A DNA stretch of 64,000 bases from Leptotrichia sp. oral taxon 847. Lineage in GTDB: Bacteria > Fusobacteriota > Fusobacteriia > Fusobacteriales > Leptotrichiaceae. The stretch's first letter is position 1. Every line of letters starts with the position of its first letter. A program made the position numbers and the translations under genes. Below, piece after piece: positions 1 through 64,000 of the stretch. The stretch covers positions 1,736,001 to 1,800,000 of the forward strand of contig NZ_CP014231.1 in assembly GCF_001553645.1 (NCBI RefSeq), in the 5' to 3' direction. The notes under the pieces are model-generated. The model had not been told where the DNA came from and ran no database searches. It was given only the letters and a program-made list of their open reading frames with translations.

Positions 1-13
1 GAGTAAATAAAAA

Positions 14-71
14 TAAAAAAACTGCACTTTCTATCTTATTTATATATAAGATTTTGTGTGCAGTTTATTTT
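14..71 (-). terminator. Hairpin terminator after the first lipoprotein gene
   Basis: The 8-base arms at 20-27 and 58-65 are perfect complements, and a second inner stem (33-39 with 46-52) extends the hairpin. On the minus strand the stem is followed by a run of T. It lies just downstream of the stop codon of the minus-strand lipoprotein gene, so it probably ends that two-gene transcript. A T-rich stretch also follows on the plus strand, so it may act in both directions. Confidence 0.7.
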
Positions 72-87
72 TTATAAAACAATTTTT

Positions 88-648
88 TTATTGCAGTACA
101 AAAACTAGTTGTTTTCCACCATTGGCATATAACCCTAATTTATTATTCTTTAATTTGTAAGTATAAGTTCCATCTGACAGACTGTCATTTTTTTGATTAA
201 ATGACAAATTTTTTGTTTCCAAATTTGTCCCATTTTCACCTTCAATTGTATAGACAACTTTATACTGTGTTCCCTGTCTTTGAAAAGTAACCACTCTGTC
301 GTCAAGCGAAAAATGATGACCTAAAACACTATCTATACGTTTTAATGTTGGGCTATTTTTTGCCTGAGGATTTGGTGCTTGCTGTTGTCCATTTGGCTGT
401 TGGTCAGTATTTCCATTCTGGTCAGTTTGTGGTTGCAAAGCCGTTTTGGTTGGATTTGTTGTATCCAGTGTCTGATTTTGCTGCTGTGCCTGTCCATTTG
501 GCTGTTGCTGTTCTTTATTTGAATCGTTTGACTGCGTTACATTTTCTTCCGGTTTATCCACATTTTCCGAATCATTATCATTGTTACAGCCAATCACTAA
601 AATTGCTAAAATTCCAACTAACAAATATTTTTTTAAAAACTTTCTCAT
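88..648 (-). CDS. Small lipoprotein with Gln/Asn-rich linker, unknown function
   Basis: The 186-residue product starts with a short basic and hydrophobic signal and a lipobox (V-I-G-C, cysteine near residue 21), so it should be lipid-anchored. Residues about 25-98 are a low-complexity linker rich in Gln, Asn, Pro and Thr. Residues about 100-186 form a compact, beta-looking domain that I do not recognise. It begins 9 bases after the stop of the upstream minus-strand substrate-binding lipoprotein, so the two are probably co-transcribed, and a hairpin terminator follows it. The linker suggests a domain held away from the membrane. No enzyme motif is visible. Confidence 0.7.
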   Translation of the reverse strand: MRKFLKKYLLVGILAILVIGCNNDNDSENVDKPEENVTQSNDSNKEQQQPNGQAQQQNQTLDTTNPTKTALQPQTDQNGNTDQQPNGQQQAPNPQAKNSPTLKRIDSVLGHHFSLDDRVVTFQRQGTQYKVVYTIEGENGTNLETKNLSFNQKNDSLSDGTYTYKLKNNKLGLYANGGKQLVFVLQ

Positions 649-657
649 AAACTTTTC

Positions 658-1671
658 TCACTTCCCTTTATTTATTTTTTTTTCTATAAATTTAACATTT
701 TTCAAAATATTATCAGGTATTTTTATTCCTAACAATTCCATATTTTTTTTATTAACTTCTATTTTTAAATTTTTTACGTTTTCTATCGGAATTTCATTTG
801 GTTTTTTTTCACCTTTTAATATTTGAGCGGCTATTTCTCCTGAACGGTAACCTATATCATAATCGGTTGTTCCCTGTGAAATAAATCCCCCTGTATTTGA
901 ATAAATATTATTTGTACCAAAAATTGGCTTTTTCTCTTTGTTAAAAATATCTAATATCGCTGTAAAATATGAAGCTACTGTATTATCTTGAATTGCGTAA
1001 AGCATATCTGCCTGTTTTACTACAAGATTTGCTGCCGATACTAGCTCTGTTCCGTTAGTTACCGACTTGTCCACTACATTAAATCCATATTTTGGCGCTA
1101 ATTTTTTTAAATTATTTACTTCAGAAACAGAATTTTGTTCAGATGAATTATAAATTATCCCGATATTTTTTGCTTTTGGCAATAATTCTTTCATCAATTT
1201 CAAATTTTCTTCCACTGGAGCTGCTCCACTTGTTCCAGTAACATTTGATATTCCCACTAATCCTGCACTTTTTGGATCTGTTACAGACGCAAATACAACA
1301 GGGATACTTTTATCCACTTGATTTTTTGCAGCCTGAGCTGTTGGCGTAGTTATTGCATAGACTAAATCTTTTTTATCTGACGAAAACTGCTGCATTATTA
1401 GAGTCTGATTGCTCATTTCATTGTTTGCAATTTTGTCATCATAATCCGCTTTTATCCCATTTTTAGAAAGTGCGTCCTTAAAACCTTGTTTTGCTGCATT
1501 TAACGCTGGATGGTCGACAATTTGCGACACTCCTATTCTATAAACTTTCTCGTTTTTTGTAGCCTGTGAATTAGTGGAATCTTTCCTAGAATTATCACTT
1601 TTATTTCCACAAGCTAAAATCATCCCTCCAAGCATACCGAATAACAGTACACCTCTCATAATTTTTTTCAT
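658..1671 (-). CDS. ABC transporter substrate-binding lipoprotein (TrpX / ABC_sub_bind family)
   Basis: The 337-residue protein has a signal peptide with lipobox (ILAC) followed by the periplasmic binding fold typical of the ABC_sub_bind family, starting with a RIGVSQIVDHPALNAA-like segment. Family members bind small ligands; in streptococci the relative TrpX is linked to tryptophan uptake, but the ligand cannot be read from this sequence. Its usual permease and ATPase genes are not next to it: downstream is a small lipoprotein, upstream is an IS remnant. It may be an orphan receptor, or its partners may lie elsewhere. The start has a good Shine-Dalgarno sequence (AGGAG on the minus strand near 1680). 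Confidence 0.85.
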   Translation of the reverse strand: MKKIMRGVLLFGMLGGMILACGNKSDNSRKDSTNSQATKNEKVYRIGVSQIVDHPALNAAKQGFKDALSKNGIKADYDDKIANNEMSNQTLIMQQFSSDKKDLVYAITTPTAQAAKNQVDKSIPVVFASVTDPKSAGLVGISNVTGTSGAAPVEENLKLMKELLPKAKNIGIIYNSSEQNSVSEVNNLKKLAPKYGFNVVDKSVTNGTELVSAANLVVKQADMLYAIQDNTVASYFTAILDIFNKEKKPIFGTNNIYSNTGGFISQGTTDYDIGYRSGEIAAQILKGEKKPNEIPIENVKNLKIEVNKKNMELLGIKIPDNILKNVKFIEKKINKGK

Positions 1672-1776
1672 CTGATTTTCCTCCTAAAATAAATTTTATT
1701 TTTTATCATTTATATTTTACCATATTTTTTATTAAAAATAAAAAATTTTTTATTTTGATGAGATAGATTGTATAAT

Positions 1777-2080
1777 AAAATGCAACAAATTTAAAATAAA
1801 ATAGAACTCATGGTAATTTCGTGTTAAAATGTTAGTAACCAAAAAACATTAACGAAAGGAAATATATCATGAGCCATAAACATTTTACCATAACAGTAAC
1901 GGTCTTCTGAGAGAATTTTACCCCAAGAAGACCGATATATCAAAAGTAGAAACAGAAGACTTGATAAAAACCTTAACGCTAATAAATTCAAGACCAAGAA
2001 AATGTTTAAACTATGCAACACCATTTGAAAAATTTCTACATGAAATTAAATTTGAGAAAATTTAAAAAAATGTTGCATTT
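1777..2080 (+). mobile_element. Internally deleted IS30-family element
   Basis: The segment keeps both ends of an IS30-type element but little of its gene. An ATG at 1869 starts MSHKHFTIT, a typical IS30 transposase N-terminus. After about nine codons the sequence jumps to the C-terminal part, read from 1898 to 2065 in another frame (NGLLREFYPKK ... NSRPRKCLNYATPFEKF, then a stop). The central catalytic domain is missing. Imperfect inverted ends are visible (AATGCAACA near 1779 and TGTTGCATT near 2071). It cannot move itself but could be mobilised by a full IS30 copy elsewhere. Confidence 0.8.
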
Positions 2081-2319
2081 AATATTGCAATTTATGTCTA
2101 AAAAAATACTTTACTTTAAAAAGAAAAATTTATATAATGGACATAGAAACCATTATAAATTGGGATATTATTAGACAAAAGAAAATATTAATATTTACTT
2201 AAAAATTTTTTCGAAAATAATGAAATTAAATCAAAAAATAGATATAAAATAGTTTTTTTGAGAAAGGAAAAAATTATGGAAAGATTCAGACAACCGCTAG
2301 TGGTAATGGAATAAAAGGT

Positions 2320-4158
2320 GTGGTTGCAAAAAACGGAGGAATTATTAAAAATTATGGAACAATAAATATCGTTGGAAGTAGTAATACAGGAGTAGAAACT
2401 GACACGACTAGTACATATCAGGAGCATGGAACTAACAACTCAACAAATAAATCTTCGGTAGGAACAGGAGTTAATAGGGCAGTAGCAGAAAAATTGGTAG
2501 TAAAAACTCCAGCACATCCAAGTCCAGTGTCAATACCGATACCAGCTGTGCAAACTGGAACATCAAGAGTTGACACGGATGTAGTTTTGCCACAGACACC
2601 AAAAATGCCTGTTTCTGATTTTACAGGAGTTACAACATTAAATATGCCAGTGGAACAAATAGGTCATAATCTTGATAATAATAGTAATAACAACAATAGT
2701 AGCAATAATAATATAATTTCAACAAGAGAAATGTCAACTATAGGAATGTATGTGGATACTTCAGGAATAAATCATACGAATCCTATTCAAGGTTTAAATA
2801 ATTTACCTGGACTTACAGACGTAAATTTAATAATGGGAACAGAAGCTGCAAGATATCTTAATGCAAAAACGATTCAAATAGGAGATAACATTTTACAGCC
2901 ATATAATGATGCTTTGGGAAGTGTTGGGGCTAAGGTGAATGTAGATTCAGCAAGTTTGACTTGGAAAGCACAGATGATGGAATCAGAAAATGTAACGGCA
3001 CCAATAAAAACAGTTTATATGGTAAAAATACCTTATACTGATTTTGCAAATAAAAATGATACAGATACTGGACATTTTTTAGATGGACTCGAACAGAGAT
3101 ATGGAGTTGAAAATGTAAATTCAAGAGAAAAACAGCTCTTTAATAAATTGAATGATTTAAGAAAAGATGAAAAAAAGATATTTGTACAGGCTGTAAATGA
3201 AATGAAAGGTTATGAATATTCAAATACTCAACAACGGATTAATGCGACTGGAAACAAATTGGATAAGGAAATTGGATATTTACGGAATGAATGGAAAAAT
3301 CCATTTAAACAAAATGATAAGATTAAAGTGTTTGGAACAAAAGATGAGTATAAAACAGATACAGCTGGAGTAATTGACTACGACAGTAAAGCTTATGGAG
3401 TGGCTTATGTTCACGAAGATGAAACATTTAAGATGGGAGATAGCCAAGGATGGTACGCAGGAGCAGTTACAAACAGATTTGAGTTCAAAGACTTAGGTAA
3501 GTCAACTGAACAGGACACAATGATAAAAGCGGGAATATTCAAGACAATGTCGCCATCAAATGACCACAACGGCTCACTTAGATGGACAATCGCAGGAGAT
3601 ATATTTGGTGGAACAAACTATATGCACCGTAAATTCTGGGTTGTGGACGATGTATTTGAATCAAAGGCAGATTACTACACTTATGGGGCAGCACTAAAAA
3701 CTGATTTAGGCTATGATGTACGTTTGAGTGAAAGAACACACTTGCGACCTTATGGGGCATTAAAGATGGAATACGGAAGATTTACAGATATAAAAGAAGA
3801 CAGAGGTCAAATGAACTTAAGAATAGACGGAAATGACTATTTCTCAGTAAAACCAGAAGTGGGATTAGAATTTAAATACATCCAGCCGTTAGCAGTGAGA
3901 ACACAGTTGTCAGTAGGACTTTCGGCAGGATATGAAAATGAACTTGGAAAATTGAATAGATTAAATCAGGCAAAAGTAAGACACACAACAGCAGACTGGT
4001 ACAATCTAAGAAATGAAAAAGAAGACAGACGAGGAAGTGGAAAATTTGACTTGAACTTAGGAGTAGACAACACAAGATTTGGAGTAACAGCAAACTTAGG
4101 ATACGACACTAAGGGAGAAAACGTAAGAGGAGGACTAGGATTTAGATTGATTTACTAA
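2320..4158 (+). CDS. Truncated autotransporter: passenger fragment plus complete beta-barrel
   Basis: The open frame encodes 612 residues. Residues 1-45 look like a piece of autotransporter passenger (short Gly/Asn/Ile repeats such as NGGIIKNYGTINI). A low-complexity Asn/Ser linker follows at about 120-135. The last 250 residues form the outer-membrane autotransporter beta-domain, ending in GGLGFRLIY with the expected terminal aromatic residue. No signal peptide is present and the first codon is a GTG inside passenger sequence, so the 5' part of the gene has been lost. An ATG with a good ribosome site at 2276 lies just upstream in another frame and stops after 12 codons. Probably non-functional, or a donor for recombination with full-length paralogues. 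Confidence 0.8.
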   Translation: MVAKNGGIIKNYGTINIVGSSNTGVETDTTSTYQEHGTNNSTNKSSVGTGVNRAVAEKLVVKTPAHPSPVSIPIPAVQTGTSRVDTDVVLPQTPKMPVSDFTGVTTLNMPVEQIGHNLDNNSNNNNSSNNNIISTREMSTIGMYVDTSGINHTNPIQGLNNLPGLTDVNLIMGTEAARYLNAKTIQIGDNILQPYNDALGSVGAKVNVDSASLTWKAQMMESENVTAPIKTVYMVKIPYTDFANKNDTDTGHFLDGLEQRYGVENVNSREKQLFNKLNDLRKDEKKIFVQAVNEMKGYEYSNTQQRINATGNKLDKEIGYLRNEWKNPFKQNDKIKVFGTKDEYKTDTAGVIDYDSKAYGVAYVHEDETFKMGDSQGWYAGAVTNRFEFKDLGKSTEQDTMIKAGIFKTMSPSNDHNGSLRWTIAGDIFGGTNYMHRKFWVVDDVFESKADYYTYGAALKTDLGYDVRLSERTHLRPYGALKMEYGRFTDIKEDRGQMNLRIDGNDYFSVKPEVGLEFKYIQPLAVRTQLSVGLSAGYENELGKLNRLNQAKVRHTTADWYNLRNEKEDRRGSGKFDLNLGVDNTRFGVTANLGYDTKGENVRGGLGFRLIY

Positions 4159-4199
4159 TTTTGATAAGTTTGTAAATTTTGAAAAGGAAAATTTTATAA

Positions 4200-4240
4200 A
4201 AAATGAGAGTGTTAAAATTTTTGCACTCTCATTTTTAGTT
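4200..4240 (+). terminator. Hairpin terminator after the autotransporter gene
   Basis: The perfect 12-base arms at 4200-4211 and 4224-4235 are flanked by A on the left and T on the right, so the structure can stop transcription from both sides. It lies between the plus-strand autotransporter gene and the minus-strand agmatinase gene. Confidence 0.8.
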
Positions 4241-4315
4241 TAAAACCATATTATCAAAAAAGAATTCTTACTTTTGTAAATTTGAGCAATTCACTTTGTT
4301 TAAATGATTTGTTAA

Positions 4316-5179
4316 TTATTTTGAAATAAATAGCAAAATTTCTCTTAGAAGCTTACATGCAAGAGCGGTAGATTGTCCTGATTGGTCGTAAATAGGCGAT
4401 AATTCGTTCATATCAAGTCCTACGATGTTTAATTTAGAAATTTTTTCAATCGCTTTATGTAGCTCTATAAATGTAACTCCTCCCGCTTCAGGTGTCCCCG
4501 TTCCTGGAAATTCTGACGGATCTAGCACATCTAAATCCAATGTGAAGTAAACTGGTTTACCTTTTAGTTTTTCAACAACTTTATCAAGTTCATCAAAATT
4601 TTCTCCAAAGTTAAATTTTGTCGTATGAAGATGTTTTTTTGCAAAATCCCATTCAGCTCGTTCGCCACTTCTTATTCCAAACTGAAAAATTTTACTGTCG
4701 CCAACTATATCCCAACATCTTCTAATTACCGAAGCGTGTGAAAAATATTGACCCAAATATTCGTCCCTTAAATCTGTGTGAGCATCAAACTGAATTATGC
4801 GTAAATCCGGATATTTTTTAAAAACCGCTTTTACAGCTCCCAATGTGACAGAATGCTCTCCACCTATCATAAATGGAATTTTCCCGTCATTTAAAATACT
4901 CTCGGTTTCATCTTGAATGTCTTGAAGCGCCAAATTTGAATTTCCAAAAGAAAGTTCCAAGTCACCGCCATCAAAAATTTTATAATCTTCCAAATCCTTA
5001 TCTTGATAAGGACTGTAAGTTTCAATCCCAAAACTCTCATTTCTCATAACGGAACTTGCAAATCGTGTTCCAGGTCTAAAGGAAGTAGTGCTGTCAAATG
5101 GAGCACCAAAAATTACAATACTACTTTCGTCATATTCATTGTCGCAGCCAATAAATGTATGTATATTTTTATTTCTCAT
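4316..5179 (-). CDS. speB: Agmatinase
   Basis: The 287-residue protein belongs to the ureohydrolase (arginase/agmatinase) family and should convert agmatine to putrescine and urea in the cytoplasm. The manganese-binding motifs are all visible: GGEHSVT (about 106), QFDAHTDLRDEY (about 129), SHASVIRR, and LDLDVLDPSEFPGTGTPEAGG near residues 214-234. The length is normal for a bacterial SpeB. It lies downstream of the opp genes on the same strand, separated by a hairpin, and its pathway partners speD, speA and speE are on the other strand at 11.9-15.8 kb. Together these make the arginine-to-spermidine route. Confidence 0.93.
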   Translation of the reverse strand: MRNKNIHTFIGCDNEYDESSIVIFGAPFDSTTSFRPGTRFASSVMRNESFGIETYSPYQDKDLEDYKIFDGGDLELSFGNSNLALQDIQDETESILNDGKIPFMIGGEHSVTLGAVKAVFKKYPDLRIIQFDAHTDLRDEYLGQYFSHASVIRRCWDIVGDSKIFQFGIRSGERAEWDFAKKHLHTTKFNFGENFDELDKVVEKLKGKPVYFTLDLDVLDPSEFPGTGTPEAGGVTFIELHKAIEKISKLNIVGLDMNELSPIYDQSGQSTALACKLLREILLFISK

Positions 5180-5284
5180 TTTTTAACCTCTCCTAAATTT
5201 TATTTTTTTTGAATTTATTTATTTTGGGGGTAGAATAAAAATTTTAAAAGTAAATTTTTATCTGAATTTTTTTGAATTAAAGAA

Positions 5285-5312
5285 ATAAAAGAATTTTTAA
5301 AAATTCTTTTAT
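5285..5312 (-). terminator. Perfect 28-base palindrome at the end of oppA
   Basis: A perfect palindrome of 14-base arms overlaps the oppA stop codon. On the minus strand it is followed by a T-rich stretch. It probably works as a terminator or transcript-stabilising hairpin that separates the opp genes from speB. The loop is short, so a cruciform or a few unpaired bases at the centre is likely. Confidence 0.6.
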
Positions 5313-7081
5313 CTCATCGGATTTACTGCCGTTAATTCCCATTTTTGAATACCTTCGTTTTTTAAGGCGCTGTCATAACCAATGTAGACATTTTTTAATC
5401 TTTTATTTACTGGAGTTAATTTGTATTTGTACATAAGTGGCACTTCAACGGCTTGATTTATGTAGTATTCTTGCCATTTTTTGTACATTTCGGCTTTGTA
5501 ATTTGGGATAGTTAGTGATTTTTCACCCAAAATTTCGGCGATGAATTTGTCATTTTCAGGGGATACAAATCTTGTGTAATTTAACTGAGAACTTCTTCCA
5601 GCTGAAGAAGTTGGATTTAAGTCAGTTCCGACTCCCCAGGCACCAAAAAATACGTCGATGTCTTTGCTATCGCTTTGTACTTTTTCGTAAAAGTTCTGAA
5701 AAGCTAGTAATCTTCCAGTAGTTAAGCTCACATTTAGTCCGATTTTTTTCCAACTTTGTAGATAAAACTGAGCAAGTGGCTCAGCCACATCTCCACCAGC
5801 CATAAACGCCATTTTTATTTGAAGCGGTTTACCGTTTTTATCTTCACGGAATCCATCATTGTTCACATCTTTGTAGCCACTTTGGTCAAGAAGCTGTTTT
5901 GCTTTGGCTAAGTTATACGGAAATCCTGTCAAATCTTTTGGAAAATATTTTTTGAAGACTGGAGGAACCGTAGAAGTCGCTCTTTGTCGCAGTCCAAAAT
6001 AAAAGGCCTGTGTGATTTGATCGACATCAATTGCATAAATCATCGCTTGTCTTAAATTTAAATCTGCCATTTTAGCGTTAGGATCACTCACATTTTTCCC
6101 TTTTGCTTTGTCAAAATGTCCCAATTTAAATCCAACATACGAGTAATACAAGTCCTGTTGTCCCAAAACTTCTAAATTTCTAAAATCTTTATAATTATTG
6201 TATAAACTGTCTGGCATTTCCATAACATAGTCATACTTTCCAGCTTTTAGAGCCGCAACAATCGACTGTGGATTGACCACTTGCAAAATCGCCCTTTTTA
6301 TTTTAGGTTTTCCCTTGTAATAATAAGGATTTGCCACAAATTCCATGCTCTCTCCGCGAGAAATTTTTACCAAGTTATAAGGCCCCAATGTGACGGGTTT
6401 TGTTCTTATTTTGTCAGATGAAACCAAATTTTTTATTGGAACATCTTTTAAATAGTGTTTTGGAAGTGCGTTTGCCATAAGCCCGTTTCCACCGCTAAAA
6501 ATACTTTGTCCCATCTCAGAAAATGAAATTTCCACTGTTTTATCATCAATTTTTTTCACGCCAGAAATTGTTTTAGATTTTCCGCTGTGGTAGTCATTCA
6601 TCCCAATGACTTTTTGATATTCTTTAGTATAACGAATTCCTATGTAATCTTTGCTTCCCAGAACTTCGTAAGCATAAATTATATCATCTGCGGTAAGTGG
6701 AACGCCATCTGACCACTTTATACCATCTTTAATTTTTATAGTTGCTTTTTTGTTTTTTGCATCGACATTTAATGTGGCAACACCCGTGTCAATTATTTCA
6801 AAATTGTCATTCACTTCAAAAAGGCTGGAGCTTAAAAACATCGAAAGGATATCTGCATCGTAGCCGTCCTGATACAAAATCTCGTTAAAAACTCCAACAA
6901 GCGGGTCATCTTTTACAAGAGCCACTTGAAGTGTTGCATTTTCCACAGCTGGTTCATTATTTGAAGTTTTTATCGGAAAAATCGACAAATTTATTTTAGC
7001 TCCTGGCATCTCACTTCTTTTTTTACCTGGATTACAGGAAATTAGCATAAGTCCAATTAAAAAAATCAATATTTTTTTCAT
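5309..7081 (-). CDS. oppA: Oligopeptide ABC transporter, substrate-binding lipoprotein
   Basis: A periplasmic solute-binding protein of family 5 (SBP_bac_5; OppA/AppA type) with a lipobox (LISC) after a short signal peptide. The mature part holds the family features, for example WSDGVPLTADDIIYAYE near residue 125 and the conserved LRQAMIYAID segment. I place the start at 7081 because the AGGAG ribosome site lies immediately before it; an upstream in-frame ATG at 7096 would include that site. This gives 590 residues. It is the last gene of the oppD-F-B-C-A run. The ligand could be peptides; dipeptide, nickel or other small-molecule binding cannot be excluded. Confidence 0.9.
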   Translation of the reverse strand: MKKILIFLIGLMLISCNPGKKRSEMPGAKINLSIFPIKTSNNEPAVENATLQVALVKDDPLVGVFNEILYQDGYDADILSMFLSSSLFEVNDNFEIIDTGVATLNVDAKNKKATIKIKDGIKWSDGVPLTADDIIYAYEVLGSKDYIGIRYTKEYQKVIGMNDYHSGKSKTISGVKKIDDKTVEISFSEMGQSIFSGGNGLMANALPKHYLKDVPIKNLVSSDKIRTKPVTLGPYNLVKISRGESMEFVANPYYYKGKPKIKRAILQVVNPQSIVAALKAGKYDYVMEMPDSLYNNYKDFRNLEVLGQQDLYYSYVGFKLGHFDKAKGKNVSDPNAKMADLNLRQAMIYAIDVDQITQAFYFGLRQRATSTVPPVFKKYFPKDLTGFPYNLAKAKQLLDQSGYKDVNNDGFREDKNGKPLQIKMAFMAGGDVAEPLAQFYLQSWKKIGLNVSLTTGRLLAFQNFYEKVQSDSKDIDVFFGAWGVGTDLNPTSSAGRSSQLNYTRFVSPENDKFIAEILGEKSLTIPNYKAEMYKKWQEYYINQAVEVPLMYKYKLTPVNKRLKNVYIGYDSALKNEGIQKWELTAVNPMR

Positions 7082-7101
7082 AAATTCTCCTCTCAAAAAA
7101 G

Positions 7102-7971
7102 TTATGCTCGTCTTTTTTTCGCATCAGCAGCTCTGTTTAACATCTGTCCAATGTAGTTTATACAAAGCATCATAACAAGTATTAAAATCGAAGCTGGAAG
7201 CCAAATCCAAAGTTTTGAAGATAAAACTTCCGGGTCGGCTGCATATCCAACAAGTGTCCCAAGACTCGGAGTTGAAGGAGGTAAACCAAATCCTAAAAAG
7301 CTAAGTCCAGTTTCAATTCCCAAATTTCCGGCAAAGGCAAGTGTCAAATCTACAATTATTAAAGAGCTTAAATTTGGCAAAATTTCTCTAAAAATTATTT
7401 TAAAATCGCTTGTTCCCATTGTCTTTGAAGCGAGAACATATTCCTTTTTACTTTCTGCAAGAGCTTTACTTCTAATAAGCCGTGCTGTTGAAACCCAGTA
7501 AAATGCACTCATTATGAAAATAAACGAGCTAACTGTGTATTTTGGCACAATTGTTACAAATACAATAATTATCATAAGTGTAGGCATAATTGTTATAAAA
7601 TCAATTATTCTCATAATTATATTATCAATAATTCCGCCATAATACCCGCTTATCATTCCAAAAAAAGTTCCTAGAAAACTTGTCAAGATAGTTATTGTAA
7701 AGCCAATGATAATCGAGTTCCTAGCTCCCAATATAAGCTGTCCTAAAATTGAACGTCCACCTGAATCTGAGCCCAGCCAAAATCCTTCTTTCATCGGAAT
7801 GGCATATTTATCTAAAAGGCTTATTTTCATAATTTCGTCCTGATTTGCAAAAAGTGAGCCGATAAAAATAATTCCAAAAATTACTGCAAGCAAAATTAAT
7901 GATGCAAGCGCAAGTTTATCTTTTAAAAGTTCTTTTACTATTATTCTAATACCTGTCGGTTTTTCATTCAT
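7102..7971 (-). CDS. oppC: Oligopeptide ABC transporter permease
   Basis: Inner-membrane permease of the DppC/OppC family with an N-terminal membrane segment (about residues 20-45), an extracytoplasmic loop, and the BPD_transp_1 domain holding five further segments. The cytoplasmic coupling EAA-like loop is visible around SKTMGTSDFKIIFREILPNL. The start is taken at the ATG at 7971, with AGGTGG about ten bases before it; an upstream GTG at 7983 is also possible. It overlaps the spacing of oppB closely (stop of oppB at 7986), pointing to translation from one message. Confidence 0.92.
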   Translation of the reverse strand: MNEKPTGIRIIVKELLKDKLALASLILLAVIFGIIFIGSLFANQDEIMKISLLDKYAIPMKEGFWLGSDSGGRSILGQLILGARNSIIIGFTITILTSFLGTFFGMISGYYGGIIDNIIMRIIDFITIMPTLMIIIVFVTIVPKYTVSSFIFIMSAFYWVSTARLIRSKALAESKKEYVLASKTMGTSDFKIIFREILPNLSSLIIVDLTLAFAGNLGIETGLSFLGFGLPPSTPSLGTLVGYAADPEVLSSKLWIWLPASILILVMMLCINYIGQMLNRAADAKKRRA

Positions 7972-7985
7972 ATTTTTCACCACCT

Positions 7986-8948
7986 TTATTTAATTCTAAT
8001 TCTAGGGTCGACAATGCTCAAAATTATGTCAGAAAGCAAACTTCCAAAAAGTGTTAAAAATCCAAAAAGTAGAATAAGAGCAGTTACGACGCTATAATCC
8101 CTAGTTATGATAGAATTTATAAAAAGTCCACCCATTCCTGGGTAACTAAATATTTTCTCAATAAAAATCGAACCCCCAAGTAATCCTGTTATTGCGTAAC
8201 CAAAAAACGCCGCAATCGGTAAAATCGAGTTTCTAAAGATATGTCGCAAATAAATTTTATTTTCAGGAACTCCTTTACTTTTCGCCGTTTTCACATAATC
8301 GAGCGACTTTGCTTCAATAACTTCATTTCTCAAATACTGAATAATCCAAGTTGTTCCAAGCAGTGCGTAAGTTATGGCTGGAAGTATGATGTGATAAATT
8401 CTGTCCCAAAAATGTCCAATCTTTCCAGTTTCAAGTCCAGCGGTAACAGAACCTGTCGTAGGAAACCAGCCCAATTTGTAGCCAAAGAACCAAATCATTA
8501 TAAGCGACAAGACAAATGTCGGTATCGCATAACTCACATAGTTATAAAAAGTTACAAATTTATCCAAAAATGAGTTCTGGTATCGTCCAGATAACATTCC
8601 TAATGGAATTGCAATGCAATATGTCAAAATCAAACTTACAAGTGACAAAATAAAAGTATTTACAGCTCTTTCCCCAATCAAAGTCTTAACAGGAACATTG
8701 TAAGTGTAGCTCATTCCCAAATTTCCAGAAAAAGCGTTTTTAATCCATCTTATATATTGAATGTGCCAAGGGTCAAGAAGTCCCGCTTTTCTTCGCAGAG
8801 CTTCCAGTGCGGATGGATCAGTTTGCGGAGTGATAAGTCCTGTAAATGGGTCTCCTGGCATTAGTTTTGCCAAAATAAAGACAATCACGCTAAGTATAAA
8901 TAATTGCGGTATCATAATTACAAACCGTCTTAAAATCGTTTTCCACAT
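7986..8948 (-). CDS. oppB: Oligopeptide ABC transporter permease
   Basis: The 320-residue DppB/OppB-type inner-membrane permease begins with the family start (MWKTILRRFVIMIPQLF...), has the large periplasmic loop containing MPGDPFTGL near residue 30, and a BPD_transp_1 domain with the coupling loop AKSKGVPENKIYLRHIFRNSILP. It pairs with OppC to form the channel. It sits 26 bases after oppF and directly before oppC in the same transcript. Confidence 0.93.
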   Translation of the reverse strand: MWKTILRRFVIMIPQLFILSVIVFILAKLMPGDPFTGLITPQTDPSALEALRRKAGLLDPWHIQYIRWIKNAFSGNLGMSYTYNVPVKTLIGERAVNTFILSLVSLILTYCIAIPLGMLSGRYQNSFLDKFVTFYNYVSYAIPTFVLSLIMIWFFGYKLGWFPTTGSVTAGLETGKIGHFWDRIYHIILPAITYALLGTTWIIQYLRNEVIEAKSLDYVKTAKSKGVPENKIYLRHIFRNSILPIAAFFGYAITGLLGGSIFIEKIFSYPGMGGLFINSIITRDYSVVTALILLFGFLTLFGSLLSDIILSIVDPRIRIK

Positions 8949-8974
8949 AATTTTTTCCTTTCTTAGATAAATTT

Positions 8975-9901
8975 TTATTTTAAAGCGACAAAATGTGTGT
9001 CAGTCAATTTTTTCAAATCAGAAACTTTTCCATTTTTGTCGTAAAAATTTTTTTTATTTTTTTGATATTCCTCTTCAATTTTTTTTCTTTTTAACGCATT
9101 TTCTAGCCGCTTTTCAGGATGAATTTCAGGAATCGCAGCAATCAATCTTTTCGTGTAAGGATGTTCTGAAAAGTCATAAATATCAGTTTTTGTCCCAGTT
9201 TCAACAAATCTTCCGCTATTTAAGATGTAGATGTAGTCGCACATATGTTTTACAACCCCAAGGTCGTGCGAGATGAATAAATAGCTCAAATTATACTGCT
9301 TTTGAATATCTTTCATATAATTTAGTACTTGCGCTTGAACCGATAAATCCAGTGCAGAAACGGGTTCATCAGCGATTATAAGCTGTGGCTTTGTTGCAAC
9401 CGCTCTTGCAATTCCGATTCTTTGACGCTGTCCTCCTGAAAATTCATGTGGATACTTGTAGAGTGCATCTTCAGAAAGTCCTACAATTTCCAGCAATTCT
9501 AAAATTTTTTTCTTATTTTCTGTTTCACTCAAATTTTCAAAATTTTTTAGTGGTTCACTTATTATGTCAATTATCCTTTTTTTTGGATTGAGGCTTGATA
9601 GAGAGTCCTGAAATATCATTTGAATATTTTTACTGTATTCATTTTTTCTATTTCTAAATTTTCTGTCAATCTCTTTGCCTTTGTAAATAATTTTTCCACT
9701 TTTAATTTTTTCAAGTCCAATTATCGCTTTTCCAATCGTGGATTTTCCCGAGCCAGATTCTCCCACCAGTCCATAAGTTTTTCCTTGTTCAATTGTAAGC
9801 GACACCCCATCAACAGCATAGATGTGGTCGACAATTTTATTAAAAAATCCGCTGCGGATTGGATAATGAACTTTTAAATTTTTTACTTCAAGAAAACTCA
9901 T
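8975..9901 (-). CDS. oppF: Oligopeptide ABC transporter ATPase (OppF type)
   Basis: The 308-residue ATPase has Walker [14 protein letters not shown] (about residue 46), the signature [15 protein letters not shown], Walker [15 protein letters not shown] and the H-loop SHDLG. The C-terminal oligopeptide-transport extension starts around residue 235 ([19 protein letters not shown]). Its place beside oppD with separate genes is typical of DppF/OppF. The last 50 residues are Lys-rich and less conserved. It works as a heterodimer with OppD to power import. Confidence 0.93.
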
Positions 9902-10084
9902 ATTTTTTCTCCTTAATTTCTTTTACTTGATTTTATTTCAATTTATACTCAAACCTATCCAAAATTGAAGTATTAAAAATTATATAAACTTAGGGTTTGT
10001 ATAAAATGGTCATAGTTTTGAGTTCTGTTTTAAATCAGTTTCACTATACTTTATTTCAATTTAATTTTCTTTAATTTATTCAAT

Positions 10085-11083
10085 TTATTTTAATTCAAAA
10101 TTTTTATAGCAAGTACATCTCACAAAATGGTTTTTAGAGATTTCGTGCAATTTTGGATTTTCTTCATGTTCACTTTTATCAACCCACGGAATTCTATCCG
10201 CAAATCGGCAGCCTTTTCTATTTATTTTTTTTAGCGACGGTACATTTCCATAAATCACATGAAGTTTTTCATTTTCTAAGTCCAGTTGTGGAATGGAGTT
10301 AAGAAGCGACCTTGTGTAAGGGTGTTTCGGATTTTTAAATAATTCGATAACATCAGCAATTTCCACAATTTCTCCCGCATACATGACAGCAACTCTATCA
10401 GCCATCTGTGCAACCACTCCCAAATCGTGTGTAATCAGTATAATTCCAGCATTCATTTCATTTTGAAGAGATTTTAATAAATCTAATATCTGTGCCTGAA
10501 TTGTTACATCCAGTGCTGTAGTTGGCTCATCAGCTATGACAATCTGTGGTTTGCAGGAAAGTGCAATTGCAATCATAACTCTTTGTCGCATACCTCCGCT
10601 AAGTTCGTGTGGAAATTGTTTTGCAACTCTTTTGTAATTATTTATCCCAACTTTTTGCAGTAAATCATAAACTTTCTTTTTTCTTTCTTCTTTTGTAAAA
10701 TTTGTGTGGTAAATAAGACTTTCCTCAATTTGATTTTCAATTTTCATAAGCGGATTAAGTGCAGATAATGGATCTTGAAAAATCATTCCAATATGTTTTC
10801 CCCTTATTTTATTAAATTCTTCCTCGTCGATTTCTAAAAGATTTTTACCTTCGAAAGTTATTTTTCCACTAGATTTAGTATTAATCGGATTATGAAGTCC
10901 CACGATGGAAGTAGCAAGAGTACTTTTCCCACACCCAGACTCCCCAACAATCGCCAAAACTTCATTTTTTCTAAGTTCAATCGACACATCATCAACAGCA
11001 GGAAAATATTTTTCATCAATCCGAAAACTTGTAGTCAAATTTTCTATTTTCAAAAGTATATCTTGTTCAGTCAAATTTTTCAC
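10085..11083 (-). CDS. oppD: Oligopeptide ABC transporter ATPase (OppD type)
   Basis: The 332-residue protein is the first gene of the opp operon. It shows Walker A GESGCGKSTLATS, signature ELSGGMRQRVMIAIAL, Walker B PQIVIADEPTTALD and the C-terminal oligopeptide extension (HPYTRSLLNSIPQL). In many OppD/DppD proteins this extension has four cysteines; here GCRFAD and VRCTCY keep some, but the middle positions are replaced by PWVDKSEHEENP, so a metal-cluster role looks doubtful. A 183-base gap separates it from oppF. A promoter is predicted upstream. Confidence 0.92.
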   Translation of the reverse strand: MKNLTEQDILLKIENLTTSFRIDEKYFPAVDDVSIELRKNEVLAIVGESGCGKSTLATSIVGLHNPINTKSSGKITFEGKNLLEIDEEEFNKIRGKHIGMIFQDPLSALNPLMKIENQIEESLIYHTNFTKEERKKKVYDLLQKVGINNYKRVAKQFPHELSGGMRQRVMIAIALSCKPQIVIADEPTTALDVTIQAQILDLLKSLQNEMNAGIILITHDLGVVAQMADRVAVMYAGEIVEIADVIELFKNPKHPYTRSLLNSIPQLDLENEKLHVIYGNVPSLKKINRKGCRFADRIPWVDKSEHEENPKLHEISKNHFVRCTCYKNFELK

Positions 11084-11120
11084 TTCCTTTCGATAAATAA
11101 AATTATATTTACATAATATG

Positions 11121-11149
11121 ATTATAACATATTTTTATATTTTTACTAA
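11121..11149 (-). promoter_or_regulatory. Predicted sigma-70-type promoter for the opp operon
   Basis: On the minus strand a perfect TATAAT (11126-11121) is preceded at 17 bases by TTAGTA (11149-11144), a weak -35. The next gene on that strand is oppD, starting at 11083. The -10 is strong; the -35 match is only partial. Confidence 0.5.
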
Positions 11150-11156
11150 CTAAAAT

Positions 11157-11616
11157 TCCTTCAAAAAATAACGATACCTTTTATACAGTAATAAAATTTA
11201 AGTCGTCAGAGCATTTTTGTAAACTAAAAAATCATTTTACTACGACTAAGTTTTTATCAGTACAAAAAAAGTCAATGTTTTATCTCTGTTAGTTAGGAAA
11301 TAAAAAGATTAGATTAAAAAAAAGTATAAAATTAAACAAAGAAACAAATAAATTAAACAGAGTAAAGCATTCAGGGATAAGTAAAAATTTCTATTTATTT
11401 TAAGTTTATTATTCAACCCATAGGGTTACTAAAATAATTTTTTCTTTTTTAAGCAGAAGTGCTCATCGCCGCACCCCTGCACCCCGGCTAGTCTTCGACA
11501 TTTTTATGTACTGCCAAAAAACTCGCTTTCGCTCAGACAGTTTTGTCAGCACATAAAAATGCTCCGACGGTTTAAATTTTACTATTATACAAAAGGTGTC
11601 GTGATTTTTTTGGAGT
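11157..11616. repeat. Gene-free element with about 60-base imperfect inverted ends
   Basis: Sequence at 11157-11220 reappears inverted at 11549-11616 with about 80 percent identity by eye (for example ACGATACCTTTTATACAGTA against the complement of ACTATTATACAAAAGGTGTC). The ends enclose about 330 bases with no convincing reading frame. Inside, a second strong hairpin lies at 11497-11563. The layout resembles a small non-autonomous mobile element (MITE) or a decayed insertion. No target duplication was identified with confidence. Confidence 0.55.
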
Positions 11617-11667
11617 AAAGACGATTGTTTGAACGAAGTGAGTTTCGGCTTTACTTCAAAAAAATTC
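11603..11667. repeat. Hairpin repeat with GAACGAAGTGAGTTT loop
   Basis: The arms near 11603-11621 and 11647-11667 (TTTTTTTGGAGTAAAGAC and GGCTTTACTTCAAAAAAA) pair well. The loop carries GAACGAAGTGAGTTT, which is an inverted, slightly diverged copy of the loop of the hairpin at 11497-11563 (AAACTCGCTTTCGCTC). This suggests a repeat family with a recurrent loop module. It partly overlaps the right end of the larger inverted-repeat element. Confidence 0.5.
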
Positions 11668-11686
11668 TTAGACGAGCGTGGGGATT

Positions 11687-11717
11687 ATAAGGGGAAATGG
11701 CGGTCCTTTCCCCTTAT
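11687..11717. terminator. Perfect 11-base-arm hairpin
   Basis: The arms at 11687-11697 and 11707-11717 (ATAAGGGGAAA / TTTCCCCTTAT) are perfect complements around a 9-base loop. Downstream is an A-rich run on the plus strand, so a terminator would work best for minus-strand transcripts. No gene reads directly into it from the right, so it may instead be part of the repeat block. The rest of 11720-11839 holds nothing I recognise. Confidence 0.45.
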
Positions 11718-11839
11718 GTAAAAAAATAAAAAACTATACTAATCAAAATAACATCTTGTAATCAAAAATAAATTGAAAAATACTGAACTTATAAATTACC
11801 TCTAAAATTTTTACTCTATCTTAAAAACAAAAATTATAA

Positions 11840-11868
11840 TTGTAAAAATTTTCCATAAATGATATAAT
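11840..11868 (+). promoter_or_regulatory. Predicted promoter of the polyamine genes
   Basis: TTGTAA at 11840-11845, a 17-base spacer and TATAAT at 11863-11868 with an upstream TG (TGATATAAT, extended -10). The first gene, speD, starts about 60 bases downstream. Confidence 0.65.
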
Positions 11869-11930
11869 TTTTATAAAATTTAAAAAAGAACTAATTTTTA
11901 GAAAATAGATGAAAAAGTCGAAGGGAAGTG

Positions 11931-12767
11931 ATGAATGAGTTGGAAAATAAAATTAAATTATACGGATTTAATAATCTTACAAAAACACTTAGCTTTAATA
12001 TTTACGATGTCTGTTATGCCAAAACGGAAAGGGAGCAGAAAGATTATATTGCTTATATTGACGAGCAGTATAATTCTGATAGGCTCACAAAAATTTTGAT
12101 AAATGTTGCTCAGATGATAGGAGCTAAGGTGTTAAATATTTCAAAGCAAGATTATGAACCGCAGGGAGCTTCTGTCAACATCTTAATTGCAGAAGCTAGA
12201 ATTAATTCTGCAAACATTGATAAATCATGTAATCGAGGAAAGCCTTTTTTTGATGAAAATAAAGATTTAAAAATTAAAGATACGGATACGGTTCACGCAC
12301 ATTTGGATAAAAGCCACATTACAGTGCATACTTTTCCTGAGTATCACCCGGATAATGCAATTTCTACTTTCAGAGTGGATATAGATATAGCAACTTGCGG
12401 CGAGATTTCTCCACTGAATACCTTGAATTATTTGATTGACAGTTTTGAATCTGATATTATTACAATAGACTATAAAATAAGAGGTTTTACTAGAGATATT
12501 TCAGGTAAAAAATTTTTTACCGACCACAGCATTACTTCCATTCAGGATTACATTGATCCTGACAAATTAAAAATTTACGATGCAATTGATGTAAATGTCT
12601 ATCAGTCCAACATTTTTCACACAAAGATGCTCATAAAGGAAATTGAGCTTCAAAATTACCTTTTTAATCGTGATGTTTATGAAATTCCACCACGAGAAAG
12701 ACTCGAAATAATAGATAGTTTGAGAAAAGAAATGATAGAAATTTACAGCGGAATGAATATTTATTAG
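11931..12767 (+). CDS. speD: S-adenosylmethionine decarboxylase proenzyme, E. coli type
   Basis: Makes decarboxylated AdoMet, the aminopropyl donor for spermidine synthase. It is made as a proenzyme and cuts itself before a serine that becomes the pyruvoyl cofactor; the matching motif [11 protein letters not shown] lies near residue 122. The length (278 residues from the ATG at 11931) fits the long bacterial class found in E. coli rather than the short Bacillus/archaeal class. The AAGGGAAG ribosome site just upstream supports ATG at 11931 (GTG at 11928 is also in frame). It is followed after 46 bases by speA. Confidence 0.93.
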
Positions 12768-12813
12768 AAATTATTTTAGTAAAGAATAGATAAAATACGG
12801 AGAAAACAAAAAA

Positions 12814-14280
12814 ATGAAAAAGAATATTGATTTAAAAAGGCAGAAAAAAACTGTACTTTTTGATGCGCTAAAAGAACACTTAAATAATAGAGTGGTAAGA
12901 TTTGATGTGCCAGGACACAAAGGTGGACGCGGAAACAAAGAATTTAGAGATTTTATTGGGATCCATGCCATGCAAATGGATGTCAATTCTATGAAGCCGC
13001 TGGATAATTTGTGTCATCCAACTTCCGTCATAAAAGAAGCACAGGAAATAGCAGCTGAAGCTTTTGGGGCAAAAGAAGCCTATTTTATGGTAAGCGGAAC
13101 TACAGGAGCAGTACAGGCGATGATTATGTCAACTTGCAGAACTGGCGATAAGCTTATAATTCCTAGAAATGTCCATAGAAGTGCCATAAATGCCATGGTT
13201 GTCTGCGGTGCAGTTCCAGTTTATATAAATCCTGGACTAAATAAAAAATTGGGAATTTCACTTGGAATGTCGATAAAAGATGTGAAAAAGGCAATTAAAG
13301 AAAATCCTGACGCAAAAGCAATTTTAGTAAATAATCCAACTTATTACGGAATTTGCTCGGATCTAAAATCTATTGTGAAACTGGCACACGAAAATGGGAT
13401 GTATGTGTTAGTTGATGAAGCGCACGGAGCACATTTTTCCTTTGATGAAAATTTACCAATTTCAGCTATGGAAGCGGGAGCTGATATGGCAGCAATAAGT
13501 ATGCACAAAACAGGTGGTTCTCTTACACAGAGCTCCATTTTGCTGAGTGGAGAGAAAATTAATGCCGATTATGTGCGAAAAATAATAAATTTGACTCAAA
13601 CTACAAGTGCTTCGTATTTACTTATGGCTTCACTTGATGTAGCAAGAAAAAATCTTGTCATAAACGGTCGAGAATTATTTGAGAAAACTGTAAAATTTGC
13701 TGAATACGCACGAAGTGAAATTAATAAATTGGGCGGTTATTATGCTTATGGGAAAGAACTTATTGACGGAGATGCAGTTTTTGACTTTGACACAACTAAA
13801 CTATCCGTTTATACAAAAGATATTGGACTTGCGGGAATTGAAGTTTATGATATTTTAAGAGATGAATATGGGATTCAGATTGAACTTGGAGATTTGGGGA
13901 ATATTTTGTCGATAATTACTGCGGGAGACAGAGGTCTTGAAATCGAGCGGCTTATTTCCTCACTTGCAGAAATTAAACGTTTGTACTCAAAAAATTCCGA
14001 AGGGATGTTTGACCACGAATATATAAATCCAAAAGTTGTCATGACTCCTCAAGATGCCTTTTATTCTGAAAAAGAAATGATTCCAATTTTAGATAGCGTT
14101 GGAAGAGTGAGCGCAGAATTTGTAATGGCTTATCCACCAGGAATACCAATTTTAGCACCTGGAGAAAAAATTACTGACGAAATTATCAGGTATATTTCTT
14201 ATGCAAAGGAAAAAGGCTGTCTTTTGACGGGAACTGAAGATATGCATGTCGACAAAATAAATGTGGTTTTGAAAAAATAA
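12814..14280 (+). CDS. speA: Orn/Lys/Arg decarboxylase, probably arginine decarboxylase
   Basis: A PLP-dependent fold-type I decarboxylase of 488 residues, the short form common in Firmicutes. The cofactor lysine is in SMHKTGGSLTQSS (about residue 230), with VDEAHGAHF upstream binding the pyridine ring nitrogen. The C-terminal domain keeps the AYPPGIPILAPGE motif. Substrate cannot be read with certainty from sequence; the nearby speD, speE and agmatinase argue for arginine (giving agmatine), with lysine or ornithine as alternatives. Confidence 0.88.
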   Translation: MKKNIDLKRQKKTVLFDALKEHLNNRVVRFDVPGHKGGRGNKEFRDFIGIHAMQMDVNSMKPLDNLCHPTSVIKEAQEIAAEAFGAKEAYFMVSGTTGAVQAMIMSTCRTGDKLIIPRNVHRSAINAMVVCGAVPVYINPGLNKKLGISLGMSIKDVKKAIKENPDAKAILVNNPTYYGICSDLKSIVKLAHENGMYVLVDEAHGAHFSFDENLPISAMEAGADMAAISMHKTGGSLTQSSILLSGEKINADYVRKIINLTQTTSASYLLMASLDVARKNLVINGRELFEKTVKFAEYARSEINKLGGYYAYGKELIDGDAVFDFDTTKLSVYTKDIGLAGIEVYDILRDEYGIQIELGDLGNILSIITAGDRGLEIERLISSLAEIKRLYSKNSEGMFDHEYINPKVVMTPQDAFYSEKEMIPILDSVGRVSAEFVMAYPPGIPILAPGEKITDEIIRYISYAKEKGCLLTGTEDMHVDKINVVLKK

Positions 14281-14325
14281 TTTTTATAAAATAACAAACA
14301 ATAAAAGAAAAGGAAGTGAAATTAA

Positions 14326-14853
14326 ATGTTCAATAGATTTAATAAATTTTTTGACTATCTTTTATTTATAGAAGGAGGTTATTCCAATAATCCTTACGAC
14401 AAAGGTGGTGAAACAAAATACGGAATAACAAAAGAAACTGCCAGAAGTTATGGATACAAAGGGGAAATGACAGATTTGACAAAAGCTCTTGCACAAAAAA
14501 TTTATGAAAAGAAATATTACAAAGCTTATAAAATTGACAAAATTAAAAATGATAAAATGGCTCTTAGTATCTTTGATTTTGTCGTAAACTCTGGAAAATA
14601 TGGAATAAAAAAAGCGCAGGAAGCTATAAATAAAGTTTATAAAAAAAATGTTTTAACAGCCGATGGAATAATAGGTCTTCAGACAGTCAAATATTTAAAT
14701 TTGGTAAATTCTGAAAAATTTTTATCAGAATATCATAAATTGCAAATTGAATACTATAATGCAGTTGTTAAAAACAATCCTAAGCAAAAAGTATTTCTGG
14801 CTGGATGGCTAAACAGAGTGAAAAGAAAAGAAAATTATTTGAAAAATGTATAA
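14326..14853 (+). CDS. GH108-family muramidase (endolysin-like)
   Basis: The 175-residue protein matches the glycosyl hydrolase 108 / peptidoglycan-binding 3 arrangement: an N-terminal muramidase part with the catalytic glutamate in FIEGGYSNNPYDKGG (E near residue 16) and YGITKETA, then a C-terminal part (about 85-165) with NVLTADGIIGLQTV. The family includes phage endolysins and secreted autolysins. No signal peptide is visible and there is no holin or other phage gene around. It sits between speA and speE in the same direction, with a good ribosome site (AGGAAGTG). Confidence 0.85.
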   Translation: MFNRFNKFFDYLLFIEGGYSNNPYDKGGETKYGITKETARSYGYKGEMTDLTKALAQKIYEKKYYKAYKIDKIKNDKMALSIFDFVVNSGKYGIKKAQEAINKVYKKNVLTADGIIGLQTVKYLNLVNSEKFLSEYHKLQIEYYNAVVKNNPKQKVFLAGWLNRVKRKENYLKNV

Positions 14854-14908
14854 AAATGAAAAGAAAAGTAAAAAAAATGAAAGTGAAAAAAATTGAAAAG
14901 TAAACAAA

Positions 14909-14946
14909 GAAAGGAGCTTGTATAATCTAACTATATTATACAAGGA
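14909..14946 (+). promoter_or_regulatory. Hairpin between two ribosome sites ahead of speE
   Basis: Perfect 10-base arms (CTTGTATAAT at 14917-14926, ATTATACAAG at 14935-14944) enclose an 8-base loop. A strong AAAGGAG lies immediately before the stem (14909-14915) and a weaker CAAGGA overlaps its 3' arm, six bases before the speE ATG at 14953. Folding would hide the near site and bring the far one closer to the start. This could tune translation; no direct evidence. Confidence 0.45.
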
Positions 14947-14952
14947 AAAACT

Positions 14953-15798
14953 ATGGAACTTTGGTATACTGAAGAACATACGAAAAATGTCCGTTTTTCA
15001 ATAAAAGTTGACAAACAGCTAGTTAGTTTTAAAAGCGAGTTTCAAAGAATAGATATTTTTGAATCGAAGGAATTTGGGAGATTTTTAACATTAGACGGAT
15101 TTATGATGCTCACAGAAAAAGATGAATTTATTTACCACGAAATGATAACTCATGTTCCAATGGCAGTCAACCCAAGTGCAAAAAAAATATTGGTAATCGG
15201 CGCTGGGGACGGCGGAACAGTAAGGGAGCTTGTAAAATATGACCACATTGAAAAAATAGATATGGTTGAGATTGATAAAGCCGTAGTTGATCTGTGTCGA
15301 AAGTTTTTGCCATCAACTGCTTGTAAATTGGACGATAAAAGAGTGAATATCTACTACGAAGACGGTTTGAAATTTGTCCGTTCAAAATATAACGAATACG
15401 ATATTGTAATTGTCGATTCCACAGATCCTTTTGGGCCTGGAGAAGATTTATTTACAAGGGAGTTTTATGGAAATTGTTTTAATGCGTTAAAAGACAATGG
15501 AATACTTGTCAATCAGCACGAAAGTCCTTATTATGAAGCTGATGCAATTGCATCAAAAAGAGCAAATAGACAATTAAGAGCTGTCTTTCCATTTGCAACA
15601 GTTTACCAATTGCACATTCCAACATATCCATCAGGACACTGGCTTTTTGGATTTGCTTCAAAAAAATATAATCCAGTAATCGATTTAAGAGCTGATATTT
15701 GGAACAATTTTGGAATAAAAACAAAATATTACAACACAGAACTTCATAAGGGAGCTTTTGCACTTCCAAATTATGTAAAGGAACTGATTAGTGATTAG
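14953..15798 (+). CDS. speE: Spermidine synthase
   Basis: The 281-residue aminopropyltransferase makes spermidine from putrescine and decarboxylated AdoMet. Motifs: the N-terminal beta domain (LWYTEEHTKNVRFSIK), the glycine-rich site VIGAGDGGTVRELVKY (about residue 77), the VEIDKAVVD acidic residue and the catalytic aspartate in IVDSTDPFGPG (about 155). The length and order are normal. It completes the speD-speA-speE group and has a hairpin in its leader. Confidence 0.94.
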   Translation: MELWYTEEHTKNVRFSIKVDKQLVSFKSEFQRIDIFESKEFGRFLTLDGFMMLTEKDEFIYHEMITHVPMAVNPSAKKILVIGAGDGGTVRELVKYDHIEKIDMVEIDKAVVDLCRKFLPSTACKLDDKRVNIYYEDGLKFVRSKYNEYDIVIVDSTDPFGPGEDLFTREFYGNCFNALKDNGILVNQHESPYYEADAIASKRANRQLRAVFPFATVYQLHIPTYPSGHWLFGFASKKYNPVIDLRADIWNNFGIKTKYYNTELHKGAFALPNYVKELISD

Positions 15799-15915
15799 TT
15801 AATTTTAAAAGTATTTTAGACTTAAAAAATAGAGAGTAAAATAAATTTTGAGTTGAAATTATGGGAATAATAGTGTATTATATTTGTATAATTTAATTTT
15901 AAAGGAGAGTTTACA

Positions 15916-16917
15916 ATGAGTAAAAAATATAGTGTAGCAGTCGTAGGAGCGACTGGATTAGTGGGAAGAACTTTTTTAAAAGTGCTAACAGAGAGAAATT
16001 TTCCAGTGGGAGAATTGTATCTTTATGCGTCAGCCAGATCAGCAGGGAAAAAAGTTAAGTGGAACGGGAAAGAATACACAGTTATCGAGCTAAAAGATGA
16101 AAATATAAGAGATGACATAGACGTGGCTCTGTTTTCTGCAGGTGCTAAAGTTTCGCATGAATTTGCACCAAAATTTAGAGATAAAGGTAGTGTAGTAGTG
16201 GACAACAGCAGTGCTTGGAGAATGGACAAGAACATTCCGTTAGTAGTGCCAGAAGCAAATCCAGAAGCATTAGAAAATCATCCAGGGATTATCGCTAATC
16301 CAAATTGTTCAACAATTCAAGTGATGCCAGTACTAAAAGTGTTACAAGAAAAATACGGATTAAAAAGAGTAATTTATTCAACTTACCAAGCTGTAGCAGG
16401 TTCTGGTCAAAAAGGACTTGACGATTTGGAAAATAATTTAAAAGGAAAACCATCAACAAATTATCCACATCAAATCGCTTTTAATGCACTACCGCACATA
16501 GATGTATTTCTGGATAACGGATATACAAAAGAAGAAGAAAAAATGATAAATGAAACTAGAAAAATCTTAAATTTACCAGATTTAAAAGTTACAGCAACTT
16601 GTGTGAGAATTCCAGTTAAATTTGGACACGGAGTATCAGTAAATGTTGAATTAGAAAAACCTTTTGAACTGGCAGATGTCATAAAAGCGTTTGAAGAAAA
16701 AGAAGGAGTAGTCGTTCAAAATGATGGAAAAAATAATATTTATCCAATGCCAATAATCGCACAGGATACAGATGAAGTTTATGTTGGAAGAATAAGAAGA
16801 GATGACACCGTTGAAAATGGTCTTAATTTATGGGTAGTTGCTGATAATATAAGAAAAGGTGCCGCTACAAACACAATTCAAATTGCAGAAACATTGATAA
16901 AAGAAGGAAAATTATAA
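15916..16917 (+). CDS. asd: Aspartate-semialdehyde dehydrogenase
   Basis: Converts aspartyl phosphate to aspartate semialdehyde, feeding lysine/diaminopimelate, threonine and methionine synthesis. The NADP motif VVGATGLVGRTFLK is at residue 8 on; the catalytic cysteine is in NPNCSTIQ (about 130); the histidine motif RIPVKFGHG is at about 230. The 333-residue length is standard. It has a clear AAAGGAG ribosome site and appears to be a single-gene unit. Confidence 0.95.
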   Translation: MSKKYSVAVVGATGLVGRTFLKVLTERNFPVGELYLYASARSAGKKVKWNGKEYTVIELKDENIRDDIDVALFSAGAKVSHEFAPKFRDKGSVVVDNSSAWRMDKNIPLVVPEANPEALENHPGIIANPNCSTIQVMPVLKVLQEKYGLKRVIYSTYQAVAGSGQKGLDDLENNLKGKPSTNYPHQIAFNALPHIDVFLDNGYTKEEEKMINETRKILNLPDLKVTATCVRIPVKFGHGVSVNVELEKPFELADVIKAFEEKEGVVVQNDGKNNIYPMPIIAQDTDEVYVGRIRRDDTVENGLNLWVVADNIRKGAATNTIQIAETLIKEGKL

Positions 16918-17115
16918 AAATAAAAAAAGATAATGCAATGGAAATTAAAAAAAATTTTTTCAAAAGTACTCGTAAACTTAGTATTTATATCTTTTTGAAA
17001 AAAATTAGAAAACTAATAAATAATTAAAGAAAAATGTTGAAATTTTTTTGAAAATAGTGTAAAATAGTAATCGATGAAATAAAGCAAAACAAAAATGAGA
17101 AATTTAGGAGATATA

Positions 17116-17910
17116 ATGGCTAAAAAAGAAGAAAAAATTAAAAAAACAAAATTAACTTTAACTGACGAAGAAATAAAAGATTTAAATGAAGAAGGAATAA
17201 AAAATCTTTTAATCAATAAAGCAATTTTGGAAACAGCAAAAAAATATAAATTTACAGATGAAGAAAAAGAAGAATTTGAGTATTTTTATAAAAATGAAAA
17301 AAATAAATTCTTTATTGCAAAATTAATTGAAGATAAAATTGTAGTAAATGAAAACGATGTTACAGAAATTTATACTAAAAATAAAGCAAATTTCGATGCA
17401 CAAAATATCACATTTTCACAGGCAAAAGAAATTATTCAAAGAGATTTGTTAAACCAGCAGGTAGCAACTCTTGAAGCTGAAGAATTGGACAAATTAGTTA
17501 AAGAAATGGACGATAAAGTAGAAATTACAAAAGAAGAAATTTTATTTTCTAAAGGAAATTCAGAAATTTTAAAAACATTAATCGTTGGGAAAATAATTGC
17601 TAAAAAAATGGATGAAAAAAACTTTGAAGAAAAAAACAAAAAAGATTTTGCAATTATTAAAGATAATGTTTACATCAACTATTACTTGGATTTACAAGTT
17701 AGAAAAAATGTAAAAGTAACTCAAGAAGAAATTTCAGAAATTTATGAAAAAGAAAAAGCAAAATTAGGAAATGTAACTCCAAACAGTGCATACCAACAAA
17801 TTGCAAATGGTTTGTTAAATAACAAAGCAGTACAGGAAAGAAATAGCTTAATTGACCAAATTGCAAAAGATTATAATGTAGAAGAAGTTACAAAAGAATA
17901 TATTAAATAA
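17116..17910 (+). CDS. SurA-N-like / trigger-factor-like cytosolic protein, no PPIase domain
   Basis: The 264-residue, Lys/Glu-rich and mainly helical protein has two similar segments with the pattern 'VxVNENDVTEIYxKNK ... QAKEIIQRDLLNQQVATLEAE' (about 80-140) and 'VKVTQEEISEIYEKEK ... AYQQIANGLLNNKAVQE' (about 200-250). This pattern is typical of SurA/PrsA-type chaperone N-domains. No parvulin domain and no signal peptide are seen, so a cytosolic chaperone-like role is only a guess. The start is taken at ATG 17116, just after TTTAGGAGATATA; the upstream ATG at 17095 would swallow that ribosome site. A terminator follows. Confidence 0.6.
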   Translation: MAKKEEKIKKTKLTLTDEEIKDLNEEGIKNLLINKAILETAKKYKFTDEEKEEFEYFYKNEKNKFFIAKLIEDKIVVNENDVTEIYTKNKANFDAQNITFSQAKEIIQRDLLNQQVATLEAEELDKLVKEMDDKVEITKEEILFSKGNSEILKTLIVGKIIAKKMDEKNFEEKNKKDFAIIKDNVYINYYLDLQVRKNVKVTQEEISEIYEKEKAKLGNVTPNSAYQQIANGLLNNKAVQERNSLIDQIAKDYNVEEVTKEYIK

Positions 17911-17921
17911 TATAAAAAAAT

Positions 17922-17970
17922 AAACTATATCTAAAAGGCATTAAGCCAATTTTTAAGATATAGTTTTTTT
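17922..17970 (+). terminator. Rho-independent terminator
   Basis: The 11-base arms (AAACTATATCT at 17922-17932, AGATATAGTTT at 17956-17966) are perfect, followed by a T run to 17970. Confidence 0.85.
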
Positions 17971-18030
17971 ATTATTTAAGAGTGTTCATAATTTTAATAA
18001 TACATAGTGCAGAATAACTTTTTTTATTTA

Positions 18031-18059
18031 TTGCATAAAAATTAAATATGTGCTATTAT
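18031..18059 (+). promoter_or_regulatory. Predicted promoter of the thiamine operon
   Basis: TTGCAT (18031-18036), 17 bases, then TATTAT (18054-18059) with a TGC in front (extended -10). The TPP riboswitch begins about 45 bases downstream, as expected for its leader. Confidence 0.6.
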
Positions 18060-18103
18060 ATTAAGTGTAAATAAAATATAATAAAATTAAATAATAAAAC
18101 TAG

Positions 18104-18195
18104 TTACAAGGGAGTCAATAAATTGACTGAGAAAAGGATGTGAGCCTTGACCTTTTGACCTGATTTGGATAATGCCAACGTAGGAAGTAAGAAAG
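18104..18195 (+). ncRNA. TPP riboswitch (THI element)
   Basis: The conserved core is clear: an ACAAGGGAGTC-type start (18106), the GACTGAGAA segment (18125), CTTGACC...TTTGACCTGAT (18146-18164) and the closing GGATAATGCCAACGTAGGAAG (18167 on). It senses thiamine pyrophosphate. A hairpin terminator (18211-18243) follows, pointing to transcriptional control: with TPP bound the operon should stop. It controls thiD, thiE, thiC, thiS, thiF, thiG and thiH. Confidence 0.95.
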
Positions 18196-18210
18196 TTTAT
18201 TTTAGATTAC

Positions 18211-18243
18211 AAAGTATATACAAATTAGGTATATACTTTTTTT
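18211..18243 (+). terminator. Riboswitch terminator
   Basis: Arms AAAGTATATAC (18211-18221) and GTATATACTTT (18229-18239) followed by a T run. It lies between the TPP aptamer and thiD, so it is the likely expression platform. Confidence 0.8.
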
Positions 18244-18259
18244 GTATTTGGAGGAAAAT

Positions 18260-18877
18260 ATGAAAAATGTATTGTCAATAGCAGGTTCAGATTGCAGTGC
18301 AGGAGCGGGAATACAAGCTGACTTGAAAACTTTTGTTGCAAATGAAGTTTATGGAATGACGGTTATTACAAGTTTAACTGCACAGAACCCGCAGAAAGTA
18401 AAGATGATAGAAAATGTCTCAATAGAGATGTTAAAAAGTCAGATAAAAGCAATATTAGATACTATAAAAGTTTCTGCCATAAAAATTGGAATGATAAATA
18501 CTAGAGAAAACGGGAAAATAATATATGAATCTTTATTGAAATATAAAGCAGAAAATATAGTTCTTGATCCTGTGATGATTGCGACAAGCGGAAATTCTTT
18601 AATAAAAGATGAAACAAAAGACTTTTTAGTAAATAAATTATTTAAACTGGCGGATATAATTACACCTAATTTAGATGAAACAAAAGAAATAGTAAAAATA
18701 ATTTTAAAAAATGAAAATATTGAGGACATAAATAGCATAGAAAAAATGAAAACTTATGGAAAGATAATTGCAGATTTTACTAAAAAATGGGTTCTTGTTA
18801 AAGGGGGACATCTTTCAAATAGTGCAGTGGATATTCTTATAAATAAAGAAAAAGTATATGTTTTAAAAGGAGATCAA
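18260..18877 (+). pseudogene. thiD: thiD 5' part, split by IS110
   Basis: HMP/HMP-P kinase of thiamine synthesis (phosphorylates hydroxymethylpyrimidine). This part starts at ATG 18260 (GGAGG ribosome site just upstream) with SIAGSDCSAGAGIQADLKT, and runs to VKGGHLSNSAVDILINKEKVYVLKGDQ. The insertion then adds a leucine codon and a stop at 18881. The catalytic HGTGC motif is missing here and lies in the second part at 20478-20699. Joining the two halves across a CAA triplet restores one open frame. Confidence 0.9.
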
Positions 18878-18994
18878 CTATGATTTGTCAAGCCCTTTTT
18901 AAAAAAAATTTTTAAATTTTTGATCTTGAATTTTGGGCGAATTTAAATTAACCTATTGAAAATAGATTTTCTTAAATATTTTGTATAGTTTTTT

Positions 18995-20167
18995 TTAAAT
19001 AAGTTGCTCAGCGTCAAATGAAATATTATCTTTCATAAGTTTGTAAATAACTCTTACAAGCTTATGGGCAACATGACCCAGTGCCTTGTAATGATTTTTC
19101 CCCTGTGAACGTTTAAGAGCATAGTAATTACTGAAAACTTCATTGTTTCGGACAGCATTCCAGGCAGTGTAGATTAGGGAATATCGTAAATATTTTGAGC
19201 CACGTTTTGACATTCGGCATGATAAGGCTCTGAACTGCCCTGACTGTCTGACTTTAGGATCTAAGCCTGCAAATGCTAATAGCTTTGAAGGGGAACGGAA
19301 TCTTGATATATTTCCGATTTCTCCCAGAATGCAGGCACAGGCAACATTGCTTATGCCGGGAATAGACAGAATAACAGGTTTAAGCTTTTCAATGATGGCA
19401 TTGATCTGCTTTTCAGTATTCCTTATCTGCTCTTCCAGCAGCTCAATAGAGGAAATCAGCTGTGAAATATGAAAACTTAAGGAAATGTCCTCAAAACCGA
19501 CAGAAGATCTAGCCTGACTTTTGATAATATAGGCAGTCTTTTCACAGAAATGCCCCCTGGAATTAGTTTTTAAAATATTTGTTAAAACATCAATTCCTAA
19601 GGCGGCTATTTCTTCTGAAGAAGGATATTTCTTCAAAAGGGCATAGACAGCTTTAGAGTGGATGCCTGAAGGCAGCAGGTACTGAAGCTCAGGGAATATG
19701 GAATCGAGATTTCTGGTCAGCAGAATTTTGCATTTACTTTTCTGTTTGACAAGGGAATCTCTGATTCTGTTGAGTTTTTTCAATGAAAGATATTCAATAT
19801 CGCTCTGTGTAACGAGAGAGTATTCACGGGAAAGCAGCATTTTAGCGATATTGATGGAATCAATTCTGTCGTTTTTAGAATCCCTGCCATAAGATTTTCT
19901 AAAATTGGCGACATTTGAAGGATTGACCAGAGTGACATTAAACTTTCTGTTAAAGAAGAAATTAACAAAATTGTCAGAATAGTGTCCAGTAAATTCAAGA
20001 GCAATAACAATGTCGTCTTTAGGGATGGACTTTATTTTATCAATTAAGGAAAGAAAGCCCTCAAGACTGTTTTTGAACATAAAATTAGAAAAAACGATAT
20101 TTCCATTGTCAGAAACAAGGGAAGCAACGTGGTTGAGCTTGGCGATATCAATGCCTAAAAAAAACAT
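18995..20167 (-). CDS. IS110-family transposase (bridge-RNA-guided recombinase type)
   Basis: The 390-residue protein has the two IS110 domains: an N-terminal RuvC-like DEDD part (D7 in GIDIAK, E58 in LEFTGHYSD, D100 and D103 in KNDRIDS), a coiled-coil middle (about 230-265), and the C-terminal Tnp20 domain (about 268-385) with IPGIS, GLDPKVRQSGQFR and RMSKRGSKYLR, which carries the conserved serine of the family. The reading frame is intact, so the element could be active. IS110 recombinases such as IS621 are known to use an RNA encoded in the element to choose donor and target. Confidence 0.93.
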   Translation of the reverse strand: MFFLGIDIAKLNHVASLVSDNGNIVFSNFMFKNSLEGFLSLIDKIKSIPKDDIVIALEFTGHYSDNFVNFFFNRKFNVTLVNPSNVANFRKSYGRDSKNDRIDSINIAKMLLSREYSLVTQSDIEYLSLKKLNRIRDSLVKQKSKCKILLTRNLDSIFPELQYLLPSGIHSKAVYALLKKYPSSEEIAALGIDVLTNILKTNSRGHFCEKTAYIIKSQARSSVGFEDISLSFHISQLISSIELLEEQIRNTEKQINAIIEKLKPVILSIPGISNVACACILGEIGNISRFRSPSKLLAFAGLDPKVRQSGQFRALSCRMSKRGSKYLRYSLIYTAWNAVRNNEVFSNYYALKRSQGKNHYKALGHVAHKLVRVIYKLMKDNISFDAEQLI

Positions 20168-20179
20168 AAGATCACATCC

Positions 20180-20400
20180 TTTAAGAAGAAATAGGGGAAC
20201 TGTAGGAACCGCAAAGTTTTATCAGGCGCATTCTTGCTAAACATAAAAATTTAAAAACTTATCCAACTATAAGGGTTAAAGATAAAACAGCGGCAATAAT
20301 CTCCTTTGAAAAGTAGCGAGAGCTCCTTAAGAAAAATAAAAAGTCCGCAGTTTCCCTAAAATAATTATACAAAATAAGGGAAGAGAAAAGCAATAGGAAC
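20180..20400 (-). ncRNA. Candidate IS110 bridge RNA
   Basis: Prediction from reading the 5' non-coding flank on the minus strand. In order: a hairpin closed by TTCCCT/AGGGAA (plus coordinates 20352-20357 and 20377-20382); a loop closed by AACTGCGG/CCGCTGTT (20352-20345 with 20293-20286, 7 of 8 pairs); then a hairpin CTTAT-AGTTGG-ATAAG (20273 to 20258). The closed loop holds TTTTTCTT (20329-20336), matching the thiD flank on the LE side, and AAAGGAGAT (20307-20299), matching the other thiD flank. The last hairpin holds ATAGTTG, matching the element's own right end. Exact ends are unknown. Confidence 0.55.
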
Positions 20401-20477
20401 AGAAAAGAAAAAAATAAGAAATATAAAGAAAGGAGTGTGTGGTATTTTATATAATTATTTATATATTTATCATACAA

Positions 20478-20699
20478 GAAAAAATTTTTAATAACAATAC
20501 TCATGGGACTGGTTGCAGTTTATCTTCAGCTATTGCTTCTAATTTAGCTAAGGGCTATTCTATGCTGGACTCAGTTAAGAAAGCTAAGAATTTTGTTTTA
20601 TGTTCAATAAGAAATTCAGTAGATTTTGGAGAAATAGGTGGGACGGTAAATCAAATGGGTGAAATATATAAAAATATTGATATAGAAAAACTTTATTAA
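20478..20699 (+). pseudogene. thiD: thiD 3' part, split by IS110
   Basis: Reads EKIFNNNTHGTGCSLSSAIASNLAKGYS and on to the natural stop. It carries the catalytic HGTGC motif of ThiD-type kinases and the C-terminal helices. It has no start of its own in this frame. It is in frame with the 5' part when the element (18878-20477) is removed. The protein may be lost unless the element excises precisely. Confidence 0.9.
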
Positions 20700-20708
20700 G
20701 GGGAATAT

Positions 20709-21329
20709 ATGGACTTAAAAGATTGTAAAATTTATTTAGTAACCGATGAAAAAGCCTGTCTTGGAAAAGATTTTTATAAATGTATAGAAGAAAGTATCAA
20801 AGGTGGAGTAAAAATAGTTCAGTTAAGAGAAAAAAACAGCTCTACAAAAGACTTTTATGAAAGGGCATTAAAAGTAAAAAAAATCTGCAAAAATTATGGA
20901 GCATTATTCATTATAAATGACAGATTGGACATAGCACAGGCTGTTGAGGCAGATGGAGTTCATTTAGGACAAACTGATATGCCAATAGAAAAGGCAAAAA
21001 AGATTTTAAAAAATAAATTTTTAATTGGAGCAACAGCAAGAAATGCAAAAGAAGCTAAAAAAGCAGAATTATCAGGAGCAGATTACATTGGAAGCGGAGC
21101 TATTTTTGGAACAAATACAAAAGGCAATGCAAAAAAATTAGAAATGGAAGATTTAAAAAAGATAGTAAATAGTGTAAAAATACCAGTTTTTGCAATAGGA
21201 GGAATAAATATTAATAATGTATGTATGTTAAAAAATATTGGACTGCAGGGAATATGTGCAGTTTCAGGGATATTATCAGAAAAAGATTGTGAAAAAACAG
21301 TAAATATTATGTTAAAAAATTTTATTTAA
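20709..21329 (+). CDS. thiE: Thiamine-phosphate synthase
   Basis: Joins HMP-PP and the thiazole phosphate to form thiamine phosphate. The 206-residue TIM-barrel has the typical QLREKN (residue 38 on), [26 protein letters not shown] region and the phosphate-binding GSGAIFGT and FAIGGI motifs. It begins 9 bases after the end of thiD and has an AAGGGG ribosome site. Intact. Confidence 0.95.
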
Positions 21330-21349
21330 TACAAGGAGATGATATTATT

Positions 21350-22651
21350 ATGTATAAAACACAGATGGAAGCTGCTAAAAAAGGTATTTTAACAAAGGAG
21401 ATAAAAATTATTGCAGAAAGCGAATCTATGGATGAAAAAATTTTGATGGAAAGAGTGGCAAAAGGTGAAATTGCTATTCCTGCAAATAAAAATCATAGCT
21501 CTCTTTTAGCAAAAGGAGTTGGAACAGGTTTATCTACAAAAATAAATGTAAATTTAGGAATATCAAAGGATTGTCCTAATATAAATAGAGAATTGGAAAA
21601 AGCAAAAGTTGCCATAGATATGAAAGCAGATGCAATAATGGATTTAAGCTCGTTTGGTAAAACAGAAAAATTTAGAAAAAAATTAATCGCTATGTCTACT
21701 GCAATGATTGGAACAGTTCCTGTTTACGATGCAATTGGCTTTTATGATAAGGAATTAAAGGATATAAAGGCAGAAGAATTTTTAGATGTGGTAAGAAAAC
21801 ATGCAGAAGATGGAGTGGACTTTGTTACCATTCATGCAGGGTTAAATAGAGAAGCAGTAGAACTTTTCAAAAGGAATGAAAGAATAACTAATATCGTTTC
21901 AAGAGGAGGTTCGCTTATGTATGCCTGGATGGAACTTCACAATGCTGAAAATCCTTTTTATGAAAACTTTGATAAACTTTTAGATATTTGTGAAGAATAT
22001 GATATGACAATAAGTTTAGGAGATGCACTAAGATCAGGCTGCTTAAATGATGCAACAGATGCCTGTCAGATAAAAGAATTAATAACATTGGGAGAATTGG
22101 CAAAAAGAGCTTGGAAAAGAAATGTTCAAATAATAATCGAAGGACCAGGACATATGGCAATAGATGAAATAGAAGCAAATGTGAAGTTAGAAAAGAAGCT
22201 TTGCCACAATGCACCTTTTTATGTCCTAGGACCATTAGTAACAGATATTGCACCAGGCTATGATCATATCACTTCAGCAATTGGTGGGGCAATAGCAGCT
22301 GCAGCTGGAGTTGATTTTCTATGTTATGTAACACCAGCAGAGCATTTAAGATTGCCAAACTTAGATGATATGAAAGAAGGAATAATAGCATCTCGTATTG
22401 CAGCCCATGCCGCCGATATTAGTAAAAAAGTTCCAAAGGCTATTGACTGGGATAACAGAATGGCAAAATATAGAGCAGATATAGATTGGGAAGGAATGTT
22501 TGCAGAATCAATAGATGAAGAAAAAGCCAGAAGATATAGAAAAGAGTCTACTCCTTAAAATGAAGATACTTGTACTATGTGCGGAAAAATGTGTTCTATG
22601 AGAACTATGAAAAAAATAATGTCAGGTGAAGATGTAAATATTTTAAAATAG
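21350..22651 (+). pseudogene. thiC: thiC with an in-frame stop before its Fe-S motif
   Basis: Phosphomethylpyrimidine synthase, the radical-SAM enzyme that makes HMP-P from AIR. The frame is continuous with clear ThiC motifs, but codon 403 (22556-22558) is TAA. Reading on in the same frame gives [19 protein letters not shown] and the natural end at 22651. The Cys-x2-Cys-x3-Cys that binds the catalytic [4Fe-4S] cluster lies entirely after the stop. A 402-residue product would lack the cluster and should be inactive. One base change from GAA, CAA or AAA would explain it; a sequencing error or readthrough is possible. Confidence 0.85.
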
Positions 22652-22660
22652 GAGTGTAAA

Positions 22661-22855
22661 ATGGCAAAAATTAACGGAAAATATGAAGAAATTAACAATA
22701 TTAACTTGCTAGATTATTTAACAAAAAATAAATATAGAACAGATAGAATTGTTGTTGATTTCAACGGAAATATAATAAAAAAGGAAGATTTTGAAAAAAT
22801 TAATATAAAAAATACAGATAAGATAGAAATCGTATGTTTTGTTGGTGGAGGTTAA
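22661..22855 (+). CDS. thiS: Sulfur carrier protein ThiS
   Basis: The 64-residue ubiquitin-like carrier ends in GGG, giving the Gly-Gly C-terminus that ThiF adenylates before it is converted to a thiocarboxylate. The beta-grasp pattern is visible (KINGKYEEI, VVDFNGNIIKKEDF, DKIEIVCFVGGG). It is three bases from thiF. Confidence 0.92.
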   Translation: MAKINGKYEEINNINLLDYLTKNKYRTDRIVVDFNGNIIKKEDFEKINIKNTDKIEIVCFVGGG

Positions 22856-22858
22856 TAT

Positions 22859-23476
22859 ATGGATTTAAAAGAAGAAGATTTGCTTAAAAGAAATGTGAAA
22901 GGTACATTTGAAAAATTAAAAAAGACAAAAATCTGTATTTTAGGCTTGGGAGGATTGGGTTCAAATGTGGCGGCTTTACTTGCAAGAGCAGGGATAGGAT
23001 ATTTAAAATTAGTAGATTTTGATGTTGTTGAAGCAAGTAATTTGAACAGACAGCAATATAGAGTATCTCATATAGGAATGAAAAAAACTAAAGCTATAAA
23101 AAATATTATAAAGGAAATTAATCCTTTTGTAAAAGTTGATATTCTAGATACAAAAGTGGATAAAGAAAATATATCTTCTATAGTTAAAGATATAAAAATT
23201 ATTGTAGAAGCCTTTGATAGAGCTGAAACAAAAGCTATGGCAATAGAAAAATTACTGACAAATAAAAATAAAATAGTTGTATCCGCATCTGGAATGGCTG
23301 GTTTAGGCTCATCAAATGAAATCATTACAAGAAGAGTTAGAGATAATTTTTATTTGATTGGGGATAATTATTCAGATTATGAAGAATATTCGGGCATTAT
23401 GTCAACTAGAGTTATGATCTGTGCTGCACACCAAGCCAATATGGCTTTAAGATTAATATTAGGAGAAGAAAAATGA
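22859..23476 (+). CDS. thiF: ThiF-family adenylyltransferase
   Basis: The 205-residue E1-like enzyme has the nucleotide-binding loop [22 protein letters not shown] (residue 30 on), the [15 protein letters not shown] segment and the E1-type arrangement. The classical zinc cysteines of E. coli ThiF are not present. It activates ThiS. Its last four bases overlap the thiG start (ATGA), so translation is probably coupled. Confidence 0.92.
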
Positions 23477-24246
23477 AAGATAGTTTTAAACTTGGAAATA
23501 AAGAATTTAATTCAAGATTTATCCTTGGGTCAGGTAAGTATTCAAATGAATTAATAAACAATGCTATTAATTATGCAGGAGCAGAGATAGTGACTGTTGC
23601 AATGAGAAGAGCTATCAGTGGAGTTCAAGAAAATATTTTAGACTATATTCCTAAGAATATAACTTTACTCCCTAATACTTCTGGTGCAAGAAATTCCGAA
23701 GAAGCAGTGAAGATAGCAAGACTTGCAAGGGAATGCACTCAGGGAAATTTTATAAAAATTGAAGTTATAAAAGATAGCAAATATCTTTTGCCAGATAACT
23801 ATGAAACTATAAAGGCAACTGAAATATTAGCAAAAGAAGGCTTTATTGTAATGCCTTATATGTATCCTGATTTGAATGTTGCAAGAGCTTTAAGAGATGC
23901 AGGAGCAAGTTGTATAATGCCTCTTGCAGCACCAATAGGCTCTAATAGAGGCCTGATAACAAAGGAATTTATACAGATTTTAATAGATGAGATAGATTTA
24001 CCAATAATAGTTGATGCAGGGATAGGGAAACCTTCTCAAGCTTGTGAAGCAATGGAAATGGGAGTAACCGCAATTATGGCAAATACTGCAATAGCAACTG
24101 CAAATGATATTCCAAGAATGGCAAAAGCCTTTAAGTATGCAATACAAGCTGGAAGAGATGCTTATCTTGCAAAAGTAGGAAGAGTTTTGGAAAACGGAGG
24201 CTGTGCCTCTTCACCGCTTACAGGATTTTTAAATGAGGTGGACTAA
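23473..24246 (+). CDS. thiG: Thiazole synthase
   Basis: Forms the thiazole phosphate from DXP, dehydroglycine and ThiS thiocarboxylate. The 257-residue protein starts with [20 protein letters not shown] and has [16 protein letters not shown] (Schiff-base lysine region, about 96) and [18 protein letters not shown]. The stop codon overlaps the thiH start (TAATG). Intact. Confidence 0.94.
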
Positions 24247-25375
24247 TGAAACTAGAAAACATTAACTCAGAAATTTTGAATAAAGTAATAAATAAAATAA
24301 ATGATTATGACTACAATTTTTTTTCAGATGAAGAGATAAAAAAAGCCTTAAATAAAGATTATTTATCCACAAGAGATTTTCAAGCACTGCTATCTCCAAA
24401 AGCTATAAATTATCTTGAAGAAATGGCACAAAAAGCAAAAGAATGCAGAAAAAGATATTTTGGAAATTCTGTCTATATGTTTACACCCCTATATATCTCA
24501 AACTATTGCGATAATTATTGTGTTTACTGCGGTTTTAACTCGCATAATAAGATAAAAAGGGCTAGATTAAATTTTGAACAGATAGAAGCTGAATTAAAGG
24601 AAATAGCAAAAACAGGTTTGGAAGAAATACTTATACTTACAGGAGAAAGTGAAAAATATTCCAATATTGAATATATTGGAAAGGCTTGTAAATTAGCAAG
24701 AAAATATTTTAATAATGTAGGAATCGAAATATATCCTGTAAATGTGAAAGACTATAAGTACCTAAATTCTTGTGGAGCAGACTATGTAACAATCTTTCAA
24801 GAAACATACAACGAAGAAAAATACCAAAAATTACATTTAGAAGGACATAAAAAAGTTTTTTCATATAGATTTAATTCACAGGAAAGGGCTTTAATGGGGG
24901 GATGAGAGGTGTTGCTTTTGGAGCATTGCTAGGGCTGGATGATTTTAGAAAAGATGCTTTTTCAACAGGTTATCATGCTTATCTCTTACAAAAAAAATAT
25001 CCTCATGCAGAAATTTCTATTTCTTGTCCAAGATTAAGACCTATTATCAATAATCTAAAAATAGAACAAAAATTTATCAGTGAAAAAGACCTGTTCCAAA
25101 TTGTATGTGCATATAGACTATTTTTACCTTTTGCAAATATAACAATATCTACAAGAGAAAAGTCTAATTTTAGGGATAATATAATAAAAATAGCCGCAAC
25201 AAAAATTTCGGCAGGAGTGGATACAGGAATAGGTGCTCATAGTGAATGTTCAAATAAAAAAGGTGACGAGCAGTTTGAAATAGCAGATAGAAGAACAGTA
25301 GCCCAAATATTTGAAAAGATAAAAAGTGAAAATTTACAACCCGTGATGAACGACTATATTTATTTAAAGGATTAA
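24246..25375 (+). pseudogene. thiH: thiH frameshifted at a G6 run
   Basis: Tyrosine lyase (radical SAM) that makes dehydroglycine for ThiG. Two overlapping frames: 24246-24905 (radical SAM CX3CX2C in NYCDNYCVYCGFNSHNKI) and 24902-25375 (C-terminal BATS-type part). They meet at GGGGGG (24896-24901). A seventh G restores RALMGGMRGVAFG, the normal continuous sequence, and gives 376 residues. Either a real frameshift, a phase-variable or slippery tract, or a homopolymer undercall. Confidence 0.88.
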
Positions 25376-25384
25376 TTGATTGTT

Positions 25385-25999
25385 ATGGATAAAATAAAAT
25401 TAAATATTATTAGTAACAGAAAATTATGTGCTAACGGCAATCTTAAAAAGCAAGTTGAAAAAATTTTTTCTGATTATGAGAAAAAAATGATTCTAAAAAA
25501 TTTTGAGATCACTGCACTTACTTTAAGAGAAAAAGATTTAGATAAAAATAAATATCTAAACTTAGTGAAAAAAATTTATCCCATTTGTCAAAAATATAAG
25601 ATAAATTTAATCTTACATCAAAATTATGATTTAAACTTAGATGAAAAATATAATATTGAAGGTATTCATTTAAGTTATAATGTTTTTAAGTCTTTAGAAG
25701 AAAATATTAAAACAGGACTTATAAAAAAATATAAAAAAATAGGAGTATCTATACATAGTCTTGAAGAAGCTAGAGAAGCAGAAAGTTTGGGAGCAAACTA
25801 TGTGGTTGCAGGACATATATTTAAAACAGATTGTAAAAAAGGCTTAGAGCCAAGGGGACTAAAATTTGTTGAGAATCTATCATCTGTATTAAACATTCCT
25901 ATATTTGCAATAGGCGGAATAGATGAAAGAAATTCCCAGTCTGTTATAAATAGTGGAGCTTTTGGACTATGCATGATGTCAAGTCTAATGAAATATTAA
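25385..25999 (+). CDS. tenI: ThiE/TenI-like protein, possible thiazole tautomerase
   Basis: The 204-residue TIM-barrel is a ThiE paralogue: residues 125-170 hold HSLEEAREAESLGANYVVAGHIFKTDCKKGLEPRG and the FAIGGIDERN phosphate motif, as in TenI. The ThiE catalytic lysine/arginine pattern at the N-terminus is changed, so a tautomerase or regulatory role is more likely than a second ThiE. It starts at ATG 25385 (a TTG at 25376 is in frame). It is the last gene of the thiamine operon. Confidence 0.8.
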   Translation: MDKIKLNIISNRKLCANGNLKKQVEKIFSDYEKKMILKNFEITALTLREKDLDKNKYLNLVKKIYPICQKYKINLILHQNYDLNLDEKYNIEGIHLSYNVFKSLEENIKTGLIKKYKKIGVSIHSLEEAREAESLGANYVVAGHIFKTDCKKGLEPRGLKFVENLSSVLNIPIFAIGGIDERNSQSVINSGAFGLCMMSSLMKY

Positions 26000-26022
26000 A
26001 CTATGAACATAGTCTTTCTGGG

Positions 26023-26106
26023 TGTGTAAAAATTTTTGTGTAAACCTCTAGATAATATATGGTAAAATAACTGTATAATATTTGGAGGTTTACATATTTT
26101 TACACA
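26023..26106. mobile_element. 84-base palindromic mini-element
   Basis: Left arm 26023-26048 and right arm 26085-26106 are complementary apart from a 4-base indel (TGTGTAAAAAT...TGTAAACCTC type ends). The ends resemble those of some IS elements, so this may be a small MITE. It lies between the end of tenI and the decayed porin gene, abutting the latter's last codon. A function as a terminator for both convergent genes is possible too. Confidence 0.5.
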
Positions 26107-26107
26107 T

Positions 26108-27036
26108 TTATTTTGCTGTCAAGCTTACTGTTATTCCAGTTCTTAGCTCATTTCTTTCAGTTGTTTTTTTTGCACTTTTAGTTTTGGATGTATATCTTTC
26201 AAGTGCGCTGTATTTTACAGATGGATTAAGAGTAATTGTTCCGATGCTTATTTCAAATGATTTTTTATATCCGGCACCTGTCCAAATAGTAAATGTATTG
26301 TCATATCCTGTTTTTGCCGTATGTTTTTCATATTCGTTTCCAGGTGAGACAAATGCTGTAAATCCTGCAAATGAAGGAGTTGTATATACTAAATTTGTCA
26401 CATAGTCTAAATAGACACTCGATTTGGCTTCCTTACCTGTTGCAGCTATTTTTCCTCTTATATCTCTCAATTTATTCAGCAAATTAATGCTGTAACTTAA
26501 AGTTCCATATTTTCCTTTTAAAATGTCATTTGAGTTGTTTAATACTATTCTCCGTTTAAAAAGCGAATATTTATTCTAATTATTTGAAAATAAATATTAG
26601 ATTTAACCTACTAAAAAGATTTATAATGTATTCGTTATTCAAATGGGGTTTAGTATAAGTTAAGATTTATTCCCCAACCTTCCCCTTTTTCTCTTGCCAA
26701 TTTGCTTCCAGTTAAATAATAATCGCCTTCCGAAGTTCTTGTACTAGGTTTTCCGTAAATTACATCTTGATTTCTTAAAATTCTAAAATTTCCATCCATA
26801 TCAAATTCATCGGATAATTTCATGGTCCCTGAAGTTGAATTTCTAAAACGGCTTCTGTTTCTATTTGATCCTTTAAATCCTTTGTTTCCTAAATTATTTG
26901 ATGCATCTCCAGTTCTATCTGTGTAGCGATTTCTCCATTCGCTTTGAAAACTAATTTTTTTTAACGAATCCTGATTTGCTGCTCCGAATTGTGAAATTAC
27001 TAAACTTAACAAAATTAATTAAAAAAATTTTTTCAT
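26108..27036 (-). pseudogene. Decayed outer-membrane porin-like gene
   Basis: The start (ATG at 27036, AAGGAG before it) reads MKKFF then TAA, and goes on in frame as a signal peptide (LILLSLVISQFGAANQ). Two open pieces remain: 26650-27012 (SEWRNRYTDRTGDAS ... GWGINLNLY) and 26108-26482 (VYLDYVTNLVYTTPSFAGFTAFVSP ...), separated by a short stretch with stops. Alternating aromatic/polar strands fit a beta-barrel protein. The total is shorter than usual porins, so sequence has also been lost. Non-functional as it stands. Confidence 0.75.
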
Positions 27037-27200
27037 ACATCTCCTTCACTAAATTTATATTTTTATTTTATTCACATCAATACTTTGTTTATAGTTTTTG
27101 TATATTTTGAGTCTTTTGAGAATTTTGTATTACATAGTGAAAAAAGTTACTAGTATTTTATCATATTGAAATTAGTTAGTCAACTTTTTAATAAAAATAT

Positions 27201-27229
27201 TTGACTTTATAAAAGTTTTGTAGTAAAAT
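27201..27229 (+). promoter_or_regulatory. Predicted promoter of the zinc uptake genes
   Basis: TTGACT (27201-27206), 17-base spacer, TAAAAT (27224-27229). The znuA ATG is 37 bases downstream. A Zur-like operator was not recognised. Confidence 0.6.
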
Positions 27230-27265
27230 TTTACTTATAGAACAAAGTTTTGAAAGGAGAAGAAA

Positions 27266-28183
27266 ATGAAGAAGTTTTTTATTGCTTTAGCAGTGGGATT
27301 GATTATCGTTTCATGTGGAAATAAAAATGAAAGTGGGAAAAATGATTTAAAAAATGCTAATTTTTCGAAAAATCAAAATAAAGAAACTTTAGTTGCGAGT
27401 GTTCCGCCATTAAAATGGATAGTTCAAAGAATAGCAGGGAATGAGTATAATGTGATTTCTGTAATTCAGCCGAATATGAATCACGAATTGTTTGAGCCAA
27501 AAACAGATGACTTGATAAAACTTGAAAAATCTAAATTATTTTTTACATATGATGCTTTAAATTTTGAGGAAAAAATTACGAGTACAATTAATGATAAAAA
27601 TAAAGTTTTGAATGTTTTAAATGGAATTGATCCACATTTGTTTTTAGAAGATCACGATCACGACGAACACGGTGGACATCATCACGACGAGCATGAACAT
27701 AATGGGAAGTTTGATCCACATGTTTGGTTTTCACTAGAAATGATGCCAAAAGTTGCGGAAAATGTAAAAAATAAATTGATTGAAACCTATCCGAATAAAA
27801 AAGATAAATTTGAACAAAATTATAATAATTTTTTGAAAGAGTTGGAAAGTTTTAAAAAGGAAATTTCCGAAAAGATGTCTAAAAAGACTAAAAAATATTT
27901 TATGATTTATCATCCAGCATTGGAATATTTTTTAAAGGATTACGGAATAAAAGAAATAGCAATTGAAAATGAAGGAAAAGAACCATCAGCTAAGCAAATT
28001 CAAGAGATAATAAGTGAGGCAAAAGCACATGGAATTTCAACTATTTTAGTACAGCCTCAATTTCCAAAACAGAGTATTGATATTATTTCAAAAGAAATTC
28101 CAAATGCAAAAATTTCAACATTTAATACAGATGAAGAAAATGTTTTTGAAAATTTGAGAAAATTTGTGAACAGTTTACAATAA
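27266..28183 (+). CDS. znuA: Zinc ABC transporter substrate-binding lipoprotein (ZnuA-like)
   Basis: The 305-residue cluster-9 binding protein has a lipobox (IVSC, cysteine at about 17). A His/Asp-rich loop (EDHDHDEHGGHHHDEHEH, residues about 130-148) and the metal-site histidines in NHELFEPKTDDL, HVWFS and YHPALEYF favour zinc over manganese. The C-terminal acidic ligand lies in FNTDEE. It is followed by ATPase and permease genes, completing a Znu system. Confidence 0.9.
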   Translation: MKKFFIALAVGLIIVSCGNKNESGKNDLKNANFSKNQNKETLVASVPPLKWIVQRIAGNEYNVISVIQPNMNHELFEPKTDDLIKLEKSKLFFTYDALNFEEKITSTINDKNKVLNVLNGIDPHLFLEDHDHDEHGGHHHDEHEHNGKFDPHVWFSLEMMPKVAENVKNKLIETYPNKKDKFEQNYNNFLKELESFKKEISEKMSKKTKKYFMIYHPALEYFLKDYGIKEIAIENEGKEPSAKQIQEIISEAKAHGISTILVQPQFPKQSIDIISKEIPNAKISTFNTDEENVFENLRKFVNSLQ

Positions 28184-28328
28184 TTAAGTTTAAATAAAAT
28201 TTTACCTTCATTGTTAAAACAAAGGCATCTGATTTTGTAAATTCTAATGAGGTAAATTGTTAAAAAAATAAAAATTTCAATGGTTTTCTAAAAAATATAG
28301 AAATAAATTATTTTAGTTAGGGGAGAAA

Positions 28329-29033
28329 ATGAGAAATGACAAGAAATTAATCTCTGTGAAGAATTTGAATTTTAGTTATGGAAAAGATCTGGTTTTGAAT
28401 AATATTTCATTAGATATTTATAAGGGTAAAAATATTGCAATAATCGGAAGAAATGGCGGTGGGAAGTCCACTTTAGTAAAATTAATGCTTGGATTTTTAA
28501 AAAAAAAGTCAGGTAAAATTGAATATTTTATTGACAAACATAAAATTGGATATTTGCCTCAGATTAGAGAGTTTGATACCACATTTCCAATTAATATTTT
28601 TGATTTGGTGATTTCTGGACTCACAAAAAAATCGAATTTGTTTAAAAAATTTAGCAAAGATGACAAAACGCGAGTAAATAATTTGCTCATTGAATTTGGG
28701 ATTGAAAAATTGAAAAATAAATTGATAAGTGAAATTTCTGGAGGGCAATTGCAAAGAGCTTTAATTGCCAGAGCTTTGATTTCTTCACCAGAAATTTTGT
28801 TTTTGGATGAGCCAGAATCGTTTTTGGATAAAAATTTCGAATTTGAATTGTACGAAAAAATAGAGCAATTATCAGACTCAACAATTGTTGTAATTTCACA
28901 TGAGTTGGATAAATTGTGCCGTTATGTAGATTCGATTTTTATTGTAGAAGAAGAAATTCGTATTTTTGAAGATAAAAATGACTTTTTTAAAAGTGATTTT
29001 GCTTATGGACACATTCATAATCATAAAATTTGA
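28329..29033 (+). CDS. znuC: Zinc ABC transporter ATPase (ZnuC-like)
   Basis: The 234-residue ATPase has Walker A GRNGGGKSTL (position about 46), signature SGGQLQRALIARAL, Walker B EILFLDEPESFLD and the H-loop VISHELDKL. The family and the flanking znuA and permease genes define its role in metal import. A start at 28329 is supported by GGGGAG just upstream. Confidence 0.9.
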   Translation: MRNDKKLISVKNLNFSYGKDLVLNNISLDIYKGKNIAIIGRNGGGKSTLVKLMLGFLKKKSGKIEYFIDKHKIGYLPQIREFDTTFPINIFDLVISGLTKKSNLFKKFSKDDKTRVNNLLIEFGIEKLKNKLISEISGGQLQRALIARALISSPEILFLDEPESFLDKNFEFELYEKIEQLSDSTIVVISHELDKLCRYVDSIFIVEEEIRIFEDKNDFFKSDFAYGHIHNHKI

Positions 29034-29147
29034 AATTTTAAGAACGAAAAATACGAAAAAATTAATTATAAAGTTAAAAAATCAATATACGTAAAATTAA
29101 ATTGGTAAATTTAAATTTTTACAAAAAACACAAAGAACAGGAGAAAA

Positions 29148-29983
29148 ATGGGATTTTTAGAAATTTTTAACTACGCTTTTATGAGAAATGCTCTTATTGT
29201 GGGTATTTTATCAAGCATCTGCTGTGGGATAATAGGAACTTATATTGTAAATAAAAAATGGTGTTTATATCGTCAAGTATTAGCCACGCTTCGTATGGAG
29301 GAATTGGAATTGGCGTGTACTCAATTTATTTTTTTAAATTACCGACAGATGACCCTTTGATCTTTGGATTGATATTTTCAATATTATCAGGAGTTTTGAT
29401 ATTGGTGTTAAAAGATTTTTTTGGTGTAGACAGCGATTTAGGAATCGGAATAATGATGTCTTTTGGAATGGCAATTGGAATAATATTTTCTTTTATGACA
29501 CCAGGATACCAGGCAGATATGTCAACTTATCTTTTTGGAAATATTTTGCTATCAAATAGCACAAATATGATTTCTCTGCTAGTTTTAGATGTTATAACGG
29601 TTATATTTTTTATAATTTTTTATAAAGCGATTGTTTATTCGAGTTTTGATGAAAATTTTTATAGATTGTATGGCGTACCAGTAAAATTTGTAAATTATTT
29701 TATGATTATACTAATTTCATCAGCGATTATTATAAATATAAAAACAATAGGAATTATTCTAATAATTTCAATTTTAACAATACCACAAGCAACAGCGGCA
29801 ATTATTGCAAAAAAATATAATACGATATTGTATTTGTCGGTAATATTTTCGTTTTTAGGAATATTGTTTGGACTATATTTTTCCTATTTTTTAAATATTC
29901 CATCAGGTCCAGCAATAATCGTGGCTTTAATATTGTTTATGATAATTGTTAAAATTTTTGCTTTTGTTAAAGAGCATAATTAG
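29148..29983 (+). pseudogene. znuB: znuB frameshifted at an A6 run
   Basis: Permease of the zinc transporter. The start (MGFLEIFNYAFMRNALIV...GTYIVNKK) is in one frame. The rest, from MVFISSSISHASYGGIGIGV onward with several membrane segments, is in another. The break is at the A6 run 29253-29258: a seventh A gives VNKKMVFISSS, the expected continuous sequence of 278 residues. As written, the permease would be truncated and zinc uptake lost; slippage or undercall are alternatives. Confidence 0.87.
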
Positions 29984-29998
29984 ATAAAAGTTTTTTTT

Positions 29999-30031
29999 AA
30001 GTTCTCATCTATGTAAGTTGAGAGCTTTTTT
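29999..30031 (+). terminator. Terminator after znuB
   Basis: Arms AAGTTCTCA (29999-30007) and TGAGAGCTT (30019-30027) with one wobble pair, then a T run. Confidence 0.75.
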
Positions 30032-30148
30032 ATTGGATAGAGTTTTTTCGTGGATAAAATTTAACCAAAATAAAGAAACTCATTTGTTAAATAAACATTG
30101 ATTTTATTTAAGTTTTCAAATATAATATAAGAAATCAAGAAGAAAGAA

Positions 30149-31426
30149 GTGATAGCGGTGAACTCACAAGAATTAAATAAATTTATAAAAGAAAATGTTG
30201 ATAAAATTTATGATGAAATGGTAAAAATTAGAAGAACTATACATATGAATCCTGAATTGGGGGACGAAGAATTTGAAACGAGTAAATTGATTAAGGAATT
30301 TTTATCAAAAAATAATATTGAATTTTTTGAAATTATAAATACTGGCGTGGTTGCGACAATTTATAATGATGATAAGAAAAATGGTAAAAATCATACTGTT
30401 GCGACGAGAGCAGATATTGATGCACTGCCAATTTTTGAAGAAAATGATGTGGAATATAAGTCGAAGAATCTTGGGAAAATGCACGCTTGTGGGCACGATA
30501 CTCACACAACTATTCAACTGGGAGTTGCAAAAGTTTTGGCAAAAAATAAAGATAAATGGAATGGGACTGTGAGATTTTTCTTTCAACCTGCGGAGGAAAC
30601 TGATGGTGGTGCTGACAGGATGATAAAAAATGGCGCTTTAAAATTTGAAAAAAGAGCTTTTGGAAATAGTGATTTTGGAGATAAAGAAAAAGATAGTAGA
30701 GGTGAAAATAGAAAAATTGATGCGTTTTTTGCACTTCATATGGCACCTGAGATTCCGACTGGGAAAATTGGTGTGAAAGTTGGGAAAGCTCATGCTTGTT
30801 CGGCACAATTAAAAGCTACTATTCATGGAGTTTCAGCTCATGCGGCATTACCACATAAAGGTGTTGATGCGATATTGATTGGAGCAAAAGTGTTGGAATT
30901 TTTTCAGTCAATTGTGAGCAGAAGAATTGATCCTAGAGAAGGTGCAGTTATCACGATTGGGTCGTTTAAAGGTGGAGAAACGAATAATATTGTCTGTGAT
31001 AAAGTGGAAATGTTGGGGACAATTCGAACACTTTCTAATGAGACTAGACTTTTTATAAAAGAGACAATTGAAAAAGATTTACCGATTTTTGTAAAAAGCC
31101 TTGGTGGAAAGGTGGAAGTTAGCATAAGACTTGGTTACGCACCTGTGATTAATGATGAGAAAATGACAGACTTTGTTGCTGGAAATATCGTTGATTTGTT
31201 TGGAAAGGATGCGCTTGAGACTATAAAAGAAGCGAGAATGGATGTTGAAGATGTAAGTTATTTCTTGAATGAAATTCCAGGATGTTTTTTCAGATTAGGG
31301 ACAAGAAATGAAGCAAGAGATATGATTTACGATTTACATCATCCAAAATTTAACGTGGATGAAGAAGCAATAAAATATGGGATTGGACTACAATTAAAAA
31401 ATATTTTGGAATACTTAAAAAAGTAG
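30149..31426 (+). CDS. M20-family amidohydrolase (N-acyl amino acid hydrolase type)
   Basis: The 425-residue metallo-amidohydrolase has the family motifs TRADIDALPI (residues 88-97), GKMHACGHDTH, and FFQPAEETDGGADRMI, then the dimerisation domain and LHHPKFNVDEEAI near the end. An insertion of about 20 charged residues (about 175-190) is longer than in many relatives. Substrate unknown: hippurate-type, IAA-amino acid or N-acetyl-diaminopimelate hydrolases share this pattern. The start is either GTG at 30149 or GTG at 30158. Confidence 0.88.
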   Translation: MIAVNSQELNKFIKENVDKIYDEMVKIRRTIHMNPELGDEEFETSKLIKEFLSKNNIEFFEIINTGVVATIYNDDKKNGKNHTVATRADIDALPIFEENDVEYKSKNLGKMHACGHDTHTTIQLGVAKVLAKNKDKWNGTVRFFFQPAEETDGGADRMIKNGALKFEKRAFGNSDFGDKEKDSRGENRKIDAFFALHMAPEIPTGKIGVKVGKAHACSAQLKATIHGVSAHAALPHKGVDAILIGAKVLEFFQSIVSRRIDPREGAVITIGSFKGGETNNIVCDKVEMLGTIRTLSNETRLFIKETIEKDLPIFVKSLGGKVEVSIRLGYAPVINDEKMTDFVAGNIVDLFGKDALETIKEARMDVEDVSYFLNEIPGCFFRLGTRNEARDMIYDLHHPKFNVDEEAIKYGIGLQLKNILEYLKK

Positions 31427-31496
31427 CAGAGAACGTAAAAAGAGTTGTTTTCAAATTACAAAGATGATTTATAAAACTAGGAGAAAAAATTATAAA

Positions 31497-32885
31497 ATGA
31501 GAAAAAAATTTGAAATTGGACAGAAAGTAGAAATTGAGATTGAAAAAATTGTATTTGGTGGCGAAGGGATTGGCAGGGTTGATGGATTTACGTTTTTTGT
31601 TCCAATGAGTGTGCCTTGTGATAAGCTTGAAGTTGAGATTATTTCTTTGAAAAAGAATTATGGCAGGGGACTTATTACACGGATAATTGAGCCTTCAAAA
31701 GATAGAATTCCAGATTTGTCAAAGATAAGTTTTGAAGATTTTGATGGGTGTGATTTTGGAATGTTAAAATATGAGAAGCAATTAGAGTACAAAAATGAGA
31801 TGTTAAAGGAAGTTTTAACAAAGATTGGCGAAATAAATCTTAAAGAGGTTGTTTTGGAAAAAATAATTGGAAGTGAACATAAAAAAAATTATCGGAACAA
31901 AACAGCGGAGCCAATTTATAAGAAAAATGGAAAAATTATGACAGGCTTTTATTCGAGAAAATCTCACAATGTGTTTACAGCGAAGGAAAATCTGTTGCGT
32001 TCGGAAGTTGCTGATAAAATAATAAATAAATTTTTGGAAGAGATAAATGGTTTTAATAGGACAAAAAATGAATTTAAAGTTTATAATGAAGTCAACAATA
32101 CAGGATTTCTAAGGCATATAGTGGTAAGAAATAATGAAAAAAATGATGTTATGGTTGTTGTTGTCGTGAATAAAACTTCTCAATACAAGAATTTGGTTAA
32201 AGTTTTGGAAAAATTGTACGAAGAGAATAAAGAAGTGAAATCTGTTTACATTTCACTGAAAAAAGAGCAAAATAATGTGATTTTAGGTGACGAGTGTAGA
32301 CATATTTTTGGAGAAAGTTATTTGGTAGAAGAAATTGGAGGAATAAAATTCAAGATTTATCCAGATTCATTTTTCCAAATTAATAAAAGACAGGCGATAA
32401 AATTGTACGACAAAGCGATTGAATATTTTGGAGAAAATAAAAAAGGAACTGTGATTGATGCGTTTTCTGGGACTGGGACGATTGCGATGATACTTTCTAA
32501 AAACGTTAAAAAAGTTATCGGTATTGAAAGTGTTGAAAGTTCGGTTGTTGCAGGGAATATGACTATTGAAGAAAATGGATTAAAACATGTAAGTTTACTA
32601 AATGGAAAAGTTGAAAAAATTTTACCTGAAATTTTGAAAAAAGAAAAAATCAGTGGAATAATTTTTGACCCGCCTAGACGTGGGATTGACGAAAAGGCAC
32701 TTAGAAGTGTTGTAAAAAATAAAATTGAAAAAATCGTTTATATTTCTTGTAATCCAGCGACTTTTGCAAGAGATAGCAAATTTTTGATTGAAAATGGATA
32801 TAAGTTGGAAAAAATCATTGCGGTGGATATGTTTCCACAGACTGCGCATATTGAGTGTGTTGGATTGTTGACGAGAGTTAAGTGA
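31497..32885 (+). CDS. rlmD: 23S rRNA (uracil-5-)-methyltransferase, RlmD family
   Basis: The protein has an N-terminal TRAM domain (about 1-60), a central part, and an AdoMet-dependent methyltransferase domain with DAFSGTGTIAMILSK, FDPPRRGIDEKAL and the catalytic cysteine in YISCNPATFARD. Only one cysteine remains where RlmD has its Fe-S cluster (DGCDFGMLKYEKQ), so this is a cluster-free variant. The start at 31497 (ATGAGAAAAAAA, AGGAG upstream) gives 462 residues; the ATG at 31464 has no ribosome site. Exact target (U1939, U747 or tRNA U54) is not fixed by sequence. Confidence 0.88.
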   Translation: MRKKFEIGQKVEIEIEKIVFGGEGIGRVDGFTFFVPMSVPCDKLEVEIISLKKNYGRGLITRIIEPSKDRIPDLSKISFEDFDGCDFGMLKYEKQLEYKNEMLKEVLTKIGEINLKEVVLEKIIGSEHKKNYRNKTAEPIYKKNGKIMTGFYSRKSHNVFTAKENLLRSEVADKIINKFLEEINGFNRTKNEFKVYNEVNNTGFLRHIVVRNNEKNDVMVVVVVNKTSQYKNLVKVLEKLYEENKEVKSVYISLKKEQNNVILGDECRHIFGESYLVEEIGGIKFKIYPDSFFQINKRQAIKLYDKAIEYFGENKKGTVIDAFSGTGTIAMILSKNVKKVIGIESVESSVVAGNMTIEENGLKHVSLLNGKVEKILPEILKKEKISGIIFDPPRRGIDEKALRSVVKNKIEKIVYISCNPATFARDSKFLIENGYKLEKIIAVDMFPQTAHIECVGLLTRVK

Positions 32886-33080
32886 ATTAAATGTTAAAAA
32901 TATTTAGATAAAAAAATAAGATATTTAAAAACTATGTGGTTATTATACTGTAAAACTAATAAAAATATAATAAAATCAATATAAAAAACAAACAAAAAAA
33001 TAGTATACTCATACTGAAATTTGGAGGCAAAAAATTAAGAATTTTAAAAAATTAAATTAATGAAAAGTGAGGGAAGTACT

Positions 33081-33736
33081 ATGAAATCAATAAAAAAAAT
33101 AGTTCTGACAACTTTAATTGGAGTAGTGGCTATAGCTTCTATCAGTTATTCAGCTGTGTCAAGATCTTCAAGAAAAAAGGCAGCAAATAAAACTGCGACA
33201 ACTTCTAAAAATTTAACAAGAAAATTTAGCTGTAGCAGCGGAAATGTGACGGTTGAAAATCTTTCCACAAATAAAGTTAAATTAACAGATGATAGTGGGA
33301 AAGTTTACAATTTAAGATTGACAAGATCTGCCAGCGGAGAAGAATACAAAGGTAATGGAATTTCTATCCAAATAAAAGGAGACGACGCTGTATTTACAAC
33401 AAAAGGAAATGATGAAAGTTGTAATTTGACAAGCAGTACAAACTCAAATAATGGAAGTTCAAATCAAAAAATAAAAGTGGTAATTTGTTGAGAAAATTCA
33501 GCTGCGACAATTATCAAGATGTAACAGTTGAAAATCTTTCTACAGACAAAGTAAAATTAGCTGATGGTTATGGAACTATATATAACTTAGATTCTACAGT
33601 ATCTGGTAGTGGAGAAAAATATTCCGACGGAAATGTTTCTATTCAAATAAAAGAAAAAGAAGCTATTTATACAGAAAATGGAAAAGATAAAAGCTGTACT
33701 CTAAAAAGTACTGGACACGGTTCAATTGAAGAATAA
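33081..33736 (+). pseudogene. Two-domain MliC-like secreted protein, frameshifted at A6
   Basis: A signal peptide (KKIVLTTLIGVVAIASISYSA) is followed by a first domain (RKFSCSSGNVTVENLSTNKVKLTDD ... SASGEEYKGNGISIQIKGD) and a second, similar one (RKFSCDNYQDVTVENLSTDKVKLADG ... SGEKYSDGNVSIQI). Each has the MliC/membrane-bound lysozyme inhibitor pattern with two cysteines. The second is in another frame. One more A in the A6 run near 33465 joins them through SNQKNKSGNLLRKFSC (218 residues). The start is taken at 33081 (GAGGGAAG upstream). Confidence 0.75.
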
Positions 33737-33750
33737 TCACAAATAAAAAT

Positions 33751-33802
33751 AAAAAAAGCTGTTTATACGATTTTATCTGTTATGTTAAGCAGCTTTTTTT
33801 TT
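33751..33802 (+). terminator. Rho-independent terminator
   Basis: Arms AAAAAAAGCTG (33751-33761) and CAGCTTTTTTT (33790-33800) with a long T run. Confidence 0.85.
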
Positions 33803-33916
33803 ATTTCAAAATTAAAATAAAACTATTATAGTTAAAGAAAATATGATAAAATTTAATGGAATTTGATGTTAAAAGTCATTAGACCTTATGTTAATAAATT
33901 TAGAAAGGAAAGTCAT

Positions 33917-35145
33917 ATGTTAAAAAATATAAAAGAAAGCTATCAGCATTCATATTTTCTATATTTAAAATTGATGGCGGTAGGTATTATTATTGGTCTT
34001 ATTGTTGGAGTTATTGATATGATTTTTGGAAGAGGATTACTTTTAATTGGAGATATTAGGAAAGAATATTTATATTGTTTAGTACCTTTTTTGGCTTTGG
34101 CTGGAGTTTTAATAGTTTTTATTTATCAAAAATTTGCAGGAAAGACGAGTAAGGGCATGGGACTAATTTTTGAAGTTGGGCATGGGACTGAAAACAAGAT
34201 TCCTTTGAGACTTATTCCGATTGTGTCGATTGCAACTTGGATTACACATTTATTTGGTGGAAGTGCTGGGCGTGAAGGAGTTGCGGTACAATTGGGAGCA
34301 ACAATTTCTCATAAATTTAACAAATACTTTAATTTTCCGAATAAATCTAAAATTTTTTTAGTGATAGGAATGGCAGCAGGTTTTGGAGGATTGTTTCAAA
34401 CTCCGATAGCGGCATTGTTTTTTTCGTTAGAAGTCCTAGTTTTAGGAAATTTGCAGCTGTATGCTTTACTTCCAGCAATTGTTGCTTCATTTGTTGCGAG
34501 TTGGACTTCAGCTTTTCTTGGACTTGAAAAATTTAGCCATTTTGTAAATTCAAATTTAAGTGTAACGCCTTTCACATTTGTAAAATTTGTAATTTTGGGA
34601 ATAATTTTTGGAAGTGTTGGAAATTTATTTGTTTATTTGCAAAATTTTTTAAAAAAATATGTGGCAGAGAAAATAAAAAATCCTTATTATCGAATTTTTA
34701 TTATTGGAATCTTTTTGAGTATAATATTTTTGATGTTATATAATGGTAGATATACTGGGCTTGGAACTAATTTGATTGAAAATAGTTTTTCAGGAAAACA
34801 AATCTATATGTATGACTGGATACTGAAATTGATATTAACGGCATTGACACTATCTGCAGGATTTCAAGGGGGGAAGTGACACCACTATTTTCGATTGGGG
34901 CTTCATTGGGAGCTGTGATAGCTGTTTTTTTTGGGCTACCGATTGAATTTGTGGCAGCTGCAGGATATATAAGTGTATTTGGAAGTGCGACGAATACTCT
35001 ATTAGCGCCGATTTTTATCGGCGGTGAAGTGTTTGGATTTAACAATTTGCCATATTTTGTGATTATTGTTGTATTTGCTTATTCGGTGAACCGAAAAATA
35101 TCGACTTATGGACTGCAAAAAAATTATTTTGAAAAAGAAAATTGA
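33917..35145 (+). pseudogene. clcA: ClC-family chloride channel/transporter, frameshifted at a G6 run
   Basis: ClC proteins carry chloride or fluoride, often with proton exchange. The first frame, from ATG 33917 (AAAGGA upstream), has GGSAGREGVAVQLG and GFGGLFQTPIAALFFSLEV. The second frame, from 34876, has TPLFSIGASLGAV and the last helices. Between them G6 (34868-34873) breaks the conserved GFQGGEVTPLFSIG motif; a seventh G restores it and a 409-residue protein. The stop falls inside the pore region, so the split product should be dead if the sequence is right. Confidence 0.85.
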
Positions 35146-35210
35146 AAAATATTTGACAGTTGAATTTAAAATTATAATTTTTAAAAATTGAAAAAATATT
35201 GTAAATTGTG

Positions 35211-35239
35211 TTGACAAATATAGAAAAATATATTATACT
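35211..35239 (+). promoter_or_regulatory. Strong promoter of the tRNA genes
   Basis: Consensus TTGACA (35211-35216), 17 bases, TATACT (35234-35239). The tRNA-Leu starts 20 bases downstream. Confidence 0.85.
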
Positions 35240-35258
35240 ATTTGAGTAATTGAGGTTT

Positions 35259-35344
35259 GCCCGAGTGGTGAAATTGGTAGACGCAACGGACTCAAAATCC
35301 GTCGATTTTATATCGTGCCGGTTCGACTCCGGCCTCGGGCACCA
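35259..35344 (+). tRNA. tRNA-Leu (CAA)
   Basis: GCCCGAG/CTCGGGC acceptor stem, anticodon loop CTCAAAA within ACGGA/TCCGT, a long variable arm typical of leucine tRNA, GTTCGACTC T-loop and an encoded CCA end (35342-35344). Reads UUG codons. Confidence 0.95.
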
Positions 35345-35359
35345 ATCAAAAAAAGTTTC

Positions 35360-35434
35360 GGCGACATGGTCGAGGGGCTTAGGCAGCGGTCTGCAAAACC
35401 GTTTACACCAGTTCGAATCTGGTTGTCGCCTCCA
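35360..35434 (+). tRNA. tRNA-Cys (GCA)
   Basis: GGCGACA/TGTCGCC acceptor stem, anticodon loop CTGCAAA, GTTCGAATC T-loop and an encoded CCA end. The anticodon GCA defines cysteine, and the discriminator base is U (T at 35431), as expected for Cys. It follows tRNA-Leu by 15 bases and shares its promoter. Confidence 0.95.
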
Positions 35435-35449
35435 ATATAGATTTTTAGG

Positions 35450-35481
35450 AATGATTTGCTGTTAAGTAGTCATTTTTTTTT
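35450..35481 (+). terminator. Terminator after the tRNA genes
   Basis: Arms AATGATTTGCT (35450-35460) and AAGTAGTCATT (35464-35474), imperfect, followed by a run of T. Confidence 0.6.
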
Positions 35482-35501
35482 ATTTTATGAAAAAATTGTG
35501 G

Positions 35502-35507
35502 TATAAT
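35502..35507 (+). promoter_or_regulatory. Extended -10 promoter ahead of pheA
   Basis: TGGTATAAT, an extended -10, ends at 35507. No good -35 is visible. The pheA start is 40 bases downstream. Confidence 0.45.
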
Positions 35508-35546
35508 TAAGACAAAGAATTGATTTGATGCAAGGGAGAAAAATTA

Positions 35547-36728
35547 GTGAAAATAAGTAAAAAACTTAATTTGGGTGAAATTAGGGATAGAATAGATGAG
35601 ATTGATAATAAATTAGTGGTATTGCTGGAAGAAAGACTTAATATTGTTCGAGAAGTTGCACAATATAAAAAACAGACAGGTAAAAAAATTTTTGATGAAA
35701 CACGTGAAAAAGAAGTTGTGGAAAAAAATTTAAAAAAGGTAAAAAATATGGAATTATCTCATTATATTGAAATAATTCTTAAAGATATAATGAATTCCAG
35801 CAAAGAATATCAGAAGTTTAAAATTGGAAGTAATACAAAATATGTAAATGATTTGGATTTTTTTAATAAAAAAATAGGGTATACTGGAGTTCCAGGATCT
35901 TATGCATATGAAGTTTTAATAAATTTACTTAAAAATAATAAAAAGTTTAATGATAAAGATTTTGAAAGCAATAAAAATATTTTTAACTTTAAATGTCATA
36001 AAGATTTGGTAGAAGCGGTAAATAATGGAAAAGTTGATATTGGGATTTTGCCAATTGAAAATTCAATAGTGGGGGAAGTACGGGATAGTATTGATTTGAT
36101 TAATAAAAAAAGTATTCATATAATTGGGGAAGTTCAGCACAAAATTTCACATAATTTACTTGGAATAAAGGGGAGTAAAATTGAGGACATAAAAAATATT
36201 TATTCGCACGAACAGGCGTTTATGCAGTGCTCAGAGTTTTTAGAAAAACACGATTGGAAACTAAATAAAATGTCAAATACGGCGATTAGTGCAAAATTTA
36301 TTTCTGATTGTAAAAATATTGAAAATGCTTGTATTGCGAATAAAAAGACTAAAGAGATGTATGATTTAGAAATTTTATGCGAAAATATTAACAATGAAAA
36401 AGAAAATTATACAAGATTTTTCGTGATTTCAAATGAAGACATTGTTATTGACAAAAGTAATAAAATTAGTATTGTAACAAGTGTAAATGATGAAGCTGGA
36501 GCGCTTGTGGAACTACTTCAAATTTTTTATGAATATAGATTAAATATGGTAAATTTAAAATCTCGACCTCGTGAGAGCAAACCGTGGGAATATTATTTTT
36601 ACATTGATTTTGAAGGAAATATGAAAAATGAAAATGTGAAAATGGCACTTGAGAGAATTAGGAAAAAATCGAATTATTTGCAGGTTTTGGGAAATTACAA
36701 AGTTTATAATTTGCAATTAAATCATTAA
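35547..36728 (+). CDS. pheA: Bifunctional chorismate mutase / prephenate dehydratase
   Basis: The 393-residue P-protein has an AroQ-type chorismate mutase domain (about 8-90: IRDRIDEIDNKLVVLLEERLNIV), a prephenate dehydratase domain (about 118-290: IGYTGVPGSYAYEV and ENYTRFFVI) and an ACT domain near the C-terminus (about 303-385) with LKSRPRES, the phenylalanine-binding motif. It makes phenylpyruvate for phenylalanine and is likely to be feedback-inhibited by it. It starts with GTG and leads the aromatic gene cluster. Confidence 0.93.
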   Translation: MKISKKLNLGEIRDRIDEIDNKLVVLLEERLNIVREVAQYKKQTGKKIFDETREKEVVEKNLKKVKNMELSHYIEIILKDIMNSSKEYQKFKIGSNTKYVNDLDFFNKKIGYTGVPGSYAYEVLINLLKNNKKFNDKDFESNKNIFNFKCHKDLVEAVNNGKVDIGILPIENSIVGEVRDSIDLINKKSIHIIGEVQHKISHNLLGIKGSKIEDIKNIYSHEQAFMQCSEFLEKHDWKLNKMSNTAISAKFISDCKNIENACIANKKTKEMYDLEILCENINNEKENYTRFFVISNEDIVIDKSNKISIVTSVNDEAGALVELLQIFYEYRLNMVNLKSRPRESKPWEYYFYIDFEGNMKNENVKMALERIRKKSNYLQVLGNYKVYNLQLNH

Positions 36729-36759
36729 AATATTTAATTTAAAATAAAAAGGATAAAAT

Positions 36760-37467
36760 ATGAGATTGGATAAATTTTTAGCAAATTCTGGAATTGGGAC
36801 GAGAAAAGAAGTAAAAGCTATTTTAAAAAGCGGGAAAATAAAGGTTAATGAAAAAATTGTAAAAGATGGTAAAATGCAAATTGACGAGATTAAAGATGAT
36901 ATAAAAATGGAAGGTGAAAAAATTGCTTATAAACCTTTTGTCTACGTAATGATGAATAAACCTAGCGGAATTATTAGCGCAACAGAAGATGGTAAACATA
37001 AAACCGTGGTTGATTTGCTTTGCGAAAAATATAAAAACTATAAAGTCTTTCCAGTTGGAAGATTGGACATTGATACCGAAGGACTTATTTTACTCACAAA
37101 TGATGGGATTTTGGCGCACAATCTGCTCTCGCCGAAAAAGCATGTCGATAAAAAATATTATGTGGAATTGAAGGAACCACTGACGCCAGAGAAAAAGAAG
37201 ATTTTGGAAAATGGAATAAAATTGGAAGAAAATTTTGTAACAAAAGAGGCAAAAGTTGAAATTATTGAAAAAACTGAATTAAAGTCAGTGTTTATAACAA
37301 TTTCTGAAGGGAAGTTTCATCAAGTCAAAAGAATGTTTAAGTTTATAGGAAATGAAGTCTTGTATTTGAAAAGAGTGAAAATGGGAAAATTACTGCTTCC
37401 TGAAAAATTGAAATTAGGTGAATACAGGGAGTTAACTGAGGAAGAAATGAAGCTTATTTTAAATTAA
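36760..37467 (+). CDS. RsuA/RluB-type pseudouridine synthase
   Basis: The 235-residue enzyme has an S4 RNA-binding domain at 1-60 (RLDKFLANSGIGTRKEVKAIL) and the catalytic motif GRLDIDTEGLILLTNDG (aspartate about residue 106). The size is close to RsuA (16S U516), but RluB/RluE/RluF family members cannot be excluded. Confidence 0.88.
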   Translation: MRLDKFLANSGIGTRKEVKAILKSGKIKVNEKIVKDGKMQIDEIKDDIKMEGEKIAYKPFVYVMMNKPSGIISATEDGKHKTVVDLLCEKYKNYKVFPVGRLDIDTEGLILLTNDGILAHNLLSPKKHVDKKYYVELKEPLTPEKKKILENGIKLEENFVTKEAKVEIIEKTELKSVFITISEGKFHQVKRMFKFIGNEVLYLKRVKMGKLLLPEKLKLGEYRELTEEEMKLILN

Positions 37468-37558
37468 TTTTTTTGTCAAAAATAAATAATCGAAAAAAAA
37501 TTAAAAATATGTTATAATTGACGAAATAAAAGTAAAAAAAATTGGAAAGTGAGAAGAA

Positions 37559-38377
37559 ATGGAGAAATATGGACTTTTGGGAGAAAAATTAGGTCATAGT
37601 TATTCTAAAGAAATTCACGAAATTTTTTTTGAATTAACTGGAAAAAACGCAAGTTATCAAATGATTGAAAGACAAGCTAACGAAATAAGCCAATTGGTGG
37701 AAGAGATAAAAAAAGGAAAATTTAGAGGAATAAATGTTACAATTCCTTACAAAGTGGAAGTGATTAAATATTTGGACGAGATTTCAAAAATTGCAAAACA
37801 AATTGGAGCTGTAAATACAATTACTTATAAAAACGGGAAATTAATTGGAGACAATTCTGATTATTTTGGATTTTTAAAAACTTTGAAAATTAATGATATT
37901 GATGTCAAAGGAAAAAAAATTTTAGTGCTTGGAACAGGTGGAGCTTCTAAAGCAATTTACAATGTTTTGATAGACAGTGGTGCACAAAATGTTTATCTTG
38001 CTACAATTAAGGAAAATGACTCGTTCAAAGTAAGAACAAGAGATAGATTAATTCATTATTCGGCAATTTCTGGACTTAGAGATATTGAGTTAATCGTAAA
38101 CTGTACGCCTGTCGGGATGTACCCAAATATAAATGAATGTCCATTGGACGACAGTAACTTCATTGACACAAATGCTCTGGTGGATGTTATCTATAATCCA
38201 GAAGAAACGGTGCTTATGAAAAGATATAGGCAAAAAGGTGTAAAAGTCATTTCAAATGGACTTATGATGCTTATTTCACAAGCAATAAAATCGGAAGAAA
38301 TCTGGAATGAAGAAGAATATGATATAAAAATTTTAGAAAAAATACACACTAGATTATCTGAAAAATTATATAAATAA
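37559..38377 (+). CDS. aroE: Shikimate dehydrogenase
   Basis: Reduces 3-dehydroshikimate to shikimate with NADPH. The 272-residue protein has LGHSYSKEIHE (substrate serines), GINVTIPYKVEVI with catalytic lysine, GAVNTITYKNG, GDNSDYFGF and the NADP loop GTGGASKAI. It is followed 28 bases later by a secreted unknown gene, but within the same transcript direction as aroK and aroQ. Confidence 0.95.
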   Translation: MEKYGLLGEKLGHSYSKEIHEIFFELTGKNASYQMIERQANEISQLVEEIKKGKFRGINVTIPYKVEVIKYLDEISKIAKQIGAVNTITYKNGKLIGDNSDYFGFLKTLKINDIDVKGKKILVLGTGGASKAIYNVLIDSGAQNVYLATIKENDSFKVRTRDRLIHYSAISGLRDIELIVNCTPVGMYPNINECPLDDSNFIDTNALVDVIYNPEETVLMKRYRQKGVKVISNGLMMLISQAIKSEEIWNEEEYDIKILEKIHTRLSEKLYK

Positions 38378-38405
38378 TTTTTTTTAGAAAGGAAAAGGTA
38401 AAAAA

Positions 38406-39254
38406 ATGATAAAAAAAATAATAGTAGCAATAATTTCTTTGAGTCTTGCAAATATTGGGTTTTCTATAACTAATCAAGAGATGATAGATACAGGAAATGC
38501 AAATCAGAAAAAGACTTTTGATAAATATTTTAATGGAACGCCTCTAGCTGCGGCGGATAACACAGCTTTAATGAACAAAGTTTATGCAGAAATAATGGGA
38601 AATTTATACCGTGAGAACAGAGGATATTTTGACAGGGAATTTGCAAGATTGACAGGGAACAGAAAATCAGATTTTAGATCAATGTATGCTTATTACAGTG
38701 ATTATGTCGTTGAATATCCAAAATTTCTAAAAAGAGCGTTTGGAAATTTTTTACAGGATGTAAGTGATATGCAGTCTTATACCTACACAAACACATATCT
38801 GATATTAGAAACTTTTAACTTAAATATGAATACATATTTGGAAGGAGAAAAAAATGCTGCGACAATTGATCAAAATGTGAATGCAATTTATGACTATTTG
38901 TACAGTGTGGGAGACTCTAAAACAAAAGACGAGTATAAGCAGATGTCGAGTGGACAGATGTCAATGCTTGTGGAACAGGAATATAGAAATTTGGAAAATA
39001 TTTTAAATACAAGAGCGATGGAAGGAACAAACGAAAAAAAGGCGGCAGCAGGTTCTAAATCCAGCTTAAAAAAATTGAGAAAATTGTATGGCAATTATGA
39101 TAAATATTTTGATAAATATATTGAAGCTTCAAAATTGTCGGCTGAAAATAAAGAAAAACTGAAAAAATTAGCAAAATTTGAAAATATTTCAAATCTTAAG
39201 TTTATAGCGCAATCAATTGAGAAAAAAGAAAATAACAACAAAAGCAAAGAATAG
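38406..39254 (+). CDS. Secreted helical protein, unknown function
   Basis: The 282-residue product has a signal peptide (KKIIVAIISLSLANIGFS) and no other membrane segment. The rest is hydrophilic, tyrosine-rich and mostly helical, with a Lys/Glu-rich tail. I do not recognise a family. It lies between aroE and a cytosolic unknown gene, with close spacing (18 bases to the next), so it is probably part of the same operon. Confidence 0.6.
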   Translation: MIKKIIVAIISLSLANIGFSITNQEMIDTGNANQKKTFDKYFNGTPLAAADNTALMNKVYAEIMGNLYRENRGYFDREFARLTGNRKSDFRSMYAYYSDYVVEYPKFLKRAFGNFLQDVSDMQSYTYTNTYLILETFNLNMNTYLEGEKNAATIDQNVNAIYDYLYSVGDSKTKDEYKQMSSGQMSMLVEQEYRNLENILNTRAMEGTNEKKAAAGSKSSLKKLRKLYGNYDKYFDKYIEASKLSAENKEKLKKLAKFENISNLKFIAQSIEKKENNNKSKE

Positions 39255-39272
39255 GGAAAGGAAGATTTTAAA

Positions 39273-40085
39273 ATGAGTGAAAAAGACAAAGTTTATGGAA
39301 TGGATAGTCTCATACAGCCAGATGAAACTTCGACTTTTGTAAAAGCAACCGATATGGAAATTTCACAAAATAGTAATAATTTTGATTTTAGAATATACAA
39401 TGAATTAGATGACTTTGCGGCGGAAGTTTTGGAAGGGGAAAAGCTAGTAGATTATATAAACGCTAGAAGAGAATATTTTTTTGATCCAAAAGAAGCAATT
39501 TTTAAAACATTTGGAGAAGAGGAACCAAGTGAGCCAATTGAAACATTTTCAGACTTTTATTATCAATATTTGGTTAAAAATGCTGATAGTTTTTTGTACA
39601 ATTTTATGTCAAAAGGGTACACGGACGGATTAAAAAAATTAGTTGAAAGAAAAGGAATTGATCCATCTAAACTTAATGTAAATTGGCAAAGCATAAAATC
39701 TAAAGAAGAAAAATACGAAGAGTCATTAATCGACATTTTATATGCGATCTTAAATTATGAATTAAAAGCGTACGGAATGGAAATTTTTGGGATAAATATG
39801 GGATATGAATCAACTTTGTACTTTATAATTCCAGAAAAATCTTTTTTTAGATTGAATAGAAAATCACAGTTGTTTACAATTTTTGACATAAGTTTTCTTG
39901 AAACAATTTATAATGAAATTTATGAAGTGACTGGTGATCTTGGTGTTGAAAATGTGGAAATTGGAGACTTCATAGAAAAGAAAGACGATGACGAATATCA
40001 CACTCTGTTTGCAGACAGCAGTAAAAATTGCGTAATAAGAGATATTGACGAAGATGACGAAACAATGGTAAAAATTATACTGTAA
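39273..40085 (+). CDS. Acidic cytosolic protein, unknown function
   Basis: The 270-residue protein has no signal peptide and is strongly acidic, with a cluster of Asp/Glu at the end. No motif was recognised. It is closely flanked by the secreted unknown gene upstream and a DUF4250 gene downstream (15 bases), so it is likely co-transcribed. The product may act with one of them. Confidence 0.6.
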   Translation: MSEKDKVYGMDSLIQPDETSTFVKATDMEISQNSNNFDFRIYNELDDFAAEVLEGEKLVDYINARREYFFDPKEAIFKTFGEEEPSEPIETFSDFYYQYLVKNADSFLYNFMSKGYTDGLKKLVERKGIDPSKLNVNWQSIKSKEEKYEESLIDILYAILNYELKAYGMEIFGINMGYESTLYFIIPEKSFFRLNRKSQLFTIFDISFLETIYNEIYEVTGDLGVENVEIGDFIEKKDDDEYHTLFADSSKNCVIRDIDEDDETMVKIIL

Positions 40086-40100
40086 TAGGAGCGGAAAATT

Positions 40101-40289
40101 ATGATAAATTTTGAAACAAAAGATATGAATTTACTTTACAGCATTTTAAATCTAAAACTTAGAGATGAATTTAAAAATTTAGATGATTTGACAGGTTATT
40201 ACGGAAAAGATAAAATTAAAATTTTAAAAAGAATGGAAGAAGCAGGATATTATTACAGTGAAGATGAAAATCAATTTAAACGAAAATAG
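40101..40289 (+). CDS. DUF4250-family protein
   Basis: The 62-residue protein matches the DUF4250 pattern: an N-terminal (N/D)MxLLYSILNLKLRDEFKNLDDL segment and a C-terminal KRMEEAGYYYSEDENQF. The family is found in Clostridia and related groups; its role is unknown. It is 13 bases ahead of aroK. Confidence 0.75.
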   Translation: MINFETKDMNLLYSILNLKLRDEFKNLDDLTGYYGKDKIKILKRMEEAGYYYSEDENQFKRK

Positions 40290-40302
40290 GAGAAAAAATT
40301 AT

Positions 40303-40797
40303 ATGAAAAATATTATTTTAATTGGAATGCCTGCATGTGGAAAAAGTATAATAGGAAGTTTACTGTCAAATGAAATTGACTTTGAATTTTACGATGCTGA
40401 TAAATATTTGGAAGAGAGTGAAAATAGAGAAATATCGGATATTTTTTCAGAAGATGGGGAAGATTACTTTAGAGAGTTGGAAACTAAATATTTGGAGGAA
40501 TTATCAAAAAAAGAAGGAGTAATAATCTCAACTGGCGGTGGAGCGGTAAAAAAAGAAAAAAATATGGAAATTGTGAAAGGAAATGGAATTGTGATATTTT
40601 TAAATAGAAAACTTGAAAATATTGCAAAAGAAAATCATAAAAATCGACCACTTTTAAAAAATTTAGACAACTTAAAAAAATTGTATGATGAGAGGATAAA
40701 ACTTTATCATAAATATTCTGATATTATTATAGAAAATGATGACGACATAAGCGTCGTCGTGAATAGAATTGTAACGACATTAAAAGGGAAAATATAA
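40303..40797 (+). CDS. aroK: Shikimate kinase
   Basis: Phosphorylates shikimate. The P-loop GMPACGKS, YDADKYLE, STGGGAVKK and NRPLLKN segments are visible. The start is ATG 40303, after the AGGAG at 40288-40292; the longer frame from 40258 overlaps the DUF4250 gene and lacks a site of its own. This gives 164 residues, a normal size. Confidence 0.92.
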   Translation: MKNIILIGMPACGKSIIGSLLSNEIDFEFYDADKYLEESENREISDIFSEDGEDYFRELETKYLEELSKKEGVIISTGGGAVKKEKNMEIVKGNGIVIFLNRKLENIAKENHKNRPLLKNLDNLKKLYDERIKLYHKYSDIIIENDDDISVVVNRIVTTLKGKI

Positions 40798-40815
40798 AAA
40801 AGGCTGGAGAATTAA

Positions 40816-41247
40816 ATGAAAAAAATATGGATAATAAACGGACCTAATTTGAATTTTTTAGGGATTCGTGAAAAGGGAATCTATGGGAATGACACTTATG
40901 AAAGTGTATGTGAATATATAAAAAAGCAATTTAAAGATGAAGCTGTGGAAATTAAAATTTTTCAGTCAAACTATGAAGGAAAAATAATTGACATATTGCA
41001 GTCGGCTTATTTTGAGAAAATCGATGGAATTGTGATAAATCCAGGAGCGTTTACACATTATAGTTATGCAATTTTTGACGGAATAAAGTCAGTTCAGATT
41101 CCTACGGTGGAAGTTCATTTGAGTGATATTCACAAAAGAGAAGAATTTAGAAAAATATCGGTAACTTCTCCTGCCTGTGTCGCTCAAATTTATGGAAAAG
41201 GTAAAGGCGGCTATGTCAAAGCTATTAAATTGTTATTAGAAAAATAA
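40816..41247 (+). CDS. aroQ: 3-dehydroquinate dehydratase, type II
   Basis: The 143-residue dodecameric-type enzyme has NGPNLNFLGIREKGIYG (catalytic loop Tyr), INPGAFTHYSYAIFD and VEVHLSDIHKREEFR. It makes dehydroshikimate, the AroE substrate. It starts 19 bases after aroK. Confidence 0.95.
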   Translation: MKKIWIINGPNLNFLGIREKGIYGNDTYESVCEYIKKQFKDEAVEIKIFQSNYEGKIIDILQSAYFEKIDGIVINPGAFTHYSYAIFDGIKSVQIPTVEVHLSDIHKREEFRKISVTSPACVAQIYGKGKGGYVKAIKLLLEK

Positions 41248-41265
41248 GAAAGCGGGAATTGCAAA

Positions 41266-41703
41266 ATGGAAGAAAAAGAAAATAGAAGTGTGGAAATATG
41301 TAGGATAGCACTAAAATTAGCAGTTTCGTCCCGAGAAGAAGAACGGGAGCTTGTGAAAAGTTATAAATTGAGAGGAATAAAGACGGCAGCAGTCGATGTT
41401 GGTGGAATTATGCCTAACTCAAGATTTAAGTTTATAGAAAATGCACTTATCGCAGCTAAAAGAAATAATCTGATACAGGATGTGCACGTTCACGATGGAG
41501 CAATTATTGGTGCTATGCGAGAAGCTATGAGTCAAATTGAAACAATCATAAATGGACTTAGTGTCGGTGGGAAAATAGGAATTGCACGTTCTGGAGAACA
41601 CTTGTCAGTCGCCATTTTTTTGAGCGTTGGAATTTTACAGTTTAATGAAGTCATAACTTCGGTTGCACATCGTTCAATTTCTATCTTAGAAAATGAAAAA
41701 TAA
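41266..41703 (+). CDS. HutP-family protein, probable RNA-binding regulator
   Basis: The 145-residue protein matches the HutP family as found in Clostridia: KTAAVDVGG, a middle helix (FIENALIAAKRNNLIQDVHVHDGAIIGAMREAM) and a C-terminal segment GGKIGIARSGEHLSVAIF...VAHRSI. HutP in Bacillus binds a histidine-responsive antiterminator. No histidine operon is near here; it follows aroQ closely and a terminator comes next. Its target is unknown. Confidence 0.75.
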   Translation: MEEKENRSVEICRIALKLAVSSREEERELVKSYKLRGIKTAAVDVGGIMPNSRFKFIENALIAAKRNNLIQDVHVHDGAIIGAMREAMSQIETIINGLSVGGKIGIARSGEHLSVAIFLSVGILQFNEVITSVAHRSISILENEK

Positions 41704-41709
41704 AAAGTG

Positions 41710-41741
41710 AAAGCTCAAACTGCATTAGTGTGAGCTTTTTT
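41710..41741 (+). terminator. Terminator at the end of the aromatic cluster
   Basis: Arms AAAGCTCA (41710-41717) and TGAGCTTT (41731-41738) followed by a T run. Confidence 0.8.
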
Positions 41742-41806
41742 TGGTAATAAAAAATACTTAACTTAAAAAATATAGATAAATAAAAAAGTAAAAGAGGTGT
41801 TTATTA

Positions 41807-42598
41807 GTGAGAAAAATATTAATTTTTTTGATAATTTTATCAAATTTAACTTTTGGAGCACAAAATTTTTTTGCAAATTCGAAGGTGTTAGATAAGATAG
41901 AGGCTGAAGTAACAAAAGAACTTGATAGAGGAAATAATGAGAAGGCTATATCAATATTAAAAAAATCAATTTTGGAAAATCCTGAGAAATCGGTTTTTCT
42001 AAAAATAATGTTAGGAATGATTTATATTGATATGGAAAGGAATAGTGAAGCTGAAAAAGAGTTTAATGAAGCTGTGGAATTGCAGAAAAAATATCCATTT
42101 TTTGATGAAAACGGGAAAAAACAGGATGTGAAACTGATAATCGGATTAATATATTTGGGAGCTGAAGATACAAAAAATGCGTTAAAATGTTTAAAACAAG
42201 TTAGTGATAAAGATTTTAATGAAATTCTTGACAATCAGAAAGGCTTAAAAGACTATATCTTAGGCATTTTAAATTATAAGGAAGAAAATATTGAAGAAGC
42301 TAAAAAAAATCTTTTGAAATCGTATATTTATGATGAGGACGGTCTTTCAGAAAATATTTTGGGGCAGATTTATATCGATGAAGGAAATCAAAAAGAGGCT
42401 CAAAAGTGGTTTTTAAAATCAGCAAGTAAAGGAAATTCAGGAGGCCAAGCAAATTTAGGTTTTCTTTATCAGATGCTGGGAGATAAAGAAAAAGCTTTAA
42501 AATGGATGACAAAAGCTCTTGAAACAGCGAAAAAAGAAAAAAATGCAGAGCAGGTAAAAGAGATACAGGAAATGATTAAGAGTGTTAAAAATAATTAA
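41807..42598 (+). CDS. Secreted TPR-repeat protein
   Basis: The 263-residue protein has a signal peptide ending near FGA (about residue 18) and several TPR/Sel1-like helical repeats, e.g. NSEAEKEFNEAVELQKKYPFF, GNQKEAQKWFLKSASKGNSG and GDKEKALKWMTKALE. These repeats usually mediate protein contacts. The GTG at 41807 is preceded by an AAGAGGTG ribosome site. The second TPR gene downstream is related, probably by duplication. Confidence 0.8.
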   Translation: MRKILIFLIILSNLTFGAQNFFANSKVLDKIEAEVTKELDRGNNEKAISILKKSILENPEKSVFLKIMLGMIYIDMERNSEAEKEFNEAVELQKKYPFFDENGKKQDVKLIIGLIYLGAEDTKNALKCLKQVSDKDFNEILDNQKGLKDYILGILNYKEENIEEAKKNLLKSYIYDEDGLSENILGQIYIDEGNQKEAQKWFLKSASKGNSGGQANLGFLYQMLGDKEKALKWMTKALETAKKEKNAEQVKEIQEMIKSVKNN

Positions 42599-42793
42599 AT
42601 TTGTTCTGATTGATATTTATAAAATTAGAAAAAATTTTAAAATCAAAAAAATTAAAAATTTTAGGGATAAATTTTAAATTCTAATATTTTTTATTTATCC
42701 CCAAATATTTTATTTCGTTTATAAAAATAAAAAATATTATGTGAGATAAAAATTTATTTTGTAGAATAAATTACAGGAAAGGAAAAATTTAGG

Positions 42794-43546
42794 ATGAAAA
42801 AATATTTTATTTTATTGTTAATAGCTATAAATTTAGGTTTAGGAGTTCAAGGATTTTCGGCAATGGCGAAAGAGGAAAAAGAAAAACTGGAAAGTCAAAT
42901 AAATAAAGCGTATGAAAAGAAAGATGCAAAAACTGAAAAAAGTTTAATTGCAAAATATTTGAATGAGTTTCCAGATGATGCTGGTTATTTAAATATGTTA
43001 GGCACTTTGTATGACGATGAAGAAAATTATAAAGAAGCTGAAAAGTGGTATTTAAAAGCTATTGATAAAGGGAGTCTAATTGCAATCTCAAATTTGGCGT
43101 ATAACTATATTGAGTTGGAAGATTATGCAAAAGCGATAAAATACTATAAGGAATACGCAAAAGTAGCAGATAATCCCGATAATTATTACTGGATGGGGTT
43201 TGCATATTCATATTTGGAAGACTATAAGAATGCAAAAGAGTGGTACTTAAAAGCTGTTAAAACTGATGAAGGCGGTTTTTCAGAAAATCAATTGGGAGTG
43301 ATTTTTGATAACGAAGGAAATCAGAAGGAAGCTATGAAATGGTATTTAGCTTCTATAAAAAAAGGGGATTTGTGGGCGTACAACAATTTAGCTGTAGATT
43401 ACATTGCGCTAGGCGATTATGAAAATGCTAAAAAATGGCTGGAAAAAGGCTTGGAATTGATTAAAAAATCAAGCGATTATTCAGATAACTTGGAATTACA
43501 AAAAAGTCTAAAAGAAAATTTAGATTATATTAAAAAAGCAAAATAA
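42794..43546 (+). CDS. Secreted TPR-repeat protein
   Basis: The 250-residue paralogue of the previous gene has a signal peptide (ILLLIAINLGLGVQG) and about five TPR units (for example NYKEAEKWYLKAIDKGSL, DYAKAIKYYKEYAK, NQKEAMKWYLASIKKGDL). A 195-base gap with no gene lies between the two. Possibly envelope scaffolding; partners unknown. Confidence 0.8.
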   Translation: MKKYFILLLIAINLGLGVQGFSAMAKEEKEKLESQINKAYEKKDAKTEKSLIAKYLNEFPDDAGYLNMLGTLYDDEENYKEAEKWYLKAIDKGSLIAISNLAYNYIELEDYAKAIKYYKEYAKVADNPDNYYWMGFAYSYLEDYKNAKEWYLKAVKTDEGGFSENQLGVIFDNEGNQKEAMKWYLASIKKGDLWAYNNLAVDYIALGDYENAKKWLEKGLELIKKSSDYSDNLELQKSLKENLDYIKKAK

Positions 43547-43611
43547 AAAAGATATTTTTTGAGGTTGAGAAAATTTAAAATTGTATTTTAAAATAAAAAG
43601 AGGTGATAAAT

Positions 43612-45585
43612 TTGGATTTTAAGCTACATTCGGAATTTAGTCCGACCGGAGATCAGCCAAAAGCGATTGAAAAGATTGTGGAAAATTTGGAAAATGGGAT
43701 TACAGATCAAATTCTGCTTGGGGTGACGGGGTCTGGAAAGACATTTACAGTTGCAAATGTCATTGAAAAAATAAATAGGCCAGCGCTGATTATGGCACCT
43801 AACAAAACTTTGGCAGCACAGCTTTATAACGAATATAAAAACTTTTTTCCAGAAAACGCTGTGGAATATTTTGTTTCGTATTACGACTATTATCAGCCAG
43901 AAGCGTATATTATGGCAACGGATACATACATTGAAAAGGATTCGTCAATTAACGATGAGATTGACAAAATGCGTCATGCGGCAACCGCAGCACTTTTGAA
44001 TCGAAGAGATGTCATAATTGTCGCATCAGTTTCAGCAATTTATGGTTTGGGGTCGCCAGAAGCATATAAAGAAAAATCAATTCCAATTGATGTAGAAACT
44101 GGAATTGAGCGGGATGAGCTTATAAAAAGGCTTATTTCACTTAGATACGAAAGAAACGATATTTCTTTTGAGCGTTCTAAATTTCGTGTGAAAGGGGATA
44201 TTTTGGATTTGTATCCGTCTTATCAAGACACCGCTTACAGATTTGAGTTTTTTGGTGATGATTTGGAGAATATTTTTGAAATACATCCTCTGACAGGGCA
44301 GAAAATTAGAGAGATAAAAAGGCTTACGATAATGCCGGCGACACACTATTTGACAACAGAAGACACCCAAAAGATGTTTTTGGAAATAAAAAAGGAAATG
44401 GAAGACAGAGTTCACGAATTTAGAGCTGAAAATAAATTAATTGAAGCTCAGAGAATAGAGCAGCGTACAAAATATGACTTGGAAATGATTGAAGAAATCG
44501 GTTACTGTAAAGGAATAGAAAATTATTCGAGATATTTGACTGGAAAAAATGCCGGAGAAGAGCCTGATACGCTGATTGACTACTTTCCTGATGATTTAGT
44601 CGTATTTTTGGATGAGTCGCACATTTCCGTGCCGCAGATAAATGGGATGTATAAAGGGGATAGAGCAAGAAAACATTCGCTTATTGAAAATGGATTCAGG
44701 CTTCCGAGTGCCTACGACAATAGACCACTAAAATTTGAAGAGTTTTTTGCAAAAGTTCCGCAAGCAGTGTATATTTCAGCAACTCCAAGTGATTATGAGA
44801 TAGAGCAGTCCAAAGGGGAAATCGTGGAGCAGTTAATTCGTCCGACAGGAGTTGTTGAGCCAAGTATAGACATTCGTCCAACTGAAAATCAAATTGATGA
44901 TTTGATGGATGAAATCAAGGTTAGAGTCGCTAAAAAAGAAAGAGTTCTCGTTACAACGCTTACAAAAAAAATGGCAGAAGAGCTCACAGATTATTATTTG
45001 GACTACGGGATAAAAATAAAATATATGCACTCGGACATTGATACGATTGAGAGAACCGAAATAATAAGAGGACTTAGAAAAGGTGAATTTGACGTCTTGG
45101 TTGGAATAAATCTTTTGAGAGAAGGACTTGATATTCCTGAGGTTTCGCTTGTTGCAATTTTGGAAGCTGACAAAGAAGGATACTTGCGTTCGAGAAGATC
45201 GCTTATTCAAACAATGGGAAGAGCAGCAAGAAATGTGGAAGGAAGTGTAATCTTGTACGCTGACAGAATGACTGACAGCATGAAGGAAGCAATAACTGAA
45301 GTGGAAAGACGACGAAAAATTCAAGAGCAGTACAACAAGGAAAATGGAATCAATCCAAAATCAATAAAAAGAAAAATTGACGCAGCGCTAGTTGACTACG
45401 AATTAGAAAAAGAGGAAGAAATTAAAAAAGTCGCTAAAAATTATAAAAATATAAAAGAAATTGAAAAAGAAGTGAAAAAATTGGAGAAAGAAATAAAAAC
45501 ATTATCCGAAGAGCTTAATTTTGAAGAGGCAATTAAAGTAAGGGATAAGATGAACGAGTTAAAAAAAGTTTTGATGGAATTATAA
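43612..45585 (+). CDS. uvrB: Excinuclease ABC subunit B
   Basis: DNA-damage recognition helicase-like component of nucleotide excision repair. Walker [11 protein letters not shown], the beta-hairpin motif [10 protein letters not shown], the DEAD-like motif LDESHIS, and a C-terminal UVR domain ([20 protein letters not shown], the UvrA/UvrC contact) are visible. I place the start at TTG 43612, six bases after an AGAGGTG ribosome site; GTG 43603 is in frame but would use that site as part of its codons. Confidence 0.93.
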
Positions 45586-45632
45586 ATCAAAATAAAAAAA
45601 TTAAATAAAAATAAATTAGGAGAGTGAAAAAA

Positions 45633-45983
45633 ATGATAAAAGTATACCATTATCCAAAATGTACAACTTGCAAAAGAGCGTTAAAATGGCTCAAAGAAAA
45701 TAATGTTGAATGTGAAAAAAAGGATATCAAAGAGCAGCCGCCAGTATTTGAAGAAATGAAAGAAATTTATAAAAAAAGTGGATTACCGCTAAAAAAATTT
45801 TTTAACACGAGCGGACTTGTTTATAAAGAATTGAAATTAAAAGATAAATTAGCTGATATGTCAGAAGATGAGCAGTTAAAACTGCTTTGTTCAAATGGAA
45901 TGCTTATTAAAAGACCACTCGTTATTGGAAGTGATTTTGTCTTGGTTGGATTTAAAGAAAATGAATGGGGGAAATTTTTTTAA
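45633..45983 (+). CDS. ArsC/Spx-family reductase-like protein
   Basis: The 116-residue protein has the thioredoxin-fold CTTC motif at YHYPKCTTCKRALKWL and the RPLVI segment of ArsC-related proteins (LLIKRPLVIGSDF). This resembles YffB and Spx more than authentic arsenate reductases. The start is ATG 45633, with AGGAG ten bases before it. No arsenic genes are near. Confidence 0.85.
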   Translation: MIKVYHYPKCTTCKRALKWLKENNVECEKKDIKEQPPVFEEMKEIYKKSGLPLKKFFNTSGLVYKELKLKDKLADMSEDEQLKLLCSNGMLIKRPLVIGSDFVLVGFKENEWGKFF

Positions 45984-46054
45984 AATTGAAAAAGCAAGTA
46001 AACTGTGATATACTCTAATAATGAAACAGTAAAAATGAAAGAAGGTTTATAAAT

Positions 46055-48748
46055 ATGGCACAGACACCGCTGATGAAGCAATATAGAGAGATTAAACAAA
46101 ATTTTCGTGACTGTATATTGTTTTTTAGACTAGGTGATTTTTATGAGATGTTTTTTGAAGATGCGCTTACGGCTTCAAAAGAGCTGGGACTAACGCTTAC
46201 TTCAAGAAATAGGGAAAAGGGGATGGATGTACCATTAGCTGGAATTCCGTTTCACTCGGCAAATTCATATATTTCTAAGATGGTTGCAAAAGGTTATAAA
46301 GTTGCGATTTGTGAACAAGTGGAAGATCCTAAAACGGCAAAAGGAATTGTAAAACGGGAAGTTGTCAACATTATAACGCCAGGAACAGTTATGGACATCG
46401 AATCTTTGGACGAAAAAAGTAATAATTATTTGATGAGTATATTGGAAGAAAATAATAAAATCGGGATTTCATATATTGATATAACAACTGGGGAATTTAA
46501 AGTTGCTGAGATTGAAAAAGATAAACATTATATAAAATTATTTAATGAGCTTAATAAAATTGAGCCTAAAGAGATTTTATTAACGGAAGAATTTTACAGA
46601 GTTATAAAAGAAAAAATGGATGATTTTACGAAAAAAAATGATTCTCTTGTAACTTTTGCGACAAAAGTTAGGGATAGTGAAAAGTTTTTAACTGATTATT
46701 TTAAAGTCGTATCTCTTGAAAGTTATGGGATAAAAAATAAAAAAGTTATTATAAATTCAGCTGCAATGGCGCTTGACTATGTGATGGAAATGCAGGTTGG
46801 AAGTGAGCTTACAGTTGAAAAAATGGAATTTATAAATATTTCAAATTATGCAGAAATTAATTCAATTACGCAAAAAAATTTGGAACTTATAAAAAATCAG
46901 CGAGAAAAGACTGTTTATGGCTCACTTTTATGGGTACTGGATAAATGTAAAACTTCTATGGGGACAAGGCTTTTAAAAAAATTCATAAATAATCCGCTTC
47001 TTTCGGCAGAAAAAATCGAGAAAAGACAAAATGATGTGGAATGTTTTTTGGAAAATATTTTACTAAGAGAAGATTTACGGGAAATTTTGGAAGAAGTTTA
47101 TGATTTAGAGCGGCTAGTTGGAAAAATAATTTTTGGAAATGAAAATGGAAGAGATTTGGTGGCACTGAAAAAGACAATAAAATCATCGCTTGAAATTATG
47201 AATTTACTAAAAGAATATGATTTTTTTAATGAAATAGATTCAAAAAAACTTTCTGAAATTTTTCAAATAATTGAAGAGAGCATAAATGAAGATGCACCGT
47301 TTTCTGTGCGGGAAGGAAATATTATAAAAAGAGGCTTTAATCGTGAACTTGACGAAATTAGAAATATCATGAACTCTGGAAAAGATTTTCTTTTGGAAAT
47401 TGAAAAACGGGAAAAAGAAAAAACTGGAATAAAAAATATGAAGATAAAGTACAATAAAGTGTTCGGTTATTTTATCGAAATTACAAAGTCAAATCTAGAT
47501 TTGGTTCCAGAAAGTTATATTAGAAAGCAAACTCTTACAAATTCAGAAAGATTCGTAACCCCAGAACTCAAAAAATATGAAGATACGATTATTAATGCAA
47601 AAGCTAAAATTGAAGATTTGGAATATCATCTCTTTAAGGAAATTAGTGGTAAGATTAAAGAAAAAAGGCATATTTTGGCAAGACTTTCAGAAATACTTTC
47701 TTATCTTGATGTAGTTGTATCTTTTGCGGTAGTTGCAACTGAAAATAATTATGTAAGACCTCAAATTTGTGAAGATTATGATTTTGAAATAATTGGTGGA
47801 CGTCATCCAGTTGTGGAAAAACTTATTGGTAGAAATGACTACGTTGCAAATGACACTTTTTTAAGTGAAATGGAGAGCTTTGTAATTTTGACAGGTCCTA
47901 ATATGTCAGGAAAATCAACTTATATGAAACAAATTGCACTAATTTCAATAATGGCTCAGATTGGCTCATTCGTCCCAGCTAAGAGTGCAAAACTTTCAAT
48001 TGTGGATAAATATCTGACTCGAATTGGTGCATCAGACGATATTTTATCTGGGCAAAGTACGTTTATGGTGGAAATGAGTGAAGTTTCAAATATTTTGAAT
48101 AATGCGACAAAAAATAGCCTTGTAATTTTGGATGAAGTAGGAAGAGGAACTTCCACTTTTGACGGGATTTCAATTGCCACAGCGATATCAATTTATATTC
48201 ACGATAAGATTGGCGCAAAAACTGTTTTTGCAACACATTATCACGAACTAACTGATCTTGCGTCCAAATTTAAAAATATAAAAAATTATCGGATTGAAGT
48301 TGATGAAAAAGATGGAAAAGTTATGTTTTTACGAAATATTGTAAAAGGTGGAGCTGATAAGTCATATGGAATTGAAGTGGCAAGACTTGCGGGGCTTCCT
48401 AAAGAAATTTTGAGCGAAGGGAAAAAACTTTTGAAGAGACTGGAGCAAAAAAAGGAGCTTATAGAAAAGACGATAGATGTAAAACAACTGTCGCTTTTTT
48501 CTATGAATGGGGAAATTGATGAAGTCGGTGAAGAAACTTGTGAGTTTGAGAAAAAATCAGAAATAGAAAATGATTTTTATGAAGAAAAAATTAGTGAAAT
48601 AAAAAAAGAAAAAGAAAACATCGAAAGAGAAAAGGAAAATTTACAAAAAATTGTTTTTAATATTAAAAATTATGATGTAGATAATGTAACTCCGATGGAA
48701 GCAATGAAGTTTCTGTTTGAATTAAAAGAAAAAATAAAAAATAATTAG
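46055..48748 (+). CDS. mutS: DNA mismatch repair protein
   Basis: The 897-residue protein carries the mismatch-wedge FYE motif (FFRLGDFYEMFF, residues about 27-34), Walker A TGPNMSGKSTYM (about 612), Walker B VILDEVGRGTSTFDG, and the HYHEL motif. The length is slightly long because of a charged C-terminal tail. It begins 71 bases after the ArsC-like gene and is followed after 9 bases by the LptC/LptA-like gene. Confidence 0.95.
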   Translation: MAQTPLMKQYREIKQNFRDCILFFRLGDFYEMFFEDALTASKELGLTLTSRNREKGMDVPLAGIPFHSANSYISKMVAKGYKVAICEQVEDPKTAKGIVKREVVNIITPGTVMDIESLDEKSNNYLMSILEENNKIGISYIDITTGEFKVAEIEKDKHYIKLFNELNKIEPKEILLTEEFYRVIKEKMDDFTKKNDSLVTFATKVRDSEKFLTDYFKVVSLESYGIKNKKVIINSAAMALDYVMEMQVGSELTVEKMEFINISNYAEINSITQKNLELIKNQREKTVYGSLLWVLDKCKTSMGTRLLKKFINNPLLSAEKIEKRQNDVECFLENILLREDLREILEEVYDLERLVGKIIFGNENGRDLVALKKTIKSSLEIMNLLKEYDFFNEIDSKKLSEIFQIIEESINEDAPFSVREGNIIKRGFNRELDEIRNIMNSGKDFLLEIEKREKEKTGIKNMKIKYNKVFGYFIEITKSNLDLVPESYIRKQTLTNSERFVTPELKKYEDTIINAKAKIEDLEYHLFKEISGKIKEKRHILARLSEILSYLDVVVSFAVVATENNYVRPQICEDYDFEIIGGRHPVVEKLIGRNDYVANDTFLSEMESFVILTGPNMSGKSTYMKQIALISIMAQIGSFVPAKSAKLSIVDKYLTRIGASDDILSGQSTFMVEMSEVSNILNNATKNSLVILDEVGRGTSTFDGISIATAISIYIHDKIGAKTVFATHYHELTDLASKFKNIKNYRIEVDEKDGKVMFLRNIVKGGADKSYGIEVARLAGLPKEILSEGKKLLKRLEQKKELIEKTIDVKQLSLFSMNGEIDEVGEETCEFEKKSEIENDFYEEKISEIKKEKENIEREKENLQKIVFNIKNYDVDNVTPMEAMKFLFELKEKIKNN

Positions 48749-48757
48749 GAGAAAAAA

Positions 48758-51205
48758 ATGTGGAAAAAAATAATTTATGGAGTGTTGCTTTTAATATTGT
48801 TATACTTTATATATGCCGTATTTTTTAAAAAAATTCCATCTCCATTAGAACAGATGCAAAAAGATATGAAAGCTAAAAAAGTTGTGTATAGATTAAAAGA
48901 TGAAGTAATAGTCTATGCCGATGAGCAGATAGGTTCTGAAGGTGATGAAGTTGTAAGATTTAAAAAAGTTATAATTGATTTGGTTAAGAAAAAAATGCTT
49001 ATTTCTGGAAAAGAGGGAGAAGTAAATACAAAGACGTATGATGCGCTTTTGACTGGAAAAGTCGTGGGAGCGACAAAGGATAAAAAGTGGGAAATTTATA
49101 CCGAGCGGGCAGAATATAAAAAACAAGGTGACAAGTTGATTTCTCCAGTTCGGACAAAACTTATAAATAATGTAGATAAAACAGTTTCTGAAGCGGATAA
49201 AGTCGAAACAACAACAACTTTTCAGGATATAGTTGCAACAGGACATGTAAGTTATGTAAACAACAAGGATAAAAAGAAAATGACTACGGATAAAATGACT
49301 TATAATGATCCGACAAAAGTGAGTCTTGCTGAAGGACATGTCGTTTATACGGAAGAAAAGACAAAAAGAGTGCTAGCAGCTGACAAAATGCGATATGACC
49401 AGCTTAACCAAATAGGAAATGCTGAAGGACATGTACATTATAAAGACCCAGAAAATAAATTGGACGCCCAAAAGGCGGACTACTATATGAAAGATGACGA
49501 GAATGAAAGAGTTGAAGGCTTTGGAAACGTAGTTTATACAGGAAAAGAAAGTGTAATCAAAGCAGATACAGCTGTGTATTTTATCAAGAAAAAACAAATT
49601 AATGGAAATGGACACGTCGTTTACACAGGGAAAGAAAGTGTCGTTACAGCAGATAGTGCTGTATATTTTGTCGATAAAAAGCAAGTTGATGGGAGAGGGC
49701 ATGTTGTTTATACGGGAAAAACTATGATAATTACAGGAGATCATGTATTTTATGACAAAGTTGCTCAAATAATAAACGGTGACGGAAACGGAACTTACAA
49801 TTATTTACCACGAAAAACAACAGGGACCTACAGAAGTGGAGTTTATGATCTAAAAACGCATACTATGACGACAAACGACTACTATACAGCAAATTACGAT
49901 GATTATAAAATGGATGGAACAGGACTTGTTTACGTCTTCCCAACAGGGGCTGCCACAATGAATGGACCTTTTAATGTAAGAAAGCAAAATTTTGCAGTTC
50001 ACGGAGAAAATGGTACGATGAATACGATTTCAAAAGATATTTTTGCAAATAAAATGGTTATGACAAGTGTTCAAGGAGATAGAATTTCTGCGGATAAAGG
50101 TCAGGGAAGTTTTGAGAAAAAGGAATTTAGGTTTGACGGACACGTAACTGGTAAAATTCGTGGAAATGTAAAAGATTTGGCAAATGATCCAAGACCGCTT
50201 GTGGAATCAGAAGCTGTACATTTTAGAGGAAATACTGCAAAAATTTATTTTGTTAAACATAAAAAAGGAAATAATATGAGTATCACCCGTACTGAAATCA
50301 AAGAAAATGTTCATATGACCTATAAAGAAATTACGCTTGATTCACAGTACAACGAAATGGATTCATTAAGAAACTTAATTCTTGCAAGAGATAAAGTAAT
50401 GGTTGATTTTAAAAACAATACAAAAATGACTGCAAATTATTTGTATATGGATATGAATAAACAAGAAGGATACGCCAGAAACAACGTTAAAATTGTAAGT
50501 ACGCTTCCACAGTTTAAAACAATAAATACAAGTGCCGATAAAGCGACAATTTATTTGAAAGACAAAAAAATAAAATTAAACGGACATGTCGTAACTTATC
50601 AAGGAAAGACGATAATTTCTTCGAAAGAGGCAATGTATGATATAAGAAACAGGGTACTTGAAAATTATGGAAATATCCAGATGCAGTATGATGTAAATAA
50701 TGGTGGCTATGAGCAAAATAAATCAGATCCCAAAAATGTTGCAGCAGTGCAAGAGGTTATAAATAGATTGGCAGTTAACGAGCAAAATGGAAAGGCAGTT
50801 TTACCAAAAGCAATGACGGCTTCAAATGGAGTGCCTGTATCGATAAGATGGAAATCATCAAATTCGGCACTGATGTCGGTCAGTGGAAAAATGAACAAAT
50901 CATTTTATGGCGGAAAGGCTAAAGAAGTTGCAATTAATGCCAAAGCAAAAGCGGGAACTGATACAGCTGAAAAAAACTTCAATAAGTCGGTACCATCTGA
51001 AAGCACAAAAGAAATGTTATCACGTGCAGCGGACAACATCTATTTTCCAGAAACTGGAGAAAATTTACCGTCGACAGTGAAAATAAATGTTCATAAAAAA
51101 GCAATAGATGTGCCAGTAAAATGGTCTAAGAAAGGTAACAAGCATACTGCAACGTTAGATTATGACGGAGTTCAATATGAAAAAGATTTTGAGAAAGGAG
51201 AATAA
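48758..51205 (+). CDS. Giant LptC/LptA-like protein with many OstA repeats and C-terminal Ig-like part
   Basis: The 815-residue protein begins with a membrane anchor (residues 5-26) and a short positively charged segment, like LptC. Residues about 60-640 are a long array of OstA/LptA-type beta-jellyroll units, seen as recurring GHVVYT, GDGNGTY and GHVTGK turns. Three tandem 29-residue repeats encoded by 87 bases each lie at 49523-49783. Residues about 655-730 (KAVLPKAMTASNGVPVSIRWKSSN) look like an atrophied bacterial Ig domain, and a second similar piece follows to 815. It sits directly after mutS, about 5.7 kb upstream of lptB. I infer an LPS-transport bridge; function not proved. Confidence 0.75.
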   Translation: MWKKIIYGVLLLILLYFIYAVFFKKIPSPLEQMQKDMKAKKVVYRLKDEVIVYADEQIGSEGDEVVRFKKVIIDLVKKKMLISGKEGEVNTKTYDALLTGKVVGATKDKKWEIYTERAEYKKQGDKLISPVRTKLINNVDKTVSEADKVETTTTFQDIVATGHVSYVNNKDKKKMTTDKMTYNDPTKVSLAEGHVVYTEEKTKRVLAADKMRYDQLNQIGNAEGHVHYKDPENKLDAQKADYYMKDDENERVEGFGNVVYTGKESVIKADTAVYFIKKKQINGNGHVVYTGKESVVTADSAVYFVDKKQVDGRGHVVYTGKTMIITGDHVFYDKVAQIINGDGNGTYNYLPRKTTGTYRSGVYDLKTHTMTTNDYYTANYDDYKMDGTGLVYVFPTGAATMNGPFNVRKQNFAVHGENGTMNTISKDIFANKMVMTSVQGDRISADKGQGSFEKKEFRFDGHVTGKIRGNVKDLANDPRPLVESEAVHFRGNTAKIYFVKHKKGNNMSITRTEIKENVHMTYKEITLDSQYNEMDSLRNLILARDKVMVDFKNNTKMTANYLYMDMNKQEGYARNNVKIVSTLPQFKTINTSADKATIYLKDKKIKLNGHVVTYQGKTIISSKEAMYDIRNRVLENYGNIQMQYDVNNGGYEQNKSDPKNVAAVQEVINRLAVNEQNGKAVLPKAMTASNGVPVSIRWKSSNSALMSVSGKMNKSFYGGKAKEVAINAKAKAGTDTAEKNFNKSVPSESTKEMLSRAADNIYFPETGENLPSTVKINVHKKAIDVPVKWSKKGNKHTATLDYDGVQYEKDFEKGE
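49523..49783 (+). repeat. Three 87-base tandem repeats inside the Lpt-like gene
   Basis: Units start at 49523, 49610 and 49697, each 87 bases (29 codons) long, encoding (N/H)VVYTGKxxxIxADxAVYFxxKKQxxGxG variants. The units differ at silent positions more than at the protein level, which suggests an old, selected repeat rather than a recent copy. Confidence 0.75.
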
Positions 51206-51309
51206 TTTGATTCATTAAAAAAAATAAAAATAGTTTTTTATAGTATGTTAAAATTTATAAAAACACAAAAGACAAAGTTGAAATGTTAATTAGAGAAAGG
51301 AGATACAAA

Positions 51310-54300
51310 ATGGTAAAATTTATAGTTAGGGGGTTACTCTTAATTTGTATAAGTTTTTCATTAATGGCTGAAAATGTAGAAAATGTAACATCTTCGGCAA
51401 ATGAAATAAAAAACAGTAGCGAGATATTGTTAAACTGTTCAAATGTGGCACAAGGGAGTGTACAGGGAATCGGAACGTCCCTAAATAATGGAAATAACAT
51501 ATTTTTAAAATGTTTAAATTATGAAAATAACAGTGAAAATTTGAATAGAACAAATAAAGTTAATTCCAAAGATATATTATTAGAATGTTTAAACACAAGT
51601 GAAAATACGACAGGTGAAGCAGGGAAAAGTGAAAATTCCAATGAAAAGATATTGAAGTGTTCAAACCTAGTTAGGATAATTAATGCAAATGAATTGCTTC
51701 AAATGGGTAACATTGGAAGTATTAATGGAGTACAGCTCAAATGTACAAATACGGTAAAAAATGTAAATAAAACTGAAATACCATTATTAGACACCGGAGG
51801 TACAAATGACATAATATTAAAATGTTCTAGTGTATCTGAAGAAAGTACGTCTGAAAATCTGGCAAAAAATGAAACAGCAATAAACAATAGTGGAACAGTA
51901 AATTCTAATGAAATAACATTAAAATGTTCAAATATAGTTAGAGTCATTGACGGAAATAAGGTTTTTCCAGACAATCCCGAGAATAATGATGCAGTAATAT
52001 TAAATTGTTCAGATACGACAGTAGCGCCAGTGAACAATGTTGTTGGAACGGTAGGACAATCAGGTGGAAGTACGGGACTGTCAGGAGGAGGTATAGGCGG
52101 AGTATCGCCTGTTGTACCTATTATTGGCGGAGCTGTTCCTGCTGTTGGAGCAATTATTGGTGCGACTAGACATCACGGCGGAGGTGGAGGAGGTAATGGC
52201 ACTTCTAAACCTAAAAAAGGTGGTGGCGGAAACAATAAATTTAAGCCTCAAAAAGGTGGAGATGATAATTCTAACCCTAAAAAACGGAAAAAAGAAGATT
52301 CAAAGATACATAATGTGAGAGGAATTGGAATACAACCTGTTAATCCATTTTGGAGAAGTAATCTTCAAGAAGCAGAAGACTCTTATTCAAAAGCAGCAAG
52401 AGTGGGATTTCAATGGGTAAGAATCACAGCTTCGTGGAATAGAATTCAATCTCAGAAAAATGGAGGATATGACTGGCAGGATATAGATGACGCCGTTGCT
52501 CTTGCAAGAAAATATAACTTGAAAGTTTTAATGCAGATAAGTGGTGCTCCAGAATGGGCAACAGGAGCGGACAGTCTTTCAGCTGCTCAAAAAAATGCAT
52601 TAAATGCAAGAAAAATGTGGGTTGCTTCGTTTGCACCGCTTCCACAGTATAATAATGAGTTCTCAAATTTTGTAAGTGCATTAGTAAAAAGATATGCTCC
52701 AAAGGGAGTAATAGACTATGAATTTTGGAATGAACCAGGAAATCCAGAATTTTGGCATGATACTATTCAAAATCCTAGACCGAATCCTGAACATTATACT
52801 GATTTACTAAAAATAGCGTATACAGCAGCGCATGATGCTCATAATGATGTAAATGTTATGGCGGGTGGAATGACAGTAGGTGCTAGTAATAGCGCAACAG
52901 GATATGTTGGACCTATGGAATTTTTAGAAAGAATGTACGGAGCTGGGGCGAAAGGCTATTTTGATGGTTTGTCGCACCATCCTTACGGAATTTATGCCAG
53001 AACTTTTCGGGATAATGGCTGGGCAAACATGATAGGTGATGTTGTAGCACCTGGAGGAGGAGAAAAAACATTATATCAGATAATGTCAGAACACGGTGAT
53101 GGAAATAAAAAAATATGGATAACAGAAGTGGGAATAGATGCTGCATATCCAGGTGTTGAAGAAACAAAACAAGCTAATGTGATAAGTAAAATTTTAGATC
53201 AATATCAAAAATCAAATATATATGGGCCTCTTATTTTTTATCAGGCAAAAGACAGAAAGCCTTACATTACTTCGGGAATATTAGATAGGGACAGTAATGG
53301 TGATGGATGGCTTGACGTAAATATTGATACAAATGGAGATGGTGTTCCTGATGCGAACATTGATACTGATCATAATGGACGTCCTGATATACTGGATGCA
53401 GCAGATCCTGAAAATTATTTTGGAATTTGGAAATCAGACGGCACTGAAAAAAAAGCAGTGGATGTAATCCGAAGATTCATTAATAATAATCATCCGGCAC
53501 CAGCACCTACTCCAGCTCCACTTACAAATGGATGTGATAGTGCAACTGATGCTTCAGGACAATGGAAGAGTGTAAAATGTTGGGAATTTAAAGACAGAAA
53601 TATTCCTTCTGATTGGGTAAGTAAAAGAATTATCAATCATTTGGGTAGCCATTTGACTTATTTGCCAAGCAGTATCAGTTTAGATGGTGATCACGCAATA
53701 CTTACTACACGACGTCATTGTGTCAACAGAAAAGGTGATCCTTTAACTGATGCAAATGCCACTACAGGTGTATGTCCTGCAGGTAAAGTTACTCAATATT
53801 CAAGTGGTAGACTAGAATCTGGTAATATTGTGGATGCCTCTAAACCGTTCCGTGCAGAAATACGTGCTAAAATGAATTGGAATCATTTGCAAGGAATGCG
53901 TACAGCTCTTTGGATGCAGAAACAGCGAAATGATGTGGATACACCTGCCTGCAAAGTTCCTGGTGGAAATGCTCCTTATGGTTCACTATTGATTTTGGAA
54001 TGGTTTGCGTCTACACCTGATTATGGATGGCCTGCATCTAACATCAGTTGTTATTATAGCCAAACTAATCATGAATGGACTCCTCGTGGATTTACGCATC
54101 GTTTAGAAAACCGTGTTGGTTCGGGTTCTAAACCGTTAACAGATGAATGGCACGTTTGGACAATTGAGTATGATGGAACCAAAGTACGTTATTATATGGA
54201 TGGAAGATTGGCTCCTGTAGTTCATTATCGTATTCAAGATGCTAGACGTATCAGTGTAGTTGACAGTACTCGATACGATCAGTATGGAAGTTATCTTTCA

Positions 54301-54495
54301 ACTATGCCAGATGAAGATTATAGTAAGTTAAATATTCCTTCTTCTTTGGTTAAACAAGGATTCGAAAATGATAGATGGCATTTCATTATTAATGACTATG
54401 TAGAATGGGAACCTGGCTTGAATCCGCCTTCTGACGGAGCTCCATTCCCAGTTCAAACCACAGAGATTGATTATGTGCGTTTGTACCAGAAATAG
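51310..54495 (+). CDS. Secreted multidomain glycosidase-like protein with Cys repeats and a GH16-like domain
   Basis: The 1061-residue protein (start ATG 51310, AAAGGAGA before it) has a signal peptide (KFIVRGLLLICISFSLMA). Next come eight repeats with one cysteine each, of the type 'IxLKCSNxxR', about 25-34 residues apart. A Gly-rich stretch follows (about 250-325). A GH39/GH5-like TIM-barrel lies at about 336-725, with FWNEPGNP (acid/base Glu) and IWITEVGID (nucleophile Glu). Three calcium-type repeats (DSNGDGWLD, DTNGDGVPD, DTDHNGRPD) and a Pro linker lead to a GH16-like domain (741-1061). There the usual EIDxxE motif reads SLLILE, so one catalytic Glu is missing. CGT arginine codons are frequent only in this last domain. 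Confidence 0.75.
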   Translation: MVKFIVRGLLLICISFSLMAENVENVTSSANEIKNSSEILLNCSNVAQGSVQGIGTSLNNGNNIFLKCLNYENNSENLNRTNKVNSKDILLECLNTSENTTGEAGKSENSNEKILKCSNLVRIINANELLQMGNIGSINGVQLKCTNTVKNVNKTEIPLLDTGGTNDIILKCSSVSEESTSENLAKNETAINNSGTVNSNEITLKCSNIVRVIDGNKVFPDNPENNDAVILNCSDTTVAPVNNVVGTVGQSGGSTGLSGGGIGGVSPVVPIIGGAVPAVGAIIGATRHHGGGGGGNGTSKPKKGGGGNNKFKPQKGGDDNSNPKKRKKEDSKIHNVRGIGIQPVNPFWRSNLQEAEDSYSKAARVGFQWVRITASWNRIQSQKNGGYDWQDIDDAVALARKYNLKVLMQISGAPEWATGADSLSAAQKNALNARKMWVASFAPLPQYNNEFSNFVSALVKRYAPKGVIDYEFWNEPGNPEFWHDTIQNPRPNPEHYTDLLKIAYTAAHDAHNDVNVMAGGMTVGASNSATGYVGPMEFLERMYGAGAKGYFDGLSHHPYGIYARTFRDNGWANMIGDVVAPGGGEKTLYQIMSEHGDGNKKIWITEVGIDAAYPGVEETKQANVISKILDQYQKSNIYGPLIFYQAKDRKPYITSGILDRDSNGDGWLDVNIDTNGDGVPDANIDTDHNGRPDILDAADPENYFGIWKSDGTEKKAVDVIRRFINNNHPAPAPTPAPLTNGCDSATDASGQWKSVKCWEFKDRNIPSDWVSKRIINHLGSHLTYLPSSISLDGDHAILTTRRHCVNRKGDPLTDANATTGVCPAGKVTQYSSGRLESGNIVDASKPFRAEIRAKMNWNHLQGMRTALWMQKQRNDVDTPACKVPGGNAPYGSLLILEWFASTPDYGWPASNISCYYSQTNHEWTPRGFTHRLENRVGSGSKPLTDEWHVWTIEYDGTKVRYYMDGRLAPVVHYRIQDARRISVVDSTRYDQYGSYLSTMPDEDYSKLNIPSSLVKQGFENDRWHFIINDYVEWEPGLNPPSDGAPFPVQTTEIDYVRLYQK

Positions 54496-54642
54496 TGATG
54501 AAAAGAATAAATAATAAAGTCTTAGTATGGTAATAGATGAGTACTAAAAATTATTTTGAATACATGCAAAGATAGTGAAAGACCACAGTCAATATAAGTT
54601 TTAAATTTTTTTCAAACTAGAAAATTTAGCTTTGGATAAAAA

Positions 54643-54688
54643 AGGGGCTGTCTCACAAGAATAATTTTGTGAAACAGTTTCCTTTTTA
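54643..54688 (+). terminator. Hairpin in the gap before the barrel gene
   Basis: GGGGCTGTCTCACAA (54644-54658) pairs with TTGTGAAACAGTTTCC (54667-54682), with a T run after it. It could terminate the glycosidase transcript. The wider gap (54496-55038) holds no gene that I recognise. The hairpin resembles the GGGGCTGTCTC ends of some transposable elements, but no partner end is seen here. Confidence 0.6.
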
Positions 54689-55038
54689 TTTATTAGAAAA
54701 ACAAATTTATTTTTAAGAATTTAAAAAATATAAACTGATTAAATATTAATATATTTAGAAGATAAAAAAAGCATATTTGAATTTTTAAAAATTTTTTGAA
54801 ATATTTCTAGACACGAGGATTCCTATACAGAGAGCTTAACGTATTAAAGGTAATTGAAATTAATATTTTTTTCTTGAAAAATTCTAAGAAATTTAGTAAA
54901 ATGTATTTGATAAAAAAGATAATTTCAGTTAAAATATAACATTAGATATAACATTATATAATATTTTTTATAATTTTTTATAGATTTTTGGTGTGAAATC
55001 ATAAAAAAGACATTTGCAAAAAAAAGGAGAACGGAAAT

Positions 55039-56748
55039 ATGAAAAAATTACATATTTTAAGTACAATGATGCTATCAACGATTACGGCAATGGGTCAGGA
55101 AATTAAAATAAATGGGGGTTGGGATTTTGACAGAGCGTATAAAAATGATTTAACTAAACATCAAAAAGGACTTTCTAACACCAATTATGATTATAAATTT
55201 AAAAATGGTCCTGTTGCGGGAATTGAGTGGCTATTTGATAATCAGGGAAGACTCGAATTAGGAATCGGTGCAGAACATAAATTTTCTGTAAAATCTTCAG
55301 CCTTAAAAGATAAAAATGAAATGAGAATGTACGAAATAACACCGATGTATCTGACAGGTAAATATAATTTAATAACTTCTAAAGCTGGAAATGACTTACT
55401 CTATCTTATTGGAAGAGGGGGATATGCTTATGCCAAAGCTGGAAAAGATAATAAAGAAGATTTAAAAGATAAAAATTTTCGTGGTGGACTTTATTATGCA
55501 GGTGGTTTAGGTACTCAAGTTGGACCAATTTCCGTAGAAGCTTTATATGAAAGATCAAATTTACGATACGATAAAGTAAATTTAGGTAATATAAACAGAA
55601 ATAATATAAGTACCCTAAATAATTTTAAAAAGACCAAAGATAATATAAATACAGTTGGTGTAAGAATAGGATACAGTATTGGAAATATTAAAAATTTACC
55701 AAAGAAAAAAAATGATGTTGTGCCTTTTGATCCTTTCAGAACAGATATTTTTGCTAAAACTGGAGATATGCAGTATACTACAGACAAAATTATGAAAAGA
55801 AAGTGGAATGGCGGGGAACTTAGATTAAATGTAGGATATAATTTCAAGGACAGATACAATGTTCATCCAAAGCAATTTTTGGGAACGGGTATGAAAAATA
55901 ATAAATGGCAGTCTGCAAAATCAGATTTTGATGTTAAAGGAATGCCTGTTGTCGGGTTGGAATATTTATTTGATAATCAGGGAGCTGTTGAACTAGGATT
56001 GGGTGTAGAGCAAAGATTCCTTGATATTTCTCCTTTTTTTAACAATAAAGAGGAAAAGCACGTTTTAAGAACTTATCCTGCTTACGCTACAACAAAAATT
56101 AATTTGGTAAATAATAAGGGAAACAATCTGCTTTACGCTGTTGGACGAGTAGGATATGTATATGGTGAAATAAAGGAAGAAAATTTTAATAAAAAGGATC
56201 TTCGTGGTGGGCTTTATTATGCAGGAGGATTAGGTACGGAGTTAGGTCCAATTTCCCTAGAAGCTCTTTATGAAAGATCAAATTTTAAATATGAGCCAAA
56301 AGACACAATTAATCCTATAAAAGTTAAAAGTAAAATTGATACATTCGGCATAAGATTAGGATACAGACTGGGAAGTATCAAGAATAAGCCAAAAATAAAA
56401 GAGGTAAAAACAGCAGCGTATGCTTATAACAGTGTGCCTGAAGAAGACAGAATAAACATAGCTGGTAATTTAAAAGGAAAAAATGACAATATTTTAACTT
56501 CTAGAAGTAGTACTGCAAAAAACAAAAAACATTTTGAAAATGAAATAATAAAAGAAGACGAAGCAACAACCTATAGTTATGATATACCTGAGGAAGATAG
56601 AATAGATATAATTAGTAATCTGAAAGGAAACAATAATGTAGAAAACGTAAAATATTCTGAGGATAAAATAAAAGGAGAAAGTAATAAAACTATATCTGAA
56701 AAGGATGCTATAGATATAATTAGTAATTTGACACCCAATAGACTATAA
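55039..56748 (+). CDS. Outer-membrane protein made of two tandem barrel domains
   Basis: The 569-residue product has a signal peptide (LSTMMLSTITAMG). Residues about 20-215 and 255-450 form two homologous barrel-type domains, for example VAGIEWLFDNQGRLELGIGAE / VVGLEYLFDNQGAVELGLGVE and FRGGLYYAGGLGTQVGP / LRGGLYYAGGLGTELGP. The C-terminus has three short copies of a (P)EEDRIDIISNLKG-like motif (about 468, 516 and 552). The unit looks like small OmpA/OmpX-type barrels fused in one chain. I could not assign a ligand or a family name. Confidence 0.7.
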   Translation: MKKLHILSTMMLSTITAMGQEIKINGGWDFDRAYKNDLTKHQKGLSNTNYDYKFKNGPVAGIEWLFDNQGRLELGIGAEHKFSVKSSALKDKNEMRMYEITPMYLTGKYNLITSKAGNDLLYLIGRGGYAYAKAGKDNKEDLKDKNFRGGLYYAGGLGTQVGPISVEALYERSNLRYDKVNLGNINRNNISTLNNFKKTKDNINTVGVRIGYSIGNIKNLPKKKNDVVPFDPFRTDIFAKTGDMQYTTDKIMKRKWNGGELRLNVGYNFKDRYNVHPKQFLGTGMKNNKWQSAKSDFDVKGMPVVGLEYLFDNQGAVELGLGVEQRFLDISPFFNNKEEKHVLRTYPAYATTKINLVNNKGNNLLYAVGRVGYVYGEIKEENFNKKDLRGGLYYAGGLGTELGPISLEALYERSNFKYEPKDTINPIKVKSKIDTFGIRLGYRLGSIKNKPKIKEVKTAAYAYNSVPEEDRINIAGNLKGKNDNILTSRSSTAKNKKHFENEIIKEDEATTYSYDIPEEDRIDIISNLKGNNNVENVKYSEDKIKGESNKTISEKDAIDIISNLTPNRL

Positions 56749-56877
56749 GTTATGTTTATTTGATTTCTAAAAGTATCCAAGATATGTAAAAAAACATTAA
56801 ATATATGTTGAAAAAGTGCTGAAAACTTCTGGCTTTTTCGACTTTTATAAATGTCAGTTTTTAGAGAGGAGAAAAAA

Positions 56878-57612
56878 ATGGCCAGAAAAATCAGTATAGA
56901 AGCTGATAGTTTAAAAAAAATATATAAAAAGCGAGAAGTTGTTAAAGATGTCAGTCTTGCTATGGAAAAAGGTGAAGTCGTAGGACTTTTAGGACCAAAT
57001 GGTGCAGGAAAAACAACAACGTTTTATATGATTACGGGAATTGTCAGACCAAATTACGGTCGTGTGATGTATAACGGAGAAGAAATTACAAATTTTCCAA
57101 TGTATAAAAGAGCAAGGCTTGGTCTTGGGTATTTGCCACAAGAAGCTTCAGTCTTTAGAAATTTAACAGTTGAAGAAAATATAATTTCGGTTTTAGAGAT
57201 GCGTGGTGTGAACAAGAAAGAAAGAATTGCTACAACGCAAAGTCTTATTGAGGAGTTTAAATTATCACATGTAGCAAACAGTCTGGGTTACGCACTATCA
57301 GGTGGAGAGAGAAGAAGGGTTGAAATTGCTAGAACGATTTCTACAAATCCTGATTTTATATTACTTGATGAACCTTTTGCAGGAGTTGATCCGATTGCAG
57401 TGGAAGACATTCAAAATATAATAATGCAGTTAAAAGAGCGTGGACTTGGAATTTTGATAACTGATCACAATGTGCGTGAAACACTTAGAATCACCGAAAG
57501 AGCGTATATAATGGCAGAAGGAACAATTTTAATTTCGGGTACAAGTAAGCAAATTGCAGAAGATGAAACTGCGAGAAGAGTTTATTTGGGAGATAAATTT
57601 AAGTTGGATTAA
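56878..57612 (+). CDS. lptB: LPS export ABC transporter ATPase
   Basis: The 244-residue ATPase has Walker [20 protein letters not shown] (about residue 34), signature [15 protein letters not shown], Walker [18 protein letters not shown] and the H-loop [21 protein letters not shown], all diagnostic of LptB. The start at 56878 follows AGAGGAG; an in-frame ATG at 56851 is less well placed. It powers LPS extraction by LptFG. The Lpt-like bridge protein is 5.7 kb upstream. Confidence 0.94.
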
Positions 57613-57691
57613 ATAAGAAAATAGAATAATTATGTAAAAGTTTTTGCTTTTACGGTTAAAAATGTTAAGAATAAAGGAGAAATTAAAAAAA

Positions 57692-60307
57692 ATGACAGGA
57701 AATGAATTGAGAAAAAGTTTTATTGATTATTTTAAAACGAAAGAGCATAAACATTTTGAAAGTGCATCGCTGATACCTGATGATAAAAGTTTACTTTTGA
57801 CAGTCGCTGGGATGGTTCCGTTTAAGCCATTTTTTTTAGGGGAAAAGCAAGCGCCGTTTCCAAGAATAACGACTTATCAAAAATGTATAAGGACAAATGA
57901 TTTGGAAAATGTAGGAAGAACTCCCAGACATCACACTTTTTTTGAAATGCTTGGAAATTTTTCGTTTGGAGATTATTTCAAAAAAGAAGCAATTGAATGG
58001 TCTTGGGAATACATAACAAAAGTTTTGAAATTAGATCCTGAAAGACTTTATGTATCAGTATTTACAACGGATGATGAAGCGTATGAAATTTGGAATAAAC
58101 ATATTGGAGTTCCGGCTGAGAGAATAGTTCGGCTTGGGGAAGAAGATAACTGGTGGGCAGCAGGGCCTATTGGTTCTTGTGGTCCGTGTAGTGAAATTTA
58201 CTACGATACTCTAAGAATGGGGGAAAATAACGAAGAAATTAATAGTAAGCCGGGAGATGAAGGAGATAGATTTTTAGAAATCTGGAATCTCGTGTTTACT
58301 GAGTGGAATAGACTTGAAGACGGAAGTTTAGTGCCGCTTCCACAAAAAAATATTGATACGGGAGCAGGACTTGAAAGAATTGCTTCAGTTGTTCAAAACA
58401 AAGATAATAACTTTGAAACTGATATATTTATGCCAATAATAAAAGGAATTGAAACAGTCTTAGGTATAAAAAAAGAAGATTTTGATATCACGGTAAAAGT
58501 TATTGCAGATCACATAAGAGCATCAGTATTTTTAATAGCGGATGGAGTTTTGCCGTCAAATGAAGGTCGTGGATATATTTTAAGAAAAATCATAAGACGA
58601 GCTTTTGGTGCTGGAATTGTTGCAAAGCAGAATTTAGAAATAACAAAAGATGATCTGTTCTTGTATAAATTAGTACCTTATGTCGTGGAAAATATGAAAG
58701 AGGCTTATCCAGATCTGGTGGAAAAACAGGAATATATCGAAAAAGTTTTGAGACTTGAACAGGAAAGATTTGCACTAACACTAAAAAATGGAATTGAAAT
58801 GTTGGCTGAAGAAATTGAAAAAATGGATAAAGCAGGAATTAAAAAGCTTTCTGCTGATGCTTCATTTAAATTATATGATACATTTGGACTGCCTTTTGAG
58901 CTTACAGAATTGATTTTGCAAAATCAAGGGTATGAAGTTTCTGAGGAAGAGTTTAATAAAAAACTGGAAGAGCAAGTACAAAGATCGAAAAATAGTAGAG
59001 TTACAGTTTCAGATATGATAAAAGATGAATTTATTGATAAATTTTTTGAAAAACACGGAAAAACTGAATTTACAGGATATGAAAAATATGAGGACAAAGG
59101 AAAAATTTTGCATATTGCTAAAAGTGAAGGAATTTCGGGTTATGAAGTAATTTTTGATAAAACGCCGTTTTATGCGGAGTCAGGCGGACAGGTTTCTGAT
59201 ACGGGAACGGTAACTGCTGGAGAATTTGAAGGAAAAGTTGTTGGAGTTGCTAAGAAAAAAGATATTTTTGTTCATCAAATTGAAGTTGTAAAAGGAATTG
59301 CACCAGTTGTGGGGACAGAAGCGGAATTGAAAATTAATGTGAAAAATAGAAAGGATATTCAGAGAAATCACACTGCAACACATATTTTACACAGAGTTCT
59401 AAGAGAAAATCTGGGAAGTCACATAGAGCAATCAGGGTCGCTTGTGGATGCGGAAAAATTAAGATTTGACTTTTCACATTTTGAAGCAATTTCAAAAGAA
59501 ATGATTGAAAAAATAGAAAAAGACACAAATGACATAATTTTGGCAAACATTCCAGTAAAAATTGGTTATGAAAATATACAAGATGCTAAAAATAGAGGAG
59601 CTATGGCGTTGTTTTCTGATAAATATGGAGATGTGGTTAGAGTTGTGGAAATTCCTGGATTTTCAATTGAATTGTGTGGTGGAACGCACGTTAAATCGAC
59701 TGGGGAAATTGGACTTTTCAATATAGAATCTGAAAGTGGAATTTCATCTGGAGTTAGAAGAATTACAGCGACAACTGGACATAGAAGTTTAGATTATGTA
59801 AATAATTTAGAAGAAAAACTTGCAGAACTTTCAGCACTGCTTAAAACGGATGAAAAAAATGTTGTAGAAATTGCCAAAAAATATGTAAAAGAAGCAAAGG
59901 AAATAGTTAAAGAAAAGGAAAAATTACAAAGTAGACTTATAAAATATGAAATGGAAAGTATGTTTGGCGATGTTGAAGAAATCTCTGGTGTAAAAATATT
60001 GGCTAAAACATTTGAAGATAAAAGTATTGATAACTTAAAGGAAATTGTGGACAGAGGAAAAGAAAAACTGCAAAGTGGAATTGTAATTTTGGGAGCAAAT
60101 AATGGTGAAAAAGCAGTATTTGTCGTAGGAGTTACAAAAGATTTGACTAAAAAAGTTAAAGCAGGAGAAATCGTGAAGACAGCAGCTGTAGTTGCCGGTG
60201 GAAATGGTGGAGGAAGACCTGATTTTGCACAAGCTGGTGGGAAAAATGGAAACGCAGTAAAAGAAGCAGTTAAAAAAGCTTTGGAATTTACAAAAGAAAA
60301 ATTGTAA
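57692..60307 (+). CDS. alaS: Alanyl-tRNA synthetase
   Basis: Class II synthetase with RTPRHHTFFEMLGNFSFGDYF (motif 2), the editing domain histidines in HTATHILHRVLRENLGSHIEQ, the CGGTHV zinc motif and a C-Ala domain. The start at ATG 57692 is supported by AAAGGAG; an earlier in-frame ATG at 57644 adds an unusual basic extension. This gives 871 residues, a normal length. Confidence 0.95.
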   Translation: MTGNELRKSFIDYFKTKEHKHFESASLIPDDKSLLLTVAGMVPFKPFFLGEKQAPFPRITTYQKCIRTNDLENVGRTPRHHTFFEMLGNFSFGDYFKKEAIEWSWEYITKVLKLDPERLYVSVFTTDDEAYEIWNKHIGVPAERIVRLGEEDNWWAAGPIGSCGPCSEIYYDTLRMGENNEEINSKPGDEGDRFLEIWNLVFTEWNRLEDGSLVPLPQKNIDTGAGLERIASVVQNKDNNFETDIFMPIIKGIETVLGIKKEDFDITVKVIADHIRASVFLIADGVLPSNEGRGYILRKIIRRAFGAGIVAKQNLEITKDDLFLYKLVPYVVENMKEAYPDLVEKQEYIEKVLRLEQERFALTLKNGIEMLAEEIEKMDKAGIKKLSADASFKLYDTFGLPFELTELILQNQGYEVSEEEFNKKLEEQVQRSKNSRVTVSDMIKDEFIDKFFEKHGKTEFTGYEKYEDKGKILHIAKSEGISGYEVIFDKTPFYAESGGQVSDTGTVTAGEFEGKVVGVAKKKDIFVHQIEVVKGIAPVVGTEAELKINVKNRKDIQRNHTATHILHRVLRENLGSHIEQSGSLVDAEKLRFDFSHFEAISKEMIEKIEKDTNDIILANIPVKIGYENIQDAKNRGAMALFSDKYGDVVRVVEIPGFSIELCGGTHVKSTGEIGLFNIESESGISSGVRRITATTGHRSLDYVNNLEEKLAELSALLKTDEKNVVEIAKKYVKEAKEIVKEKEKLQSRLIKYEMESMFGDVEEISGVKILAKTFEDKSIDNLKEIVDRGKEKLQSGIVILGANNGEKAVFVVGVTKDLTKKVKAGEIVKTAAVVAGGNGGGRPDFAQAGGKNGNAVKEAVKKALEFTKEKL

Positions 60308-60408
60308 ATTGTGTTTCTAAAGAAGAAAAACATTTTGTTATAAAATGGGTTGTAAATTTATAAGTTACTTAAATAGATATATTGAATAAACCTAGAAATG
60401 AGAAAAAA

Positions 60409-60825
60409 ATGAAAAAATTTATTGGACTTGATGTCGGTGATGTGAGAATTGGGGTCGCAAAATGTGATCCTTTGGGAATACTTGCAACGGCACTAGAAGT
60501 GATTGATAGAAATAAAACCAATCCTGTTTCTCGAATAAAGGAAATATTAAATGACGAAAATACAAAAAAAGTAGTTGTTGGTCTTCCAAAAAGTCTGGAC
60601 GGAAGTAAAAAAAGGCAAGTTGAAAAAGTCGAAGAGTTTGTGGAAGAATTAAAAAAAGAAATACCTAAGATTCAGATTATTTTTATGGATGAGAGGTACA
60701 CAACGACGGAAGCTGAGCATTATTTAAAAAATTATTCTAAAAAAAATGGAAGAGAGCGAAGAAAAGTTGTGGATATGGTGGCAGCCTCGATAATTTTACA
60801 AAAATATTTAGATACATTAAAATAA
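60409..60825 (+). CDS. ruvX: Holliday junction resolvase-like protein RuvX/YqgF
   Basis: The RNase H-fold protein begins FIGLDVGDVRIGVA, and has VVVGLPKSLDGS and MDERYTTTEAEHYL. The start at 60409 fits the family; the in-frame ATG at 60382 adds nine extra residues before it. It is 138 residues long. It sits between alaS and secD, a common bacterial arrangement for alaS-ruvX. Confidence 0.9.
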   Translation: MKKFIGLDVGDVRIGVAKCDPLGILATALEVIDRNKTNPVSRIKEILNDENTKKVVVGLPKSLDGSKKRQVEKVEEFVEELKKEIPKIQIIFMDERYTTTEAEHYLKNYSKKNGRERRKVVDMVAASIILQKYLDTLK

Positions 60826-60843
60826 AAAAGAAAGGATTTTAAA

Positions 60844-62058
60844 ATGGAAAATAGTAAAAAGCACTATATTTGGCTACTTATTATACTTGTTGTTCCAGCT
60901 ATCATCTTGTCGATGAACAAAATAAAGCTGGGACTGGATTTACGTGGAGGAACTTCAGTTGTATTGCAAGCACAAGGGAAAATTGACAAAGATACGATGA
61001 ATAAAGTAAGAGACATTATTGAAAGAAGGGTAAATAGCCTTGGAGTATCAGAACCTGTAATTCAAATAAGCGGGGACGATAAATTAATCGTGGAACTTGC
61101 GGGAATTAAAGACCCTAAAAAAGCGGTTGATTTAATAGGAACAACAGCAAAGCTGGAATTTAAAATAAAAGATGCAAATGGAAATTACGGACCAACACTT
61201 TTAGAAGGTTCGGCGCTTAAAAATGCGGGAATTGGACAAGATAATTTGAGCCGTCCAGTTGTAACTTTTGAGCTAACTTCTGATGGAGCTGAAAAATTTG
61301 CAAAAATTACAAGGGAAAATAAAGGTAAACAACTTGCGATTATGCTTGACGGAAAAGAACAGTCAGCACCTCGAATTAATGAAGAAATTGCAGGTGGGAG
61401 TGGAAGTATAAGTGGAAACTTTACAATGGAATCAGCAAACGATTTGGCAAATTTATTAAAATCTGGTGCACTTCCTGTGGAAATAAAAATTGTTGAAAAT
61501 AGAACAGTTGGAGCAACACTTGGAGTGGATTCAATCAAAAAGACTGAAATAGCTGGAGTAATTGCGATGATAGCAATTTCGATTTTTATGATAGCAATTT
61601 ATAAAATACCTGGAATTGTGGCAGATATTGCACTACTTATAAATGGATTTTTGGTTATGGCTTCACTTAGTATGGTTGGAGCGGCATTGACACTTCCAGG
61701 AATTGCAGGGTTTATTTTGACACTTGGAATGGCAGTCGACTCGAATGTAATTACATATGAAAGAATAAAAGAAGAGATGGCGCAGGGAGATTCCCTTCAC
61801 GATGCTATAGAAAAAGGATATAGTAACGCTCTTCCAGCGATAATTGATGGAAATATAACGACATTATTAATAGCAGCAGTCCTATTTTTCTTGGGAACAG
61901 GACCAATAAAAGGATTTGCCGTAACCTTATCGCTTGGGGTTGTTGTTACAATAATAACGGCGGTATTCGTTTCAAAAGTAATACTTCGTTTTGTAGTAAA
62001 AACATTTAATTTGAAAAAAGAACAGCTGTTCTGGAAGGGAGTTCCAAAAAATGACTAA
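60844..62058 (+). CDS. secD: Protein translocase subunit SecD
   Basis: The 404-residue protein has the N-terminal segment, LGLDLRGGTSVVLQ (D1 motif), a large periplasmic domain, and five C-terminal membrane helices including VDSNVITYERIKEEM (D5 motif). It assists SecYEG-driven export together with SecF. The stop overlaps the secF start by eight bases. Confidence 0.95.
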   Translation: MENSKKHYIWLLIILVVPAIILSMNKIKLGLDLRGGTSVVLQAQGKIDKDTMNKVRDIIERRVNSLGVSEPVIQISGDDKLIVELAGIKDPKKAVDLIGTTAKLEFKIKDANGNYGPTLLEGSALKNAGIGQDNLSRPVVTFELTSDGAEKFAKITRENKGKQLAIMLDGKEQSAPRINEEIAGGSGSISGNFTMESANDLANLLKSGALPVEIKIVENRTVGATLGVDSIKKTEIAGVIAMIAISIFMIAIYKIPGIVADIALLINGFLVMASLSMVGAALTLPGIAGFILTLGMAVDSNVITYERIKEEMAQGDSLHDAIEKGYSNALPAIIDGNITTLLIAAVLFFLGTGPIKGFAVTLSLGVVVTIITAVFVSKVILRFVVKTFNLKKEQLFWKGVPKND

Positions 62059-63022
62059 ATTTCGAGTGATAAAACATCAAAAATATTATTTATCATTTTC
62101 AGCAATAATGGTAATATTGTCCATAATATTTCTTTTTACTATAAAATTAAATTTGGGAATAGATTTTAAAGGTGGAAATCTTATTCAATTAAAATATCCA
62201 CAAAAAGTGGAACAGATAAAAGTGAATGGAACATTGAATAGTTTGATAAGTGCGATTCCACAACTAAAAACAAAAAGAGTTCAGTTTTCAGAAACAGATA
62301 ATAGTGTTATAATTAGAACAAGTCAATTGACAGATGCACAAAAAAGTGAAATGTTAACACAGCTTGAAAAAAACACTGGAAAATATGAAATTACAAAAGA
62401 TGACACAGTTGGAGCAGTAATTGGAAAGGAATTGACTGTAAATGCAATAAAAGCACTTTTAATTGGAAGTATATTTATTGTGATTTACATAACTATAAGA
62501 TTTGAACTGGTATATGCGATTGCTGGAATTTTGGCACTGCTTCATGACGTAATTATTTCATTTGGACTTATTGCGCTTTTTAGATACGAAATTGATACTC
62601 CGTTTGTTGCTGCAATTTTAACGATTTTAGGATATTCAATAAATGATACGATTGTAGTGTTTGACAGAATTCGTGAAAATGAAAAGAAAAACAAAAAAAA
62701 TAGAGAAAATAAACCTTTTTCAGAAATTGTTGAAACAGGGATAAATCAAGTATTTACTCGTTCAATTTATACTTCGCTAACTACATTATTTTCAGTTATA
62801 GTGTTACTTATATTCGGTGGAGACTCGCTAAAAACTTTTAGCATGACATTATTTTTAGGAATGTTGTTTGGTACTTATTCATCAATATTTGTTGCAAGTC
62901 CACTAGTATATTTGATGAGAAAAATGAAAAAAAATAAAAATAATGATAAAAAACAGGAAAAATCAACTGGAACAACTAAAACAGTAAACGGATATGACGA
63001 AAAGGACAAAGTATTAGTTTAA
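62051..63022 (+). CDS. secF: Protein translocase subunit SecF
   Basis: The 323-residue protein has the LGIDFKGGNLIQL motif and the conserved SINDTIVVFDRIREN segment of the SecF membrane part. Its start lies inside the secD end, pointing to coupled translation. A Lys/Asn-rich tail follows the last helix. Confidence 0.95.
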   Translation: MTKFRVIKHQKYYLSFSAIMVILSIIFLFTIKLNLGIDFKGGNLIQLKYPQKVEQIKVNGTLNSLISAIPQLKTKRVQFSETDNSVIIRTSQLTDAQKSEMLTQLEKNTGKYEITKDDTVGAVIGKELTVNAIKALLIGSIFIVIYITIRFELVYAIAGILALLHDVIISFGLIALFRYEIDTPFVAAILTILGYSINDTIVVFDRIRENEKKNKKNRENKPFSEIVETGINQVFTRSIYTSLTTLFSVIVLLIFGGDSLKTFSMTLFLGMLFGTYSSIFVASPLVYLMRKMKKNKNNDKKQEKSTGTTKTVNGYDEKDKVLV

Positions 63023-63029
63023 TCATAAA

Positions 63030-63050
63030 ATAGGGGCTTTTTGCTCCTAT
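63030..63050 (+). terminator. Weak hairpin after secF
   Basis: TAGGGGC and GCTCCTA arms at 63031-63049 with a short loop; no T run follows, so termination may be partial. The alr gene starts 25 bases later. Confidence 0.4.
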
Positions 63051-63074
63051 AATAATTATAGAGGTGAATTTAAA

Positions 63075-64000
63075 ATGCGATGTTGGGCGGAAATAAACAT
63101 TAAAAATCTATATCACAATATAGACGAAATTGAAAAAGTGGCGCCAAAGGAAAAGATGATAGCGGTTGTGAAAGCAGATGCTTACGGACATGGAATGTTA
63201 AAAATATGTGAGTCGTTGATTGAGAAAGGAATCAAGCATTTCGCTGTTGCTACCGCGGAAGAAGCACTGAAAATAAAAGAGTTTGATGAGGATGTGAGCG
63301 TTCTTATATTAGGACCGATAGAATATGAATATATGGATAAAATTTCTGAAAAAAATATTTATTTTATGGTTACCGATTTTGAAGAAATCAGATATTTGGA
63401 AAAATCTCAGATTCCAACGAATGTTTTTTTAAAAGTAGATACAGGAATGGGAAGAGTTGGGTTTCAAAAATATGAAATTGATGAATTAATAGAAAAACTA
63501 AGAAATTGTAAATTTGTCAAACCAATTGGAATTTTTTCACATTTTTCATCTTCAGATACGGATGAAAAATATACTGAGTTTCAAGAGAAAAACTTTGAAG
63601 AAATTAGTAAAAAAATAATTTCAAAATTGCCGTCAGTTAAATATAAACATCTGTTAAATAGTTTTGGAAGCTTAAAATTAAAAAATGACAAATATGATTT
63701 TATAAGAGTGGGAATAATAATTTATGGTGGTGTTACCGACGAAGAGACAAGACCTTACAAATTTAAGCCTGTGATGTCGCTATTTGCTAAAATTAGCTAT
63801 ATTAAAACATTAAAAAATGACAGCTTTATTAGTTATGGAAATACCTACTTGGGAAAAGCAGGGCAGACTTATGCGACTGTTTCAATAGGATATGCTGACG
63901 GAGTGAGACGTGATTTGTCAAACAAAGGGTGTGTCTATTACAAAGGACATAGATGCAATATTGTGGGAAGAGTCTGCATGGATCAGCTTATAGTGCATAT
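63075..64000 (+). CDS. alr: Alanine racemase, 5' part (runs off the window)
   Basis: Converts L-alanine to D-alanine for peptidoglycan. The start ATG 63075 follows GAGGTG. It reads WAEINIKNLYHNI, then VVKADAYGHG with the PLP lysine (about residue 36), KVDTGMGRVGF, and VSIGYADGVRRDLS. The window ends at VCMDQLIVHI, so about 60 residues are missing. Frame is open throughout. Confidence 0.93.
   Translation, partial: MRCWAEINIKNLYHNIDEIEKVAPKEKMIAVVKADAYGHGMLKICESLIEKGIKHFAVATAEEALKIKEFDEDVSVLILGPIEYEYMDKISEKNIYFMVTDFEEIRYLEKSQIPTNVFLKVDTGMGRVGFQKYEIDELIEKLRNCKFVKPIGIFSHFSSSDTDEKYTEFQEKNFEEISKKIISKLPSVKYKHLLNSFGSLKLKNDKYDFIRVGIIIYGGVTDEETRPYKFKPVMSLFAKISYIKTLKNDSFISYGNTYLGKAGQTYATVSIGYADGVRRDLSNKGCVYYKGHRCNIVGRVCMDQLIVH

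Follow-up and report, generated by a model that had tools for sequence, protein, structure and literature searches.

A probable single-chain LptC-LptA bridge of the LPS exporter, with a length that changes in repeat units, in Leptotrichia and other Fusobacteriota

The window analysed here, a stretch of 64,000 nucleotides from Leptotrichia sp. oral taxon 847, contains an open reading frame at 48758..51205 (+ strand) that begins with ATG and encodes a product of 815 aa, referred to below as the bridge ORF. Its upstream neighbour is mutS (46055..48748, +). A first-pass annotation, made from the sequence alone, had placed the gene near lptB, which encodes the ATPase of the LPS exporter; lptB does lie downstream (56851..57612, +; TIGR04406, 367 bits with a cut-off of 240), separated from the bridge ORF by two unrelated ORFs. 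One of these (51283-54495) encodes a glycosidase-like protein of 1070 aa with a cellulase/GH42-like domain and repeated ILKCSN-type motifs near the N-terminus, and is absent from that place in Sebaldella. The other (55039-56748), directly before lptB, encodes 569 aa, with two similar halves that each resemble an outer-membrane barrel and with short repeats at the C-terminus. The order mutS, bridge ORF, lptB and an alaS-sized ORF is also found in a Sebaldella MAG (L076).

The protein opens with a predicted transmembrane helix (residues 2-22; 48761..48823, +), a putative inner-membrane anchor identified from its hydrophobic sequence, from an AlphaFold2 (AF2) helix and from alignment phylum-wide. 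An LptC-like first jellyroll segment follows (residues 30-162; 48845..49243, +), where residues 1-175 match the LptC profile TIGR04409 and length is constant among relatives. This succession of a helix and an LptC-like segment suggests that the anchor is uncleaved, rather than being a cleaved signal peptide. Beyond it lie an OstA array of variable length (residues 163-313; 49244..49696, +; LptD_N 1.8e-12), which differs between relatives in steps of ~30 aa as judged from the alignment and from segment lengths, and a conserved jellyroll core (residues 314-644; 49697..50689, +), defined by its constant length in 18/18 homologues, by AF2 and by Foldseek on the second half. A linker and an Ig-like C-terminal domain (50690..51202, +), a possible cap or dock, complete the chain. 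Here, in a search with the C-terminal fragment, an aBig_2 match (4.8e-7) is followed by a weak Big_4-like one (0.0017), and the Ig-like part covers residues ~656-815.

The first-pass annotation had described an LptC-like anchor, a long array of OstA-type units built of 29-residue repeats, and Ig-like parts. The anchor, the array and the Ig-like domain were all recovered, but the strict 29-residue repeat is confined to the middle of the OstA array. There, an 87-bp tandem repeat (29-codon units, 2.3 copies; TRF score 226) occupies 49523..49719 (+), and residues 160-345 have a lag-29 self-similarity of 0.99 against a shuffle 99th percentile of -0.09. Elsewhere the period is that of the strands, ~15 residues, and the sequence has diverged.

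Pfam searches of the protein returned LptC (2.1e-8), LptD_N/OstA (2.5e-8, in three stretches) and aBig_2 (1.1e-5). The whole protein scores above the NCBIfam LptC cut-off (LptC_YrbK, TIGR04409; 62.7 bits vs 38), with the strongest stretch at residues 232-339, and under the cut-off of the curated LptA model (TIGR03002; 20.4 bits vs 71.7). Residues 1-175 alone match TIGR04409 at 3.3e-5 (23.5 bits, profile positions 4-153 of 180), and the N-termini of 18 of 23 phylum members match the LptC profile, the best at 3.2e-10. Two results were counted against the bridge reading: in isolation, residues 1-175 fall under the LptC cut-off and under Pfam detection, and when the N-terminal alignment was compared by hhalign with E. 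coli LptC as a single sequence, no match at fold level emerged. As hhalign against E. coli LptC and LptA, each taken as one sequence, was uninformative for LptC, the curated LptC profile was used in its place. Because this direct comparison was unsuccessful, the identification as LptC is built on the family profile, on the anchor and the fold, and on where the gene lies. A GH43 arabinanase that appeared as a PDB sequence match was rejected, as only the Ig-like aBig_2 part aligned.

Structure prediction had been proposed as a check for a continuous jellyroll, and the AF2 models bear the proposal out. The full-chain run (8-sequence alignment, mean pLDDT 79.5, pTM 0.52) gave the helix at residues 2-22 and then antiparallel strands every ~15 residues, unbroken from residue 65 to 468. 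The modelled beta-jellyroll is uninterrupted from ~42 to ~460 and less certain onward to ~643; pLDDT is mostly 85-95 over residues 30-460, and residues ~470-560 are less certain. The small alignment, the pTM and this less certain stretch were also counted against the bridge reading. When residues 426-815 were modelled separately (mean pLDDT 78.3), the second half was more confident, with strands up to ~644, then the linker and the Ig-like part. The models thus predict a jellyroll that is continuous over at least residues 42-460 and probably to ~643.

Foldseek searches of the PDB with the whole model returned LptD (1.6e-10), LptC (TMt 0.78) and LptA (2r1a; TMt 0.81, rmsd 1.6-1.9 Å over ~130 residues), and the second half of the model returned LptC (0.82), LptA and LptD. 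As modelled, the protein has the single N-terminal transmembrane anchor of the LptC family, followed by an OstA jellyroll with strands from residue 42, and this jellyroll has the LptA fold. It departs from the LptC-family expectation of a small one-jellyroll protein (~180-190 aa). A simple check for an alternation of hydrophobic residues towards the groove yielded no clear signal, its value being reached by 177/2000 shuffles. In the model the jellyroll has 38 long strands and amounts to ~4.6 LptA lengths by residues. With the standard sheet spacing of 4.8 Å per strand, its length would be an estimated ~180 Å. LptA itself is ~40 Å long (PMC10863985).

Comparison of the 18 Leptotrichiaceae homologues places the variation in length in one part of the chain. 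Length is constant in the N-terminal part (161-165 aa) and in the core (329-331 aa); the segment between them is 57, 117-119, 150-151 or 178-183 aa, which corresponds to 0, 2, 3 or 4 repeats of ~30 residues. The nearest case, in G013 (89% identical), is longer than the protein in the window by about one unit. In the AF2 model each unit is a hairpin of two strands, so that the direction of the strands would stay in register when a unit is added. Since length changes by whole repeat units, the length of the bridge can be read from the gene. All 18 of these homologues carry the C-terminal Ig-like domain, as does a member of at least one further genus (aBig_2 in L112); Pfam did not detect it in three other Fusobacteriota ORFs (L109, L110 and L127), in which the OstA array is the last part of the chain.

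The genome is one complete contig of 2,194,935 bp (completeness 100). The loss of a separate LptA had previously been proposed from the window only, and a normal lptA and lptC pair elsewhere in the genome would have spoken against it. A search of the complete genome with PF03968, PF06835 and PF13100 (E <= 1) detected neither a separate lptA nor a separate lptC; OstA/LptC domains were confined to the bridge ORF and one LptD-like gene, at 1.093 Mb. A strongly diverged lptA could evade profile searches of this kind. The genome also encodes LptB, LptF and LptG, the last two in tandem 0.8 kb beyond the window end, and LpxC (332.8 bits), so that lipid A synthesis is present. With these and the LptD-like gene, the remaining LPS exporter is present in a genome where separate LptA and LptC went unfound.

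The LptD-like gene is split between two ORFs, of 437 aa and 788 aa, whose frames differ (C1:1089997-1093688, - strand; L051:1998-5689), with an A-run near the break, and in relatives such as G010 it is one frame of ~1249 aa. The break may reflect a sequencing error, a pseudogene or phase variation; as the outer-membrane end of the system may thus not be intact in this genome, it was counted against the bridge reading. In another Leptotrichia-group genome, G013, lpxC is divided into two ORFs (C1:1022804-1023624).

The architecture is not peculiar to this genome. A search with the alignment of the 18 Leptotrichiaceae homologues matched 81 of 98 Fusobacteriota genomes. OstA and N-terminal profiles added seven (G033, G050, G067, G080, G081, G082 and G084, the last being partial at a contig edge), so that a bridge ORF, whole or in part, is present in at least 88 of the 98; G083, which has OstA matches, was left outside this count. 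Their typical length is 740-930 aa, the extremes being 430-468 and ~1090 aa, and a Fusobacterium homologue has ~890 aa. At most loci in the phylum the gene lies immediately upstream of lptB, with a gap of -19 to 91 nt, and such adjacency includes versions of 742 aa and ~900 aa; the gap is larger or interrupted in several Leptotrichia. The same slot before lptB is held in E. coli by lptC-lptA.

Several genomes within the phylum showed further variation. The bridge ORFs of G064, G067 and G081 (L126, L127 and L118) are those of 430-468 aa; they are about half the usual length and still lie directly before lptB, and they are a natural experiment on bridge length. At least two bridge ORFs (932 aa and 906 aa; L113, L114) occur in a distant Fusobacteriota MAG, G097, which also has a third, apparently frame-broken, in tandem downstream of the first. 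An LptF-LptG fusion in G082 (a 720-aa open frame) proved to be an artefact of two adjacent 358-aa ORFs.

The bridge ORF is missing from nine Leptotrichiaceae genomes of 1.2-1.8 Mb (G001, G018, G019 and G027-G032), and searches for OstA domains, LptF/G and LpxC found none of these in any of the nine. LpxC is present in 23 of the 24 family genomes with the bridge ORF, the exception being a MAG (G004). The losses fall in four genera and are therefore not nine independent events. This co-loss clearly links the bridge ORF to LPS export, and the nine small genomes suggest that LPS has been lost in part of the Leptotrichiaceae.

Together the results make it very probable that the 815-residue protein is a single-chain LptC-LptA bridge of the LPS exporter, as the first-pass annotation had proposed. 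Our best reading is that this form of bridge is widespread in Fusobacteriota and that repeat number sets its length. The helix would fasten the chain in the inner membrane, and the first jellyroll segment would act as LptC on LptB2FG. The remaining jellyroll would stand in for a string of LptA molecules, so that LPS would move along one built-in groove, running from end to end, to the N-terminal jellyroll of LptD. Length would be fixed in the gene by the count of ~30-residue hairpin repeats and not by oligomerisation. In Leptotrichiaceae, the terminal Ig-like domain may block polymerisation or aid docking to LptD.

It is unlikely that the protein is no more than an over-long LptC, with the bridge completed by a separate, strongly diverged LptA or another carrier. 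In favour of this reading, the whole chain passes the NCBIfam LptC cut-off and fails the LptA one, and diverged short beta proteins can escape profile searches. However, the chain already contains several LptA lengths of jellyroll, a third OstA-type gene was not found in the complete genome at E <= 1, and the bridge gene fills both the lptC and the lptA slots before lptB. Furthermore, nearly all of the OstA matches listed for the phylum belong to the bridge class or to LptD-sized ORFs of ~1200-1250 aa, with exceptions that include contig-edge fragments.

A slightly less likely reading again is a single-chain bridge whose cargo is some other lipid and not LPS, an idea put forward for Borrelia, a spirochaete that has no LPS. 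Lpt proteins are kept without LPS in that organism (PMC10353723), and LpxC was not seen in the bridge-bearing MAG G004, though that genome is 88% complete. Against this, LpxC is encoded by the Leptotrichia genome itself and accompanies the bridge throughout the family with that one exception, while it is found in 0/9 of the genomes without a bridge. It is highly improbable that the protein is an Lpt-unrelated, Ig-containing repeat adhesin or surface protein with a chance likeness to OstA repeats. An Ig-like C-terminus, internal repeats and varying copy number would suit an adhesin, as would adjoining ORFs for a glycosidase-like protein and an outer-membrane barrel; against an adhesin stand the matches to LptC, LptA and LptD in both sequence and fold, the linkage to lptB, and the loss together with LptF/G and LpxC.

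If the protein is a single-chain bridge, it bears on two points that have been described as unresolved, the number of LptA copies per bridge and the adaptation of the bridge to periplasm width (PMC10863985, PMC6164715). A one-chain bridge has a fixed and countable length, with a roughly two-fold range in Fusobacteriota and whole-unit steps among close relatives, and bridge length can thus be compared with periplasm width across strains. We tentatively hypothesize, while considering it somewhat doubtful, a genetically encoded ruler. Each ~30-residue hairpin would add ~10 Å, repeat number would co-evolve with the width of the periplasm or set a minimum for it, the Ig-like cap would fix a monomer docked to LptD, and LptA oligomerisation would not occur in these bacteria. 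We also predict that the interfaces between separate proteins, LptC-LptA and LptA-LptA, at which thanatin-type peptides act disruptively in Enterobacteriaceae, would be missing from Fusobacteriota.

The domains and the Lpt system are already known. This protein stands apart in that LptC is merged with an LptA-like array into a single chain, with a separate LptA missing and a length set by repeats. Automatic annotation would probably call it LptC, because its full-length score is above the NCBIfam cut-off for that family. A survey of lpt genes was presented without Fusobacteria in its main tree (PMC8871954). Searches of open-access papers did not turn up any account of a fused bridge from Fusobacteriota; an earlier mention, or cases in other phyla, are possible.

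The bridge shares with E. coli LptC and LptA an N-terminal anchor, the OstA jellyroll fold and a place directly before lptB. In E. coli, however, these are two proteins, LptC of 191 aa and LptA of 185 aa, the latter a soluble protein that forms head-to-tail oligomers, whereas here there is one chain, LptA is undetected and a C-terminal Ig-like domain has been added. Similarly, the Lpt cluster of Negativicutes and Halanaerobiales, also non-proteobacterial diderms, has OstA proteins by lptB and lptF/G (PMC5007114). That cluster encodes two separate OstA proteins of ~200 aa, with LptD undetected, in contrast to one chain and an LptD-like gene in Leptotrichia. Borrelia likewise has a periplasmic beta-taco bridge from LptB2FG to LptD, but with separate LptC (BB0464) and LptA (BB0465) and a non-LPS substrate (PMC10353723). 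The N-terminal domain of LptD, which gave the top fold-search matches, has the OstA jellyroll in common with the bridge. In LptD this jellyroll is followed by an outer-membrane barrel, whereas in the bridge it is preceded by an inner-membrane helix and followed by an Ig-like domain.
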